Shown in pieces: positions 1 to 64,000 of a stretch of DNA of 64,000 bases. Position numbers and translations under genes: made by a program. The first letter of the stretch is position 1. Each line of letters opens with the position of its first letter. The notes beneath the pieces are model-generated. The model was given only the letters and a program-made list of their open reading frames with translations, made no database searches and was not told the DNA's origin. This stretch comes from Allorhodopirellula solitaria (GTDB lineage Bacteria > Planctomycetota > Planctomycetia > Pirellulales > Pirellulaceae), in contig NZ_SJPK01000009.1 of the NCBI RefSeq assembly GCF_007859855.1, forward strand, positions 124,001 to 188,000, written 5' to 3'.

Positions 1-444
1 GCGGCTCGCGACCAAGCCATCTTTTGTCGCTGGCTGGCGATGCAAATGGGACAGCCCGGACACGAATCCATTGAATCGGCCCGAGCGATCGAGACGGCTG
101 CCAAGGTGGTCAGCCCCGCTTTCGCCGCATCCTGGAATGAGGCGGTTGAAAACATCCGAGCCGGAGCTCAAAGCGAACGAGCGATCGCGATGCCCGAGTC
201 ACTATCGCAACCCGTGCGACAATGTGTTGTCGACTTGGTCGCCGCCGAGCGTGATCGCCAGTCGATTGCCGTCGACCTGGAATCTCTCGGTGAGCTGTAC
301 GAAACCGAGGCGTGGAACCGGCAAACTTGGTGGATCGAATCCATTCCGAAATGGTTGGCCGGGATCCTGATGGTGGCGGTGATCACCATTCTGATTCGAA
401 CGATGGTGGCGCCACTGCTCGATGTGATCGGTGAGGTGCTCTAA
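1..444 (+). CDS. Type II secretion system F (GspF)-like protein, C-terminal part
   Basis: The reading frame is open from the first base of the window, so this is the 3' end of a longer gene. The visible 148 residues are a mostly helical cytoplasmic segment followed by one hydrophobic segment near the C-terminus (WLAGILMVAVITILIRTMV). That is the usual end of a GspF/PilC domain, the inner-membrane platform of type II secretion and type IV pilus machines. Its stop codon overlaps the start of the next gene, which has two more domains of the same kind. The family assignment rests on the neighbours and the helix/TM layout rather than on a diagnostic motif. Confidence 0.65.
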   Translation, partial: AARDQAIFCRWLAMQMGQPGHESIESARAIETAAKVVSPAFAASWNEAVENIRAGAQSERAIAMPESLSQPVRQCVVDLVAAERDRQSIAVDLESLGELYETEAWNRQTWWIESIPKWLAGILMVAVITILIRTMVAPLLDVIGEVL

Positions 445-2660
445 TGAATCCAGGTAACATGAAACAGCACGAGGATACCATGCCGAGTTCCTGGACGATT
501 GCCCAGCAGGCCGAGGTGGAACTCTGGACGCGGGGCCGTGAATCGACGCGTCGGAGGTTAAGCGGCGCCGTCACCGGGTCGTTCCTTTATATCGTCGCTG
601 CTCTGGCGGTGGGTGCGTACTTGATCTTAGCCGTTGCCGCGGTCGCCGATGGTTCGACGACGATCACTGGATGGAATTGGGGCTTGGACGAGCGAGAGAT
701 CGATCTCGATTGGATGCGACAGATCGCGTGGGGGTACGCCGGACTCGCGATCCTGGCAGTGATCGTCTACCCCCTGACTCGGTTGCTGGTCAGTGGAAAA
801 CTGCCGCCCGTCTTGGCGTCAATCATGCGTTGCCTACCGGGGATCGGACGAACGATGCGTACGGTCGAACTCGGCGAGTTCTGCCAATCGATGTATCGGT
901 CCGTGGCCCACTCCAAGACATACGGTGAAGCGTTCTCGGAGGCTTCGCGGGAGCTTCAAGACGCGAGCATGCGTCGCTGGTCGGCCCAGGCAGCTGAAGA
1001 CATCGAGGCGGGGCAATCGATCGCCGATGTACTGCGATCCTCACCGATTACAGACCTGCCACTGCCCGTAGTTCTCGCCTTCGTCGATGGCCAGCATTCG
1101 CACCGCGAGTCGCTCCGTGTCTGGCATGAGGCGGCGCGGGATTGTCACCTCCACGCTCAGCGGCAGCTCAAGCGGACCACTCAGGTTGTTTCGTTCTCCT
1201 GCCTGTTCGTGTCCGTGTTCCTTGCGGCACTCGGATTGCTATTAGCAGCAACGATTACGAACATGGTGCTGCAGGGCTGGGTGGGAATGTATTCTTGGCA
1301 TCACAGCGGGCCCGATTGGACCGAGAAGCTTGTCGAATCGGAATTGCTCTTCCTCCCCGCATCCGTAGGCATCCTGTTATTGGCCGGGACCGTCGGTGCG
1401 ATCGAGCGAAACCTGACGGGACTGGCCTGGCTGCGATCGCGGCGATTGATGATCCTCCTGCTCTGGTTCATCAAGTGGTCGCTGTGGATACTCGGCACAC
1501 TCGCTCTGTTAGTCGCATTGCCGCACCCGATCACGCTGGTGATGGTGGCGATCTTCTTCACCTCGATCGTGGTCGCCAATCGCTGGCGTTATCGAGAGGA
1601 AACCGAGTCGCTCAACCACTGGCTGCGACTGGCCGCAGGCACGACCGTGTCGATCCCCGATCTCGTCGACCACATGGGCGATGGATTTCATGGCAAGATG
1701 ACCGGGCAAGCGAAGCGTTTTGCATCACGCGTGCGGCTCGGGCAATCGATCGAGCTAGCCGTCCGTCGCTCCGGACTCCCTGTTCATGCCGACACACTGG
1801 CGGCGCTGATGACGCCCAGCGGAAAGCTGCCCGCTGGTTCGGCAACGGCATCGGCCGAACGTGCTGCCTCGACCCCAGATCTCGCTGACAGGGACTTTGC
1901 GGACAGGAACATCGCTGACAGGGACACTACCCCTCAGCGAGTGAATTCGTCGATCGAGTCACCGTCGATGGTGTCGGAACAGTTCGTTTACGTCGTCGCC
2001 ACGATCCTACTCGCCTGGGCGATTGGCTGGATGGTCCGTTCGCTCTCCATGCCCATATTCGGAAAGCTGCTGGAAGAGTTCAGCCCTCATCAAGACGTGT
2101 CTTCCTGGGGACTCGAGACGACTGTGTTGATTGGCAATGTGGTGGTGATACTCCTGGTGGTCTGGCTCGTCGCTGCCTTCCTGATACGTCGTCTACCGCT
2201 TTGGATGGTGGCTTGGGTTCCCTGGTTCGGCCGCCGGTCGATCGACCGCTGGCGGTGCGAGGTTTTAGGTGCAGTCGCGCGGGGTGTGCGCCGTCGCCAG
2301 CCAGCCGGTGATATTTTCCGATTCGCTTGCGAGACGACACGCGTGAGGTGGATTCGCAACCGCTGCTCCAAGGCAAATAAACTGTCCGAGCAAGGCACGG
2401 GGCTGGCGGCGACCCTGCGGGGAGCCAAACTGATCTCCGCCGACGAGCAGGCTTGGTTGAGCAGTGCGGAGAAAAACGGCGTCTTCGCCGACACGCTCGA
2501 TCAGGTGATCGCCAACATTCGCCGCCGACAATCGTTACGATGGAAGGCCCGCAAATCCTGGGTCGTTCCGTTGGCTACCTTCGGGGTGGGCATCTACGTT
2601 CTCGTTCACGGCGTCGTGGTCGTCCGCGCCCTGCGCATTTTGATTAGTGGAGTGTCGTGA
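444..2660 (+). CDS. Double-domain GspF/PilC-like inner-membrane protein
   Basis: A 738-residue polytopic membrane protein starting at an ATG that overlaps the preceding TAA by one base. It appears to hold two GspF-type units. The first half has membrane segments near residues 35-65, 95-112, 250-275 and 305-375. The second half repeats the pattern near 510-535, 555-580 and 710-735. A charged linker around residues 475-495 carries a short DNA-level repeat (DLADRDFADRNIADRD). A normal GspF is about 400 residues, so this protein looks like a fusion or duplication. It would act as the platform that couples an ATPase to pseudopilin assembly. The downstream pseudopilin genes support this role. Confidence is high for membrane protein and moderate for GspF. 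Confidence 0.7.
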   Translation: MNPGNMKQHEDTMPSSWTIAQQAEVELWTRGRESTRRRLSGAVTGSFLYIVAALAVGAYLILAVAAVADGSTTITGWNWGLDEREIDLDWMRQIAWGYAGLAILAVIVYPLTRLLVSGKLPPVLASIMRCLPGIGRTMRTVELGEFCQSMYRSVAHSKTYGEAFSEASRELQDASMRRWSAQAAEDIEAGQSIADVLRSSPITDLPLPVVLAFVDGQHSHRESLRVWHEAARDCHLHAQRQLKRTTQVVSFSCLFVSVFLAALGLLLAATITNMVLQGWVGMYSWHHSGPDWTEKLVESELLFLPASVGILLLAGTVGAIERNLTGLAWLRSRRLMILLLWFIKWSLWILGTLALLVALPHPITLVMVAIFFTSIVVANRWRYREETESLNHWLRLAAGTTVSIPDLVDHMGDGFHGKMTGQAKRFASRVRLGQSIELAVRRSGLPVHADTLAALMTPSGKLPAGSATASAERAASTPDLADRDFADRNIADRDTTPQRVNSSIESPSMVSEQFVYVVATILLAWAIGWMVRSLSMPIFGKLLEEFSPHQDVSSWGLETTVLIGNVVVILLVVWLVAAFLIRRLPLWMVAWVPWFGRRSIDRWRCEVLGAVARGVRRRQPAGDIFRFACETTRVRWIRNRCSKANKLSEQGTGLAATLRGAKLISADEQAWLSSAEKNGVFADTLDQVIANIRRRQSLRWKARKSWVVPLATFGVGIYVLVHGVVVVRALRILISGVS

Positions 2661-3028
2661 AAAATCGAAAAAGTCACCGTCAACGCACTGGGTTTACCCT
2701 GATCGAAACCCTCATTGCGACCGCGTTTTTGGCCGCTGCGATGGGAATGACGCTGAAGATGCATCAGTCACGGTTGGACTTTGAACGCATCTCGCTGCAG
2801 CGATTGACCGACCAATTGGCCATTGAGAATATTGCCGAGCGACTCGTCGCTGTCGATGACGAGAGCCTTTCCGACACCGCTGCGGAGCTAGCCGATCAAG
2901 CCGGGGGGCAGGTCAATGTCGATCCGTTCGAATCCGGTTCCACGCGAGGTCAGCATCTTACGATCACGATCGATTCGGCAGGCGGACCGCTCGTCCATCA
3001 CGTTTGGCGATTGGAGCCCGAGTCATGA
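2657..3028 (+). CDS. Pseudopilin (prepilin-type N-terminal methylation protein)
   Basis: A 123-residue protein with a basic leader followed by the type IV prepilin signal GFTLIETLIATAFLAAAM: Gly at -1, Phe at +1 and Glu at +5 of the mature protein, then a hydrophobic helix. A prepilin peptidase would cleave after the Gly. The start is a GTG overlapping the upstream TGA (GTGA), which implies translational coupling. The size and single N-terminal helix fit a minor pseudopilin of the GspI/GspH kind, but the subtype cannot be fixed by eye. Confidence 0.8.
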   Translation: MKNRKSHRQRTGFTLIETLIATAFLAAAMGMTLKMHQSRLDFERISLQRLTDQLAIENIAERLVAVDDESLSDTAAELADQAGGQVNVDPFESGSTRGQHLTITIDSAGGPLVHHVWRLEPES

Positions 3029-3516
3029 GCCGAATCCAACGTCAAACCAATGGCAGCAAGCTCGGTTTTACTCTGATCGAGGTGCTCCTGGTCCTCGTCC
3101 TGGTGAGCTCGCTGCTCGCGGGCGTGGCAGGATTGCTTTCACTCGTCCGAGTGAGCAATCAGAATGGGAGTTCGCGTTCGCTGCACCGGCACGAGATCCG
3201 CCGCTTCGCCAATGACCTCCGCCGCGATATGCATTCCACCCAAAACGCTGGGATGAGCAACGGGGAACTCACCCTGACTAGCGAAGATCCTTCCTGGGAG
3301 GTCGTCTATCGGGTCGAGGACGGCACGCTGAGTCGCCGCAAACAGAACGATGCAGACCCACCGGTTGTGTCGACCGATCGATATGGGATCGATGGTGAGG
3401 CAACGATCGATCTAGAGTGGCTCGAGGAGGGCAGCGAAATCCAGTGGACCATCACGTCTCCAGATCGATCCGAGGATCCGGTGCAAATCGTCGCGTCCCG
3501 GAGGTCGGACTCATGA
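3025..3516 (+). CDS. Pseudopilin (GspJ/GspH-like minor pseudopilin)
   Basis: Starts at the ATG that overlaps the preceding TGA (ATGA), giving 163 residues; a TTG 21 bases upstream is a less likely start. The leader MSRIQRQTNGSKLG precedes FTLIEVLLVLVLVSSLLAG, a standard prepilin cleavage site with Glu at +5 and a hydrophobic helix. The C-terminal part is soluble and beta-rich. It probably joins the pseudopilus tip with the neighbouring pseudopilins. The GspJ-like label is based only on order and size. Confidence 0.8.
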   Translation: MSRIQRQTNGSKLGFTLIEVLLVLVLVSSLLAGVAGLLSLVRVSNQNGSSRSLHRHEIRRFANDLRRDMHSTQNAGMSNGELTLTSEDPSWEVVYRVEDGTLSRRKQNDADPPVVSTDRYGIDGEATIDLEWLEEGSEIQWTITSPDRSEDPVQIVASRRSDS

Positions 3517-3860
3517 ACCGAACGAGATGCACTCATCATCGCAGGGGCGCGGTCGCACTGATGCTCGTCCTGGTCCTCACCCTGTTGGTCGGTACCTTCG
3601 CGATTTCATTGACCAGCCGCGCCAACCAACAGCGACGCACCGAAAGACAACATCAAGCCATCGCGGCGCTCGAATCGGCAATCGACGCGGCGCGGCGAGC
3701 GGACCTGCCGGGCGAATCGAGTATTCGCCTGCCGCTCGGCAGTGAGGGCGATCGCTGGATCATTGTCGAAACGGATTCATCTCCCGACGAACCTTCCGAA
3801 CGCTACCGAGCGACTCAGTATCATAACGATCGCCCGGGGCTCTCCATCAGTCGGCCCTGA
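3513..3860 (+). CDS. Small single-pass membrane protein, PilX/GspK-like N-terminus
   Basis: A 115-residue protein beginning at an ATG that overlaps the preceding TGA. A short basic leader with RRGAVALMLVLVLTLLVG is followed by a region rich in Gln, Arg and Glu. That is the form of PilX/GspK N-termini, which often carry a degenerate prepilin signal. It is much shorter than a full GspK (about 300 residues), so it may be a reduced member or an unrelated accessory protein. Its place inside the pseudopilin run is the best evidence for its role. Confidence 0.6.
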   Translation: MNRTRCTHHRRGAVALMLVLVLTLLVGTFAISLTSRANQQRRTERQHQAIAALESAIDAARRADLPGESSIRLPLGSEGDRWIIVETDSSPDEPSERYRATQYHNDRPGLSISRP

Positions 3861-3937
3861 AACGAAAACCTGTTCCGATGGAATCATCACGCTCACGTCC
3901 CCACTCGCGCCCGCTGCCTCTTACTCCCCTCACCACC

Positions 3938-4783
3938 ATGTCCAGACACCGACACGCCTTCACGCTCGTTGAACTCTTGGTCGTGATCGCCATCATCGGC
4001 GTGCTGGTGGGACTGGCCGCTCCCGCGGTGCAATCGATGCGTGAGTCGTCCCGTCGCGCGGTCTGTCAATCTCGACTCACTGCAATCGGTATGGCCGTCC
4101 AAAGCTACCACGATCGCTGGCAACACTATCCCGTGGGAACCGTTGCTGAATCCGGACCAATTGAAAGCGTCGCACAGGGCGATCACCACAATTGGCTCGG
4201 CCGCCTCTTGGAGCTCATGGATCAACCGGTCATCGAGTCCCATATCGATCGCAGCGTAAGCATTTACGATTCCGCCAACGCCCCCGTTTTGAAACTGAGC
4301 TATGTGGGAGTGCACTGCCCATCGGCGACCAACGATCCGGACAACGCGAGCAATTACGTGGGGCTGCACAGCCCGGTTGAGAAGCCGATTGATGAATCTG
4401 ATCTCGGTGTGTTCGTTCTCAATGAACCGATCAGCCGTGACGACGTCACCGATGGCTTGGCTAACACAGCATTTGTATCGGAGAAGCTCTCGTGGGCTGA
4501 TGACCTGGGCTGGCTCAGCGGCACGCGGGCAACCCTTCGCAATGTCGGGGGCGGGATCGTTTCGTCGAGCAACGCTTTTCAATCGCCGCCTCCATCGGCG
4601 GTGGGATCGATTGGCAGCCACCACCCCGGCGGCGTGCATGTCCTGTTCGGGTCCGGCGAAATTCGCTTCCAGTCGACTCAAACGAACCAACAGGTTCTCG
4701 AGCAGATCGCCAACCGCCAGGATGGTCAGTTACCGTTAGAGTTCCAACCACTCGATGCACTACGCCAGAAGAGCGTCGAGTGA
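3938..4783 (+). CDS. DUF1559 domain-containing prepilin-like protein
   Basis: Starts at the ATG encoding MSRHRHAFTLVELLVVIAI; a start 60 bases upstream is also open but would add an unusual leader. The prepilin signal is followed by the hydrophobic helix and then AAPAVQSMRESSRRAVCQ, a version of the DUF1559 lead-in (PAVQAAREAARR). The C-terminal part has HHPGGVHVLFGSGEIRF, matching the family's conserved His...(D/S)G end. DUF1559 proteins occur in many copies in planctomycete genomes; their exact function is unknown. Unlike most DUF1559 genes, this one is embedded in a pseudopilin/GspF operon. About 281 residues. Confidence 0.85.
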   Translation: MSRHRHAFTLVELLVVIAIIGVLVGLAAPAVQSMRESSRRAVCQSRLTAIGMAVQSYHDRWQHYPVGTVAESGPIESVAQGDHHNWLGRLLELMDQPVIESHIDRSVSIYDSANAPVLKLSYVGVHCPSATNDPDNASNYVGLHSPVEKPIDESDLGVFVLNEPISRDDVTDGLANTAFVSEKLSWADDLGWLSGTRATLRNVGGGIVSSSNAFQSPPPSAVGSIGSHHPGGVHVLFGSGEIRFQSTQTNQQVLEQIANRQDGQLPLEFQPLDALRQKSVE

Positions 4784-5592
4784 GTCAGCGAGAATTCGGT
4801 CGTGAACGCCCCGATGAACACCTCCTGGTTTGGCTAGCAGTGTGGTCGATCACGCTAACGGTAGTGATTGCTGCATTACAAGGTGAACTAGAGAGTTTGG
4901 CCGAAGGGGGACACGCGGTGCTCGGGGCAGCGATGGGAGGATTGATTGCCGCCTGGCTCACGACACTTACTTGGGTAGCCCTCATCGAATTGCCTTCGTC
5001 TGCGCCATCAGCGGGTCAGCGGACGCCTCAGCGATGGCTTCCTCGGGTTGTGGTCTTTTTAGCTTGGTTGCTCAACGTCATTGTCTTGGGCGTTGTCGCT
5101 CGAGACCACGCTTGGGTCTTGATCCAGGTCCTGTTGGCGGTCGCCTTGGGGATCCTCGGCCCATGGATTGGATGGCAATGGACGCACCAACGGATTCATC
5201 GCACCACAGCACCTCCGCCTGTCCGCCGCAGCATTGGACACTTACTCGGCATTGCCTTCACGATCGCGGTGGGCAGTGCATTGCTGCGAATGAGCGACCG
5301 CTGGGCTGGATTGACCAGTTCAGCGACCGCACTGATCCTCTCGATTGCGCTGCTGTGGATTGTGATGCTAACCATCCTGCTCAGCCGGTGGTGGGGGCTG
5401 ATGCTCATCACCATCCCGCTGATCATGGCGCAGACGGTTACGGTCAGCTCGATGATCGACTTGCGCAGTCCTGACGCGGATGCCGAGTTCATGCGATCGA
5501 TTGGCATCATCGCCGGTTTCGATTGTTTCGCCGTCCTGTTTCTACTGCTGATGCGGTCGAGCGGCCACCGTTGGCTCAGCCCTCCCGACTGA
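4780..5592 (+). CDS. Polytopic membrane protein of unknown function
   Basis: 270 residues with about six to seven hydrophobic helices (near residues 18-35, 45-68, 92-110, 115-132, 155-172, 185-225 and 245-262). The start is a GTG overlapping the upstream TGA (GTGA), which ties it to the pseudopilin operon. No signature motif was recognised. It is the last gene of the operon and is followed by 370 bases without a gene. It could be an accessory membrane component of the export machine, but that is only inference from position. Confidence 0.75.
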   Translation: MSQREFGRERPDEHLLVWLAVWSITLTVVIAALQGELESLAEGGHAVLGAAMGGLIAAWLTTLTWVALIELPSSAPSAGQRTPQRWLPRVVVFLAWLLNVIVLGVVARDHAWVLIQVLLAVALGILGPWIGWQWTHQRIHRTTAPPPVRRSIGHLLGIAFTIAVGSALLRMSDRWAGLTSSATALILSIALLWIVMLTILLSRWWGLMLITIPLIMAQTVTVSSMIDLRSPDADAEFMRSIGIIAGFDCFAVLFLLLMRSSGHRWLSPPD

Positions 5593-5962
5593 GCGGTCGT
5601 GCAGTTCTTAGTGATGGTGACTCAACGATTTACACCACCCGCCCGGCGAAGCTGAGGGGGTCAGAAGACGAGCCTTTAGCGAGTCTTCCGGGGAGGGCCA
5701 ACAGCGCAGCGGGACCCCCAAACCAGCGTGATCACCCCGCCCCGACTTCGTCGGAGCAGAGTGAAGTCCTGTCATCGTTTACCAACAAACAGATCATTGA
5801 GCCGAGACGCGTGCGCGGCCCCTTCGGCGGCGTTACCCGCGGCCTCACGGCGAATGGCACTTACTTTGTACCCGCTTGCAATCGAATTGCAAAATCTCGC
5901 TTGGACGTGTGACAAGCACACGATGGGCAAACGGATGGACAACTCACGGGTAACCGGCACTC
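5593..5962. other. Non-coding stretch between convergent genes
   Basis: This lies between the end of the secretion operon and the end of thrS. It has no credible gene. An imperfect hairpin (AAGAC...GTCTT) lies near 5666-5692. A 16-base segment at 5797-5812 recurs inverted at 28561-28576 and belongs to a dispersed repeat described there. No terminator with a clear T-run was seen. Confidence 0.5.
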
Positions 5963-8170
5963 TCAATATTCGTGCGACGTTTCACCCGAATCGGCGATGG
6001 ACACCGACGAGGACCCCACGGCTTGGCGGACGGTGCGGTTCTTAATTTCGTCTGTCAATCGGGCGATCGCTTCGGCGATCGGCATCGATCCGAGGTCGCC
6101 ATCGATGCGGTCGCGCAGAGCCACGTGTCCCTTCTCGGCTTCCTTGGGGCCGACGACGGCCATGTAGTTGACGAGGTCGAGCTGCGCGTTGCGAATCTTG
6201 GCTTGCACCTTGCCATCATGGGAATCCACGGTGACCTTGAGTCCCGCCTCATCGAACTGCTTGGCAACTGCCACGGCATAATCGAGCGATTTGTCGCTCA
6301 GTGGCAGCACACGAATTTGCTCCGGCGAGAGCCACATTGGGAACGCGCCAGCGAAGTGTTCGACGAGCATCCCCGTGAACCGCTCAAGCGATCCGAAGGG
6401 GGCCCGGTGGATCATGACGGGTTGATGGGTGGCGTTGTCGCTGCCTTTGTACTCGAGCTTGAATCGCTGCGGCAGGTTATAGTCCAACTGCACGGTGCCG
6501 AGCTGCCAGGAACGACCGATGCAGTCGCGGACCATGAAGTCAGCCTTCGGGCCATAGAAAGCAGCCTCGCCGGGTTCTTCGTTGAAATCTAACCCAGAGT
6601 GTTGCAGCACGCCACGCAGTGCGCTCTCGGCATGATCCCAATTGGATTCGCTGCCGACGTACTTGCTGCTATCGGGATCGCGTAGTGATAGTTGCACGCG
6701 GTAGTCCTCCAAACCGACGGACTCCAGCACGAACTTGGTCAGATCGATGGTCGCTCGGAATTCCTCTTCGACTTGCTCGGCAGTGCAGAAGATATGAGCA
6801 TCGTCCTGGGTCAAACCACGAACTCGCATCATGCCGTTGAGCTCGCCGGTCTGTTCGTGCCGATAGACGGTGCCGAACTCGAACAAACGCAGTGGGAGTT
6901 GGCGATAGGATCGCGGTTGGGCGGCAAAGATTTGGCAGTGATGCGGGCAGTTCATCGGCTTGAGCAGGTAGCGTTCGTGGGCGAGCTGCCAGTCGTGCAG
7001 TACCTTTTGTTTCGCATCGGCTGCCGCCGAGGCTTTGTACTGCGGCAACTTGACCCCGAAGACTTCCGCCGCGGCCATCAGTTTATCCTCATCATCACTG
7101 CTGAGGTTGCCCTCACTCAACCGGCTGCTCCAAGCGTCGAGCAGGCCGCCGACCTCGGTACCAAAGAGCGGTGCGAATTGGCTGTCGCGATAGTAGGGGA
7201 AGTGACCGCTGGTTTCGTACAACTCCACCCGCCCGATGTGCGGGCTGTAGACCGGGTCGTAGCCGCGTGAGAGCAGTTCTTTGCGGAGGAAGTCCTCGAG
7301 CGCCACCCGTACCCGCGCGCCCTTGGGCAGCCACAAACAGAGGCCTTGGCCGACGTCGGGATTGATCGCGAAGAGGCCATGCTGTTTGCCGAGTACGCGG
7401 TGATCGCGGCGACGGGCTTCCTCGAGTTGCTCGAGATAGGCGGCGAGTTCTTTCTTGTCAAAGAATGCGGTGCCGTAGACCCGTTGCAACTGCCGGCCGG
7501 AGGCATCGCCTTTCCAATACGCTCCGGCAACCGAGAGCAGCTTGATCGCTTTGATCATGCCCGCGTGCGGGATGTGCGGCCCCCGACAAAGATCGACAAA
7601 CTCGCCTTGGCGGTAGAAACTGACGGTGGATTGATCGCTCAGCCCCGTGTCGATGTGCTCGACCTTGAGGTCTTGGTCGAGATCGTCGCAGAGTTTTCGG
7701 GCTTCGTCGCGTTCGAGCACGAAGCGCTCGAAAGGCTCTTTCGCCTTGATGATCTTTTTAATCTCAGCTTCGATTTTGGGGAAATCGTCCTCGCTAATTT
7801 TTTCACTGAGGTCGAAATCATAGTAAAACCCCCCCGAAGTGGTCGGTCCGAAGGCTAGCGAAACCCCGTCGTAGACCCGCATGATCGCCCGCGCCATCAC
7901 GTGCGCGGCCGAATGGCGGAGGACATCAAGGGCGTCCGAATCTCGGGAAGTCAATAGTTTCAACGACACCGAACCGTCTTCGCCCGCGACTTCGCCGAGC
8001 GGGCGGAAGGAATCGACAATTTTCCCGTCTACCTCGGCAGCCACGACGGCACGCGCCAAACCATCGCTAATTCCCCGGGCGACGTCCATCGCCGTGGTGT
8101 CGCCAGGATGACTGTGAGTGGTGCCATCGGGGAGGCGAACGTCAATGTTTTGAGCCGAAGCGGTAGACAT
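5963..8170 (-). CDS. thrS: Threonyl-tRNA synthetase
   Basis: Charges tRNA-Thr in the cytoplasm. Domains in order: TGS (residues ~10-70), the editing/second additional domain with the HxxxH zinc-type motif ([10 protein letters not shown]) near residue 85, and the class II catalytic core with [14 protein letters not shown] and an RHEQTGEL motif. The C-terminal anticodon-binding domain begins near [12 protein letters not shown]. The ATG at 8170 is preferred; a TTG nine bases upstream is in frame. At 735 residues it is about 90 longer than the E. coli enzyme (642). Much of the excess is an insertion between the tyrosine-rich motif ([11 protein letters not shown]) and the MNCPHH motif, rich in Ala, Glu and Asp. 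A non-coding gap of about 250 bases separates it from the divergent EF-hand gene. Confidence 0.97.
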
Positions 8171-8421
8171 GTTTTGCAAAAGGGGGACAAAAGGGGAAAC
8201 GTGAAAGAAAAATTGAGCGACAACTGTGCCGCAGGATAGCGTTTTAGAGCGAGAAAGAGAAACCTCGGTTCAGTTGCGGTGTTAGAACGGGAGCCCTGAT
8301 TTTCCACCACGCGGGAATAAGAGAGCTAAAATACAAGGGATAGAGAACGTTCAATGGTGCTCACGTCCCAACAAGCTCTCGGGAAATCGGCGTCCCTTCT
8401 CACTTTTCGCGAATTTGAACC

Positions 8422-9810
8422 ATGTTGATGAACTTATCTTCCTGCCTGCGGCGTGTCGCTCTGACGATGGCGATTGCTAGTTTTTCTCTTCTCTCGGTGC
8501 ATGCGCAGCGAGGTGGCGGAGGCGGAAGGGACGGAGGTGGCGGAAGAGGCGGACGTGGCGGCGGGGGCGGAGGCGGCAGCTTTGATCCAAGCGGGTTTCT
8601 GTCACGGCTAGACCGCAACGGCAACGGGATGCTCGACCCTGACGAGCAGGAAGGCCGGATGGGCGAGATGGTCGAACGCATGGCGTCAGCCGACCCGAGT
8701 ATCAAGCCAGGGCGACCGATTCCGATGAGCAAGCTCACCGAAGCATTCTCGAAAATGCGTAGCGGCGGCGATCGTGGCGGTGGTGGCCGTGGGGGGGATG
8801 ACCGGGGCCGCGGAGGAGACGACCGCGGGCGCGGTGGCGACCGGGGCCGCGGTGATGACCGGGGCGACGAGAATGAAGATCCGACCGCCGTGGCGCCGCT
8901 GGTGCCGGGGTTTGGCGTCGATATCCCCGTACTACCGCTGCTCGGGTTCGGCCCATCTGCTGAAATCATGGCGGTTGTTCCCGCCGAAGAGGATCTCGAG
9001 GAGGCCCGCAATAACTTACGGCGGTACGACCGCAACCGCGATGGCCAACTCGACGCCGAAGAAATCCGGCGGGGTGGGTTCTGGGGTGACCCCATGGATT
9101 TCGACCGCAACGGGGACGGCAAACTATCCGAACAGGAATTGGCGACCCGCGAAGCAGTTGAGCGGAATGGGAAGGAAGCCAACCGTCAAGACCGACGTGA
9201 CAACCCGCAAAGCGAGGTATCCGATAGCGAGGGTGGGGAGTTCGTCGACTTCGAAGGCCGACGTTCCTACCGGGTGTACTCCGCTGAATCTCCCGAAGGG
9301 TTGCCGCGATTTTTCACTGATCGTGATCTCAATCGCGACGGCCAGGTTTCGATGAGCGAGTACACATCCGAGTGGACCAGTTCCCTGGTGGCTGAATTCT
9401 ACGACTGGGACGCCAACCACGATGGGGTGATCGTTGCTTCGGAAGTTCTCAAGGGGGTCAACGGCGGGCTGACGGCGAGCGCTACGCGATCTGGAACCGC
9501 ACCTCAGAACGAGACCACCGTTAGCCGTTCGTCGTCCGCATCCTCCGGCTCGAGTCGATCGGCGACATCGGACGGCGGTGCGACTGCTGAAAAGTTGGAG
9601 ATGCCCAGCGAACCGCCGACCGAAAAGATACTCAGCATGGCGAAAACGATCATCAAACGCTACGACAAGAACGGAGACTTCGCACTCTCGGCCGCCGAAT
9701 GGGGGGAGATGATGATCAGCCCCGCGGGAGCCGACTTCAACGGCGATGGCCGGATCACGGTGGAAGAGTATGCCGGGTTCCTGACCGCCAAGTCCAAACG
9801 CTTAAAATAG
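8422..9810 (+). CDS. Secreted EF-hand calcium-binding protein with Gly/Arg-rich segments
   Basis: 462 residues with a signal peptide (SLLSVHAQ) and then a low-complexity Gly/Arg segment at residues ~30-53 and a second one at ~115-150. At least six EF-hand-like loops can be read, including DRNGNGMLDPDE, DRNRDGQLDAEE, DRNGDGKLSEQE, DLNRDGQVSMSE, DANHDGVIVASE and DFNGDGRITVEE; each follows DxDxDG or a close variant. It is probably an exported calcium-binding scaffold. The Gly/Arg runs are unlike the rest of the gene in base composition and are likely disordered. The gene stands alone, divergent from thrS and convergent with mgtE with a 4-base gap. Confidence 0.9.
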   Translation: MLMNLSSCLRRVALTMAIASFSLLSVHAQRGGGGGRDGGGGRGGRGGGGGGGSFDPSGFLSRLDRNGNGMLDPDEQEGRMGEMVERMASADPSIKPGRPIPMSKLTEAFSKMRSGGDRGGGGRGGDDRGRGGDDRGRGGDRGRGDDRGDENEDPTAVAPLVPGFGVDIPVLPLLGFGPSAEIMAVVPAEEDLEEARNNLRRYDRNRDGQLDAEEIRRGGFWGDPMDFDRNGDGKLSEQELATREAVERNGKEANRQDRRDNPQSEVSDSEGGEFVDFEGRRSYRVYSAESPEGLPRFFTDRDLNRDGQVSMSEYTSEWTSSLVAEFYDWDANHDGVIVASEVLKGVNGGLTASATRSGTAPQNETTVSRSSSASSGSSRSATSDGGATAEKLEMPSEPPTEKILSMAKTIIKRYDKNGDFALSAAEWGEMMISPAGADFNGDGRITVEEYAGFLTAKSKRLK

Positions 9811-9814
9811 TGAG

Positions 9815-11164
9815 CTAGCCCAACACGATCCGGGCCACGTTGATGTAGATCACAATGCCGAGGATGTCGACGATCCCGGCAACAAACGGATTGCTCATCA
9901 GGGCCGGATCGAGCCCCAAGCGTTTGAATAGGATCGGCAGGGTGACGCCGCATAGACAGCCGCAGACGATCACGCTGAGCAGGGTCAGCGGGATCACCAG
10001 TGCTGCCACAGCAGAGGGGGCGACGAACAGCGCAACGAAAAAACCGATCGCTGACAGAAAACCGCCCAGCATGAGCGAGACCCCCAGCTCTCGTCCGAGC
10101 ACCTTGGGCAAGTCCGTTAGCTCGACCTCGCCACCGGTCATCGCCGTGATCACCAGTGTCGCCGATTGACTGCCGGAGTTACCTCCCGAGCTGATAATGA
10201 GCGGGATAAACCAGACTAACCAGGCATGCACGGCGAGTTCATCCTCGTAGTGCCGCAAGGCGAAGGCGGTCAGCAAGGCTGCGAAAAAGAGGATCGTTAG
10301 CCACAGTCCGCGTTTGTACGAGAGAACGGCCAGTCCGATGCGCAGGAAGTCATCGTCGAACGGCTCGACGGCCGCAATCCGCTGGGCATCCTCGGTCAAT
10401 TCTTCACGGACAACATCGATGACATCGTCGTGGGTGATGATGCCGAGCATTTGACGGCCTGAATCGATCACTGGAATCGCGAGCAAGTTGAAACGCTCGA
10501 CCGTTTCGGCTACGGATTCTTGGTCCTCTCCGGCCAACGCAGTGACGACATCGGTTTCCATCAACTCGCCGAGGGTCAGCGACCGATCGTTCAGCGATGA
10601 AACGAGTTGCCGCGTCGAGACGATGCCTCGCAAGAGGTTGTGATCATCGACGATGTAGAGGTAGTAAATCGTCTCCAGGCTTCTGGCGATTCCGGCCAGT
10701 TCATCAAACGCCTGTCCGACGGTCAGTTTCTCAGCCAACTTGGCGACCTCGGTCGTCATCAATGCCCCGGCAGTGCCTTCGGGGTAGGATCGCAGACGTT
10801 CGATGTCGCGCCGCTCGCTGACCGGCAGCAGCGGCAAAATCTCATCCACCGTTTCGGTCGGCAAACCCTGGATCAGGTCGACTCGATCGTCCGCTGGAAT
10901 CTCTTCGATCAGTTTGGCGGTCTCGACAGGAGGCTCGCAAGCGAGCATGGCGAGTTGCCGCTCTTCATCGAAGTGACCGAAGATTTCTGCCCGCCGGTCA
11001 GACTGGGCGAATTGCAGAACCCGCCACACGTCCGAGTCGTCGAGTCCCTCCATGAACTCCGCCGTCCGGCCAGGATTCAAAGCAGTGCAAAACTCTTGCA
11101 GTTCGGATTCCTGGTCAAGGGCCAGCATCTCACGGAGTTCTGGCAGGAGAAGCGTATTGACCAA
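9815..11164 (-). CDS. mgtE: Magnesium transporter MgtE
   Basis: 449 residues with the MgtE order. The N-terminal helical domain has repeated motifs such as IPADDRVDLIQGLP. Two CBS domains follow (residues ~135-255), then five membrane helices including PLIISSGGNSGSQSAT, where the family's ion pore and Mg2+ selectivity site lie. CBS and N domains close the channel at high internal Mg2+. The predicted start is a TTG; no ATG is in frame close upstream. It lies 41 bases downstream of pntB on the same strand and may be cotranscribed with the transhydrogenase genes. Confidence 0.95.
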   Translation of the reverse strand: MVNTLLLPELREMLALDQESELQEFCTALNPGRTAEFMEGLDDSDVWRVLQFAQSDRRAEIFGHFDEERQLAMLACEPPVETAKLIEEIPADDRVDLIQGLPTETVDEILPLLPVSERRDIERLRSYPEGTAGALMTTEVAKLAEKLTVGQAFDELAGIARSLETIYYLYIVDDHNLLRGIVSTRQLVSSLNDRSLTLGELMETDVVTALAGEDQESVAETVERFNLLAIPVIDSGRQMLGIITHDDVIDVVREELTEDAQRIAAVEPFDDDFLRIGLAVLSYKRGLWLTILFFAALLTAFALRHYEDELAVHAWLVWFIPLIISSGGNSGSQSATLVITAMTGGEVELTDLPKVLGRELGVSLMLGGFLSAIGFFVALFVAPSAVAALVIPLTLLSVIVCGCLCGVTLPILFKRLGLDPALMSNPFVAGIVDILGIVIYINVARIVLG

Positions 11165-11205
11165 ATCATAATTCCGGGAACGAACGTTCGTTTACGACGG
11201 GTTGG

Positions 11206-12585
11206 CTAACCTTTGAACTCGGCAATCATATGGGAAATCGATTGCTTCGCATCGCCAAAGAGCATTCGCGTATTCTCCTTGAAAAACAGCGGATTGTCGA
11301 CGCCTGAGAACCCCGACGCCATCGACCGCTTGAGCACGAATACCGTACGGGCCTGGTCCACGTTGATGATCGGCATCCCATAAATGGGACTGTTTTCGTC
11401 CTCCCGTGCCGCGGGATTGACCACATCATTGGCACCGATCACGATCGCCACATCGACGTTCTCGATACGGCGGTTGATATCGTCCATTTCAATCAGTTGA
11501 TCATAGGGCACATTCGCTTCGGCCAATAACACGTTCATGTGGCCCGGCATTCGCCCGGCAACGGGGTGGATCGCGTAGCTTACCTCGGTTCCGTGTTCTT
11601 CGAGCAGTTCACCGAGTTCACGCACCACATGTTGCGCCTGGGCAACAGCCATCCCGTACCCCGGCACCATCACGACCGACGACGCAGCCTCGAGGATCAA
11701 GTACGCATCATCGGGCGAGATCGGCTTGACCTCTCCCTCGACCTTCGCAGCCGACTTGGACGCCGTGAACCCGGAGAACAACACATTAGACAGCGACCGG
11801 TTCATCGCCTTGCACATGATGTTCGTCAGAATGATCCCCGCGGCCCCCACGAGTGCTCCGGCAACGATCAAAATGGTATTGTTGATTGCGAGGCCTGCCG
11901 CACAGGCCGCGAGTCCCGAGTAACTATTGAGGAGCGAAATCACAACGGGCATGTCGGCGCCACCAATTGGGATCACCGCCATCACACCGAGCAGCACCGA
12001 CAATGCGATGACCGCATAGACCAGCATCGCGGTGCCAGCATCGGGTTGGGCCAGCATCGCGGCGCCGCAGCCGATCGTGGCAACGAGTAAAATCAAGCTG
12101 ACGAATTGTTGGCCTGGAAATGAAATCGCGCCGCTGGGCATCGTCTCGGAGAGTTTCGCCCAAGCCACCAGGCTGCCTGAAAAGGTCACGCCGCCAATTA
12201 AAATCGACAGCAAGACCGTGATGATCGTGAACGCGGATTGGGAATCACCTTCGGCCCCTTCCATACCGAGCGCAGCCCAACCCACCAAGAGACTAGCCAG
12301 ACCTCCGGATCCGTTGAACAGAGCAACCATTTCCGGCATCCCGGTCATCGCGACACGCTGCGCCGCGACAATGCCCACGACTGCCCCGAGAGCCGCGGCG
12401 ATCGCGATCCAGCGGTAATCGATGATATCCGTCGACCCCAAGGTGACGACGACTGCGACAAGCATCCCCAACGTCGAAAGCTGGTTGCCACGGACCGCCG
12501 TGGCAGGAGAGCCGAGCAGTTTCAACCCAAACACAAAAAGGATAGCCGATACGATGTAGACGGCTCCGATCAGTTCCTCACTCAT
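11206..12585 (-). CDS. pntB: NAD(P) transhydrogenase subunit beta
   Basis: 459 residues. The first ~270 are membrane helices forming part of the proton channel (domain II). The rest is the NADP(H)-binding domain III, with the Rossmann-like VPGYGMAVAQAQ motif and the conserved GANDVVNPAARED and GMPIINVDQARTV segments. With the two upstream subunits it would couple hydride transfer between NADH and NADP+ to proton re-entry, making NADPH. Its start overlaps the end of pntAB by 4 bases. Confidence 0.97.
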   Translation of the reverse strand: MSEELIGAVYIVSAILFVFGLKLLGSPATAVRGNQLSTLGMLVAVVVTLGSTDIIDYRWIAIAAALGAVVGIVAAQRVAMTGMPEMVALFNGSGGLASLLVGWAALGMEGAEGDSQSAFTIITVLLSILIGGVTFSGSLVAWAKLSETMPSGAISFPGQQFVSLILLVATIGCGAAMLAQPDAGTAMLVYAVIALSVLLGVMAVIPIGGADMPVVISLLNSYSGLAACAAGLAINNTILIVAGALVGAAGIILTNIMCKAMNRSLSNVLFSGFTASKSAAKVEGEVKPISPDDAYLILEAASSVVMVPGYGMAVAQAQHVVRELGELLEEHGTEVSYAIHPVAGRMPGHMNVLLAEANVPYDQLIEMDDINRRIENVDVAIVIGANDVVNPAAREDENSPIYGMPIINVDQARTVFVLKRSMASGFSGVDNPLFFKENTRMLFGDAKQSISHMIAEFKG

Positions 12586-12878
12586 GATCGCGCCTCCGGC
12601 TTATCCTTCTTCTTGAACATGCTTAGCATGCGGTCGGTAACCATGTACCCACCGACGACATTGACGGTTGCAAAGAACACCGCCATAGCAGCGAGCAAAG
12701 TCGCCCATCCCGCCAACTCGCCACCGGCCAGCGTGATCGCACCGACAACTGTGATCCCTGAGATCGCATTGGCGCCCGACATCAACGGGGTGTGCAAAGT
12801 CGCAGGGACTTTCGAGATCAGCTCAAAACCTAAAAAGATCGAGAGCATCAACACGAAGCCTAAGAATACCATTTCCAT
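12582..12878 (-). CDS. pntAB: NAD(P) transhydrogenase subunit alpha, membrane part
   Basis: 98 residues with three membrane helices, including the conserved TPLMSGANAISGITVVGAI. This corresponds to the domain II portion found at the C-terminus of E. coli PntA. In many bacteria the alpha subunit is split in two genes, as here. It starts with ATG and overlaps pntB by 4 bases; the gap to pntAA is 17 bases. Confidence 0.95.
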   Translation of the reverse strand: MEMVFLGFVLMLSIFLGFELISKVPATLHTPLMSGANAISGITVVGAITLAGGELAGWATLLAAMAVFFATVNVVGGYMVTDRMLSMFKKKDKPEARS

Positions 12879-12895
12879 TTTTCGGCCCTCGGTGA

Positions 12896-14023
12896 CTATT
12901 TGTCTTCAAGCATGGGGTGAACGATGTTACCGTCGCGCGTGATCACGGCGGCTTGCACAATCTCATCGTCGGGTGACAGGTTCCACTGTTTCGTTTCAGC
13001 ATCCCAGAACTCGTCGATCAAATTGAACAGGTTGTTGGAATACATCTCGCTGGCACTGCGGCTGACTTGGGACGGCAAATTACCGAAGCCATAAATATTC
13101 ACGCCGCCGACATCGACGATTTCATTGAGCACGGCGCCTTCAACGTTGCCGCCCGACTCCACCGCCATGTCGACGATGACGCTGCCCGGTTGCATAGAGG
13201 AAACCATTTCAGCGGTCACGATCCGCGGGGCGGGGCGGCCGAATAACTGCGCCGTGGTGATCACGACGTCGGATTCCGCAATCACTTTGGCTTGCCCAGC
13301 TTTCTGCAACTCAATCTGTTCAGGTGTGAGTGCTTTGGCGTATCCCTGATCGGTCTGGCCGACTTCACCCAGATCGATTTCGACGAATTTGGCCCCCAGC
13401 GACCGAACTTGTTCGGCAACGACGGGCCGCGTATCAAAGGCTTCGACACGGGCACCGAGTCGTTTGGCGGTCGCGATCGCTTGCAACCCGGCCACGCCCG
13501 CTCCGATCACAAACACTTTGGCGGGGCGGATGGTTCCCGACGGCGTCATCATCATCGGGAAGATCTTGGGGCAATGATTTGCCGCCGCGATGACCGTCAC
13601 ATAACCAGCCAGGTTGGCCTGGGATGAGAGCGCGTCCATCTTCTGCGCCCGCGTGCTGCGGGGAATCATCTCCATCGAGACCGCCGTGACACCGCGTGCC
13701 GCCAGCGAATCGACTAACTCACGGCGATTCATGGGATCGAGGAAACTGACATGGACGCAGCCCGATTTCAGTGATTCGATATCGGCTGGTTCGGGTTGCC
13801 GAACCCGTAACACCAAATCAGCTTGCGAGAGCACCTCGCCACGGTCGTTGCCGATCGTTACACCGGCGTCGGTATACTCTTCATCGGGGAACCCTGAGGC
13901 GCGACCCAACCCTGACTCAGCGATAATTTCAAAACCGCTCCGGATCAGTTTTTTTGCGTTACCCGGCACGAGCGCCGTTCTAAGTTCGCCCGGCCACGTC
14001 TCGACTGGCACACCAATTCGCAT
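12896..14023 (-). CDS. pntAA: NAD(P) transhydrogenase subunit alpha, NAD-binding part
   Basis: 375 residues related to alanine dehydrogenase. It has the N-terminal RIGVPVETWPGELRTALVP motif and a Rossmann fold KVFVIGAGVAGLQAIATAK with the acidic end of strand 2 in EAFDTRP. This is soluble domain I, which binds NAD(H). It is the first gene of the operon pntAA-pntAB-pntB, perhaps followed by mgtE. The 184 bases upstream separate it from the DASS symporter gene on the same strand and may hold the promoter. Confidence 0.96.
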   Translation of the reverse strand: MRIGVPVETWPGELRTALVPGNAKKLIRSGFEIIAESGLGRASGFPDEEYTDAGVTIGNDRGEVLSQADLVLRVRQPEPADIESLKSGCVHVSFLDPMNRRELVDSLAARGVTAVSMEMIPRSTRAQKMDALSSQANLAGYVTVIAAANHCPKIFPMMMTPSGTIRPAKVFVIGAGVAGLQAIATAKRLGARVEAFDTRPVVAEQVRSLGAKFVEIDLGEVGQTDQGYAKALTPEQIELQKAGQAKVIAESDVVITTAQLFGRPAPRIVTAEMVSSMQPGSVIVDMAVESGGNVEGAVLNEIVDVGGVNIYGFGNLPSQVSRSASEMYSNNLFNLIDEFWDAETKQWNLSPDDEIVQAAVITRDGNIVHPMLEDK

Positions 14024-14207
14024 TTCATTTTCCGTCGGATTGTCGCAGCGATCACACCCAAGTCAGATGACAGCGTAAGCTGAGCGAGCGCAAAAAGAAA
14101 GTCTGGCGCCTGGGAACAATCACAAACAACATACCGAACTGTCGATGCTTGCTTCGCATCGCCGGCGCCGCGGCGTCGATGTGATCAGCGTCAGACTCAG
14201 TTGCGAG

Positions 14208-15689
14208 CTACGACATCAGCATGAGAGACAGCCCCGTGATCACAGCGGCGGCGATCAGGTTGAGGACCAATCCCGTGCGAGCCATCTCCTCGGTACTGAT
14301 CCCGCCGGCACCGAAGACGATCGCGTTGGGTGGTGTGGCAACAGGCAACATGAAGGCGCACGAACAACTGATCGTGCCCGGCACCATCAGCATGGCGGGC
14401 GGCAGGCCCAACTGCACGGCGAGTTCCCCGAGGATCGGCAGTAGCAACATCGCCGTCGCCGTGCTGCTGGTGATCTCGGTCATGAAGGTTACCAAGCAGC
14501 ACACTGCGAGCACGATCAACCACGTCGGCGCTCCTTCCATAAACGTCAGCTGGTGCCCAATCGCGGTGCTCAGTCCTGAGTCCTGGAACCCTCGTGCTAA
14601 AGCCATGCCACCGCCGAACATCACCAGAATCCCCCAGGGAATCTTTGCAGCCGTCTCCCAGTCCAAAAGCCGCTCACACTTTCCATCGACTCCGTTTGAT
14701 TGCCCTGCGACAGAGCCGGATGGTCGACCGGTGGCTCCGCCCGCCGGGAGCGACTCAGCATGCTCCCCACTCCGCCGACCACTCGGACAAAGAAACATCA
14801 TCAACGACGCACCGAGCGCCACCGTCGAATCACCCACCATCGCGCTATCGACGGGCAGCAGCGCCGACCAACCGCCCCCGGGTCCGGCGCGAAAGATCCA
14901 CAGCAGTGCCGTGATGAAAAAAATCATGAGCACGCGCCGCTCATTGCTCTGCATCGGACCGATCGAGGGCATCTCAATGGGCTGCATCGAAGCCACTCCG
15001 CGAGTCAACCACCACCAAATGATCGGCAGCATGACCAGCGTGATCGGCAGCCCGATCGACATCCAAGTTGCAAAGGGCATCTCATGCCCAGTCCGCTCGA
15101 AGAACTGCCCCATGAAGACGACGTTGGGCGGGGTTCCAATCGGTGTCGCCATGCCGCCCACACTCGCCGAATACGCAATACCGAGCAACAGTGGTGTGCG
15201 CAATCGGGAGTCACCGGATTGCTGCAGCACCGCCATCGCGATCGGCAGCATCATCAGCGCGGTCGCCGAATTGCTAATCCACATCGACAACACCGCCGTG
15301 GCCAGCATGAAGCCGAGCACCAATCGTTTCCCACTTGTCCCGCCGACGAGTCGCACCATCGCAATGGCGATACGGCGATGGGCACCGCTACGTTCCATGG
15401 CAGCCGATAGCAGAAACCCGCCGAGCAACAAGAGGATCACCGTGTGGCCGTAGGACGACGCGATCTCCTTGTGCCCGACGACACCGAGCAGCGGCAGCAA
15501 TACGAAGGGGACCAAACCCACGACAGCCAAGGACAAACTCTCAAAAATCCACCAGGTTGCACAGAGAACCGCAACACCGGCGCACGCACTGGCTTGCGGG
15601 GGCAAACCACCGACATAGCAGGCGAGCGAAATGACCACGGCAAGCGTGGGGCCGCCGAGCAACATCCATCGTGAGATCGCTGCGTTCAT
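14208..15689 (-). CDS. DASS/SLC13-family sodium-coupled anion symporter
   Basis: 493 residues with about 11-12 membrane helices. Both halves carry the Ser-Asn-Thr type signature of divalent anion:Na+ symporters (SNSATALMMLP near residue 140 and TSSTATAMLLLP near 417). Each is followed by a hairpin region with GTPPNVVFMGQ or ATPPNAIVFGAG. These sites bind sodium and a dicarboxylate or sulfate in the family; the substrate cannot be told here. The cytoplasmic loop around residues 305-335 is Gly/Ser/Arg-rich and longer than usual. Confidence 0.9.
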   Translation of the reverse strand: MNAAISRWMLLGGPTLAVVISLACYVGGLPPQASACAGVAVLCATWWIFESLSLAVVGLVPFVLLPLLGVVGHKEIASSYGHTVILLLLGGFLLSAAMERSGAHRRIAIAMVRLVGGTSGKRLVLGFMLATAVLSMWISNSATALMMLPIAMAVLQQSGDSRLRTPLLLGIAYSASVGGMATPIGTPPNVVFMGQFFERTGHEMPFATWMSIGLPITLVMLPIIWWWLTRGVASMQPIEMPSIGPMQSNERRVLMIFFITALLWIFRAGPGGGWSALLPVDSAMVGDSTVALGASLMMFLCPSGRRSGEHAESLPAGGATGRPSGSVAGQSNGVDGKCERLLDWETAAKIPWGILVMFGGGMALARGFQDSGLSTAIGHQLTFMEGAPTWLIVLAVCCLVTFMTEITSSTATAMLLLPILGELAVQLGLPPAMLMVPGTISCSCAFMLPVATPPNAIVFGAGGISTEEMARTGLVLNLIAAAVITGLSLMLMS

Positions 15690-15863
15690 GAAATCCTTCG
15701 AGTGGGCTCAAAATGGGCTGGGTCAATACATCGGAGGAGTGGCAACCGCGACGCAAGTAGCAGGCGTGAGCCCAGAAAACACGGGCCGGTTCGCCCCAGA
15801 CAGCTCGCGCTAGGTAGAATCGGGGCCTCTCCCATCTCGCCCGCTACTATAACGAAATGAAAT

Positions 15864-17039
15864 ATGCCATACGCTCGCTGCCGCATGCTTCTTCTGATTT
15901 GCTGTTGGTTCACGGCCCAAAGCTTAGCAATCGACAACAGCTCGTTGGCCCAGCCCCCATCGTCCCCAAGCGATGCATCTCTGAAACCGCGCCGCAATGT
16001 GGTGCTGGTCACACTCGACGGGCTGCGTTGGCAAGAGGTTTTCCGGGGTGCTGACAAACGGCTGATCTCGCCCGACGCAGGCGCAAAAAACATTCGCGAG
16101 ACTCAAGAGCGATTTCTTAATGCCGATCCCATGGAGGCTCGAGAGAAACTCATGCCGTTTCTGTGGTCGACCGTTGCGGACCAAGGCGTGATCTATGGCG
16201 ACGCCGAACAAGAGTCCTTTGTCCACGTCACCAACAACCAGCATTTTTCGTATCCAGGTTATAGCGAATTGCTATGCGGGTTCGCGGATCCGGAAGTGGA
16301 CTCCAACGCCAAGAAGTACAACGAAAACGTCACGGTACTCGAATGGCTCGATGAGCAACCCGCCCTCAACGGCCGCGTCGCAGCATTCTGCTCGTGGGAT
16401 GTGTTCCCCTTTATCATCAACGACCAACGCAGCGGCGTGTTGGTCAACGCGGGCTGGGCACCGGTGTCCGACCTACTCGACGCGAGCGGTGATGCGAACC
16501 AACAGTGGGTGAGTGAACTGCAGCGTCTCGACGAAATCGCAGCCGAGATCCCGCATCTTTGGAGCGCGGTTCGCTATGACTACATCACCTTGGAGGCGGC
16601 GCGGATCTACTTACAGGCGAAACGCCCACGGGTGCTCTATCTCTCGTTGGGTGAAACCGACGACTGGGCCCACGAAGGTCGCTACGACCTCTACTTGGAG
16701 TCGGCCCAGCGAAACGACGATTACATTCGCCGAATCTGGGAAACGATCCAGTCCATGGAAGAATACCGCGACAACACAACCTTGATCATCACCTCCGACC
16801 ATGGTCGCGGTGACAACCGGACCGCCTGGAAATCGCACAGCGCATCGATCCCCGGCTGTGAACTGATCTGGGCCGCCGCGATGGGACCTGGCATCGGCCC
16901 CGGCGATCGAGATGCCGGCCAGCTAACTCAATCGCAGATCGCCGCGACCGTCGCCGCGGCAATGGGATACGACTTCACCGAGGATCGGCCTCGAGTTGCC
17001 GAGCCACTACCGTGTATCAAGATCGAACCGCAGAACTAA
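15864..17039 (+). CDS. Secreted alkaline-phosphatase-superfamily hydrolase
   Basis: 391 residues with a signal peptide. The chain starts with NVVLVTLDGLRWQEVFRG, where the Asp and the following residues form the first metal site of the type I phosphodiesterase/sulfatase fold. Later motifs are LSLGETDDWAHEGRYD (second metal site Asp and His) and IITSDHGRGD (Asp-His pair). These fit a two-metal phosphoesterase rather than a sulfatase, because no Cys/Ser-x-Pro-x-Arg formylglycine motif is present. The substrate is unknown. It is divergent from the DASS gene, with a 174-base spacer. Confidence 0.85.
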   Translation: MPYARCRMLLLICCWFTAQSLAIDNSSLAQPPSSPSDASLKPRRNVVLVTLDGLRWQEVFRGADKRLISPDAGAKNIRETQERFLNADPMEAREKLMPFLWSTVADQGVIYGDAEQESFVHVTNNQHFSYPGYSELLCGFADPEVDSNAKKYNENVTVLEWLDEQPALNGRVAAFCSWDVFPFIINDQRSGVLVNAGWAPVSDLLDASGDANQQWVSELQRLDEIAAEIPHLWSAVRYDYITLEAARIYLQAKRPRVLYLSLGETDDWAHEGRYDLYLESAQRNDDYIRRIWETIQSMEEYRDNTTLIITSDHGRGDNRTAWKSHSASIPGCELIWAAAMGPGIGPGDRDAGQLTQSQIAATVAAAMGYDFTEDRPRVAEPLPCIKIEPQN

Positions 17040-17123
17040 GGAACGGGGGAGGAAGTAAGTGTCGTGTTGGACGAACCAACGAGCTGCTCAGTATCCAGAA
17101 GTCTCCCGTCAGGGATGATAGAA

Positions 17124-17163
17124 AATAGCCGGTGGTTTGAGCGCATGCGAACACCACCGGATA
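17124..17163. repeat. REP-like hairpin repeat, copy 1
   Basis: A 40-base sequence with an 8-bp perfect stem: CCGGTGGT at 17129 and ACCACCGG ending at 17160. Almost the same sequence occurs at 40810-40846. It lies in the 396-base gap between the phosphatase gene and the thioredoxin-like gene. The rest of that gap holds no credible gene. A second short inverted pair (CCCCGAA...TTCGGGGT) lies near 17187-17240. Confidence 0.65.
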
Positions 17164-17370
17164 CGTCGCGAGACTCAAGAACCAACCCCGAATGGGGTGA
17201 AAGATCATTCATGACGGGATCTGCGATCCGCTTCGGGGTCGACGTTCCACGACCAACGAAGCGCTTTCGCCAAATTCTCCAAATTCGCCACTTGTTGATC
17301 ACGCGTTGCTTGCGCCACTCGGCTCACCATGGCGTCGCCTCTACCCCGCCGAACAGATGCATGATCCCAT

Positions 17371-17400
17371 AAAAAAACCCGCGGCGATGGCCGCGGGTTC
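17371..17400 (-). terminator. Intrinsic terminator of the thioredoxin-like gene
   Basis: Read on the minus strand: a GC-rich 7-bp stem (CCCGCGG/CCGCGGG) with a six-base loop, then seven T. It begins 36 bases past the stop codon of the gene ending at 17436. Form and position fit a rho-independent terminator. Confidence 0.85.
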
Positions 17401-17435
17401 TAACTTAGGCGATGGAAGCTACGAGCGTGCGTCGA

Positions 17436-18605
17436 TCACTCCGATTCGTTGTCGGACGCATCGTCATCGCTCTCGGGCTCTGCCGACATCTCTTTGATTT
17501 GCTCGAGCACCTGCTGCATGCGTTCTTTCTGTTGACCTTCGGACAGTTCGATCGCTTTGGTTTGGGCCGCGATCGCTTCGTCGAAGTTGGACATCGACGC
17601 ATTGATCTGTGCGATGCACAGGTACATCAACGGTTTGATCTCAGCATCGGCTTTCTCCACATCGGCTTCGAGTGCCGTAATCGTTTCGGCTGCCAATGGA
17701 CCAGGATCGGTGCCTTGTTGCATGGAGGACATCAGTCCGAAACCGAACTGGGTCACCGCACGTGGGTCGCCCTTGGCATCGGCAATCTGCTTGCGGAAGA
17801 ACTCCAGGACATCTTCGGATTGATCACCGGCATCCAAACGCAGGTTGAAGCGGAAGTTAGTGAGTTGCTCACGGATCATTTCCGATTCGGGGTTGTCGCT
17901 GTCGATCTCGCCGAGAACTTTATCGACAACTTTGATGGCGTCTTGAAATTCGCCATTGCGGGCGAGTTGGTTGATTTTTTGCATCGCCGCGAGCAGTTGC
18001 TGCTCTTGCTTCATCTGTTCCTTGTAGGCTTCGCGATCCCAGGTACCGGCGACCACTTCTGCCAAGGGTTCATCCATCTTCATCGGGTGGCCAATCCACT
18101 CGACTTGCCCGGTCTTGCCAACGACGAAGGCACACGGGATTCCGTTCTGGCCAGCGGCCCGCATGTAGGCGTCACTGACCGAGCCATCGGGGTCGGTCGT
18201 GATCGTGTAGGCGCTGGTTAGTTCGCTGAACGTGACGTCTTTCTCAGGATAATCCTTCTCCATCAATTCATTGACCGTCTCGACATCCTCATCTGAGATG
18301 CTGACGATTTGAACGCCTTCGCCACGATACTTGTTTTGCAGTTCGACCAGATGCGGCATGCTGGCGATGCAGGGGCCACACCAGGTCGCCCAAAATTCAA
18401 CCACGTAGACCTTATCTTTTTCAAACTCAGTCACTTCGCCAAAACCGTCGGCGGGATCGTGGACGTAGTGCTCGATGTCCAGTGCCGGGGCTTCATCACC
18501 GATATGCAAGGTGATTTCAGCTGACGACGGCTGGGCCGTGAGGAACCCCGCCAGTCCGACGGAGCAGGCGAGGGCAGTGGCGAAACGAAAGGTTCGGCGA
18601 TTCAT
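17436..18605 (-). CDS. Exported thioredoxin-like (TlpA-type) protein with helical C-terminal domain
   Basis: 389 residues with a signal peptide ending near AQPSSA. A redoxin domain follows, with the active site WCGPC (Cys76 and Cys79) and the later cis-Pro region GIPCAFVV. Residues ~210-370 are alpha-helical with possible TPR-like units, and the tail is acidic (DDDASDNESE). It probably reduces or shuffles disulfides outside the cytoplasm; the helical part may hold a partner. The gene stands alone, with its own terminator. Confidence 0.88.
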   Translation of the reverse strand: MNRRTFRFATALACSVGLAGFLTAQPSSAEITLHIGDEAPALDIEHYVHDPADGFGEVTEFEKDKVYVVEFWATWCGPCIASMPHLVELQNKYRGEGVQIVSISDEDVETVNELMEKDYPEKDVTFSELTSAYTITTDPDGSVSDAYMRAAGQNGIPCAFVVGKTGQVEWIGHPMKMDEPLAEVVAGTWDREAYKEQMKQEQQLLAAMQKINQLARNGEFQDAIKVVDKVLGEIDSDNPESEMIREQLTNFRFNLRLDAGDQSEDVLEFFRKQIADAKGDPRAVTQFGFGLMSSMQQGTDPGPLAAETITALEADVEKADAEIKPLMYLCIAQINASMSNFDEAIAAQTKAIELSEGQQKERMQQVLEQIKEMSAEPESDDDASDNESE

Positions 18606-18733
18606 AAAAAAACCTAGGCAGGTGGATAGGTCGGGTGGGTGATCAGCGATCAGACGATCGCCAGCTAATCCAGAATACAGGCGGAAAGTCGACCCGTCGA
18701 GAGAGGCGATCTGTCAGTCAATGGCCGATCGCC

Positions 18734-21996
<3,263 letters not shown>

Positions 21997-22290
21997 GGAT
22001 TTCGCGTTCATCCGCGGAAGCTCGTGCAGTTGATTTTGCAAGGGCTCGCAATGCCTTCACCCTCTTCAAACGAAGTTTGAGGAGGGTCGGCCTCACCCAG
22101 CTGCGCCGGGAGAGGTGAATCGTTGCGAACACAGCACTCAAAATCTGAACGACCTCTCCGCTGGAGAGAGTGAGGACGTGTCCGGTAGTGTTCACTACCC
22201 TCAACCGGGCGTCGATTCAACCGCCAGCCCGTCAAACCACCGGCTCACGTGTCAAACGACCTGCGCCCACCTCTCACCCCTCGGCCAGTC
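21997..22290. other. Hairpin-rich intergenic stretch after eno
   Basis: No gene. There is an 11-12 bp near-perfect inverted repeat at about 22058-22085 (CCTCTTCAAAC/GTTTGAGGAGG) and a smaller one near 22165-22180 (CTCTCC/GGAGAG). Neither is followed by a T-run, so they are more likely dispersed repeats than terminators. Confidence 0.45.
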
Positions 22291-23874
22291 ATGCTCAACC
22301 GCACTCCGCTTCTGCTCGCACTCGCAGCCTCTCTTCACGCACCGACTAGCCTCTGGGCCGAGGCGACCGTTTCAGTCGGGCATCAATCCGAGCGGCGTGC
22401 CGACGCAAGATTCCAGATTCCCGAGATGGAATCACCCGTCCAAGGTGACGCGGGCGAAGAAGGAACATGGGCCGTGGTCTCCGGGACACCGGATCGAGCT
22501 GGCGGAGGATTGACCAAGCTCAACGATGGGCAGCTGCCCCGGTTATCGGACCAACCGAGCGAGAACTTTTTCTTTGCTCCCGCGACCGACGGTGGGCGAT
22601 TGCTGCTCGACCTAGAGCGATCGATCGAGCTCGCCGAAATTCGCAGCTACTCGTGGCACCCCAGCGAGCGGTCCCCCCAGGTCTACACGGTGTACGGCTG
22701 CGATCCGCCAGCCGAGGACCAACGCGAGCGGCAAATCGATAACGACGGCAGCTTCCAGCTTAAACCCGCTGCCGAGACAGACCCAGAGTCCTGTGGATGG
22801 ACCAAAATCGCCTCCATCAACACACGCGGCCCCAAAGTCGACCGACGGCTCCGCCCGTCGGATAATAGCAAAGTCGACCGACGGCTCCGCCCGTCGGAAA
22901 GAAACAATGCCGACCGACGGCTCCGCCCGTCGGAAAGAAACAATGTCGACCGACGGCTCCGCCCGTCGAGAGAAAACACAGCCTCCCAGCCGCTCCGCCC
23001 AGCCACTGTTGGTGGGCAGGTGGGCGTCAAAATCGCCAACAATGACGAAGATTCTCGAAGCCCTCTGGGTCGTTTTCGCTACCTGTTGTTCGAGATCCAA
23101 CCGGCTGAGCCCGGGGCCCGATTCTCCAACACGTTTTTCAGTGAGATCGACGTCTTGGAGAAGGGTGCCGCCGTCACTCCCGCCCACTCAATTGACGTCG
23201 AGGGAATCGCTACCTTCGAGATCGAAAGCGGCGAGTACGAGTTTGTCATGGATACATCTGATTGCTCAGACTTGACCCGCTGGGCGGAACAGGAATTGGC
23301 TCCTGTCGTACAGCAGTGGTACCCGAAAGTCGTCGAGCTATTGGCAAGCGACGGATACGAGGCACCGCAGAGCTTCCGCATCCACATCAGCTCGGCGATG
23401 GATGGCGTGGCAGCGACGAGCGGCACGAACGTAACCTGCTCAGCAGATTGGTACCGCCGTAATTTGCAGGGCGAAGCCAAGGGCGCCACCGTGCACGAAC
23501 TCGTCCACGTGGTCCAGCAGTATGGCAACGCGCGTCGGACCAACCCGCAGGCCAAGCGAACACCGGGCTGGGTCGTCGAAGGCATCGCCGACTACGTCCG
23601 CTGGCATTTGTACGAACCGGAATCAGTCGGTGGCGGTGTGGCTCGACGTCGGCCTTCGAGCCTGCGTTACGACGCCAGCTACCGGGACACGGCGGCGTTT
23701 CTGGCCTGGGTGATCGACGAGGGCAACCCAGACCTTCTCGCCCAGCTCAACGCGGCCGCTCGCACGGGAACCTATACCGACGCGTTCTGGAGGAAGACAA
23801 CCGGATCCACAGCCCAACAACTGTCCGACGCTTGGCATGCAGAGCTCGACCCGAAACCTGCCGCGCAGGATTGA
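22291..23874 (+). CDS. Secreted basic secretory protein (BSP)-family zinc peptidase with in-frame repeat insertion
   Basis: 527 residues from the ATG at 22291, which opens a signal peptide (LLLALAASLHAPTSLWA). The first ~230 residues look like a discoidin-type or carbohydrate-binding region (LLLDLERSIELAEIRSYSWH). The C-terminal ~200 match the BSP (PF04450) family. They contain the zinc motif HELVHVVQQYG and, downstream, TPGWVVEGIADYVRW, which together form a gluzincin-like site. Between the two lies a four-copy 12-residue repeat (VDRRLRPS...), encoded by the 36-bp palindromic array listed separately. The frame stays open across it, so the repeat is probably translated. Likely an exported metallopeptidase or glycan-bound protein. 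Confidence 0.85.
   Translation: MLNRTPLLLALAASLHAPTSLWAEATVSVGHQSERRADARFQIPEMESPVQGDAGEEGTWAVVSGTPDRAGGGLTKLNDGQLPRLSDQPSENFFFAPATDGGRLLLDLERSIELAEIRSYSWHPSERSPQVYTVYGCDPPAEDQRERQIDNDGSFQLKPAAETDPESCGWTKIASINTRGPKVDRRLRPSDNSKVDRRLRPSERNNADRRLRPSERNNVDRRLRPSRENTASQPLRPATVGGQVGVKIANNDEDSRSPLGRFRYLLFEIQPAEPGARFSNTFFSEIDVLEKGAAVTPAHSIDVEGIATFEIESGEYEFVMDTSDCSDLTRWAEQELAPVVQQWYPKVVELLASDGYEAPQSFRIHISSAMDGVAATSGTNVTCSADWYRRNLQGEAKGATVHELVHVVQQYGNARRTNPQAKRTPGWVVEGIADYVRWHLYEPESVGGGVARRRPSSLRYDASYRDTAAFLAWVIDEGNPDLLAQLNAAARTGTYTDAFWRKTTGSTAQQLSDAWHAELDPKPAAQD
22837..22968 (+). repeat. 36-bp tandem palindromic repeat, four copies, inside a CDS
   Basis: Copies begin at 22837, 22873, 22909 and 22945. 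Each has GTCGACCGACGGCTCCGCCC or a one-base variant, followed by an A-rich spacer. CGACGG and CCGTCG can pair as a 6-bp stem. The core is the same as in the array at 36250-36995, apart from one base. Confidence 0.9.
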
Positions 23875-24108
23875 TGGAGCGACAGGTGATTTGGGGTACA
23901 ATGCCGTCGCCTCTCCCTCGCAACACGCGTGACCTGCACGATACGGCTGAAATGGAAACGGAATCGCCCTCAACGGTTCCCGCACGCCCCCGTCGAACAG
24001 GCCCGCAAGCATGCCAGCGTCGGGCGATGCCGCGAAATCGGCATCGAATTGCCGGTAGATCAGTCGTACAGATCGCCCTCCTCCATTCCTTCTTTCATCA
24101 CATCGCCC

Positions 24109-25011
24109 ATGCTGCCATCGAATCTACCTTTTTCGGTTCTGCCTACTCGTTCCATCGCATCTGCCTGCGCGTTTTTGGCGTGCCTCTCATGCCTGCCTGC
24201 TCCGCTGAGGGCGCAGGACTCCGAGCCGGATGTAGAATCCGCTGCCGCGCCCGCCTACCCAATTGCGGTCGCAGTGGATGGGGACAATGTGTACACCGTT
24301 GACCTGGATCTGCCGGGCGTATGGAAGAGCAGCATCACGGGTGATGCCGAGCGAGAACTGTTTGTCGCTGGATCAAAACTGCTTCGCAAACCCATGAACC
24401 GTCCCCGCTGCATCGCCATGCATCCCGATGGCGGGATCCTCGTCGGTGACTCAGCCACCCGGGAGGTCTACCACATCGCGAAGGATGGCGGCGAACCGCA
24501 AGGCTTGAGCGGCGGCAAGATTGGGATCGCCATGACGCTGGCCGTCAGTGCCGATGGCGAGACCCTGTACGTGGGCGATGCTGAAAAACGGGCGACCCTG
24601 AAACTGCCCATCAGTGGCGGCGCCCCAGAACTGGTCGCTCGGGTCAACGCGAGAGGCCTCGCGTTCGACGAGGATGGCAATCTGTGGGCGGTCACTCCGG
24701 ATGATGCCGCCGTGGTCAAGATCGACGTGGGGACTGGAGACGTCGACAACGTGATCACAGGACGTCCCTTCCAGTACCCCAACGGCCTCGTCTGGGCAGG
24801 TGACGGGAATGGATATGTCACCGATGGCTACGGGCACGCAATCTGGAAGTTCACTGCCGAAGGCAAAACCGAAAAATGGCACGAAGGTGAACCGCTTGTC
24901 GGGCCGGTCGGGATCGCCATCGCTGACCAAAGCGTGTGGGTTGCAGATCCCAAGCAGAAACAGATTTACCAGTTCGACCGCGAGAGCAAGCAGGCCACGC
25001 CCAAGCTGTAA
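24109..25011 (+). CDS. Secreted NHL/SMP-30-like beta-propeller protein
   Basis: 300 residues from the ATG at 24109, which starts a signal peptide ending near LPAPLRAQD. The rest repeats a four-strand pattern typical of six-bladed propellers (AVAVDGDNVYTVDLDLPGVW, LAVSADGETLYVGDAEKRA, GLAFDEDGNLWAVTPDDAAV, IAIADQSVWVADPKQKQIYQ). No catalytic set of a known lactonase could be confirmed. It is a likely periplasmic binding or hydrolase-like propeller. The frame is open 180 bases further upstream but without a signal sequence. Confidence 0.8.
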   Translation: MLPSNLPFSVLPTRSIASACAFLACLSCLPAPLRAQDSEPDVESAAAPAYPIAVAVDGDNVYTVDLDLPGVWKSSITGDAERELFVAGSKLLRKPMNRPRCIAMHPDGGILVGDSATREVYHIAKDGGEPQGLSGGKIGIAMTLAVSADGETLYVGDAEKRATLKLPISGGAPELVARVNARGLAFDEDGNLWAVTPDDAAVVKIDVGTGDVDNVITGRPFQYPNGLVWAGDGNGYVTDGYGHAIWKFTAEGKTEKWHEGEPLVGPVGIAIADQSVWVADPKQKQIYQFDRESKQATPKL

Positions 25012-25174
25012 CGGGCTCAAGCGATAACGCGCCGATCACTCAGCGGAGCAGTCCACAGGCGTCATGAAGGAACGCAGGAACAATGGTTGTCCTCGTGGTC
25101 GAGGCCACGAGCTGTCGTTACCCACCGTCGCCCCGAGTAAACTCGCGGGCGAAACCGACGCGGGCCGCAGCAGA

Positions 25175-26521
25175 CTATTGACCTTTGTAGGCGCGATCGA
25201 CGTACTTGGTATCGACGCTGCCGCCGAGGAACGCCTCGTCCTTCAAGATCCACTGGTGGAACGGCACCGTCGTCGAGATGCCTTCAACTTGGAGCTCTTG
25301 AAGGGCACGGAGCATTGTTGCAATCGCCAGTTCTCGCGTGGGGCGGTGAACGATCAACTTTCCGATCATCGAATCGTAGTACGGCGGCACGCTATAGCCG
25401 GTCGTCACATGCGAATCGAACCGCACACCCAAACCGCCCGGGGCGAACATCGACGCGATCTTACCGGGGCAGGGCTGGAAGTTCTTGGTGGGATCCTCCG
25501 CGTTGATCCGGCATTCAATCGAGACACCGTTGCACTGCAATTCGTCCTGACGAAACGAGAGAGGTTCGCCGGCGGCCACGCGGATTTGTTCCTGGATCAG
25601 ATCCACGCCAGTGATCATTTCCGAGACGGGATGTTCGACTTGGATCCGCGCGTTGACTTCGATGAAGTAGAAATTGTAATCCTTGTCAACGATGAACTCG
25701 ACGGTGCCCGCACCGGAGTAATCCGCTCCGGCGATCATGCGTACCGCGGCATCGCAGATGGCCTCGCGGCGATCCTGCGGCAAATCGGGGCTGGGGGCCT
25801 CCTCGACGAGTTTCTGGTGCCGCCGCTGAACGCTGCAATCGCGTTCGAAGAGATGGCACACGTTGCCGTGCGTATCGGCAATCACCTGGACCTCGATGTG
25901 GCGCGGGTTCTCGACAAACTTTTCCAGATAGACGCCACCATTGCCGAAGGCCGCGATGGCTTCATTGCGGGCCGCTTCAAGCTGGCTGACGAGGACGTCC
26001 TCGGTCTCGGCGACACGCATCCCTTTACCACCACCACCCGCGGTGGCTTTAATCAGGACTGGGAAGCCGATTTCATGAGCAACTGCGGCTGCCCGACTAA
26101 AATCGTTGATCAGCCCATCGCTGCCCGGCACAACGGGCACGTCTTGGGCGACCGCCATGCTGCGAGCCGTGTTCTTATCGCCGAGCTTTTCCATGGCGCT
26201 AGGCGAAGGGCCAATGAATTCAAAGCCACTGCTGCGGCACATCTCATTGAATTGGGCATTCTCCGCTAAGAACCCGTACCCCGGATGAATCGCGTCTGCG
26301 CCAGAAACTTCGGCGGCGGCGATGATGCGATCGGTCTTCAGATAGCTGTCGGCGCTGCGAGCGGTGCCGACGCAGATCGCCCGATCGGCCAATTTCACGT
26401 GCATGGATTCCGCATCGGCCTGGCTATAGACCGCCACCGATTCAATCCCCATTTCACGACAGGCGCGGATGATGCGCAGTGCGATTTCGCCGCGATTGGC
26501 GATCAAGATTCGTTGAAACAT
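25175..26521 (-). CDS. accC: Acetyl-CoA carboxylase, biotin carboxylase subunit
   Basis: ATP-dependent carboxylation of biotin on BCCP, the first step of fatty acid synthesis. 448 residues. The N-terminus [20 protein letters not shown] is diagnostic. The ATP-grasp glycine loop is [14 protein letters not shown], with later catalytic residues in [20 protein letters not shown]. It is the last gene of pepQ-accB-accC, 3 bases after accB. Confidence 0.97.
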
Positions 26522-26524
26522 CGC

Positions 26525-27118
26525 TCAGCTACCGGTTTGGATGCGGAAGAGGGGCTTGTTGAAGTCGACCGGCTCCTGGTCGCCAACGAGGATCTCGACG
26601 ATCTTGCCACTGCATTCGGCGGGAATTTCGTTGAACACCTTCATCGCCTCGACGATGCACACGACCGTATCGTCGCTGACCTGATCGCCTACTTTGACAA
26701 ACGGCGGTGCTTCTGGGTTCGCTCGCGAGTAGAACGTCCCCACCATGGGTGAATTGATGGTGATCGTGCCAGCCGTAGACGCCGCGTCGCCCGCTCCCGA
26801 GGAGGCGTTCGACGCAGGTGCAGCCGCCGCTGGTACAGGTGCCGGGGGGGCCGCTGCCGCGGCGGCCGGTGGTGCGTACCCAGGCGGGAGGGCTGCTGCG
26901 ACGGGAGCACCGCCACGGGTCAGCCGAATGCGATCATCGGACTGCTGCAAATCCACCTCGTTGAGCTCGTGCTGCTCCATCAGCTCCACGATCTGGCGGA
27001 TGCGGTCAATGTCAAAAACATCGCTCGATCCAGAACCCGAGCGGGATCGGGTTCCCGTGGTTGATTTCGAGCCAGTGCTCTTGGAGGTGGAGCCACGTTT
27101 GGGCGAATCAGCAGTCAT
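26525..27118 (-). CDS. accB: Biotin carboxyl carrier protein of acetyl-CoA carboxylase
   Basis: 197 residues. The C-terminal biotinyl domain carries the biotin Lys in IVEAMKVFNEI and begins INSPMVGTFY. An Ala/Pro-rich linker (residues ~75-110) joins it to an N-terminal helical segment, IRQIVELMEQHELNEVDL. The very N-terminus is a Ser/Thr/Gly-rich extension of about 30 residues. It lies between the M24 peptidase and accC on the same strand. Confidence 0.96.
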   Translation of the reverse strand: MTADSPKRGSTSKSTGSKSTTGTRSRSGSGSSDVFDIDRIRQIVELMEQHELNEVDLQQSDDRIRLTRGGAPVAAALPPGYAPPAAAAAAPPAPVPAAAAPASNASSGAGDAASTAGTITINSPMVGTFYSRANPEAPPFVKVGDQVSDDTVVCIVEAMKVFNEIPAECSGKIVEILVGDQEPVDFNKPLFRIQTGS

Positions 27119-27179
27119 GCGAAAGGCCTGAGTTACTAAACAAAGGAGCGGGGTGCGTGTGGGGATTCAGATCGATGTT

Positions 27180-28280
27180 TTACATTACCAGCGGGCAATC
27201 ATCGAGGCCCTTGGGCAAGTCACTGAGCAATTCGCAGCCCGCATCGGTGACCAACAAGTCATCTTCGATACGGATTCCAAATTCACCCTCGAAATAGACA
27301 CCTGGTTCCACGGTCAGCACCATGCCGCTGCGAAGCGTCTGGGTTGCCGATGGTCCCATGCGTGGATCCTCGTGAATTTCCAGCCCAAAGCCGTGCCCGA
27401 GGCCGTGGGTGAAGGCTTCGGCGAATCCGTGTTTGGCCAACACCGCGCGGGCTGCCGCGTCCACCGCCGAAGCTTCAACACCGTCGCGAATGGTCGCAAT
27501 CGCCGCGAGTTGAGCCTCTAAAACCGCCTCGTAAGCAGCTTCATACCGGGCCGAATTAGCCGATTTCGTCCCCGGCCGGTGCAGCGTACGCGTCAGATCG
27601 CTGCAGTACCCGTCGACCCTCGCGCCCCAATCGATCAACAGCGTGCGGCACTCGCCCAGTGGCATGTCGCCGGGGCGATAGTGCGGCAGGGCACCGCTCG
27701 GTTCGGCGCCGACGATGGGGTGAAAGGATACGCCTTCGGCCCCCAGATGCCGCACCGCAGCCTCGATCTCATAGTAAATATCTTCTTCGGTTTTGGTCGC
27801 TTTGAAGTCCGAGATCACGGTGAGGAACGCCTGCTGAGCAACGGCAACGGCTTGCCGAATCGTCGCGATTTCTGTGGAATCCTTGATCGCCCGGAGGTCT
27901 TCCACGAGGCCACTCGTTTCGACCCACGTCATCTCGGGGAGCTGTTCCTGGAGGTCACGCAAAGTCGCGATCGACATATGAGCCGATTCCACGCCGACCC
28001 GGCGAAGGCTCTGCCCGCCGGCCACCTCGGCGTACAACTCGACCATTTTCTGACTCGGTGGGCGGATCGCGGCCGGGAGGTTGGGGCACTCCTGGGCGAG
28101 CTGAACGCGGTATCGCCCATCGGAGAGAATCGTCGCCGAAGCATCCGGTCGTACCAGCAACCACGAGCTATCGCCGGTAAACCCACTGAGATAGCGGACG
28201 TTCGTCTCATCGATAATCAACAGAGCATCGATGTCGAAGTCGGACAGTGAGGCAGCCAGGCGTGATATGCGATCAGTCAT
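27180..28280 (-). CDS. M24-family aminopeptidase (Xaa-Pro type)
   Basis: 366 residues with an N-terminal creatinase-like domain and a pita-bread catalytic domain. The metal ligands are visible: Asp in LLIDWGARVDGYCSDLTRT (two Asp), His in HGLGHGFGLEIHEDPR, Glu in LTVEPGVYFEGEFG and Glu in IRIEDDLLVT. It would remove N-terminal residues next to proline. Its position just upstream of accB (61 bases) suggests cotranscription. Confidence 0.93.
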   Translation of the reverse strand: MTDRISRLAASLSDFDIDALLIIDETNVRYLSGFTGDSSWLLVRPDASATILSDGRYRVQLAQECPNLPAAIRPPSQKMVELYAEVAGGQSLRRVGVESAHMSIATLRDLQEQLPEMTWVETSGLVEDLRAIKDSTEIATIRQAVAVAQQAFLTVISDFKATKTEEDIYYEIEAAVRHLGAEGVSFHPIVGAEPSGALPHYRPGDMPLGECRTLLIDWGARVDGYCSDLTRTLHRPGTKSANSARYEAAYEAVLEAQLAAIATIRDGVEASAVDAAARAVLAKHGFAEAFTHGLGHGFGLEIHEDPRMGPSATQTLRSGMVLTVEPGVYFEGEFGIRIEDDLLVTDAGCELLSDLPKGLDDCPLVM

Positions 28281-28642
28281 TGGTTGAGCGATGAGGTGAT
28301 AGCTACTAGCGGCTAGCTACTAGCGAATAGCTGCTAGCTCGGTAGGACGGGAAGGTGTTGGGTGATGGGCACGGGGTCGCCGAACGGGGACAACCGAGCC
28401 AATAGACTAACCTGCTTTGTAACCCAATGCCTCCTGCGCGGGAACGGCTGGGCCAAAAGGCTAAAAGCTAGCAGCTGAGCACATCGGGAGAAATGATTCC
28501 GCACATCTTTGGTGAGCCGACGGCCGTAAGACCCCAGGTACCCCGCCCACCCGGTCGCCTACGCGTCTCGGCTCAATAGAACGACAGCTCGTAGCGTCGT
28601 CGGCTCATTCCACCGAAAAACTTCACCCGACCTGCTTAGGAC
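28281..28642. other. Non-coding stretch with short local repeats
   Basis: No gene. Bases 28299-28339 hold several overlapping copies of GCTAGC/CTACTAGC-like units. The 63-bp inverted-ended repeat at 28513-28575 is listed separately. This stretch lies upstream of the M24 peptidase gene and may hold its promoter, but no clear -35/-10 pair was found. Confidence 0.4.
28513..28575. repeat. 63-bp dispersed repeat with inverted ends
   Basis: The ends are TGAGCCGACG and, inverted, TGAGCCGAGAC. Sixteen bases at its right edge (28561-28576) match 5797-5812 exactly in the opposite orientation, and the similarity continues loosely to about 5855. This fits a small dispersed palindromic element rather than a gene. 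Confidence 0.55.
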
Positions 28643-28690
28643 AAAAAAAAACGCCACGGACGCGAGCGGGCAAGCGTCAGTGGCGTTTTT
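28643..28690 (-). terminator. Strong intrinsic terminator of the HTH-receiver gene
   Basis: A 14-bp stem with one mismatch (28650-28663 with 28674-28687) and a 10-base loop. On the minus strand it is followed by nine T. On the plus strand it is followed by five T, so it may work both ways. It lies 26 bases beyond the stop of the gene ending at 28716. Confidence 0.9.
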
Positions 28691-28715
28691 GAGCGAGGCG
28701 ATGAATCGGCCGGTC

Positions 28716-29288
28716 TTAAACCAGCTCTTTCTTCGTACCGACGAGGGTTCGCAAGCGTTCGGCGAGCAGGTGCGCGTCGAAGGGCTTCTTGAACGTTTCG
28801 TTGATACTGCTGCGATCGAAACTCATCGGTTGGCCGTCGTCAGGCAGCAACGCGATCAGCACGATGTCGGTGAAGTCGATGTTCTTCCGCAGATTCTGGC
28901 AGATCTGAACCGCTTCGATCTTACCGATCGAGAAGTCCACGATGATGCAGTCTGGGTTGAAACTCTCAGCTTGAATCCCAGCTTCGAAACCGCTGGCCGC
29001 GACTGCGACTTTGAACGATTTCTCAGGGGGTAGCTCGCGCTTCAGGTTTTCGATCAGCACCTGATCCTGGGCGACGATCAGGCATTTCGCCATCGCTTCG
29101 TCTTCCAGATCGCCCAGCGGCATGCCGTGCTCTTTCAGGAATTTGATCAGATATTCTCGCGGAATCCGTCGATCTTGCGATCCAGGAATCCGGTAGCCTT
29201 TTAACCGCCCCGAGTCGAACCATTTGCTAACGGTTCTCGGGGCAACTTTACAGATCTTGGCGACCTGACCAGTTGTGAAGACCTTCAT
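28716..29288 (-). CDS. Excisionase-type HTH protein with C-terminal receiver-like domain
   Basis: 190 residues. Residues 1-55 are a MerR/excisionase-like HTH (TTGQVAKICKVAPRTVSKWF, then RRIPREYLIKFL). Residues ~67-185 resemble a response-regulator receiver. The phosphoacceptor Asp is kept (Asp118 in IIVDFSIG) and so is the switch Lys (Lys168 in FKKPF). The acidic pair at the start is reduced to AQD and the usual Thr/Ser site reads IALLPDD, so phosphorylation may be weak or absent. DNA-binding first and receiver last is the reverse of most regulators. The gene is monocistronic, with its own terminator and an inverted repeat upstream. Confidence 0.88.
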   Translation of the reverse strand: MKVFTTGQVAKICKVAPRTVSKWFDSGRLKGYRIPGSQDRRIPREYLIKFLKEHGMPLGDLEDEAMAKCLIVAQDQVLIENLKRELPPEKSFKVAVAASGFEAGIQAESFNPDCIIVDFSIGKIEAVQICQNLRKNIDFTDIVLIALLPDDGQPMSFDRSSINETFKKPFDAHLLAERLRTLVGTKKELV

Positions 29289-29327
29289 TCTAGGTGCTCC
29301 AAACGCCTCGTTGATTCATCCCTTGAA

Positions 29328-29352
29328 AACATGGTGCGTCGGTAACCATGTT
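29328..29352. promoter_or_regulatory. Inverted repeat upstream of the HTH-receiver gene, possible operator
   Basis: AACATGGT and ACCATGTT form a perfect 8-base inverted repeat separated by nine bases, 40-64 bases upstream of the start codon at 29288. The position suits a binding site for autoregulation by the excisionase-type HTH, but there is no direct evidence for binding. Confidence 0.4.
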
Positions 29353-30126
29353 CTCGATGGCCCGTGGTCGTTCGTCCAATCGTTTGTCAGTGAAACAAGC
29401 GTTTGCGGTGGGTCGCAATCGGTTTACACCAAACGATCTTCAAAACGCTGGGTCTGGGCCAGCCGGCTCGCATCCTGCTGAACGCTTTGCCGAAGTGGGA
29501 TCCTCGCTGTTGATAAATGTAAATATGAGGTTGCTCATCCACGCGGGTACGTGAACGATCGGGGGAAAAAATAGATGCCGCGTTTCGCCATTTCGCTTCC
29601 AACTCGTTCTCGATCCAATCTCAGCCGCTCGGCATGCCCGTCTGGTGGCGTGCTGGCGGTCGAAATCACTGTCTCGAATCCGAATTCAACGAAGTAAAAT
29701 CGCTCATCGACCGTGCTCTGGTTCTCCACGCCGATCACCGCACTGACTGACCGAAGTCGCAGAGACGTTGACTGACGTGGAGTCACGCAAACACGTTTCC
29801 CAGAATTCCCCCCTGGGTGTCCGTCGACCTTCACCGTCGCCTTCGATACTCTACCGGAGCAGAAAACCGAAGGAAAAGGGAAAGTGTCCTTCCAAGGCTT
29901 AGTGTCGAGCAAAACCGGGGTAACTCTTTAATGTGATTCATCACGAATAATCACTATCAGCCGATCGAGCCGCCAACTGACGTGAATTGCGAGTCAAGAT
30001 CATTCGGCTTCACGGAAACTTTTTTTCCTCGTACCGTTACGACGTGCTCAATCGGACAACGGTTCCCCAGCCACACTGTCGCAATCGGTAGTATTTACCC
30101 ACTTTTTCCGAGAAAGGATGGATTCC
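29353..30126. other. Long non-coding stretch upstream of moaC
   Basis: About 770 bases, more AT-rich than the flanking genes. A 125-codon frame on the minus strand (29535-29912) begins with TTG and has no recognisable domain; it is not called. The part before moaC may hold its promoter. No molybdenum-cofactor riboswitch could be recognised by eye. Confidence 0.4.
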
Positions 30127-30642
30127 ATGAGTCGATCGGACCCGCCGGGCTCGACCCATTTCAATCATGCCGGCCAAGCACATATGGTGGATGTCACCGG
30201 CAAACCCGTCACCTCGCGAGTGGCGGTGGCGTCGTCCACGGTTCGCATGAACCCCGCCGCCGCCGCTGCGATTCGAGCCGGGTCGAGCCGCAAGGGCGAT
30301 GTGCTCGGTGTTGCTCGCCTGGCCGCGATCAGTGCCACCAAGTGGACGTCGACCCTGATCCCGCTCTGTCACGCGATCCCCGTCGAAGGCGTCGAGGTGC
30401 AGTTCACATGGTTGTCCCACGGCGACCCCACCTCTCCCGCCTCCCCAGAAACGCTGCAGTGCGAGGTGACGGTGCGGACCACGTCCAGAACCGGCGTGGA
30501 GATGGAAGCGCTCACCGCCGCCTCGGTCGCTGCCCTGACGGTCTACGACATGCTCAAGAGCGTTGACCGTGCGATGGAAATCACCGCCACCCGCTTGGAA
30601 TCCAAGTCTGGAGGGAAATCAGGCGACTTCTCCAGAGCGTAG
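30127..30642 (+). CDS. moaC: Cyclic pyranopterin monophosphate synthase MoaC
   Basis: Works with MoaA in the first step of molybdenum cofactor synthesis. 171 residues from the ATG at 30127, preceded by AGAAAGGA at good spacing; an ATG at 30118 is in frame but too close to that site. Motifs are HMVDVTGKPVTSRVAVA near the start, IPLCHAIPVEGVEV (substrate-site Cys-His) and LTVYDMLKSVDRAM near the end. The last ~12 residues (SGGKSGDFSRA) are encoded by a dispersed repeat that recurs at 36062-36094, so the original C-terminus may have been altered. moaA, moaD and moaE lie about 15 kb away. Confidence 0.95.
   Translation: MSRSDPPGSTHFNHAGQAHMVDVTGKPVTSRVAVASSTVRMNPAAAAAIRAGSSRKGDVLGVARLAAISATKWTSTLIPLCHAIPVEGVEVQFTWLSHGDPTSPASPETLQCEVTVRTTSRTGVEMEALTAASVAALTVYDMLKSVDRAMEITATRLESKSGGKSGDFSRA
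30605..30637. repeat. 33-bp repeat forming the 3' end of moaC
   Basis: The core GGAGGGAAATCAGG.GACTT.TCCAGAG (dots mark variable bases) is imperfectly palindromic (CTGGAG/CTCCAG). It recurs at 36062-36094 with two base differences in the core. It is in frame with moaC here and intergenic in the second copy. Confidence 0.75.
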
Positions 30643-30675
30643 TCGGAGCTTCGCACTCTGGAAGGAACGAAAAAC

Positions 30676-30993
30676 GGTTCATCCGACGGAAGCGTGCGCA
30701 GAGCACAGCGGAAGGTTTTTTGAGACATGGCTCTCGTATCCAATGATCGTTCAAAAATGCGTCCCTGACGAACAAACGCTCGCCAGGGACCGACAACACC
30801 ATGGGCGTACCGCTTTTGCAGGGAAACGCTGGCGACCGAGATATCCCTTGCCAAGCCAGCACCTCTGCAGGGCTCGGCTCCGTTTCTCCCGGCAGTGCCA
30901 GTCTAACATTGATAATCACATCCCACAAATAAATCCTTGGATACCGGAGCCATGCCTTGAAAACCTCGGGCCCACGCTTCCGTCGGATCAGCC
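30676..30993 (+). mobile_element. 318-bp MITE-like element, copy A
   Basis: A non-coding element with terminal inverted repeats of about 24 bp, nearly identical (left end GGTTCATCCGACGGAAGCGT; the right end reads the same on the other strand with one or two changes). Weaker symmetry continues inward for another ~25 bp. A second full copy of equal length lies inverted at 48586-48903, differing at only a small number of positions by eye. A truncated copy lies at 40681-40803. No transposase is present, so any movement would need help from elsewhere. Confidence 0.75.
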
Positions 30994-31120
30994 CGAAAAA
31001 CTTCGATTCAGAACAGGTCTGAATAACGGCTGATAAAAACCCGTCACCGCGTTGGCCAACGGGGCGAAAATCGTCGGCCTTCTATCCCAGACATCTCGGT
31101 TGGGAAAAACGTGAGATGGA

Positions 31121-31293
31121 GCAGGCGGCTGCAAACGACGTTCGCGGGCAACGTCAAGGAGACAGCCTGGCAGAGTACCGGAGCAGTCGTGCCTTCGCAC
31201 CGGAAGGGAAACAGTCCCTCCCACCCGCACGTGGGACCTCCTGTCTGTGTAACAGGCAGACGCGGTCGTAGGTTTGCCTAATTTATTGGCAAA
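31121..31293. ncRNA. Candidate structured RNA: seven consecutive hairpins
   Basis: Seven short inverted repeats follow one another in 173 bases. They are 31121-31132 (GCAG/CTGC), 31137-31155 (GACGTT/AACGTC), 31189-31200 (GTGC/GCAC), 31206-31218 (GGGA/TCCC, extendable), 31220-31235 (CCCAC/GTGGG), 31241-31259 (CTGTCTG/CAGGCAG with one G-T) and 31273-31293 (TTTGCC/GGCAAA). No convincing coding frame covers them. The strand is not known. It lies 276 bases upstream of the lipoprotein gene. It did not match the cobalamin, TPP, RNase P, SRP or tmRNA cores that I compared by eye. The rest of 30994-31568 shows nothing else. Confidence 0.35.
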
Positions 31294-31568
31294 GCCGGTA
31301 ATTCGACTGGAGAAACGTGGCGTGCACAGACGGGCGTCCGAGGTTCTTTTCTCCGCCTTTGGACTCGATGACGGCGGACTGGGCAGCATAAAAACTCATG
31401 AACGAAGAAATGTTGTCTAGCGGATCAGCGATTGCTTCACATTGACGGCGTTCGTCTCGGAGGCGTTGACGGCGATTGCGTGTGCAACCGTCATCAAGTC
31501 GGAGCGAAATGAATTTCGCAACCAATGCACGCGTCTCCGAATCTCGCCCCTTTTCGAGTCCTATGGCA

Positions 31569-31733
31569 ATGAAACTACTGCGGCTTCCCGTTCTTACTTT
31601 TCTCGCTTTCCTCTGCTCCGGATGCAGTTCCAACGAGCAGGCGACCTATGAGCCACTTGCCCTCCCGACCGCCGAGGAGGAGGCGGCCGCGAAGGCTTAC
31701 AACGAAGAAATGTCAAAGCCGCCGGGAGCTTAG
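31569..31733 (+). CDS. Small lipoprotein
   Basis: 54 residues from the ATG before KLLRLPVLTFLAFLCSGCSS. The lipobox LCSGC puts the lipidated Cys at residue 19. The mature part is short and acidic (PTAEEEAAAKAYNEEM). In planctomycetes, small lipoproteins often sit next to DUF1559 genes, as this one does. An in-frame ATG two codons upstream is also possible. Function unknown. Confidence 0.75.
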   Translation: MKLLRLPVLTFLAFLCSGCSSNEQATYEPLALPTAEEEAAAKAYNEEMSKPPGA

Positions 31734-31812
31734 CCCCCGCTTCCCTGCCGTGGGTGATTACTTCGCCTCTCCTCCTACTACAACTTGCTTCCTACCTCAT
31801 TGAGAATTGACT

Positions 31813-33036
31813 GTGTTTCGTACTGTTTCAAGAAACGACTTCCGCCGCCACGGCTTTACCCTGGTGGAACTCTTGGTCGTGATCGCCATTATTGGCGTTT
31901 TGGTGGGCCTGCTTCTGCCCGCCGTGCAAGCTGCCCGCGAGGCTGCCCGCCGAATGAGCTGCTCGAATAATCTCAAGCAAATCGGCTTGGCCCTTCACAA
32001 CTATCACTCCGCATTTGACCGGCTGCCGATGCAAGCAGGCGGTACGAAAGGGACGGATTCGAGCATCACGAACCAGCACTGGTTGAGTTGGTGCGTCGGT
32101 GTCTTGCCGATGATGGAGCAGCAGGCTCTCTGGGAACAGATTTCGAATCCGTTCGCGTATCAGCGGGATTTGGTCACACCGCAAGTCCCGCCATTTCCGG
32201 CGATGGGCAACGGCCCTTGGAACACGAGCTATGTGCCTTGGTTGACACAGGTCCCGTCCCTGCGATGCCCAAGTGACCCCGCCGTCGCCAACCAAGGTGA
32301 GGTGGCGTTTAATAACTACGCCGCTTGCACGGGAGACGCGATTCGGGAGCAACACCACTCTGGGATTTGGCATGACGGGCGAGACGCGTCCCAAGCCGGT
32401 TGGGACTGGGGATCGGCTGCCGAGCAACCCTACGCGCGCGGTGCTTTTCGAGCGCGGCACTTCACTCGTTTCCGCGATTTCCAAGACGGTTTGAGCAATA
32501 CCCTGATGGCGGGCGAGGTGGCCTGTGACTTGGGCGACCGTGATGTCATGACGTCGCCCCTCCGAGATAACACGGTCGAACGAAATGGTGCAGCCATTTA
32601 CACTGCGGCACCCTACATCGATCCCACACGGCCTAAGTTTTGGGCCGTCGGTCAAAATCTCGATGTCGACAACGGATCTGCAGGAAGTGGGAGCGCACCC
32701 CAACACGGGCGCGGGCGACGTTGGGCAGACGGTCGTCCACAGTTCTCGGCATTTGTAACCGTCTCGCCGCCAAACTCCGCCTGCATTGTTGAGGCGCACG
32801 GCAGCCGAGGGATCCTACCGCCCTCGAGTCGTCACCAAGGCGGTGTTCATGTGGCGTTCGGAGATGGCGCGATTAAATTCTTGACGGAGTCCATTGAAGC
32901 GGGAACACAGAGCCGTCCCACGATCGGATTCGACGCATCCGGGAAGATCTCCGAAACTGGGATCGCCAGCCCTTATGGATTGTGGGGAGCGCTGGGGACG
33001 AAAGCGAGCAGGGAAGTCATCTCGACTGATTTTTGA
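31813..33036 (+). CDS. DUF1559 domain-containing prepilin-like protein
   Basis: 407 residues. The N-terminus has HGFTLVELLVVIAIIGVL, a prepilin signal, then the classic DUF1559 stretch PAVQAAREAARRMSCSNN and LKQIGLALHNYH. Near the C-terminus, HQGGVHVAFGDGAIKF fits the family end motif. The start is a GTG at 31813; a TTG six bases upstream is an alternative. It lies 79 bases after the small lipoprotein and just before the FG-GAP/ASPIC gene. Likely an exported, possibly assembled, surface protein of unknown role. Confidence 0.92.
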   Translation: MFRTVSRNDFRRHGFTLVELLVVIAIIGVLVGLLLPAVQAAREAARRMSCSNNLKQIGLALHNYHSAFDRLPMQAGGTKGTDSSITNQHWLSWCVGVLPMMEQQALWEQISNPFAYQRDLVTPQVPPFPAMGNGPWNTSYVPWLTQVPSLRCPSDPAVANQGEVAFNNYAACTGDAIREQHHSGIWHDGRDASQAGWDWGSAAEQPYARGAFRARHFTRFRDFQDGLSNTLMAGEVACDLGDRDVMTSPLRDNTVERNGAAIYTAAPYIDPTRPKFWAVGQNLDVDNGSAGSGSAPQHGRGRRWADGRPQFSAFVTVSPPNSACIVEAHGSRGILPPSSRHQGGVHVAFGDGAIKFLTESIEAGTQSRPTIGFDASGKISETGIASPYGLWGALGTKASREVISTDF

Positions 33037-33048
33037 TTGCTGCTGGAC

Positions 33049-36042
33049 ATGGTTGTGCATCCCGATCTCTACTTCGAGCGTAGTATCGACTGTCACCGCA
33101 GAAAGCGGGGGCAGTCGATGCTGCTTGTGCTCGTGCTCGCAGTGCTTGGATCGGTCGGATGCGAGCCACACCAGCATTCCTCAACACCTCCGTCTAACGA
33201 AGTTCCCACTGCAGCGGCGCAACCGCGTATCAACGCAACAGAGGTACGATCAACTCCGCGCGAAGAACTCAAATCTCTGTTGATTGTGGGAGGCGATGAA
33301 GCCGCGGATTCGGCCGAACGCCTGGGCGACGAATACCTGAAGAACGGTCGAATCGACGACGCCATCGAGTCTTATCGTGCGGTGATGGAGATCAGGCCCG
33401 AATCGCCTAGGGGGTTCTATGACAAACTATTGCAAGCGTACGTTCGCTCTGGCCAGCCCTACGAAGCGGTCCAGTTATTAAAGCAAGCCATTGCCGAGCA
33501 CCCGTCCGCGACGCAATTTTACTATGACATCGCCGGCATCAGCTCGGCGATCGGAATGGCGGAAGAATCGCTGTTTGCATTGCGTGTGCTGATCAAACAC
33601 GGGCAGGGAGATTTTCAAACCATTGCCGTTGCAATGGATCCCGGTCGCGTCAAGCCAGATTGGAATTACATCTATGACCTGGTTCGTGCTCACCCGCAAC
33701 GCCAGGAGCTGCAGTATGGGTTGGCGGCGATTGATTTCGCTGATCGAAAATACCACGAAGCGGCCACAAAACTATCACAATTGCTAGCCGTTCGCCCCGA
33801 TATCGATCCAGCTTGGGTCCTCTACGGCCAGGCGATTGTTGAGGCCGAGGACGGTACGGCGATCCAAGATTGGGCCCAACGCTTACCTGTCCATCTGCGG
33901 GAAACGGAAGACTACTGGGCGATTGCTGGGGATTGGTCGCTTCGCACTGGAAATCACGAAGAGGCCAGCCGCGCCTATCTGGAAACGCTCAGAATCAACC
34001 CAGGTCATTTCCACGCCATGAGAGGCCTCTATCAGAGCCTCTCCGAACTCGGTCTTTCGTCGCAAGCAGATCTGGTCGCCGAGCGAATCGAAATGGAAAC
34101 AGCCGTTCGCGATGCGTTGGGCCGTTTCTTCGAGGGCGAGCATCAGTCGCAAACATTTTGTTTCGAGATTGCTGATCAGCTGATCGAATTAGGCCGGCCT
34201 TGGGAGGCATACGGTTGGGCTCGCAAAGCGAATGAGGTTACCCATGACCCTGTGGCAAACCTCGACCAACGATTGGCTCATGTCACCCGAAGCATTGCTG
34301 CTGGAACGCCATGGCAAATGCCAGGATCGAGCCTCGCCGAACAGTTCGACCCATCGGAACTTGGTGCCTTTCATTGGCATTTTGATCTCGAAGGCGTGCA
34401 GCCCGATTCGTTCCCGCCGAATCGGGTTCCGAAGCTCGACGATCGAGCCCTTGCGTTGACCTATCACCACGAAGCGTTGCCTCGGTCGTCCGACGAAGAG
34501 ATGTGGCTTTGGATCTATCAGACCGTTGGCGGCGGCGTGGGCGTGATCGATTTTGATCTCGACGGATGGCCTGACCTGGCTTCCTCCGTGCTCGACGGAA
34601 CGCCTATGAAATCCGATAATTTGCCGAACACCTTGCACCGAAATATCGATGGTAAGTTTCGGCAGTGCAACGTCGAGGCAGGCTACGTTGACCATGGTTT
34701 TGGACAAGGCATCTTGGTTTGCGATTACAACGAGGATGGTTTTCCAGACCTGTTTGATTGCAACATCGGCGAGAACCGCTTGTATCAAAACCAGGGCGAC
34801 GGAACTTTTCTCGACGTCACTCATGCTGTTGGGCTCGAAGGGAAACGCTGGTCGGCGTCGGCGGCCATGGCGGACCTTGATGGAGACGGATTGAACGAGA
34901 TTTTCGAGGTCTGTTATTGTGGCGGCGACGAGCCGTTTCGTCATCAATGCGGCGGCGACAGCCATCTCGTCACGTGCCCACCGCTGCAGTTTCCTGCCGA
35001 GCCAGACGTTCTTTGGTCGGTACAGCCCGATGGGCGGCTTGTCGATAAGAGCCAGCTTCTCGCTGACGTGTCCACCGTCGGGCGTGGCTTGGGGATTGTC
35101 GCCGGACAGCTCGATGGGTCGGGTGGACTGGATTGTTACATTGCCAATGATATGTCTGCCAATCACTTGTGGAGCTATCGACACGAGCAGGACGGGTTCC
35201 AGGAGACAGGGACGACTCGCGGGCTCGGCCTCAGTGGCGCTTCGCTGGCGCAAGCCTCCATGGGTGTCGCCGTTGCCGATGCCGATGGGGACGGCGACTT
35301 GGATTTCTACGTGACCCATTTCTCGCGGGATTACAACACTTACTATGAGCAGATCTCACCCGGGAATTGGGCCGATCGGACCTATCAAGCGGGTATGCTC
35401 GAGCCGACCATGCCATGGCTCGGGTTCGGGACGCAGTTTCTCGATTTAACGAATTCAGGACGCCCTGATCTTTTTATCGCTAATGGGCACGTCAATCGGC
35501 CGGCGGGTGGCGACAAGGATTACGAGATGCCGCCGCAACTCTTTCAGCGCGCCGAGACGGGGCGCTGGGGCGAATCCGCCGCCAGCGATATCGGGGGGTA
35601 CTTTGAAGGACGCCACCTCGGACGGTCTGTGGCAATCACCGACCTCAATCGAGACGGGCGGCTCGACCTGGCGGTCACGCACGCTTCCACTCCGTCGGCG
35701 CTGCTGGTCAACCAAACCGAGAAAGTCGCCAATGAGGGTGCCTACGTTCGTATCTACTTAAGGGGTACTGTGTCTTCACGTGATGCCGTCGGTGCCACCG
35801 TCAGTGGTACGGTACAGGGTGCTCTGCGATCTTATCCCTTGCTCTCGGGCAACGGATACATGGGCTCGAACGAAAGCGTCATTCATGTTGGCTTGGGGCC
35901 TGCCGACACGTTTCAGGACGTCAAGATCACATGGCCATCCGGCCGCGTCGATCAGGTCGGGGATTTAAGCAAGAGCCAGGAGTATCTTTGCGTGGAGTCG
36001 AGCGAGCAGAATGCTCCCATCGTTTTTAAATTGACGCGTTGA
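33049..36042 (+). CDS. TPR and FG-GAP/VCBS-repeat lipoprotein with ASPIC/UnbV C-terminus
   Basis: About 997 residues. The lipobox LGSVGC follows a basic region (HRRKRGQS), so export and lipidation are likely. The ATG at 33049 gives a charged n-region; ATG 33118 would leave none. Residues ~80-400 are TPR-like helices (DDAIESYRAVMEIRPESPR). From ~490 come FG-GAP/VCBS calcium-type loops: DFDLDGWPDLASS, DYNEDGFPDLFDC, DLDGDGLNEIFE, DADGDGDLDFYVT and DLNRDGRLDLAVT. The C-terminus (VGLGPADTFQDVKITWPSGR) is the ASPIC/UnbV domain of CRTAC-like proteins. It follows the DUF1559 gene with a 12-base gap. Confidence 0.9.
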   Translation: MVVHPDLYFERSIDCHRRKRGQSMLLVLVLAVLGSVGCEPHQHSSTPPSNEVPTAAAQPRINATEVRSTPREELKSLLIVGGDEAADSAERLGDEYLKNGRIDDAIESYRAVMEIRPESPRGFYDKLLQAYVRSGQPYEAVQLLKQAIAEHPSATQFYYDIAGISSAIGMAEESLFALRVLIKHGQGDFQTIAVAMDPGRVKPDWNYIYDLVRAHPQRQELQYGLAAIDFADRKYHEAATKLSQLLAVRPDIDPAWVLYGQAIVEAEDGTAIQDWAQRLPVHLRETEDYWAIAGDWSLRTGNHEEASRAYLETLRINPGHFHAMRGLYQSLSELGLSSQADLVAERIEMETAVRDALGRFFEGEHQSQTFCFEIADQLIELGRPWEAYGWARKANEVTHDPVANLDQRLAHVTRSIAAGTPWQMPGSSLAEQFDPSELGAFHWHFDLEGVQPDSFPPNRVPKLDDRALALTYHHEALPRSSDEEMWLWIYQTVGGGVGVIDFDLDGWPDLASSVLDGTPMKSDNLPNTLHRNIDGKFRQCNVEAGYVDHGFGQGILVCDYNEDGFPDLFDCNIGENRLYQNQGDGTFLDVTHAVGLEGKRWSASAAMADLDGDGLNEIFEVCYCGGDEPFRHQCGGDSHLVTCPPLQFPAEPDVLWSVQPDGRLVDKSQLLADVSTVGRGLGIVAGQLDGSGGLDCYIANDMSANHLWSYRHEQDGFQETGTTRGLGLSGASLAQASMGVAVADADGDGDLDFYVTHFSRDYNTYYEQISPGNWADRTYQAGMLEPTMPWLGFGTQFLDLTNSGRPDLFIANGHVNRPAGGDKDYEMPPQLFQRAETGRWGESAASDIGGYFEGRHLGRSVAITDLNRDGRLDLAVTHASTPSALLVNQTEKVANEGAYVRIYLRGTVSSRDAVGATVSGTVQGALRSYPLLSGNGYMGSNESVIHVGLGPADTFQDVKITWPSGRVDQVGDLSKSQEYLCVESSEQNAPIVFKLTR

Positions 36043-36061
36043 GATCATTCTTGGTGTTCGA

Positions 36062-36094
36062 AGTCAGGAGGGAAATCAGGTGACTTTTCCAGAG
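36062..36094. repeat. 33-bp repeat, second copy
   Basis: Same imperfect palindrome as at 30605-30637, here in the gap between the ASPIC gene and the polyprenyl synthase gene, 19 bases after the upstream stop codon. Confidence 0.75.
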
Positions 36095-36183
36095 ATCCAT
36101 CCGGCGCCGAGTTAACGAGCTGATCGGAAATGCGGTTGGGGAACCAGCTGCTTTCTGCACGTTCGACCCCGGAACCACATGCC

Positions 36184-38040
36184 ATGAAACCACTCGTCGC
36201 CACTGACGTGTCACCCACCGACCGTCCTGAACACCACGACGATTTCAGCCCAGACGAGCGGGGTCGTCGGGATACATTGTCGACCGACGGCTCCGACCGT
36301 CGTGAGAGAACAGCGCACCTCAGCTCAGACGAACGGAGTCGTCTGGCTACATTGTCGACCGACGGCTCCGACCGTCGCGAGAGAACAGCGCACCTCAGCT
36401 CAGACGAACGGAGTCGTCTGGCTACATTGTCGACCGACGGCTCCGACCGTCGCGAGGAGACAGCACACCTCAGCTCAGACGAGCGGAGTCGTGGGGATAC
36501 TTTGTCGACCGACGGCTCCGACCGGCGCGAGAGAACAGCGCACCCAAGCTCAGACGAACGGAGTCGTCTGGCTACATTGTCGACCGACGGCTCCGACCGG
36601 CGCGAGAAAACAGCGCACCCGAGCTCAGACGAACGGAGTCGTCTGGCTACTTTGTCGACCGACGGCTCCGACCGTCGTGAGAGAACAGCGCACCTCAGCT
36701 CAGACGAGCGGAGTCGTCTGGCTACTTTGCCGACCGACGGCTCCGTCCGTCGCGAGAGAACAGCGCACCCGAGCTCAGACGAGCGGAGTCGTCTGGCTAC
36801 TTTGTCGACCAACGGCTCCGACCGGCGCGAGAGAACAGCGCACCCGAGCTCAGACGAGCAGGTTCGTCGGGATACTTTGTCGACCGACGGCTCCGACCGT
36901 CGCGAGAAAACAGCGCACCTCAGCTCAGACGAACGGAGTCGTCTGGCTACTTTGTCGACCGACGGCTCCGACCGTCGCGAGAGAACAGCGCACCGCAGCA
37001 CCGCTAGCGCTGAGATGCGGCGGGTGTATGCACCGATCTCCGATCATCTTGCCGCTGTCGATGCACGGCTGCGTCGAGAGCTGCAGTCTCGCTACGAAGC
37101 GATCGCGCCGGTTCTGCGACACGGCACACAGCTCGGTGGAAAGCGATTGCGGCCCGCCCTGCTGCTGCTCTCTGCGGTCGCAACCGAGCACCACCTTGAT
37201 TCACTCGATGCACAGCCCGCCCCTGGGAACGACGGGGATACGATCCGTGATGACCACATCACGATGGCAACGGTGATCGAGATGGTGCATACCGCGACGC
37301 TGGTCCATGACGATGTCCTCGACAAGGCGGCCACACGGCGGCACACGCCCACGATCAACGCGAAGTGGGACAGCGACACCAGCATTCTGTTGGGGGACTA
37401 TCTGTTCGCCCAAAGTTTCTCGCTGGCCGCGACACTATCCTCGCCGGTGGCCTCGACGCAGGCCTGTCGCTGGGTCGGCCAAGCCGCCCAGCAGGTCTGT
37501 GAGGGTGAGCTGCGACAGATCCTCAGCCGCGATCACTTGGGGATGGACGAGCAGACCTATCTGGATATTCTGCGTGGCAAAACCGCCGAGCTGACGAGTG
37601 TTTCCTGTCGACTCGGCTGCAGCCTCTCCGGTGGCGATCCGGAGCTGGCAGCGGCCCTGAGCTGCTACGGCAACGACCTGGGGATTGCCTTCCAAATCGC
37701 CGACGATTATCTCGACCTGTGGGGCGATGCTGACGAGATTGGCAAAACGCTCGGAACGGACTTAATCCAGGGCAAGCTCACGCTGCCTCTGATCCGGCTG
37801 TTGCATAGCGGTGACGCCGCCCTCGCCGCAGAAACGCAGGCGGCGCTGCAGGCCGCCCCAGCGGAGCGGTTAGCCCGAGTCCTCCCGCTGTTGAGCAACA
37901 GTGATGCGGCAGAATATACTCGCGGCGTCGCAAATCGTTTCCGCCGTTCGGCGATCTCTGCGATCGAGCACCTCAGGCCCTCACCGGCCCTCGATTCCCT
38001 GATCGAAATCGCCCACTTCTCGGTGGCACGACGAATTTGA
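36184..38040 (+). CDS. Polyprenyl diphosphate synthase with repeat-array N-terminal extension
   Basis: The enzyme core starts near MRRVYAPISDHLAAVDARL (ATG at 37015) and is about 341 residues, a normal family length. It shows LGGKRLRPALLL, the first Asp-rich motif VHDDVLD (near 37306-37323) and the second IADDYLDLWGD (near 37699). It makes the isoprenoid chain, probably for menaquinone given the next gene; chain length cannot be read. The frame is open far upstream through ten 75-bp repeats, so the protein may start at ATG 36184 (618 residues) or 36130. If it starts at 37015 the array is non-coding leader. I use 36184 because the residues just before Met37015 look like part of a normal N-terminus, but this is unsure. 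Confidence 0.9.
   Translation: MKPLVATDVSPTDRPEHHDDFSPDERGRRDTLSTDGSDRRERTAHLSSDERSRLATLSTDGSDRRERTAHLSSDERSRLATLSTDGSDRREETAHLSSDERSRGDTLSTDGSDRRERTAHPSSDERSRLATLSTDGSDRREKTAHPSSDERSRLATLSTDGSDRRERTAHLSSDERSRLATLPTDGSVRRERTAHPSSDERSRLATLSTNGSDRRERTAHPSSDEQVRRDTLSTDGSDRREKTAHLSSDERSRLATLSTDGSDRRERTAHRSTASAEMRRVYAPISDHLAAVDARLRRELQSRYEAIAPVLRHGTQLGGKRLRPALLLLSAVATEHHLDSLDAQPAPGNDGDTIRDDHITMATVIEMVHTATLVHDDVLDKAATRRHTPTINAKWDSDTSILLGDYLFAQSFSLAATLSSPVASTQACRWVGQAAQQVCEGELRQILSRDHLGMDEQTYLDILRGKTAELTSVSCRLGCSLSGGDPELAAALSCYGNDLGIAFQIADDYLDLWGDADEIGKTLGTDLIQGKLTLPLIRLLHSGDAALAAETQAALQAAPAERLARVLPLLSNSDAAEYTRGVANRFRRSAISAIEHLRPSPALDSLIEIAHFSVARRI
36250..36995 (+). repeat. 75-bp tandem array of paired palindromes, ten copies
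   Basis: Copies begin at 36277 and every 75 bases to 36952, with a half copy in front. Each unit holds two hairpins, CGACGG/CCGTCG and CAGACG/CGTCTG. Because 75 is a multiple of three and the units lack stops, at least three frames stay open through the array, including a 318-codon frame on the minus strand. Translated with the synthase, the unit reads STDGSDRRERTAHLSSDERS plus RLATL, highly charged. Copies differ by only a few bases. Confidence 0.95.
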
Positions 38041-38084
38041 CATTCGCTGGCTCAACCACGCCCCCTCCCACTTCGAAAGTTCCC

Positions 38085-40034
38085 ATGCTTCGCTTCGGCG
38101 CCGTTTCCTATCTCAATACCAAACCGCTCATTGAAACCCTGCCGCAGCGTTTGGCCGATTGGGGCACACTCCGTTTGGACCTGCCCTCCCGGTTGGCCAC
38201 GGATCTGTCCCGAGGCGATCTCGATGTCGCTTTGATTCCGAGCGTGGAGTACTTTCGTCACAGCGAAGAGTATGAAATCGTATCCGATGCAGCGATTGCT
38301 TGTCGCGGGCCGGTATGGAGCGTGCGATTGCTCAGCCGGGTGCCGATGTCAGAGATCCAGACGCTGGCTCTGGACGAGGGCAGTCGCACCAGCGCCGCGA
38401 TGGCCCAGGTCCTGCTCTGGGAGATGCACGGGGTTCGCCCCACCACAGTCCCGTTCCCGATCGGGACCGATGCTGCCGATGTCTCTGCCGATGCTGTGTT
38501 GACGATCGGCGACCGGGCCATGCATCCGCCGCATGGCGTCTATCACGAAATCTGGGACCTCGGTGACCGCTGGTGCCGCTGGACCGAACTGCCGTTCGTC
38601 TTCGCCATGTGGGTTGCCCGCCGCGAAATCAGCCAAGATCCAGCCGTGCGAGAACGAATTGCCGACACCCTGAATGTCTGCCGCGACGAAGGCAAACAGT
38701 GTTTCGAAGCGATCGCGGTGCGGGAAGCGGCCGAGCACGGTTTGACGAACGAAGACCTGCACCGTTACTTTGCTGAAAACCTGCACTTTCAACTCGGCAG
38801 CGGCGAGCGTGCAGGACTCGAACTCTTTCGCCAGAAATCAGAGGCCACCGGCTTGATCACGCACTCCAACCCAACGACCACCACTGTGTCCAGATCCTCC
38901 TCCGTCCGTGACATCCTCGACAAAGCGGTCGCCGGCACTCGCTTGGACGATGCCGATGCCTTAGCACTGCTGCAATCCCATGATTTGGCGGCCATCGGAG
39001 CTGCCGCCGAAGCGGTCTCCCGGCAAAAGCATCCGGAGTCCTATCGAACCTACAATATCGACCGGAACATCAACTACACGAACGTCTGCACCGCCGTTTG
39101 TGACTTCTGCGCGTTCTACCGTGGCCCCAAGAGCGACGAGGGTTACGTGTTGCCCCGCGAGGTGCTGCTGCAGAAGATTCAAGAGACGGTCGATCTTGGC
39201 GGCAACCAGATCCTGCTGCAGGGCGGGCTGCATCCGCAGTTCAAACTCGATTGGTATGAGGAGATGCTCGGCGATATCAAATCCCGTTTCCCGCAAGTCA
39301 ACGTGCACGGATTCTCGCCGCCCGAACTGCATCACTTTACCAAGATGAACCGGCTGTCGATCACCGAGGTCCTGACCCGGCTCAAGGCCGCAGGGTTGGG
39401 CAGTATTCCTGGTGGCGGCGCCGAGATTCTTAACGACCGCGTCCGGGGCGAGATCACGCGGGGCAAGGTCATGACCGATGACTGGCTGGGCGTGATGCGG
39501 GCCTGGCACGAACTTGGCGGAGTCAGCTCGGCGACGATGATGTTCGGTCACGTTGAAACGCTCGCCGAACGTGTCGAGCACCTCCGCCGACTGCGCGAAC
39601 TGCAAGACGAAACCGGTGGATTCACCGCCTTCATCTGCTGGACGTTCCAGCCCGAGCATACCGAGATGAGCGAACTGCCTAAGATCGGCTCGTTCGAATA
39701 CCTGAAGATGCTGGCCGTATCACGACTCTACCTCGACAACATCCCGAATCTGCAGAGCAGTTGGGTGACTCAGGGTTTGAAAATCGGCCAGATGGCGTTG
39801 ATGTTTGGTGCCAACGATATGGGCAGCCTGATGATCGAGGAAAACGTGGTCGCCGAAGCTGGCACAGTCCACTACCTGTCCCTGCAACAGATCCGCGGGT
39901 CGATCGAGGAACACGGGTTCGAACCCCGCCAACGAGATGTGTTTTACAACCTCGTTGATCAGGAACTCGAGCAGAAAGCGATCACAGCCAACGCCGATGC
40001 CAGCGCCCGCGAACTGGTCCAGGTCTCACTGTAG
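38085..40034 (+). CDS. mqnA-mqnC: Fused chorismate dehydratase (MqnA) and dehypoxanthine futalosine cyclase (MqnC)
   Basis: Two enzymes of the futalosine menaquinone pathway in one chain of 649 residues. Residues ~1-265 are MqnA-like: LRFGAVSYLNTKPL, then ALIPSVEYFRH. Residues ~290-649 are a radical SAM enzyme with CTAVCDFC (Cys335, 339 and 342), GNQILLQGGLHPQFKLDWYE and IPGGGAEIL, typical of MqnC. A Ser/Thr linker (SNPTTTTVSRSSS) joins them. The ATG at 38085 gives a normal MqnA start. A TTG overlapping the synthase stop codon is in frame at 38037, so the two genes are probably coupled. In most genomes these are separate genes. Confidence 0.93.
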   Translation: MLRFGAVSYLNTKPLIETLPQRLADWGTLRLDLPSRLATDLSRGDLDVALIPSVEYFRHSEEYEIVSDAAIACRGPVWSVRLLSRVPMSEIQTLALDEGSRTSAAMAQVLLWEMHGVRPTTVPFPIGTDAADVSADAVLTIGDRAMHPPHGVYHEIWDLGDRWCRWTELPFVFAMWVARREISQDPAVRERIADTLNVCRDEGKQCFEAIAVREAAEHGLTNEDLHRYFAENLHFQLGSGERAGLELFRQKSEATGLITHSNPTTTTVSRSSSVRDILDKAVAGTRLDDADALALLQSHDLAAIGAAAEAVSRQKHPESYRTYNIDRNINYTNVCTAVCDFCAFYRGPKSDEGYVLPREVLLQKIQETVDLGGNQILLQGGLHPQFKLDWYEEMLGDIKSRFPQVNVHGFSPPELHHFTKMNRLSITEVLTRLKAAGLGSIPGGGAEILNDRVRGEITRGKVMTDDWLGVMRAWHELGGVSSATMMFGHVETLAERVEHLRRLRELQDETGGFTAFICWTFQPEHTEMSELPKIGSFEYLKMLAVSRLYLDNIPNLQSSWVTQGLKIGQMALMFGANDMGSLMIEENVVAEAGTVHYLSLQQIRGSIEEHGFEPRQRDVFYNLVDQELEQKAITANADASARELVQVSL

Positions 40035-40105
40035 TCGGTTTGCGGGTCGCTACCCAAGCCACCACAATCATTCGCTTTCCGGCCCTGGGCGATTGCTGCG
40101 ACAGA

Positions 40106-40561
40106 GTGTCGTCTACTAGAAACGATGTACGCCTCAGGTACCCACTGATCACAACCTTACTGTTTCTCGTTCGCGTCCTGTGGGCGTCGCCGTACACACT
40201 GGTTGGCCTCCTGATCGGTGGCATCGGACTATGCTTCGGCGGCCGCGTTCGAGTTCGTGGCCGCTCGATCGAATTCTACGGTGGCGGCATTCGATGGTTT
40301 CTCCACCGGCTACCACACGGCCAATTCACACTCGCGTTGACACTGGGTCACACGATACTCGGCCAAACCGATGCCGCTCTCGATATCTGTCGCAGACACG
40401 AGGCGATTCACGTCGCACAATACGAACGTTGGGGGCCTTTCATGCTACCTGCGTACTACCTCTCGTCGGTATTCGTGTGGCTGACCGGTCGGCGGTTCTA
40501 CCGTGATAACCCGTTTGAAGTCGAGGCCAACGATTTTCATGGTGGCGAGCATGGCCCGTAG
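40106..40561 (+). CDS. Membrane protein with an HExxH motif
   Basis: About 151 residues if it starts at the GTG at 40106; the frame is open back to a TTG at 40040. Two hydrophobic stretches at the N-terminus (LLFLVRVLWASPYTLVGLLI) and one near the end (FMLPAYYLSSVFVWLTG) flank a region with RRHEAIHVAQYERWGP. HEAIH fits a zinc-binding HExxH, and the following acidic residues (NPFEVEAND) could supply a third ligand. The family is not known to me. It directly follows mqnA-mqnC on the same strand. Confidence 0.65.
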   Translation: MSSTRNDVRLRYPLITTLLFLVRVLWASPYTLVGLLIGGIGLCFGGRVRVRGRSIEFYGGGIRWFLHRLPHGQFTLALTLGHTILGQTDAALDICRRHEAIHVAQYERWGPFMLPAYYLSSVFVWLTGRRFYRDNPFEVEANDFHGGEHGP

Positions 40562-40680
40562 CGCAACGGCGCCTCACTTGCATTCGACGCTGAGTTGCCC
40601 TGCGATCACGTTCGCTAAACGGCAACGGGCTTTGGCCGAATACCGCTGACTTTCGATGGGAAGCGGCCTGGGTAATCAAC

Positions 40681-40803
40681 AGCTCGGCTCCGTTTCTCCC
40701 GGCAGTGCCAGTCTAACATTGATAATCACATCCCACAAAGAAATCCTTCGATACGGGAGCCATGCCTTGAAAACCTCGGGCGCACGCTTCCGTCGGATGA
40801 GCC
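40681..40803 (+). mobile_element. Truncated copy of the 318-bp MITE-like element
   Basis: Matches the right ~123 bases of the element at 30676-30993, including the right terminal repeat. The left part is missing. It sits in the 319-base gap between the HExxH protein and prfB, and the REP-like hairpin follows at once. Bases 40562-40680 hold nothing recognisable. Confidence 0.75.
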
Positions 40804-40809
40804 TGAAAA

Positions 40810-40846
40810 AATAGCCGGTGGCTCGAGCGCAAGCGAACACCACCTG
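40810..40846. repeat. REP-like hairpin repeat, copy 2
   Basis: AATAGCCGGTGG...CACCACC, matching 17124-17160 with about five changes. It abuts the truncated MITE-like copy, which suggests a shared insertion hot spot or a compound element. Confidence 0.65.
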
Positions 40847-40880
40847 AACAGACACTACACTCGTCTACCGACACGCCCAC

Positions 40881-42006
40881 CTAACCCTCGTCATCGACGA
40901 CGGCTTCGCTTTTGCCAGCCTTGAGTCGCAGGAAGGCGTCGAAAAAGCCTTGCAGTTCGCTACCATTGAGCACGCTTTCGAAGTTCCCGACATAGTGTCC
41001 GGTGCGTGAGTCTTTGACCCGTTGATCGGGGTGCAAGAAGTAGTTGCGGATCTGGCTACCAAATCCGGTCTTGGCCTGTCCGGCATACTTCGACGCCTCT
41101 TCGGCTTCGCGGCGATCTTCTTCGATCCGTGCCATCTTCGCACGTAGCATCTTCCACGCCGTATCGCGGTTTTGGTGTTGGCTGCGTTCGTTTTGGCACT
41201 GCACGACGGTGTTGGTGGGAATGTGGGTCAAGCGGACTGCACTATCAGTTTTGTTAACGTGTTGTCCACCCGCTCCGCCAGCCCGGTAAGTGTCCTCCCG
41301 CACGTCCTTTTTCTCGATGTCGATAACGATCGAATCATCGATCTCTGGCGAGACACTGACGGCGGCAAAACTGGTTTGGCGTTTGCCCTCGCTATTGAAG
41401 GGGCTAATCCGGACGAGCCGGTGCATTCCCTCTTCGCCCTTGAGGTACCCATAGGCCATGGGGCCGCGGATCGCGATCGACGCGTTATTGATCCCCGCCT
41501 CCTCGTTCTCGTGGCGGTCGAGCAGCTCAATTTTGTAGCCGTGTCCCACCGCCCAAGCGGAGTACATGCGGAGCATCATGTCGGCCCAGTCGTTGGCGTC
41601 GGTACCGCCATCGCGGGCGTTGAGCGTGAGGATCGCGCCAGCCGCGTCGTGGGGGCCGCTCAGGAGAGCCTTCAGCTCGAGATCGTCGAGGATCCCTTCG
41701 AGCCGATCGATTTCACCGCGAACTTCCTCCTCGATCGAGGGGTCTTCCTCTGCCATCTCGAACAAAGCGTTCAGGTCGGTCGCCGATTCATCGAGATCGT
41801 CCAACGGCCCGACAATGCCCTTGAGCGTCTTCAGCTGCATCACGACCTTCTGAGCCGACTCGCTGTTATCCCAGAAATCAGGGGCCGCCATCTGAGTCTC
41901 GATCGTCTGGATCTGCTCGTTCTTTGCCGCGTGGTCAAAGAGAGTCCTGTAGCTGTTTCAGGCGAGCGACGATCGATTTTCGGCGTTGGGTCAATTCAGC
42001 GTCCAT
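40881..42006 (-). CDS. prfB: Peptide chain release factor 2, with programmed +1 frameshift
   Basis: Reads UGA and UAA stop codons at the ribosome. The coding sequence is in two frames. ATG at 42006 opens 23 codons ending ...QDSL, then TGA at 41937-41935; a +1 shift on CTT TGA C continues as DHAAKNEQIQ into the long frame. The total is 374 residues. The anticodon-like SPF tripeptide (RISPFNSEG) identifies RF2, and GGQ (AGGAGGQHVNKT) is the catalytic motif. The long frame alone, from an internal ATG at 41891, would lack the N-terminal helix. The gene is divergent from mnmA. Confidence 0.96.
41934..41940 (-). promoter_or_regulatory. RF2 programmed +1 frameshift site
   Basis: On the minus strand the bases read CTTTGAC. 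CTT TGA is read in the zero frame and the ribosome slips to CT TTG A/GAC. This is the same heptamer as in E. coli prfB. An upstream AGGA (in CTACAGGACT) is a possible internal Shine-Dalgarno. It lets RF2 level control its own synthesis. Confidence 0.93.
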
Positions 42007-42115
42007 GACGGATCAGGCTCAATGGGTATGATAGGGGTGGTGTGATGATGCTCGCCGATCCGATCGGCGACAGAATCCTGGTTTTTGTGTGCTTCTTTCA
42101 CTGGGTTATTTATAC

Positions 42116-43294
42116 ATGTCTCGTGTCGTTCTTGCGATGAGTGGCGGGGTGGATTCGTCCGTCGCGGCCCACCTGCTCACCCAGGCTGGCCATGAGGTGA
42201 TCGGCGTGTTCATGCGGCACGGCGAAGCCTCGGCGTCAGCGTGCCGAATCAGCAGCGACGAGGCGTCCGACTCCAATCCGCTCGGACTGCCCGTCCTCGC
42301 TGGGACGTCGATGGGCGCCGTATCGACGGGCAAACGCGCCGATCACAAACAGGGTTGCTGCAGCGCCACCGATGCTGCCGACGCCCGCCGCGTGGCGATG
42401 TCGATGGATATCCCCTTCTATTCGCTCGACCTGCAGGAAGATTTTCGAAAAATCGTCGACTATTTCGTGGACGACTACCTCAACGCTCGCACCCCCAACC
42501 CCTGCGTCAAATGCAACCATTGGATCAAGTTCGGCAAACTCTTCGACTACGCTGACGGTGTCGATGCGGACTACGTCGCCACCGGCCACTACGCCCGGAT
42601 GCAGCACACCGAGGGCACAGCGCAGCTCCTGCGAGGACTCGATGACGGCAAAGACCAATCCTACGCACTCTTTGGCATCGGTCGCGAGCGGCTGGCGCGA
42701 ATGATGCTGCCTGTCGGCGATTTCAAGAAATCTGAAATTCGCGAGATCGCTGCCTCGCTGGGCTTGGGCGTCTCCGAGAAGAAAGACAGCCAAGAGATCT
42801 GCTTCGTTACCCAGGGGCACCACAGTGACTTTGTGAAGTCGCGTCGCCCCGATCGTGTCGGCACCACCGCAGGCGATTTCGTCACGACCGACGGACGTGT
42901 TGTCGGGCAACACAACGGGTTCGAAGCGTTCACGATCGGCCAGCGGAAAGGACTCGGCGTGGCGCTCGGTACCCCCCACTTCGTCGTCCGCATCGAAGCC
43001 GATACGCGGCGGGTCGTGCTCGGCAGCCCCGAGGAACTGCTCGCCCCAGGGCTGGAGGCGGACCAAGCCAATTGGTTGATCGATCCTGAGTCGCTGCCCG
43101 ATCAGGTCAGCGTGCAGATTCGCTACAACGGCCGCCCCCACGCTGCTCGCGTGAAGCTCAACCCCGCCGACCCGGCGCGATTCACCGTGCAGTTCGTCGA
43201 GCCTCAATCCGCAGTCGCACCCGGCCAAGCCGCCGTGGTCTACGACGCCCACCGCGTCCTCGGTGGCGGTTGGATCGTGGCTGCGACCGAGTAG
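42116..43294 (+). CDS. mnmA: tRNA-specific 2-thiouridylase MnmA
   Basis: Thiolates the wobble uridine of Lys, Glu and Gln tRNAs. 392 residues from the ATG before SRVVLAMSGGVDSSVAAHLL, which contains the PP-loop SGGVDSS. The two catalytic cysteines are in TPNPCVKCN and in DSQEICFVTQG. The later domain has FTIGQRKGLG. A segment of roughly 40 residues after VFMRHGE is longer than in E. coli but carries the conserved GCCSATDAADARRVA. An open frame starts 27 bases upstream, but this ATG fits the family. Confidence 0.96.
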   Translation: MSRVVLAMSGGVDSSVAAHLLTQAGHEVIGVFMRHGEASASACRISSDEASDSNPLGLPVLAGTSMGAVSTGKRADHKQGCCSATDAADARRVAMSMDIPFYSLDLQEDFRKIVDYFVDDYLNARTPNPCVKCNHWIKFGKLFDYADGVDADYVATGHYARMQHTEGTAQLLRGLDDGKDQSYALFGIGRERLARMMLPVGDFKKSEIREIAASLGLGVSEKKDSQEICFVTQGHHSDFVKSRRPDRVGTTAGDFVTTDGRVVGQHNGFEAFTIGQRKGLGVALGTPHFVVRIEADTRRVVLGSPEELLAPGLEADQANWLIDPESLPDQVSVQIRYNGRPHAARVKLNPADPARFTVQFVEPQSAVAPGQAAVVYDAHRVLGGGWIVAATE

Positions 43295-43330
43295 GCAACT
43301 GCCGTACTTATCCAAGCGGGCTATCGGGCG

Positions 43331-43353
43331 AGTAGTAGTAGTAGTAGTAGTAG
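43331..43353. repeat. AGT trinucleotide microsatellite
   Basis: Seven and two-thirds copies of AGT, 37 bases after mnmA. Slippage could change its length. No coding role. Confidence 0.9.
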
Positions 43354-43357
43354 GGCC

Positions 43358-43419
43358 GGTTCCTACCGGCCACACACACCTCGGCCGCCGTCAGTACTGG
43401 GTTTGCATTGACGCGGGAC
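43358..43419 (+). repeat. 62-bp direct repeat, copy 1
   Basis: Shares GTACTGGGTTTGC.TTGACG (one variable base) and flanking bases with 43563-43624; about five mismatches in 62. It begins with the small inverted pair GCCGGT/ACCGGC. Confidence 0.75.
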
Positions 43420-43562
43420 AGGAAACCAAGTCGATCAACTTTGCTGTCATGCGGGGCAAGCCCGCATGGGAGCGGGGTGAATGCTGCATCTTGATCTAAT
43501 CACAAAACGGAGATTCCTGTCAGACAAGCTGACAGGGGATCCGGTTTTGTGGATAAAGACAA

Positions 43563-43624
43563 GGTTCCCACCGGCCACACGCACCTCAGCCGCCATCAGT
43601 ACTGGGTTTGCGTTGACGCGGGAC
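43563..43624 (+). repeat. 62-bp direct repeat, copy 2
   Basis: Partner of 43358-43419, in the same orientation, 143 bases downstream of its end. Confidence 0.75.
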
Positions 43625-43790
43625 CACTGACGTCGGCTAGACAAGTTGATCAGAGGGGTACTTGTTGTGCGCGAGAGCTGACAGCTCATCGACTCGGCCG
43701 TCATCGGCCGTCGATTCAATGAAGCCAGCATTGGCTCGGAAAACAAAGTGCTATGTCCCTCTGGTACTCTGCTGGTACTCTGGTAGCTCT

Positions 43791-43979
43791 CTTCATCGGG
43801 ATGTCTGGGATGAGGATTTCTATCGCAGAGGCGCAGAGAGCGCAGAGGCCAGTGCTGGTGTGTCCTTGATTTCACCTCTGCGTGCTCTGCGCCTCTGCGT
43901 TGTGAACTGAATCTGAATGAATTCAACGCAGAGCGCATTGGTCTAATTTTTCTGCGATTCATTCTATCATCACGGCGGC
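43791..43979. repeat. ~190-bp hairpin-bearing direct repeat, copy 1
   Basis: Contains a stem of about 24 bp made from GCAGAGGCGCAGAG...GCAGAGG and its inverse CCTCTGCG...CTCTGCGCCTCTGC (43823-43898). This is followed by a tail that recurs in copy 2. Copy 2 lies at 44058-44247 in the same orientation. Confidence 0.8.
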
Positions 43980-44057
43980 TGGGTCGGCGTGGACGATTCT
44001 GATCACACTGTGGCTGGGGTTCGCGGCACCGATGATTCACTCGGTGAGTGGGTCCTT

Positions 44058-44247
44058 CTTCATCGGGATGCTCTGGGATGAGGATTTTCTATCGCAGAGG
44101 CGCAGAGAGCGCAGAGTCCTGTTGCTGGTGTGTTCTTGATTTTACCTCTGCGTGCTCTGAGCCTCTGCGTTGTGAACTCCATCTGAATGAATTCAACGCA
44201 GGGCGGATGGTCTAATTTTTCTGCGATTCATTCTATCATCGCGGCGG
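44058..44247. repeat. ~190-bp hairpin-bearing direct repeat, copy 2, overlapping a gene end
   Basis: Same layout as copy 1, about 90% alike by eye. Its last 20 bases contain the stop codon and final codons of the minus-strand gene that ends at 44228. Confidence 0.8.
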
Positions 44248-45628
44248 CCCAATTGCCATCACCGGGGGCTTCGATGCGAATCGAGGCGGCCGCGGGGAGT
44301 GATTTCGGCTCGATCGCTTCGCCTGTTTCGATGTTGATCCAGTGAATGGTCAGTGGACGGGTGTGCCCGGAGCGATCCAAGTGAACACTGCCACCTGCAG
44401 GGAAATAGATTGCATAGGCGCGGCCAGGATCGGCAGCGAGATAGGCTTCATTGTCTTCACGATCAGAGAGCAATTCATTGGCGGCCTCGACGGACCAAAG
44501 CGGGACCCGGGCCTCGAGTTCTCGTGCCGCTTGGATGCTCGCGACGGCCTGATCGTTGAGCCCTAGACCTGCGCTGGGACGATGGAATCTCATTGAGGCG
44601 GCACCGGCCAGCAGATGTCGCCAGAAACGCTCGATCCCATCCTGATCGGTATGGCCAAACTTGTTGCCCGACGCCCCGTATGTTTTGGTGGTGTTCATGG
44701 GCCGCGGTTGCACCCTGAGGTACTCGCGGACACTTAGGAAATTGTCCCAGTGCTCTTGCCCGTGGTTGTGATTATTTTGAGAAACGTCGACATAGTTATA
44801 TAACTCCGGGTGATCAAACGTTTGCTTGTGCTGCGGAGACGTCAAATTCCAATCGTCCCACATTTCGGTGACGTCGAGTGTTTTGTGCTTGGCCGCCGCC
44901 CGTTGCTTAATGAACTGCGCCCAGTAGCGACTCCACGCTGGTTCGCCTTTCGTTTCGTTGTCGATGCAGTACAGCACGTGGTCGTAGGGCAAGATGTGCT
45001 CGAGCAACTTACTGACGAAGCGTTGCTGGTACGGCAAAACGACTTGATTATTTCGTTGCTGGGGCGTCGTGAAAAAGAAAGGTTGCTTGTTGGCACCCGG
45101 GTGATCCGGATAACTCTGGGCAAACCCAGACTGCTCGGCGGTGTAATTGACGTTGTTGCGGGGGTGGTAGGGATGGCCTTGCCAGTGATCCTGACCGCCT
45201 TGGTCCGTGTAATCGAACCGATCCCAAATCTCAATCTGGACGACGATGTTTCGCTTGGACGTCTCGCGGAGCATTCGTTCGAAACGGGTCCAGTACTCGA
45301 CGTTCCAACGATCGAGGTCATACTTGCCACTGGCGAGTCGCTTGAAGGGATAGACTTCGAATCCCTTGTCGTGACGGTCGCTCATCGTGTTGCGAATCAC
45401 ATTGCCACCCGCCGCGGACAACCGTTCCAACTGCGCGATCAGCTGCGATTCCGGCCACTGGAACAGGTTGTCATCATCGCTGCCTCCCAACAGCAACACT
45501 GGTTCGCCGCGAAAGCTCCAATACCATGGGTACTCGGCAGACGGCCGCAGCGGCTGCTCAGCGGCCAGACGCCCCGTGGCAGAAAACGCCAACGCACAGA
45601 GCAACAGATAGCGAACACATTGATTCAT
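44228..45628 (-). CDS. Secreted glycoside-hydrolase-like TIM-barrel protein
   Basis: 466 residues from the ATG before NQCVRYLLLCALAFSATGRLA, a signal peptide. The mature chain opens with PLRPSAEYPWYWSFRGEPVLLLG. It then shows features of a (beta/alpha)8 glycosidase: GGNVIRNTMSDR, NIVVQIEIWDRFDY, YCIDNETKGEPAWSRYW (Asn-Glu pair at a strand end), and a small C-terminal beta domain. Similar folds occur in planctomycete proteins called cellulase-like or DUF4038-like. The substrate is not known. Its last ~7 residues come from a dispersed repeat. It follows moaE with a 78-base gap. Confidence 0.72.
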   Translation of the reverse strand: MNQCVRYLLLCALAFSATGRLAAEQPLRPSAEYPWYWSFRGEPVLLLGGSDDDNLFQWPESQLIAQLERLSAAGGNVIRNTMSDRHDKGFEVYPFKRLASGKYDLDRWNVEYWTRFERMLRETSKRNIVVQIEIWDRFDYTDQGGQDHWQGHPYHPRNNVNYTAEQSGFAQSYPDHPGANKQPFFFTTPQQRNNQVVLPYQQRFVSKLLEHILPYDHVLYCIDNETKGEPAWSRYWAQFIKQRAAAKHKTLDVTEMWDDWNLTSPQHKQTFDHPELYNYVDVSQNNHNHGQEHWDNFLSVREYLRVQPRPMNTTKTYGASGNKFGHTDQDGIERFWRHLLAGAASMRFHRPSAGLGLNDQAVASIQAARELEARVPLWSVEAANELLSDREDNEAYLAADPGRAYAIYFPAGGSVHLDRSGHTRPLTIHWINIETGEAIEPKSLPAAASIRIEAPGDGNWAAAMIE

Positions 45629-45706
45629 GATCGAACTCGATGGTGCAAGGAAAAGCAAAAAGAGGGAAACCTGACGGAAACGAGAGGCAATCAACAGCAC
45701 GTCCAC

Positions 45707-46168
45707 TTAGGAATTGCCCTCATCCGCAGTGCTGCGGGGCACCTTCCAGATGGGGACGTGTTTTTTCATCGCGTCGATAAAATCGTCGACGAACGCAATG
45801 GCTTCCTTGCGATGGGCCGCAGCGACCTGCAGTACAAACGAGCAACCACCGTTGCCGACGAAGCCAAAACTATGCTCCACGTCGACGGCAATGACACCAT
45901 GTTTGATCGCGTGTGAATGAGCGAGACGATCGAGTTCGCGGGAGGTCATTGGTTCGTAGATCTCGTACTCCAAACCATCGATCGGCTCGAGGGTGTTCTC
46001 CGAGGTCGCCTCACTGCCGCGGACACAACCTAGAAAGGTGATCACCGCGCCGGCGTTGGCCGCTTGACGGGCCGCCTCAGCGAAATTCGCAGGAGCGATA
46101 ATCGGGCCCTCGGTCAACGCGACCCGGATGTGCGGCCCGGGGGAGAGAACGCTTAGGTCAGCCTCCAC
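45707..46168 (-). CDS. moaE: Molybdopterin synthase catalytic subunit MoaE
   Basis: Adds sulfur to cyclic pyranopterin monophosphate using MoaD thiocarboxylate. 153 residues from a GTG that overlaps the end of moaD by 11 bases. Motifs are GAVITFLGCVRGS, LEYEIYEPMTSRELDRLA and the conserved end AAAHRKEAIAFVDDFIDAMK followed by VPIWK. The catalytic Lys is in the MKKHVPIWK region. Confidence 0.95.
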   Translation of the reverse strand: MEADLSVLSPGPHIRVALTEGPIIAPANFAEAARQAANAGAVITFLGCVRGSEATSENTLEPIDGLEYEIYEPMTSRELDRLAHSHAIKHGVIAVDVEHSFGFVGNGGCSFVLQVAAAHRKEAIAFVDDFIDAMKKHVPIWKVPRSTADEGNS

Positions 46169-46442
46169 TGATCAGCCCCACCAATGCGACTTCATCACCA
46201 CGCTGGATCGGGCACCCCGCGGTAGCGAACTCATGATTGACCGCGATCCGGCTGACGTTCAGCGAACTGGCGAGATCGGGGTAGGTCTCGGCTATCTTGC
46301 TGATCAGCTTGCCCGCCGTGATCGGGAACTCGATCGCCGACAATCGCAGGCGATCAGTGCCGGCGCTACGTGCCTGGGGACCGAAAACGAGAACCGACAA
46401 ATCGCCAACCGATGGATGGGACGAAGACGCAGCGGACGACAT
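46158..46442 (-). CDS. moaD: Molybdopterin synthase sulfur carrier subunit MoaD
   Basis: 94 residues of ubiquitin-like fold ending in the required Gly-Gly (ALVGLISGG), where the thiocarboxylate forms. The start is an ATG two bases after the moaA stop codon, so moaA-moaD-moaE are an operon. Confidence 0.93.
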   Translation of the reverse strand: MSSAASSSHPSVGDLSVLVFGPQARSAGTDRLRLSAIEFPITAGKLISKIAETYPDLASSLNVSRIAVNHEFATAGCPIQRGDEVALVGLISGG

Positions 46443-46444
46443 AC

Positions 46445-47458
46445 CTAACCTCCGATCGCATGCATGGGGCGTGATGGGCGGAGGAATGACAGATCATCCG
46501 TCCCGTGCCCACGTTTTTTCAATTTCACGGATTCCTGCATCGCCGCGATAATTCTCTCATCGCTCGCATCGCTTCGCAGCAACTCACGGACATCGCCAGA
46601 GTCTTCACCAAACAAGCAATTTCGCAGCTGCCCGTCAGCGGTCAGGCGAAATCGGTCGCAGGTGTTGCAGAAGGGTTTCGTCACCGAGGCGATCACACCT
46701 ACGGTTCCCTGCCCGTCGGTGAAACGATAGTCGGCAGCCGGGGCCGACCCCCGTTGTTGGACTGGCTCGAGCGGCCCGACCAAACGTTCGAACATCGCGA
46801 TAATCTCATCGCCCGAGAACACCGCGGAGGTGTCCCAGTTCCCGTCGCTATCGAGCGGCATGAATTCGATGAAGCGGACAGGGATTCCCGTCCGTCTGGT
46901 GAATTTTCCGAAGGCAACGATCTGATGTTCAGTGAGCCCTCGCATGGCGATCGAGTTCACCTTGACGTTCATGCCCGCCTGCACCGCGGCGTCAATCCCG
47001 CTGAGCACACGCTGCAATCCCGAGCGGCGGGTGGCCGCTCGGAACGTCTCCTCATCGAGTGCATCGAGGCTCACGTTGACGTGCCGGAGTCCAGCGGCGA
47101 GGAGATCATCGAGTTGGTCCTCGAGCAGGACGCCGTTGGTCGTTACCGATACCTTGTCCAAACCCTCGATCCGACATAGCGATTCGATGAGGCGATGCAG
47201 TTGGGCGCGGACGAGCGGCTCGCCACCGGTTAAGCGCACATCGGCAACGCCAAGTGAGACCGCGATCTGGACAAAGCGAACGATCTCTTCAAACGTCAAG
47301 ATTTCGCTGCGCGGCTGATACTGCGGCGTGTGCTCGGGCATGCAGTACGTGCAACGCAAATTGCAGCGGTCAGTGACACTGACTCGCAAACTGCGATGGA
47401 CGCGCCCGAAACGATCTACGAGAGCGGAGCCGGCGGCTACTCCATTTTGATTCGACAT
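46445..47458 (-). CDS. moaA: GTP 3',8-cyclase MoaA (radical SAM)
   Basis: First step of molybdenum cofactor synthesis, together with MoaC. 337 residues. The SAM cluster is CNLRCTYC in VSVTDRCNLRCTYCMPEH. The second cluster is CNTCDRFRLTADGQLRNC, and the C-terminus ends in Gly-Gly. LTGGEPLVR and SLDALDEETF are also typical. Its ATG lies inside the 3' end of the SMP-30-like gene (22-base overlap). Confidence 0.97.
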   Translation of the reverse strand: MSNQNGVAAGSALVDRFGRVHRSLRVSVTDRCNLRCTYCMPEHTPQYQPRSEILTFEEIVRFVQIAVSLGVADVRLTGGEPLVRAQLHRLIESLCRIEGLDKVSVTTNGVLLEDQLDDLLAAGLRHVNVSLDALDEETFRAATRRSGLQRVLSGIDAAVQAGMNVKVNSIAMRGLTEHQIVAFGKFTRRTGIPVRFIEFMPLDSDGNWDTSAVFSGDEIIAMFERLVGPLEPVQQRGSAPAADYRFTDGQGTVGVIASVTKPFCNTCDRFRLTADGQLRNCLFGEDSGDVRELLRSDASDERIIAAMQESVKLKKRGHGTDDLSFLRPSRPMHAIGG

Positions 47459-48474
47459 AGCTCTTTATCGGCGGTGATGTACAACCATTTTTCGTCTTGA
47501 TCGAACGTACAATTGCTGACGCGTCCGCCTGTGATCATTCGTCCGAGCAATTCACCCTCGGGAGTGATCACGTAGATCCCACCGGGACCGCTGCAGAACA
47601 GCGTCCCAGAGGAATGCACCGCCATGCCATCAAAAGCACCGGGCATGTCGCTCATGAATCGCTTGGCGTTGGCGAGTTCCCGTAGCGGCCCGAGTTTGCC
47701 GTCGGCTTGGATTGGGAACGCAACGACGACAGGTCGCTGGCCATCGCTTTGGGCGATGTAAAGAGTTTCCTGGTCGGGTGAAATCCCGATGCCATTGGGA
47801 CGCACCATTTCGGTGGTCAGCAAGCTCAGTTCACCGTCGGTGGACAAGCGATAGACGCCACAAAAATCCAGTTCACGACGATCGTCCTTTTCGCGGCGGG
47901 GCAAGCCATAGGGCGGGTCGGTGAAGTAGACATTTCCGGCTCGATCGAAGACCAGATCGTTAGGGCTATTGAGCCGCTTGCCTTCGAAGCGATCGACGAG
48001 TGTTTTTTTGCCACCGCCGCTGGTCAGCACCGAGAGCCGGCGGTCACCATGCTCACACATCGTCAAACGACCACTGGGGTCGAGAGCCAAACCATTGCTA
48101 CCCGGCTCGGCGCCATAATAGGAGACACCGGTGTAGCCGCTCGGCGTGAGGAAAGTGTCGATACCCTGACCGGGCGTCCAACGAAAAATGGTGTTCCGAG
48201 GGATGTCCGAAAACAGCAGGCAGCCGGCATCGCTTTGGCATCCGTCAACCTGCGATCCGCTAGGCACCCACAGCGGGCCTTCGGTCCAGGTAAATCCTCC
48301 TGCGAGCACTTCCATTTTGGCGTCCGGCGCGAAGAACTTCTCCAGTTCTGGTTGGAGCGTTTCGACGCGTCCGATCATGCGTGGGGATTCCGCCTCGGCA
48401 TCGCGGGCGGGACTGACTAACAGGGCCGACAGTGCGAACACACAAGTGCCCAATAACGACGGAATTATCTTCAT
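47437..48474 (-). CDS. Secreted SMP-30/gluconolactonase-like protein
   Basis: 345 residues from the ATG that starts a signal peptide (MKIIPSLLGTCVFALSALLV). The propeller motifs are FTWTEGPLWVP, PGSNGLALDPSGRLTMCEHG, LNSPNDLVFDRAGNVYFTDPPYGL and RPNGIGISPDQETLYIAQS. The Glu, Asn and Asp residues in these motifs match the metal site of the SMP-30/gluconolactonase family. It would hydrolyse a sugar lactone or a related ester outside the cytoplasm. It overlaps moaA by 22 bases, so it is the first gene of the mo operon, although no functional link is obvious. Confidence 0.9.
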   Translation of the reverse strand: MKIIPSLLGTCVFALSALLVSPARDAEAESPRMIGRVETLQPELEKFFAPDAKMEVLAGGFTWTEGPLWVPSGSQVDGCQSDAGCLLFSDIPRNTIFRWTPGQGIDTFLTPSGYTGVSYYGAEPGSNGLALDPSGRLTMCEHGDRRLSVLTSGGGKKTLVDRFEGKRLNSPNDLVFDRAGNVYFTDPPYGLPRREKDDRRELDFCGVYRLSTDGELSLLTTEMVRPNGIGISPDQETLYIAQSDGQRPVVVAFPIQADGKLGPLRELANAKRFMSDMPGAFDGMAVHSSGTLFCSGPGGIYVITPEGELLGRMITGGRVSNCTFDQDEKWLYITADKELCRIKME

Positions 48475-48585
48475 GCGGTTTCTCTCGGTGGGTGGGGTGT
48501 GACCAGGCAGGACCCGCCAGGATAACAGCCAGCGAGCAAGAACTGTAGAGGCACCCCCAGACGGCAAGGGAATGCCAGAAATTCC

Positions 48586-48903
48586 GGCTCATCCGACGGA
48601 AGCGTGCGCCCGAGGTTTTCAAGGCATGGCTCCAGTATCGAAGGATTTATTTGTGGGATGTGATTATCAATGTTAGACTGGCACTGCCGGGAGAAACGGA
48701 GCCGAGCTCTGCAGAGCTGCTGGCTTGGCAAGGGATATCTCGGTCGCCAGCGTTTCCCTGCAAAAGCGGTACGCCAATGGTGTTGTCTGTCTCTTGCGAG
48801 CGTTTGTTCGTCAGGGACGCATTTTTGAACGATCATTGGATACGAGAGCCATGCCTCAAAAAAACTTCCGCTGTGCTCTGCGCACGCTTCCGTCGGATGA
48901 ACC
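48586..48903 (-). mobile_element. 318-bp MITE-like element, copy C (inverted)
   Basis: Reads on the minus strand as the same element as 30676-30993. Both ends carry the CATCCGACGGAAGCGTGCGC terminal repeat. It lies 112 bases upstream of the SMP-30-like gene start and 146 bases before the start of the TIM-barrel gene, in a 574-base gap. The rest of the gap shows nothing coding. Confidence 0.75.
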
Positions 48904-49048
48904 GAAATTCTCCCCTTATGGCTGTCAACAGCATGCCGTCGAGCTATCTTGGTTAGCTTCCCATTCCTTGCAAGCTCGTGATGGTTGATTGCGGAATCGA
49001 TCGGATCGACAGCCAGATGGAACCCAGTTCCCCCCCAGGATACTTTTT

Positions 49049-49891
49049 ATGAATTCTATGTCACTCTCGCGGCGTCAATGGCTCGCAGCAGCTGCCGCGA
49101 CGGCTGCCGCAGCCTCCTTGCCTCGCCGTGTTTTCGCTGCCGATGCCGCGCAGCCAAAGCTCGGCATCCAGCTCTATTCACTGCGTGGCTATGACGTCAA
49201 TGAGGCATTGCAACATGCCGCTGACCTCGGGTTTGAGCAGGTCGAGTTTTACAGCGGAATGCTTCCAGTCGATTCGACACCCGAACAGATCGCAGCGATG
49301 AAAAAACAGGTCGCCGACCTCGGTCTGTCGATCTCGGCCCATGGCGTGAATGGACTCGGGGGCAACTCGGATAAGAATCGCAAGATATTTGAATTCGCCA
49401 AGGCGCTCGGCATCCCCACGATCACGGCTGACCCAACCACAGACTCCTTTGACAATTTAGACGAACTCGTCAAGGAGTTCGACATTCGGATTGCGATTCA
49501 CAATCATGGTCCCGCCGCCCGCTACAACCGTGTCATCGATGTGCTGCGAGCGATCGAGGGGCGGGACGAACGGATCGGTGCCTGTGCTGATCTCGGCCAC
49601 TACATTCGCTCCGGCGAGCAACCGACCGATGTCATCCGCTCGCTCAAGGGGCGTCTCTACGGAGTCCACCTCAAAGACTTTGCCGAGATGAAAGAACGCA
49701 CCGAAGGCGTTGTCTTGGGCAAGGGACACCTCGATGTCGAAGGTGTCTTTTTCGCGATGCAGGAAGTCGGCTTCCCCGCCAACGGTGCCCTCTCGTTGGA
49801 GTACGAAGAAAACCCCAGCAATCCGCTGGCCGACATCCGCCAATGCGTCAAGGTCGCCCAAGCGGCGATGCACAAGGTCGCGACCACCTAG
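49049..49891 (+). CDS. Tat-exported xylose-isomerase-like TIM-barrel protein
   Basis: 280 residues starting MNSMSLSRRQWLAAAAAT, a twin-arginine signal. The ATG at 49049 has AGGA nine bases upstream. The domain is the sugar phosphate isomerase/epimerase fold, with LGIQLYSLRGYDVNEAL, LSISAHGVNG, IRIAIHNHGP (metal His), ACADLGHYIRSGE (Asp-x-x-His) and LSLEYEENP (metal Glu). The substrate is unknown. Such exported family members are common in planctomycetes. Confidence 0.88.
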   Translation: MNSMSLSRRQWLAAAAATAAAASLPRRVFAADAAQPKLGIQLYSLRGYDVNEALQHAADLGFEQVEFYSGMLPVDSTPEQIAAMKKQVADLGLSISAHGVNGLGGNSDKNRKIFEFAKALGIPTITADPTTDSFDNLDELVKEFDIRIAIHNHGPAARYNRVIDVLRAIEGRDERIGACADLGHYIRSGEQPTDVIRSLKGRLYGVHLKDFAEMKERTEGVVLGKGHLDVEGVFFAMQEVGFPANGALSLEYEENPSNPLADIRQCVKVAQAAMHKVATT

Positions 49892-50015
49892 CAAAGCGAC
49901 CTTCTCAGAACTGGCAGACGTTTCCGGCGTTGCTCCCCGCGTTCAAAAGAGCGTCCGGCTATTTTCGAAAACGCCGCTTACGAAGAGGAACATGTAGGTA
50001 GCTGGCCGCGTGAGA

Positions 50016-50040
50016 AAGATCCCGCCTAACACGGGATCTT
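50016..50040. terminator. Hairpin between convergent genes, possible terminator
   Basis: A perfect 9-bp stem, AAGATCCCG/CGGGATCTT, with a 7-base loop, 124 bases past the TIM-barrel gene and 84 bases before the stop of the minus-strand gene. The run after it is weak (TT..TT), so it may be a poor terminator or a bidirectional one. Confidence 0.55.
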
Positions 50041-50123
50041 CCTTGAGTTCACTACCTCAGCAATCGCTCGCTCGTCGCTCTCAACACCACTCCCGAGAGA
50101 GGTGTTCTCGGACGGACAGGCGT

Positions 50124-51188
50124 TCAATCCCTGTAGGGCCACTCGGGACTGCCCGGTGGATCAGGCATGTCGGTCGATTGACCTAAACCAAAATCACTCG
50201 GCTGGAGATCGGCGTTCTTCCAAAAGTTCTTTTCGCGGATGAACCCGTAGAAAGCTGGGTGATAGGGATCGACGAAATCAACATTCGCCTTCGCTGGGAC
50301 ATCGTGCCCGGTGAGATAGAATGCCGCGTTGACGATCATCCTTCGCAAATCTTCGCTGACCAAGTCGACCGATGCACCTGCCGTGGTCGCGAAGGACCGA
50401 CCTTCGCTACCGTTGGGAGCTTCGTAGGGATGCAACCAGGCGAATGGCTGCATGGGATCATTCTTCTCGCCGTCCACGTTTTCGGAATCGGGGTCGAGAG
50501 ATTCGGTGACCGCCGCTCGCAAGAGAATCTGATCCTTGTCGGTCAGGTGAGTCACTCCGTATACGTCACTGGGGGCGAAGACGTCTGCGACCGAATTTAG
50601 GATGGGATGTTCCGCATTGGCATCCTCAATGACCCCGCGGGCACCCTGACGCTTATGGCCGCCATGATGATTGACCCATTGTTCACCTAAGATTTGGCGC
50701 CCCCATTTTCCAAACGGGATTTTGTCGCCGAAGCTGCCCTTTCCCGTAAAGGCATGCGTGGCGGTACGCATGCCAATGACAGGCTTGCCGTCGTTGAGAA
50801 ACTGGGTGATGTGCTCTGCTTCGTCTTCACCGGGAGTCCGAAACCGCGTGGCGATGATCATCAAGTCAGCGTCATCGAGTGCTTCCAAACCTCGCAAGCC
50901 GGTTGGATTATTGGGGTCGATATAACTGCCGTCTTCGGAATGCGAGAACACGACGGTACAACGGAATCCATGATGTTGGCTGAGGATCTTGGCCAGCATG
51001 GGCATCGACTCTTCGCTGCGATATTCTTCGTCGCCCGACACCAGCACGATGTCCCCGATCGGCTTCGCCGGCGGCGTAAAAACGAGCGTGGAGTCGTTGC
51101 CTTGAGCGGTCTGGACGACGCCGCAGACGAATACCAGGGCAGCAAGCATGCTGGCGCGTGTGTGCATCCACGCTGAAATCATCTTCAT
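50124..51188 (-). CDS. Secreted ThuA-like protein
   Basis: 354 residues with a signal peptide (ASMLAALVFVCGVVQTAQG). The fold is the ThuA/glutamine-amidotransferase-like one. Visible parts are DIVLVSGDEEYRSEESMPML, ALDDADLMIIATRFRTPGEDE, GKPVIGMRTATHAF (where amidotransferases have Cys, here Arg) and WVNHHGG. The role is unknown; ThuA proteins are linked to carbohydrate metabolism. The ATG at 51188 starts the signal peptide; an open frame extends 45 bases upstream. Confidence 0.82.
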   Translation of the reverse strand: MKMISAWMHTRASMLAALVFVCGVVQTAQGNDSTLVFTPPAKPIGDIVLVSGDEEYRSEESMPMLAKILSQHHGFRCTVVFSHSEDGSYIDPNNPTGLRGLEALDDADLMIIATRFRTPGEDEAEHITQFLNDGKPVIGMRTATHAFTGKGSFGDKIPFGKWGRQILGEQWVNHHGGHKRQGARGVIEDANAEHPILNSVADVFAPSDVYGVTHLTDKDQILLRAAVTESLDPDSENVDGEKNDPMQPFAWLHPYEAPNGSEGRSFATTAGASVDLVSEDLRRMIVNAAFYLTGHDVPAKANVDFVDPYHPAFYGFIREKNFWKNADLQPSDFGLGQSTDMPDPPGSPEWPYRD

Positions 51189-51312
51189 GGAGAGCTCTCG
51201 GTTGGAGGTCGGATCGGTGAGCGAGCGGCTCACGGTTTAGAATCGCCTATCCTACCTCAAAGTTGCTGCGATCGTACTGGGATGGGTTCGATCTGCTACA
51301 GAAAGTGCTCGA

Positions 51313-54300
51313 TCATTCACGAGCCCAGAACTCGCGAAAGGACTGGGTTCGCTGCAGGTGATCCGCATTGATCTGATAGCGGGCCTCGCTCTGAGCAGCC
51401 CCATCGGGCCCCGGCGGATAGGATTTCATTTCCCGGTAGGGCAGCGGGCCAATCTGTTGTCCAGCAAGGGTGTTGAGGTCGGCGTCTTTATCCCAACCGA
51501 CATTGTGCATCACAAAGTCACGAACCCAACCTTCGGGAAGAGCCTGGTCGGGTTCTGCAAACTTCAGGCGAATCTCATCGCCCGCCCCAATGACGACCAT
51601 CTCGTCATCCCAGTCGCGCAGGAGTTCCAGACAATCCCCAAACCGGGTCACCTTGCCTCGCAGCGGTGGCCAGCGTGGTTGCTCCGACACGTCGTCATAC
51701 CGATAGGTCTCCGGATGCGTTGGGTCGGCCCGCACTGCACTGGAAAAACCATGAAAACCGACGGAGGCCGATTCCAAGGCGAGCGGCTGTTCGATGTACT
51801 CCGCAGCGGTCTCTTGGACGACGAGTTCGGCGGCGTCCCAATAGATCTGCGCCGAAGTTCGAATTCGCACCCGGGAATCATCCCGGGAGATCACATCGCT
51901 GACGTCGACGACGATCGTTTTCGTTTTCCCTCCCGGGAAGCCGATAAAGGGAATCGCGTTTCGCCAGCCTTCAGGCGACTCGGTGTCGGGAACCCAGAGG
52001 GAGGGGAACTCGATCGCAGACAGTTCGGGGTTTTGGTCGATTTGGATATTCAGGGACGTATCAGTCGGCATGATCCAACCGGTGAGAACCAAATAGACCT
52101 TGTCTTGAGACGCCGGTTCGGCCGCGTCGCCGGGGAGGTCACCGAAGTCGAGATCGATCCAGTGCGGTGGGCATAAACCTTGCCGCAGACGCCGGTCAAA
52201 ACCTTGAACGAACTCCCGGTCGGCTGCCCCAAGTTTCTCGGTAACGTCACGACCCTCAGTATCGACCGCTAGGGTTGGTGCGATCCGCTGAGTGTCGGCG
52301 AAGGCAAAAATGGTAGGCGTGGCAATTTGACCAGGACCGACCTTTTCATTGGTCCAAACCTCTACGTTCGCGGGGTGATCGATCGCGGTCAGTTTGACTT
52401 CGTCGAAATACGCGACCTCCCAGAGTTCCTCGGTGATGCGGAATTCATAACGCCCGTCTCGAGGCCGGATCTCGCGACCGTCAATCTTGAGGTATTCCCA
52501 CGGTCGATCCTTGGCAACGATTCCATCGGCGACCTGCAATCCCAACGGCGCCGCCCACAGACAATCGGTTACAAAGCGGAACCGCTCGCCATCGAACGCA
52601 TACAGGTAGGGGCAAGAACCCTTGAGGGTTTGCTCTTCTTCGACGAGCATATCGACCGGCGGATTGCGGATCGTCTGGGTAAGTCCATTGGGCAAGATGG
52701 CCCGGATACTGTCGGCCTGTTCGAAGCCGTCGATGCCGAAGTGCGTCGACGGGGTGGTGACGATACGGGCGCGGTAGTGTGGCCCAAACCGAGCCTCCAG
52801 GACGCTGCCGATTGCGAAGTGGTTGACCCGCCCGCTAGCGTTGTCGTCGATCCCTTTGAATCGCACGTCCAGGAAATGAGCGGCGTTTTCGATGCGGTTC
52901 TCCCACACCTCAGCCTGAGCATTGTTGACCACGGCAAGGTCGATGGTCCCATCGCCGCTGAAATCACCCGTCGCGATCGTTGAGACATCGGCCTGATCGG
53001 AATCGCTGACCACGGGCGTCCAATCTCCAAACCCCCAGGGTCCGATTCGTGACATCATCAGCTCGCCCGCCGTGCAGCGAATGATCTCGAGCCACGAGTC
53101 ATTATCGATATCGGCTACCGCGATCGCTTCCGCAGGCGACTGCGTCGCGGAGCTCTCCACCCGATCGACTGTCCATGCTCCCGCGTCCGCGGTCTGGGAA
53201 TAGACGATCGTATTGTCGGTCGGGCCGGAGACGATCAGGTCCCACGAGACGTTGGCATCGACATCCTCGACAGCGACGAAGAACGCGCCCGGCACCGGGG
53301 GAATCTCGGGGATCGCTCGGGCGCGAAACTGCAGGTGCAACAGATTCTCCAGTATCCCGACCTGTCCCGAGGCGGCCTGGGTCGTGATGATATCCAAATC
53401 CAGATCGCGGTCGATGTCAGCGATCGCCATCGCCGTGACCGGGTCACCGCCGGCGAAGCGATCGGAGCTCCCTGGCAGCTCAAAGAAGGTTCGATTGCCG
53501 CGATTGCAAAACATTCTCACCCCATCCTCTTCCGTCGCCAGGACGAGATCCAAATCCCCATCCGCCTCCAAATCGCCCGCGACGGCCGCGGTCACCGACC
53601 GCACCTCTTCGAGCCCTGTTTCCTCGCTCACCACGGCCAGGCGATCTTCTTGGTCGTCAAGATTCTCACGTCCGTCGATTCGCACGATCCTCACACCGGC
53701 GTCTCCGTAGACGACCAGATTCAAAAAAGTATCGTGGCGACCCGCAGTCGATTCTCCGCTGCGCAGCCGCTGAGGGCTGCTGCTGTCGACGACGAACATA
53801 TCCGCCGCGATCATCCCGGTGGCCTCCATGTCCAGCGCCAGTTCACCTGCCGCGGACCAGGAGTCGCCGCCGTCATTCTGCCAGAGCTGTAGCCGCCCAG
53901 CGGAAGTAAGTGTGATGATATCGGCGTCCATATCGAGATCGAAATCGATCGACTGGATAATCGAGACATCCTCGCTCCCCAGTGGACGCACCGAAAACGT
54001 CGCTTGCTCCGATCCCTCTTGAATGGGCGAGACAGCCTCGAGGTCCGCCGACAGCCGTCGGAGTGTGTCGAAACTGAGCCGATCGAGCGGATGCGGTGAG
54101 GCGCGGCGGCGGTCCGTTTTCACCAACTCGGTCCCATTGAGCACATTGAACCACTGCATCATGCTCGCATCGGCATCGGGCCACTGCCCAGCATCGATGG
54201 CAGACGTGATCTGGCCGACGAGTTCCGTGGGCGTCACACCGAGGGCGCGAATATCCCGCGCCAGCGAAGGCTCGATGGCACGCGTTAACTCAGCACTTCG

Positions 54301-55110
54301 CTGCGCGTATTTCGCCGCCTGCTGCTGCTGGGATTCGATATTCAAGCGAGCCGCACGCAGAGCAAAGAAGAGATTGTCGGGATGCTGATCCGAGAGAGTC
54401 GCCAGTGTACGACTCGCTGTACTGCGGACATCTTCGGGCAACCCATCGATCGGGTCTTCCATCTGCAGGAGGACTTCAATCAAGGAGCCGCCCAGGATCA
54501 TGCTGCGAGGGTCTTCCCCCATCTCTCCCTGCACCGCTGCGACGAGGCGTTGCATGATTTCACGCCGCAAACTCTTCGTCATCGAGGCGGGTAGCAACGC
54601 TGCTTCGTGCAGATCCACGCGTGTTTGCAGCCACAAGGGCGTGACCTGGTCTTCGGTAACTCGAGCGGCATCGTCGACGCTATCGCGGGCCGCCGCAATC
54701 GCCTTGGGCAGTTGAGATCGAACCGACGTTTTGGCCTCGGCGTCGAGAGCAGGGTTGTTGGCTTGCGCGGCCAAGTCATCGACGAGCAACACCCGGTTGA
54801 TTGCCCGGTCGAGCGCAATCGAGGCATCTTCGGGAGACTGCTGGTGCAGCGTCGACCAGGATTCGTCCGCCGAACGCAAGTCGAGGTTCTCGGTCGCCGC
54901 GAGGGCCGAACGCAGCACTTCCAATTGCGCGACGGTCGCGGAGGCATCCGCTGGCGCTTGCCTTGCCTCGTCCTCGCCACGGCGGAGCAGGATCCAGGCG
55001 GTGATCGCCAACAACACGGCCACGACGATAGCCGCTACACCCCAACCGAAGCTCCAACGCGGTTGCCGCGTTTCGGGTTTTTGCGATTTACTCGGGGTTG
55101 GATCGTTCAT
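51313..55110 (-). CDS. Very large membrane-anchored FG-GAP/VCBS and ASPIC-like protein
   Basis: 1265 residues, beginning MNDPTPSKSQK with GGAAGG-like bases upstream. One N-terminal TM helix (VAAIVVAVLLAITAWILL) anchors it. Residues ~45-330 are helical. From ~380 to ~770 come FG-GAP-like loops: DFDLDMDADIITL, DLEADGDLDLVLA, DIDRDLDLDIITT, DIDNDSWLEII and DFSGDGTIDLAVV. An ASPIC-like segment follows (RARIVTTPSTHFGIDGF), and then a unique ~400-residue C-terminal domain starting CPYLYAFDGERFRFVTDCLW. Probably a surface adhesion or scaffold protein. It is divergent from the ABC operon. Confidence 0.85.
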   Translation of the reverse strand: MNDPTPSKSQKPETRQPRWSFGWGVAAIVVAVLLAITAWILLRRGEDEARQAPADASATVAQLEVLRSALAATENLDLRSADESWSTLHQQSPEDASIALDRAINRVLLVDDLAAQANNPALDAEAKTSVRSQLPKAIAAARDSVDDAARVTEDQVTPLWLQTRVDLHEAALLPASMTKSLRREIMQRLVAAVQGEMGEDPRSMILGGSLIEVLLQMEDPIDGLPEDVRSTASRTLATLSDQHPDNLFFALRAARLNIESQQQQAAKYAQRSAELTRAIEPSLARDIRALGVTPTELVGQITSAIDAGQWPDADASMMQWFNVLNGTELVKTDRRRASPHPLDRLSFDTLRRLSADLEAVSPIQEGSEQATFSVRPLGSEDVSIIQSIDFDLDMDADIITLTSAGRLQLWQNDGGDSWSAAGELALDMEATGMIAADMFVVDSSSPQRLRSGESTAGRHDTFLNLVVYGDAGVRIVRIDGRENLDDQEDRLAVVSEETGLEEVRSVTAAVAGDLEADGDLDLVLATEEDGVRMFCNRGNRTFFELPGSSDRFAGGDPVTAMAIADIDRDLDLDIITTQAASGQVGILENLLHLQFRARAIPEIPPVPGAFFVAVEDVDANVSWDLIVSGPTDNTIVYSQTADAGAWTVDRVESSATQSPAEAIAVADIDNDSWLEIIRCTAGELMMSRIGPWGFGDWTPVVSDSDQADVSTIATGDFSGDGTIDLAVVNNAQAEVWENRIENAAHFLDVRFKGIDDNASGRVNHFAIGSVLEARFGPHYRARIVTTPSTHFGIDGFEQADSIRAILPNGLTQTIRNPPVDMLVEEEQTLKGSCPYLYAFDGERFRFVTDCLWAAPLGLQVADGIVAKDRPWEYLKIDGREIRPRDGRYEFRITEELWEVAYFDEVKLTAIDHPANVEVWTNEKVGPGQIATPTIFAFADTQRIAPTLAVDTEGRDVTEKLGAADREFVQGFDRRLRQGLCPPHWIDLDFGDLPGDAAEPASQDKVYLVLTGWIMPTDTSLNIQIDQNPELSAIEFPSLWVPDTESPEGWRNAIPFIGFPGGKTKTIVVDVSDVISRDDSRVRIRTSAQIYWDAAELVVQETAAEYIEQPLALESASVGFHGFSSAVRADPTHPETYRYDDVSEQPRWPPLRGKVTRFGDCLELLRDWDDEMVVIGAGDEIRLKFAEPDQALPEGWVRDFVMHNVGWDKDADLNTLAGQQIGPLPYREMKSYPPGPDGAAQSEARYQINADHLQRTQSFREFWARE

Positions 55111-55372
55111 GATGCCTTCCATTGGCCGAATGGAAATTGGGAGGAGGGGCAGAAGCTGAGCGTGAACCGTTCGCGCAGTCAGTTATACATCAGTACCTCG
55201 CAAAGATTCGAAGAGGCAAGGGTTCTGCAAGAATAACCGTAGGTCGGCGCCGCGCCAGCTACGGTCATCGCCTCGCTACCCGCTGGGCCCTGCTTTTTCT
55301 GCGGCGTGATCTCGGCTACCTTGGCGGCTCCGATTGTTCCCGTGAAGCCTTTTATTGCCGACCCACTCACCT

Positions 55373-57910
55373 ATGCATCCGGTTCATTCACTCGCCGCGA
55401 TCATCGGTTGCGTGTTGCTCTTTGGAGCGACACCGACTCACGCTCAGGCCCCTCCATCGTCGGCACAAGCGAGCACGGAAAAACAGTCCGGCGAGGCATC
55501 CGCCCCCACGATCCAACTTGGAGTGGGGCCGGGGGGAATGCAGCGCCACGTGCCGGGACGCTGGGCCATGTTGGCGGTCGGCGGCTCGAATCCCACCGAT
55601 CAGGACCGCGAAGAAACCGTGACGGTGAGCGTCGACGGAGATGCCAGCGTGCAGTACGCCCGGCGCGTGTGGCTGCCCGCAGGGGCGAGTCGCATCGCAT
55701 GGATGCCGGTTCCGATCCCCAGCGACATCGCTCCGGATCAAACTCTTCTCGATCTCACATCGATGCAGATTCGGCACTCGGCGGATGGAGTCGAGCAGTT
55801 CCAAGACAACCCGGTCGGCATGCCGAAAACCAGCCGATCGTTGCTGTTGTCAAAGGAACAGTCTCGCGCAGCGATCATTCTTGATCAGGTTGCCGCGACT
55901 GATCAGGCCGGCAACGAGCGGAATGAAGAGATCGCTGATGTAGTCAATGCAGGACGCGACATCGAGGTCCAAGACAACCGTGTCGAAGGGATGGTCCATG
56001 TCCAGGGTCATTTCTTACCCGCTTCGCCCGTCGGCCTCGATGCGATCGATCAAATCGTCATCGCCAGCGATCGGATCTTGAACGATACACTGGCGCTCTC
56101 GCGGCTGCAGAGTTGGTTGCAGGCAGGGGGCCAGGTTTGGTTGATGACGGACCAGGTCAGCCCCGAGGCGGCCCGCATGCTCCTGGGCGACGCGATGTGC
56201 TACAGCGTTGTCGATCGCGTAGAACTCAATGAGATCGAGTTTGAAACCGTTGACGTTACCCACAGCGGCGCGGGGCCAACCATCGACGCATGGAGTTCTG
56301 AACGCCCCGTTGAATTCGTGCGTGTCTTCACCGACAGTGCCGACGTGCTCTGCACGGTCGACGATTGGCCCGCCGCCTTTATCAAAAAAGTCGGTCGCGG
56401 CAGCGTGTTGTTCACCACAGTTGGTGCTCGGGGATGGATGCAAGATGGCGCTCCCTTGTTACCCTACGCGAACATCTCGAGTTTTTTCTTTGCAGGCCGC
56501 GAGAACAAGCCGCAACCAACCGCGAGGCTGACCTCCTTCGCTGATGATGAAATTGGGTACTCGATCCCCCAACGCCACCGGATCGCAATATTGCTGGGGC
56601 TGCATTTACTGATGATTGCCGCCGCAGGAGTTTGGTTGGCACGACGCCAGCGTCTGCAGTATCTCGCTGCGATCGTCCCGGTCGTTTCGTTGTTGGCTGC
56701 GGGTGCCTTGGTGGTAATGGGGCAACGCCAATCCAATGCTGTTCCCTCGACAGTCGCAGTCAGCCAGGTCATTCGCAACCTACCGGGCAATCCGTTGGTT
56801 AATCTCCATTCGGTCGCGGCCGTGTACAGTCAAGACGCGCAGCCCCTCGAGCTTGTGTCCTCTCCAGACAGCACGACGACTCTTAAACAGGAACAAGCAA
56901 GCGGCCAGATCCAACGATTGTTGTGGGACGACAGCGGTCGTTCGAAATGGCTGTTCGTTGATCAGCCGCCCGGTGCCGTGCGGCACGCCGAGACTCGCAC
57001 GTCCGTCGAGTTCTCACCACCTTGGTCGGTACAGGGGACATTTTCAGACCAGGGGTTTGAGGGCACCGTGCAGGGCTTGCCTGCCAACCAAATTGCAGAT
57101 GCAATCGTTGCGGCCGAACCACGCTCTGCACTCGCGATCACGGTCGATCCCGAAACCGGCGCCGTGCGGCCAAGCGGTCATGATGCTGTGCTCGCACCGG
57201 ACCAATACATCGATGCGGCGATCGTGTCCGATGTCCAGCGTGCTCGCCAGCAACTCCTGCGTGAAATGTTCGCTGAGCACGCGACTCCGTTTGGTAACGA
57301 TCCCGTGCTATTGGCATGGACCGAGCCAGTCGATTCCGGTGCCCAGTTCGCTGCTGATTTTCAACAGCGTGGCTCGGCGCTAGCGTCCTTGCCGATCGAG
57401 CTGGCGCCGGCTCCGTCGGGAACGGAATTCCACGTCCCAGCGACATTCGTGCAGATTGAACCTTACGCGGGTTCGCGGGGCATGACGGCAATCTACAATG
57501 CCCGGACCGGGCAATGGTTGGAGATGAACCAAGCCAGCGAACCGGAACTGCAGTGCATGATGCCGGCCGAGATGTTGCCCTGCCAACTTCGCCGGGCATC
57601 GGTCACGATTAAAATCAATGCTCCTTCTCGCACACTCGATATCAAGGCTCTTGTCGGCGACGAGTTCCAGTCGGTGTATCAGCAATCCAACCCCACCGGG
57701 ATCCTCCGCTTTGACATCGTCGATCCCGCTCATTTGACGTTGAATGATCGAGGGGGACTCGTTCTCTCTTTGGCCATTTCCGAAAGCGAAGAGGAACTGG
57801 CTCGCCAACAGCAGGAGACATCCTCTCCCACCGCGGCCGCCAACGCCCCGAATCGCAGCACCTGGACGATCGATTACGTCCAGGTTGATTTTGATGCCAC
57901 GATGCAGTGA
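55373..57910 (+). CDS. Large exported membrane protein with amidotransferase-like region, linked to ABC exporter
   Basis: 845 residues from the ATG before HPVHSLAAIIGCVLLFG, a signal peptide; a TTG is in frame 18 bases upstream. Residues ~225-380 resemble the GATase1-like region of gliding/ABC-associated proteins (LQSWLQAGGQVWLMTDQ, VGRGSVLFTTVGARGW) but lack a catalytic Cys that I can point to. Two TM helices lie near 405-450 (IAILLGLHLLMIAAAGVWLA, AAIVPVVSLLAAGALVVM). The remaining ~400 residues are likely exported. It precedes the ABC ATPase by 85 bases. Function unknown; a partner of the ABC-2 transporter is inferred. Confidence 0.75.
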   Translation: MHPVHSLAAIIGCVLLFGATPTHAQAPPSSAQASTEKQSGEASAPTIQLGVGPGGMQRHVPGRWAMLAVGGSNPTDQDREETVTVSVDGDASVQYARRVWLPAGASRIAWMPVPIPSDIAPDQTLLDLTSMQIRHSADGVEQFQDNPVGMPKTSRSLLLSKEQSRAAIILDQVAATDQAGNERNEEIADVVNAGRDIEVQDNRVEGMVHVQGHFLPASPVGLDAIDQIVIASDRILNDTLALSRLQSWLQAGGQVWLMTDQVSPEAARMLLGDAMCYSVVDRVELNEIEFETVDVTHSGAGPTIDAWSSERPVEFVRVFTDSADVLCTVDDWPAAFIKKVGRGSVLFTTVGARGWMQDGAPLLPYANISSFFFAGRENKPQPTARLTSFADDEIGYSIPQRHRIAILLGLHLLMIAAAGVWLARRQRLQYLAAIVPVVSLLAAGALVVMGQRQSNAVPSTVAVSQVIRNLPGNPLVNLHSVAAVYSQDAQPLELVSSPDSTTTLKQEQASGQIQRLLWDDSGRSKWLFVDQPPGAVRHAETRTSVEFSPPWSVQGTFSDQGFEGTVQGLPANQIADAIVAAEPRSALAITVDPETGAVRPSGHDAVLAPDQYIDAAIVSDVQRARQQLLREMFAEHATPFGNDPVLLAWTEPVDSGAQFAADFQQRGSALASLPIELAPAPSGTEFHVPATFVQIEPYAGSRGMTAIYNARTGQWLEMNQASEPELQCMMPAEMLPCQLRRASVTIKINAPSRTLDIKALVGDEFQSVYQQSNPTGILRFDIVDPAHLTLNDRGGLVLSLAISESEEELARQQQETSSPTAAANAPNRSTWTIDYVQVDFDATMQ

Positions 57911-57942
57911 CCGATTTCCTATCGACTCGGAGCCCCGAGCGA

Positions 57943-57978
57943 GCCCATCCGCCCATCCGCCCATCCGCCCATCCGCCC
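57943..57978 (+). repeat. 8-bp tandem repeat (GCCCATCC) before an ABC gene
   Basis: Four full copies of GCCCATCC plus half a copy, ending 17 bases upstream of the GTG start of the ABC ATPase gene. Length changes here could move the ribosome site, since GAGGA follows directly. Confidence 0.9.
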
Positions 57979-57995
57979 AGAGGAACCCCATTGCC

Positions 57996-59048
57996 GTGAG
58001 CAGCTCAGAAACGGTAGTCGAAACGAAGGCGTTGACCAAACGCTATGACGATTTCACAGCGCTCGATGCGCTGACGATGCGCGTCGGCAAGGGAGAGATC
58101 CTCGGTTTCATCGGCCCCAACGGAGCCGGCAAAACCACGACCATCCGCATTCTCGTGGGGCTGTCGAAACCGACCAGCGGCACGGCAACGATCGCGGGAG
58201 CGGATTGCTTGAATGACGCTCACAAGATCAAGCGGCTCGTCGGCTACATGCCCGACGACTTTGGCAGCTACCACAACATGCGGGTGAGTGAATACTTGGA
58301 TTTCTTCGGTGCCGCCTATGGCATCGGCCGCAGCCATCGGATCAAACGCATCGACGAGGTGCTCGACATTACCGGAGCGACCTACATGCACGATCTGTAT
58401 GTCGATGCACTCAGTCGCGGCATGCAGCAGCGGGTGGCGATCGCGCGAACGCTGATGCACGATCCTCAAGTCCTGATCCTCGACGAACCCGCCAATGGTC
58501 TCGACCCCCAGGCCCGGATCGATATGCGAGTGATGCTCTTGCGACTCTCCGAGATGGGAAAGACGCTGATCGTGACCAGCCATATCCTGCCCGAACTGGC
58601 TCGGATCTGTAACGTGGTGGCGATGATCACCCGAGGCAAATTGCGGGCGTTTGGGACGCTCGACGAGATCATGCGTGACGTCCAGCAAAAACGCACGTTC
58701 GAAATCATGTTGATCTCGGGCGATCAAGTCGAGCGGGTGGGCCAAACGGTCCGTCGCTGGCTGCAGGAACACACGGTCGACGATGACGACACAGCCGTGA
58801 CGTGCGCGCAGACCGAAATGATGGTGCGCTTTTCGACGCACCTCAACGATCGTGAAGTGGCCCCGCTGCTGTCACACTTGATCAGCCAAGGCGAGACGAT
58901 AACGCAGTTCCGCGAGGTGGCGACCGATTTGGAGGACGCTTTTCTCTCGGTCGCCAATGCGGGGGATCGCAGCGACGGTGGAGTTGCCGACAAACCGGCG
59001 TCATCCGAGGTATCTTCGGGGGTATCTGCCACAGGAGCCGACGCGTGA
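57996..59048 (+). CDS. ABC transporter ATP-binding protein
   Basis: 350 residues. The start is taken as GTG at 57996, with GAGGA upstream. Walker A is GPNGAGKTT, the signature region is LSRGMQQRVAIART and Walker B is VLILDEPANGLDPQ; the switch His is in IVTSHILPEL. About 125 residues at the C-terminus form an extra domain found in CcmA/NatA-type exporters (EIMLISGDQVERV...). It energises the ABC-2 permease encoded by the next gene, whose GTG start overlaps this stop codon. Confidence 0.96.
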   Translation: MSSSETVVETKALTKRYDDFTALDALTMRVGKGEILGFIGPNGAGKTTTIRILVGLSKPTSGTATIAGADCLNDAHKIKRLVGYMPDDFGSYHNMRVSEYLDFFGAAYGIGRSHRIKRIDEVLDITGATYMHDLYVDALSRGMQQRVAIARTLMHDPQVLILDEPANGLDPQARIDMRVMLLRLSEMGKTLIVTSHILPELARICNVVAMITRGKLRAFGTLDEIMRDVQQKRTFEIMLISGDQVERVGQTVRRWLQEHTVDDDDTAVTCAQTEMMVRFSTHLNDREVAPLLSHLISQGETITQFREVATDLEDAFLSVANAGDRSDGGVADKPASSEVSSGVSATGADA

Positions 59049-60700
59049 TCAATCCCGTGATCCAGCGAGAGTTCTACGGCATCCTGCGCTCGCCTCGGGC
59101 AATGGTTGTGTTGGTATGCCTGACGCTCGCCTTTTCTGTCTTGGTGCTGATGCGTTGGCCCGCAGATGCCTCGGTCGATCTGACGGGCACCCAATCGCTC
59201 GAAGTGTTTCGCGTGTTCGGGTATGGCCTGCTCGCAGGCATTGTGTTCCTGGTCCCTGCTTTCCCGGCGACGTCGGTCGTCAACGAAAAGAATGACGGGA
59301 CGCTCGCGCTGCTGTTGAACTCGCCGATGAGCGCCCTTTCGATCTACTTTGGAAAGACATCGGGAGTCCTACTATTCAGCGGATTGGTGCTGTTATGCAG
59401 CCTCCCCGCCTCGGCGGCTTGTTATGCGATGGGTGGCATCCATCTCACCAGCCAACTCGGGTTGCTCTACGTGATCCTCTCGCTGCTCGTGATCCAGTAC
59501 GTGACGCTCGGGATGTTAGTCAGCAGCCACGTTCAGTCGGCGGACGCCGGGGTGCGGGTCACGTACACGATTGTGTTGGCGCTGTGTTTTCTCACCCTGA
59601 TTCCAGCGGCGTTCTTTCCCGGTGCGGGCGGCCTGGTCTCGTCCTTAACGAGTTGGCTCCGGAATATTTCTCCGATCCCAGCGGTGATGGAGATCATGAG
59701 GCACAGCGGGGTCGGGGCAGCCGGGCTGAAGCAGGAATCCGCCATCGGTGAATTCATCATCATCACGCTGGTGAGCAGCGGTGTGTTCGCGGCCCTCACT
59801 CTATCGCGATTCAACTACCGGATCTTCGATCGCTCCCGGGCTAAGGGATTGATCACTGACGATCGCGGGCGGGCTGCCAAGACTGCCAGGCGGCTGTTTT
59901 ACCTGGTCGACCCCCAACGGCGGAAACGCGGGATTCCATGGTACCTCAACCCGGTCATGGTGAAAGAATTTCGCTGCCGAAAATTCGGTCGATCCCAGTG
60001 GCTACTCCGACTGATTTCCGTCTGCGCCGTCGCCTCTGTGATGGTCACGTTCGCCGCAGCCACCAGCGCCACGTCGTGGGGCGTCGAGGCGATTGGCGGT
60101 CTGATGGTGTTGCTGCAAGTGATCTTGGTCGTCGTGCTCACCCCGAGCCTGGCCTCCGGTCTCATCAGTGGCGAGCGTGATGGCAGCGGATGGGAACTGT
60201 TGCGATTGACCCCGCTCTCGCCGTTGCAGATTATTCACGGGAAAGTGCTCAGCGTATTGTGGACGCTCGGGTTGGTTTTGATGGCGACGCTGCCTGGTTA
60301 TCTGATCATGATTCTGATTCAACCGGTGATGTGGCTGCAGGTCAACATCGTACTGATTTGCTTGGTCGCGATTGCTATCGAAGCCTTGGCGGTGAGCGCC
60401 GCCATCGGCAGTCTGTTTCGCACCACGGCCGTCTCCACGACCGCATCGTACATCGCGGTCATAACGCTGTTCCTGACGCCGATGTTGGTGTGGCTCGGCC
60501 GAGACGCACCATTTGGCCATGAAACCGTCGAAACGGCACTGCTGTTGACACCCGTCGGGGCGGCGCTGAACGTGATCGGTGCCCCCGGGTTTGAAAACTA
60601 CGACCTCTTGCCGCTCGCGTGGTGGATCGCCGGTGGGGTTTCGATCTTGATGTTTAGCATTCTCGGGGCAAAGGTATGGCGGCTGACACGCGCGGTATGA
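59045..60700 (+). CDS. ABC-2 type permease with internally duplicated halves
   Basis: 551 residues, about 12 membrane helices. It seems to hold two ABC-2 permease units in tandem. The first begins NPVIQREFYGILRSPRA and has EKNDGTLALLLNSPMSALSI. The second begins NPVMVKEFRCRKFGRSQW and has GERDGSGWELLRLTPLSPLQ. Each unit has the family's NPV...EF start and the ExxxGT/S...P...P pair. This would give a full exporter from one chain plus an ATPase dimer. The substrate is unknown. GTGA overlap with the ATPase gene and ATGA overlap with the next gene show tight coupling. Confidence 0.93.
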   Translation: MINPVIQREFYGILRSPRAMVVLVCLTLAFSVLVLMRWPADASVDLTGTQSLEVFRVFGYGLLAGIVFLVPAFPATSVVNEKNDGTLALLLNSPMSALSIYFGKTSGVLLFSGLVLLCSLPASAACYAMGGIHLTSQLGLLYVILSLLVIQYVTLGMLVSSHVQSADAGVRVTYTIVLALCFLTLIPAAFFPGAGGLVSSLTSWLRNISPIPAVMEIMRHSGVGAAGLKQESAIGEFIIITLVSSGVFAALTLSRFNYRIFDRSRAKGLITDDRGRAAKTARRLFYLVDPQRRKRGIPWYLNPVMVKEFRCRKFGRSQWLLRLISVCAVASVMVTFAAATSATSWGVEAIGGLMVLLQVILVVVLTPSLASGLISGERDGSGWELLRLTPLSPLQIIHGKVLSVLWTLGLVLMATLPGYLIMILIQPVMWLQVNIVLICLVAIAIEALAVSAAIGSLFRTTAVSTTASYIAVITLFLTPMLVWLGRDAPFGHETVETALLLTPVGAALNVIGAPGFENYDLLPLAWWIAGGVSILMFSILGAKVWRLTRAV

Positions 60701-62487
60701 ACGGCATGAATTTGACAATGATGTTTCGATCGATTTCCGCCCTGGCTCTCGGTGTCCTTTTGACGCTTTGGGCTCAGCCGAGCCGAGCGGTGGATCCCTT
60801 TGCCGACTATGACATGGTGATGTACGAGCGTCCGGGCTTCCCTTCGGTACTAATCGAGGACGTGTTTCCTGATGGCTTGCTCGATCTTTGGTCGCGGGCA
60901 CTGGCGCGACCCGAGGTGGAGCTCCAACGAATGGCAATCGATAGTATGGCGATTGCACACCAACAGGGCCTCGCTGGTGTGGAGACACTGCGCCCCGAGT
61001 TGCGGCAGATCCTAGACGCCTCTGATCAGAACCGCGATCTCGTTCGCGCAGCGGCCCAGGCGTTGATTGCAATCGATTCCAAGTCGGATGCCGACCGACT
61101 CGCTGACGCCGCGGTCGAGTATGGCGGGACAGTCGCGCAAGTGATCGAACCGGCACTGGGCGCATGGAACTCCGACGCGATGAAGAGCCACTGGCTGCAA
61201 CGCATCGGCTCGCCCGCCGCGAGCGGCAATCGACTGCTGATGGCAATCGAAGGCCTCGGTGCGCTCGGGGCAGAGGAAGCCGCACCTACACTCGTCGAGA
61301 TCGTCCGGCAGCGTCATGCTGCACCGCGAGTCCGCATGGCTGCGGCACGAGTGTTGTCGCAGCTTGATTCTTCCGAAGTTGTCGGCCTCGCGCAGTCCCT
61401 GTTGCGTGAAGACACCTACCGGCAACCCTTGGCAGCGATCATGTCGATTGAGCTCTTGAAACGTCACAATGACGATGACGCCATTGAGCTATTCAAAAGC
61501 CTGCTCGAGAGTCCCAACCTCGCTGTTCAGGGTGGAGCACTCTCGCAACTCTATCGAATCGACCCGGAACAAGTTGATCAGTATGTACCGCGTTTCGTCG
61601 ACAGCCGAGATGCGGCCGTACGCTCGGTTTGCGCTCGCTCGATGATCGCAACACGGAAACAAAAAAACATCGAACGACTCGCCGTGATGCTCGATGATCA
61701 GAACCCGTCGCTACGGCGTGAAGTGGCCGCTGGGTTGGTAGCTCTCGCCGATCAGCAGGATTTGAAGGACGAAATCCAGCAGCGTGTGTTTGAAGTCCTC
61801 CGGCAGGATTCGTGGCAGGGCTGTGAGCAGGCTGCCGTGGTGCTGGCGAAACTGGACTTCAAAGCGTCGGGACCGCGGATGGTCGAGTTGTTGACTCACC
61901 AACGCGGGGAAGTGAAAGTGGCATCGGCGTGGGGATTGACGCAGTTGCGGATCGAGGAACTTCTGCCGGCGATGCTCGAACATGCACAACAGATCCACGC
62001 GGGCTTTCAATCGGATCGATACAACGACGAGATGCCGGGACTCTCCGACCACGTCGCCCACCTCTTCATCGCGATGGGCGATCAGAGCTATGCGCCGGCG
62101 GCACCGTTGATGCGGCAGTACCTGCCGAAGAACTATTCACTGGGCCTTCACGCCCGGGCTGCGGCGGCATGGGCACTCGGCTTGATTCATGAAGATGATC
62201 CCCCAGCCGACCTGGTAACCATCATGGTCGGCCGGATCAACGATGTTTACTCGCTCGAACCAGAATCGGGAGCGGTCCGACGAATGTGCGCGGTCAGTTT
62301 GGGGCGTATGGAAGCTGAATCCGCTCTGCCTGATCTGCGAGAACAAGCAGGCACCGAAGCCCCCGCCTCCCGTGCTTGTGACTGGGCCATCGAAAAGATA
62401 ACCGGAGATCCGGTACCCCAGTTCCCGCCACGCCAACGGGAATTGACCGGTTGGTTCCTCTCACCGATTCCCACGACCAAGCCGTAG
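60697..62487 (+). CDS. Secreted HEAT-repeat protein
   Basis: 596 residues from the ATG that overlaps the TGA of the permease gene. A signal peptide (ALALGVLLTLWAQPSRA) leads into about ten HEAT-like helical pairs (for example ARVLSQLDSSEVVGLAQSLL, LRREVAAGLVALADQQDL and AASWGLTQLRIEELLPAM-like). Such solenoids bind proteins. As the last gene of the ABC operon it may be an exported partner. No enzymatic motif seen. Confidence 0.85.
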   Translation: MNGMNLTMMFRSISALALGVLLTLWAQPSRAVDPFADYDMVMYERPGFPSVLIEDVFPDGLLDLWSRALARPEVELQRMAIDSMAIAHQQGLAGVETLRPELRQILDASDQNRDLVRAAAQALIAIDSKSDADRLADAAVEYGGTVAQVIEPALGAWNSDAMKSHWLQRIGSPAASGNRLLMAIEGLGALGAEEAAPTLVEIVRQRHAAPRVRMAAARVLSQLDSSEVVGLAQSLLREDTYRQPLAAIMSIELLKRHNDDDAIELFKSLLESPNLAVQGGALSQLYRIDPEQVDQYVPRFVDSRDAAVRSVCARSMIATRKQKNIERLAVMLDDQNPSLRREVAAGLVALADQQDLKDEIQQRVFEVLRQDSWQGCEQAAVVLAKLDFKASGPRMVELLTHQRGEVKVASAWGLTQLRIEELLPAMLEHAQQIHAGFQSDRYNDEMPGLSDHVAHLFIAMGDQSYAPAAPLMRQYLPKNYSLGLHARAAAAWALGLIHEDDPPADLVTIMVGRINDVYSLEPESGAVRRMCAVSLGRMEAESALPDLREQAGTEAPASRACDWAIEKITGDPVPQFPPRQRELTGWFLSPIPTTKP

Positions 62488-62521
62488 CGGGCGGCCAAAG
62501 CAATCCGTTTTGCCTGGAAGG

Positions 62522-63361
62522 TTATGCCCAGCGAACGCTCGTTTGCAGACATTCGAGCCGCCCTGGCTTGTCGAGAACCTGGTCAGCACCCTGATCCACT
62601 GCACGGCTGCGCTGTTGGGTTGTGGCCATTCCGGTGACCCAAACGTGACGTGACTGCGGAGCGATCCCCCGGCGTTGTCGCCACTGCTCGGTCGACTGCG
62701 GAGCGGCCGTCGACTCATCCCATAGGACAGTGGCAAACCCACGAGCCGAACGGGGTGTCAGATCTCGCTGCCACTGCACCAACGGCTCGTCCGTTCCAAG
62801 GCCAGAGCACAGCATGGCGAGTGAATCGATCAAACTCTCAGCGAAGGCGTAGCGGGCTGCCACGACGACGACCGGTAGCAGACGCCGCGCGACAATTGCC
62901 TCCGGCGCCAACCAATGTGGGAGGTAGTCCGGGGCCGCACTCAGTGGAATGGATTCCACCCACGGGGGAGCACCCGACTGTGCGGTGGCCCCCGACTGCG
63001 GCGGCAGACGCACCGTGGGGGCGACCAGTTCACCGCGGATGACCAACGTCGTGGCGTCTGCGAATTGAGATCGCAGTGCTGCGATTTCCGGGCCGTCGAT
63101 CGCTTGCATCCCTCGCTCGTGCCGCGTTGTCTGGGCGACCAACACGTGCGTGGGCGGTTGCCGCGGCGGCGCGGCGAGCGACTCTGCGATGGACTGCCGC
63201 ATGGAAATCGAATCGCACCCGCGCTGACAGACACGCCAAGCGGGCGCGACGTCCGGGTGCCCCGGATCGCCGATCCACAGCAATGATTCGCAAGCAAAAC
63301 GAGGCGTCCCCGATGGAGAACCTCCCGGCTGCGAAGGGTTGCTAGAGTGAGAGGTTTTCAT
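62522..63361 (-). CDS. Degenerate receiver-like protein of unknown function
   Basis: 279 residues. Two weak alpha/beta units are visible, around residues 60-130 and 165-275. The last part (HVWVTGMATTQQRSRAVDQG and then ADQVLDKP) recalls the end of a receiver domain, with a T/S-like site and the switch Lys-Pro. The acidic phosphorylation pocket cannot be found. The start overlaps the end of the HTH/PTS gene by 20 bases, so the two are coexpressed. A regulatory role is likely, but the partner is unknown. Confidence 0.6.
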   Translation of the reverse strand: MKTSHSSNPSQPGGSPSGTPRFACESLLWIGDPGHPDVAPAWRVCQRGCDSISMRQSIAESLAAPPRQPPTHVLVAQTTRHERGMQAIDGPEIAALRSQFADATTLVIRGELVAPTVRLPPQSGATAQSGAPPWVESIPLSAAPDYLPHWLAPEAIVARRLLPVVVVAARYAFAESLIDSLAMLCSGLGTDEPLVQWQRDLTPRSARGFATVLWDESTAAPQSTEQWRQRRGIAPQSRHVWVTGMATTQQRSRAVDQGADQVLDKPGRLECLQTSVRWA

Positions 63362-64000
63362 CGACTGCGGCTTCGGCTTCTTTCAGGATCAACCACGCTT
63401 CCCCGGGCGACTCGCTTGTCCGAAGCCCTTCGAGAAACGCATCGTCGGCGACAATACGGCTCAGCTTGGCCAAGATACGAAGGTGGCTGGAGTCGTCGTA
63501 AGAGCAGATCAGAAAGAAAATATCGGTCAGCTGCCCGCGGTCGGAGAAGGGCAGTCCCGCCTGGCAGATCCCCAGACCGATCACGGAATCGGCCAGAATC
63601 GAGGTTTGCGGTCGTCTTGGGTGCAGCAGGGCAACGCCGTTATCGAGCGCCGTCGGATGCAGTTTTTCTCGCTCGGCCACTGCCGACGCCATCGCTGGTG
63701 CGTCCCACAACATACCCGTCGTCGCCGCCAGGCTGCTCATCGTGCGGATCACGCTGCCGCGGGTGCGGGCCGACAGCGGGTTGGCGATCGTGTCGACCGT
63801 ACACAATTCGCTGAGTTTCTGTGGGGGCGCATCCGCCCGGCGATGCAGCACACGGCGGACGCGGTCGAGCTCATCTGGGTCGCTCAAACCGATGCGTTCT
63901 TCGAGCCAGTGATGAATCTCGGCTTCGTTGAACCGCCACTGGCCGCCGATCTTGCGGCCTGGGAGATTTCCACGGGTGACCATCTTGGTGATCTGGTCAG
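63342..64000 (-). CDS. HTH/PTS IIA-like regulatory protein, N-terminus beyond the window
   Basis: The frame continues to the last base, so the start is outside. At the N-terminal end of the visible part, TKMVTRGNLPGRKIGGQWRF with EAEIHHWLEE is an excisionase-type HTH. Residues ~60-210 match a PTS EIIA type 2 (PtsN/fructose) domain, with the phosphoacceptor His probably in GVALLHPRRP. A short linker joins them. This layout suggests a DNA-binding regulator that reads phosphotransfer state. It is the upstream partner of the receiver-like gene. Confidence 0.85.
   Translation of the reverse strand, partial: DQITKMVTRGNLPGRKIGGQWRFNEAEIHHWLEERIGLSDPDELDRVRRVLHRRADAPPQKLSELCTVDTIANPLSARTRGSVIRTMSSLAATTGMLWDAPAMASAVAEREKLHPTALDNGVALLHPRRPQTSILADSVIGLGICQAGLPFSDRGQLTDIFFLICSYDDSSHLRILAKLSRIVADDAFLEGLRTSESPGEAWLILKEAEAAVDENLSL

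Follow-up and report, generated by a model that had tools for sequence, protein, structure and literature searches.

How a polyprenyl diphosphate synthase of Allorhodopirellula solitaria comes to carry ten copies of a palindromic 75-bp unit in frame ahead of its catalytic domain, and whether these copies are read as protein, is the question raised by the locus described here, which lies in a 64,000-nucleotide stretch of contig NZ_SJPK01000009.1 (the window). A forward open reading frame, 36130-38040, passes through the array and goes on to encode a polyprenyl synthetase domain (PF00348, E=3.1e-61, best stretch at residues 325-576, C-terminal of the array), and the synthase has its best named matches in Rhodopirellula sallentina (71%) and Aporhodopirellula aestuarii (69%). 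The initial annotation had placed the gene in a menaquinone context, and indeed the reading frame that follows directly, at 38037-40034, scores above cut-off for the menaquinone enzyme MqnC. The ten-copy array that it described in frame with the synthase is recovered by Tandem Repeats Finder (TRF) on the forward strand at 36245-36999, with a period of 75, 91% matches, 0% indels and 10.1 copies, a copy number that, like those of the other arrays, may be wrong through misassembly in this 62-contig assembly of one strain. Elsewhere in the window, TRF reports a perfect 8-bp tandem repeat, GCCCATCC, with 4.6 copies at 57943-57979.

The copies are in register, and each 75-bp unit consists of an inverted pair of REP-like palindromes and a locus-specific spacer. 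In most copies the first palindrome is AGACGR-loop-TCGTCT, followed 30 bp on by CGACGG-CTCCGN-CCGTCG, and the two loops are complementary to each other (CTCCGN / NCGGAG). The first and the second stem are each imperfect in three of ten copies. As RNA, a single unit folded alone forms one long hairpin with its halves pairing with each other (-30.1 kcal/mol, z = -2.3, equalled by 5 of 200 shuffles). We further note that the array is stop-free in three of six frames, two forward (including that of the synthase) and one reverse, as the same annotation had stated. This is not unusual, since shuffled units of the same composition leave a given frame open 48% of the time. At the synthase locus alone, a period divisible by three together with an open frame could arise by chance about 1 in 6 times (one in three multiplied by 48%). 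A CRISPR array, in which unique spacers separate short repeats, was considered and rejected because the spacers are near-identical copies and the whole 75-bp unit repeats.

The repeat is a member of a family dispersed over the genome. Its core 21-mer has 211 exact occurrences in this 6.8-Mb genome, on both strands (113 and 98), and is absent in exact form from all 59 other genomes searched. With up to three mismatches allowed in eight same-genus relatives, the nearest of them (G007, hereafter the sister) has 33 places against 2 for a reversed control, and the other seven have 0-3 places against 0-3 for their controls, which is background. Of 253 family members, 149 are paired with an inverted copy 30 or 31 bp away, and 104 stand without one. 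In the majority consensus of these 253 cores, the '-' half, turned round, reads GTAG-CC-AGACGG (50-80% per position) and the '+' half is headed by GTCG, the REP hairpin having a 6-bp stem and a 6-nt loop. The GTAG-side stem shows compensating pair changes, with paired cells at 0.89 against a shuffle maximum of 0.85 among 251 oriented dimers (26 distinct), a count in which dimers with both halves matching were entered in both orientations. The family accordingly displays what is expected of GTAG-tagged REPs, namely a dispersed high-copy palindrome, an unpaired GTAG or degenerate end, and inverted dimers. The cores lie largely in tandem arrays with locus-specific periods (33, 36, 45, 66, 75, 77, 78, 79/80, 84/86, 90, 112, 114, 156, 191 and others), beside single copies. 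One lone copy, within three mismatches of the core, is found in the window at 14726. The core has no stop in any of its six frames, but this was not kept as a special property, since 51% of shuffles share it.

This survey bears on two readings of the synthase array. A DNA-level or regulatory element specific to this locus, which the initial annotation had entertained, was not retained as the main reading, since the repeat occurs genome-wide; none of the tests made points to an effect on expression. An ordinary coding tandem repeat, arising by slippage alone and unrelated to any dispersed palindrome, would account for the tandem 75-bp structure and the zero indels, but it is already contradicted by the number of cores on both strands and by the inverted partners of more than half of the 253 family members, and we find it scarcely credible.

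REPs are named for being extragenic. The GTAG-tagged REP super-family was defined by Di Nocera et al., 2013 (PMC3733652), a paper that lists R. baltica with several REP families and describes heads that are degenerate at positions 2-3, for example GTMG. The family found here resembles that super-family in its short palindromes with GTAG and GTCG heads, its inverted dimers, its 6-bp stem, which falls within the 5-13 bp given there, and its clusters of units tandemly repeated with flanking DNA (PMC3733652). It differs in that its core is exact in only one of 60 genomes searched and in that none of the 13 regions examined, of 16, holds a RAYT flanked by the REP. PMC3733652 also covers REPs that lie inside genes, uvrA of unrelated bacteria being one of those named, and gives 43-82 residues as the coding length of REP clusters in Thauera and R. 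conorii. It further describes the Rickettsia RPE elements, palindromic repeats that lie in frame in open reading frames. The arrays described here are likewise in-frame palindromic repeats in open reading frames, uvrA included, but they are regular tandem arrays, amounting to about 190-250 residues where they lie within three genes and to about 295 residues in a C-terminal tail, and arrays outside genes served as the comparison for their frame signature. As in the REPINs of Pseudomonas fluorescens SBW25 (Bertels and Rainey, 2011; PMC3116915), the unit is an inverted REP pair and the tandem clusters take in flanking sequence; unlike those elements, which that study treats as extragenic and ties to RAYTs, several arrays here lie within genes, and a link to a RAYT was sought without success. 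Rhodopirellula baltica also appears in a table of prokaryotes with many satellites in PMC6749651. A literature search combining Rhodopirellula with repetitive extragenic palindrome gave no match, which is a weak negative given that PMC3733652 abbreviates the genus name of R. baltica.

Whether the synthase array is translated depends on the start codon. Three in-frame ATG codons on the forward strand are candidates: 36184-36186 (MKPLVA...), from which the synthase would span 36184-38040; 36130-36132 further upstream; and 37015-37017, which would leave the array untranslated. The first two are both present in the sister. Among 12 same-genus orthologs, an in-frame ATG stands 24-54 codons ahead of the conserved core in all 12, followed by Asp in 11, while at the position of 37015 the ATG is missing in six, one of which has TTG there; GTG or TTG codons also occur in the orthologs slightly further in, past this position. 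Because of these two counts, the long start is most likely ancestral, and the array is most likely an in-frame insertion in a variable linker. The counts were used in place of the invariant first Met of our alignment A1, which was discounted because the beginnings of its rows had been chosen by the analyst.

The placement of the array within the gene is further supported by the sister, whose synthase is 84% identical as protein, lacks the array and retains the upstream ATG and the reading frame, together with the sequence on either side of the array site. At the linker the sister reads MKPLVAADPSPTGHPQHPSPASAEM, whereas here MKPLVATDVSPTDRPEHHDD is followed by the array and then by STASAEM. 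Since the ortholog without the array keeps the ATG, the frame and the flanks, the array is probably translated as an insert of about 250 residues. The charged N-terminus of about this length that the initial annotation had made conditional on a long start is therefore the outcome that the comparative ATG evidence favours. None of the 12 same-genus orthologs read has the array; the initial annotation had suggested asking whether the closest relatives lack it.

The alternative is that the synthase starts at 37015 and that the repeat is a hairpin-rich, untranslated leader which only shapes mRNA stability or initiation. An ATG is present at this position here and in six of the 12 orthologs, and the predicted RNA fold of leader plus array is more stable than that of every one of 20 shuffles (z = -4.0). 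Against this, the in-frame upstream ATG is found in every ortholog and the downstream one in only half, and 750 bp have been kept in frame without indels; the arrays lying within UvrA, TrpE and a PKS-like gene likewise keep frame (see below). We regard an untranslated leader as unlikely, and further points on its side are taken up with the frame comparison.

If translated, the insert is predicted to be unstructured. In an AlphaFold2 model (11 sequences; mean pLDDT 58, the alignment being shallow), residues 1 to about 262 are without predicted structure at a pLDDT of about 30 and are followed by a helical enzyme. This prediction, together with a peptide that is long, charged and repeated, would suit an insert selected at the protein level as a tether, scaffold or phase-separating tail of the synthase. 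Such a role is at odds with the absence of the insert from the 12 same-genus orthologs and with the distribution of variable columns among the ten copies, which is 7/7/7 over codon positions 1/2/3. It is also at odds with the finding that the same family DNA encodes different peptides in different genes (VDRRLRPS, STDGSARR, RRAEPSVD). We consider selection on the peptide quite improbable.

The synthase is not the only gene with such an array. In the window itself, a second array of the family (36 bp x 4, 22833-22975, forward strand, found by TRF) lies in frame in a BSP-family peptidase (22189-23871, PF04450), and the sister peptidase aligns on both sides of it without REP repeats. By the same alignment of sister ortholog flanks, arrays are intragenic in TrpE (45 bp x 4), where the two domains of the protein flank the array, one on each side; in a PKS-like protein (78 bp); in a WS/DGAT-like acyltransferase (114 bp); in a cyclase-like protein (90 bp x 4); and in an acyltransferase-3 protein (AT3, 36 bp x 3), whose flank on the N-terminal side is short. 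A further array, 66 bp x 4, lies before the last third of UvrA (locus L210, 2323-5352), both flanks falling in one 912-residue sister open reading frame, and the UvrA with the array inside scores 1158 bits against an equivalog cut-off of 1147 bits. In the synthase, these six genes and UvrA alike, the flanks are conserved in relatives without the insert. A 90-bp array at C2:753727 forms a C-terminal tail and, its alignment being one-sided, was set apart from the intragenic set. A single in-frame REP copy is carried by an open reading frame on contig C22 near 45561 (L212), which looks like an HrpB helicase.

The frame behaviour of these arrays can be compared with that of arrays outside genes. 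Of 44 clusters with at least three cores including an exact one, 39 had at least two same-strand spacings and were counted as arrays: eight intragenic (the six genes and UvrA by sister flanks, plus the synthase), one C-terminal tail, 17 outside genes and 13 unplaced. All eight intragenic arrays have every spacing divisible by three, and none of their 46 spacings departs from the modal period, whereas only three of the 17 arrays outside genes have all spacings divisible by three and 44 of their 161 spacings deviate. Divisibility and uniformity together give 8/8 inside against 3/17 outside (p = 1.5e-4), array placement having been done after the arrays were seen and six intragenic cases having first been chosen because the frame was open through the array. 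Against 30 other arrays, where the modal period is divisible by three in 12, 61 of 241 spacings deviate and four combine both properties, the contrast is 8/8 to 4/30 (Fisher p = 1e-5). The period alone gives a weaker contrast (8/8 against 9/17 outside genes, p = 0.026), and the uniform spacing of the intragenic arrays could also reflect younger arrays.

A second mapping did not use the array's own frame. The 44 clusters comprise 23 further ones mapped by their flanks onto the sister, 11 left out for want of a coding-like window on one side, and ten handled otherwise. Among the 23, the flanks of 16 fall in different sister open reading frames, strands or places, one (UvrA) falls in a single open reading frame, and six gave no resolution. 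The 17 resolved clusters thus include one array in a gene, which is in frame, and no out-of-frame gene interruption. Sister orthologs were used for placement because a coding score alone proved too coarse, several flanks being coding-like on both sides but out of phase. Two arrays with open frames, C2:491457 and C2:666602, had been candidates for the intragenic set until sister alignments put both just upstream of coding starts; counted outside genes, both keep frame, which tells against a clean contrast and is in line with an untranslated leader.

Amino-acid-level constraint was sought in the codon positions of variable columns among array copies and was not found. Pooled over eight arrays (the C2:753727 tail included, the AT3 array left out), the variable columns number 28/31/40 over codon positions 1/2/3. 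As these counts and those of the synthase show no codon-position bias, and as the REP family is read in different frames across genes, it appears to be the frame and not the peptide that is kept in intragenic arrays. The missing amino-acid constraint would also fit an untranslated leader at the synthase.

The sister genome also informs the history of the arrays. By our own tally of positions, seven of 24 orthologous sites that hold an array or cluster in this genome have one decayed core, with no more than three mismatches, in the sister, the number expected over 21 intervals of 250 bp being about 0.024. In TrpE and the cyclase-like gene the sister has a four-mismatch remnant at the corresponding place. 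At the synthase site no core remnant was found in the sister, either in the list of cores within three mismatches or in the alignment. Decayed single cores and remnants at orthologous sites suggest that old single REPs multiplied where they stood once the two lineages had separated. The recent expansion proposed in the initial annotation is supported for the synthase array by the absence of the exact core from the 59 other genomes and of the array from the sister ortholog.

A RAYT-linked REPIN was also sought. The genome has 16 Y1_Tnp matches, and the REP core (up to five mismatches) is absent from the 13 Y1-transposase regions examined, leaving no RAYT flanked by a cognate REP among them. Ten Y1 proteins were scanned: for six the RAYT model is the sole match, and it stays below cut-off; the other four have IS200 as best match, and two of these four also match the RAYT model weakly, below IS200. 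Three Y1-transposase matches lie within about 5 kb of one another on contig C20 (L177), a region without a REP core, and the two proteins scanned there match the RAYT model below cut-off. Amplification together with local flank would fit recombination or replication slippage at hairpins.

The explanation that we favour, with good confidence, is a neutral or selfish REP expansion, filtered for frame, tolerated in the synthase linker and translated as a disordered insert with little or no function. A species-specific, high-copy family of REP-like palindromes, in which a hairpin headed by GTAG and one headed by GTCG stand inverted 30 bp apart, is dispersed in the genome, and many sites show tandem duplication of the dimer along with part of the adjoining sequence. 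In the synthase, the dimer sits in the unstructured N-terminal linker and has multiplied ten-fold with a period of 75 bp, or 25 codons, probably through recombination or slippage between hairpins. Frame-breaking versions would then be cleared by purifying selection on the synthase, which would spare amino-acid changes, and we infer that translation from 36184 yields a disordered insert of about 250 residues that is neutral, with little or no function of its own.

Intragenic REPs are already known; as far as the literature searched goes, the novelty here lies in how large the inserts are, in how many arrays sit in conserved enzymes, and in a frame signature that has been measured. One family provides a natural experiment, in which the same repeat has been amplified inside and outside genes and the copies inside are kept in frame. 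With its arrays one could study by what route disordered regions enter bacterial proteins, and what lets hairpin repeats multiply on the spot without an evident cognate transposase. For the broader proposal, that REP-dimer arrays are a genome-wide generator of in-frame disordered inserts, amplified after the split from the sister (UvrA, TrpE, prenyl synthase) with frame as the only filter, we put the chances at about even. If it is true, dispersed palindromes would repeatedly give rise to new repeat regions in the proteins of a bacterium.
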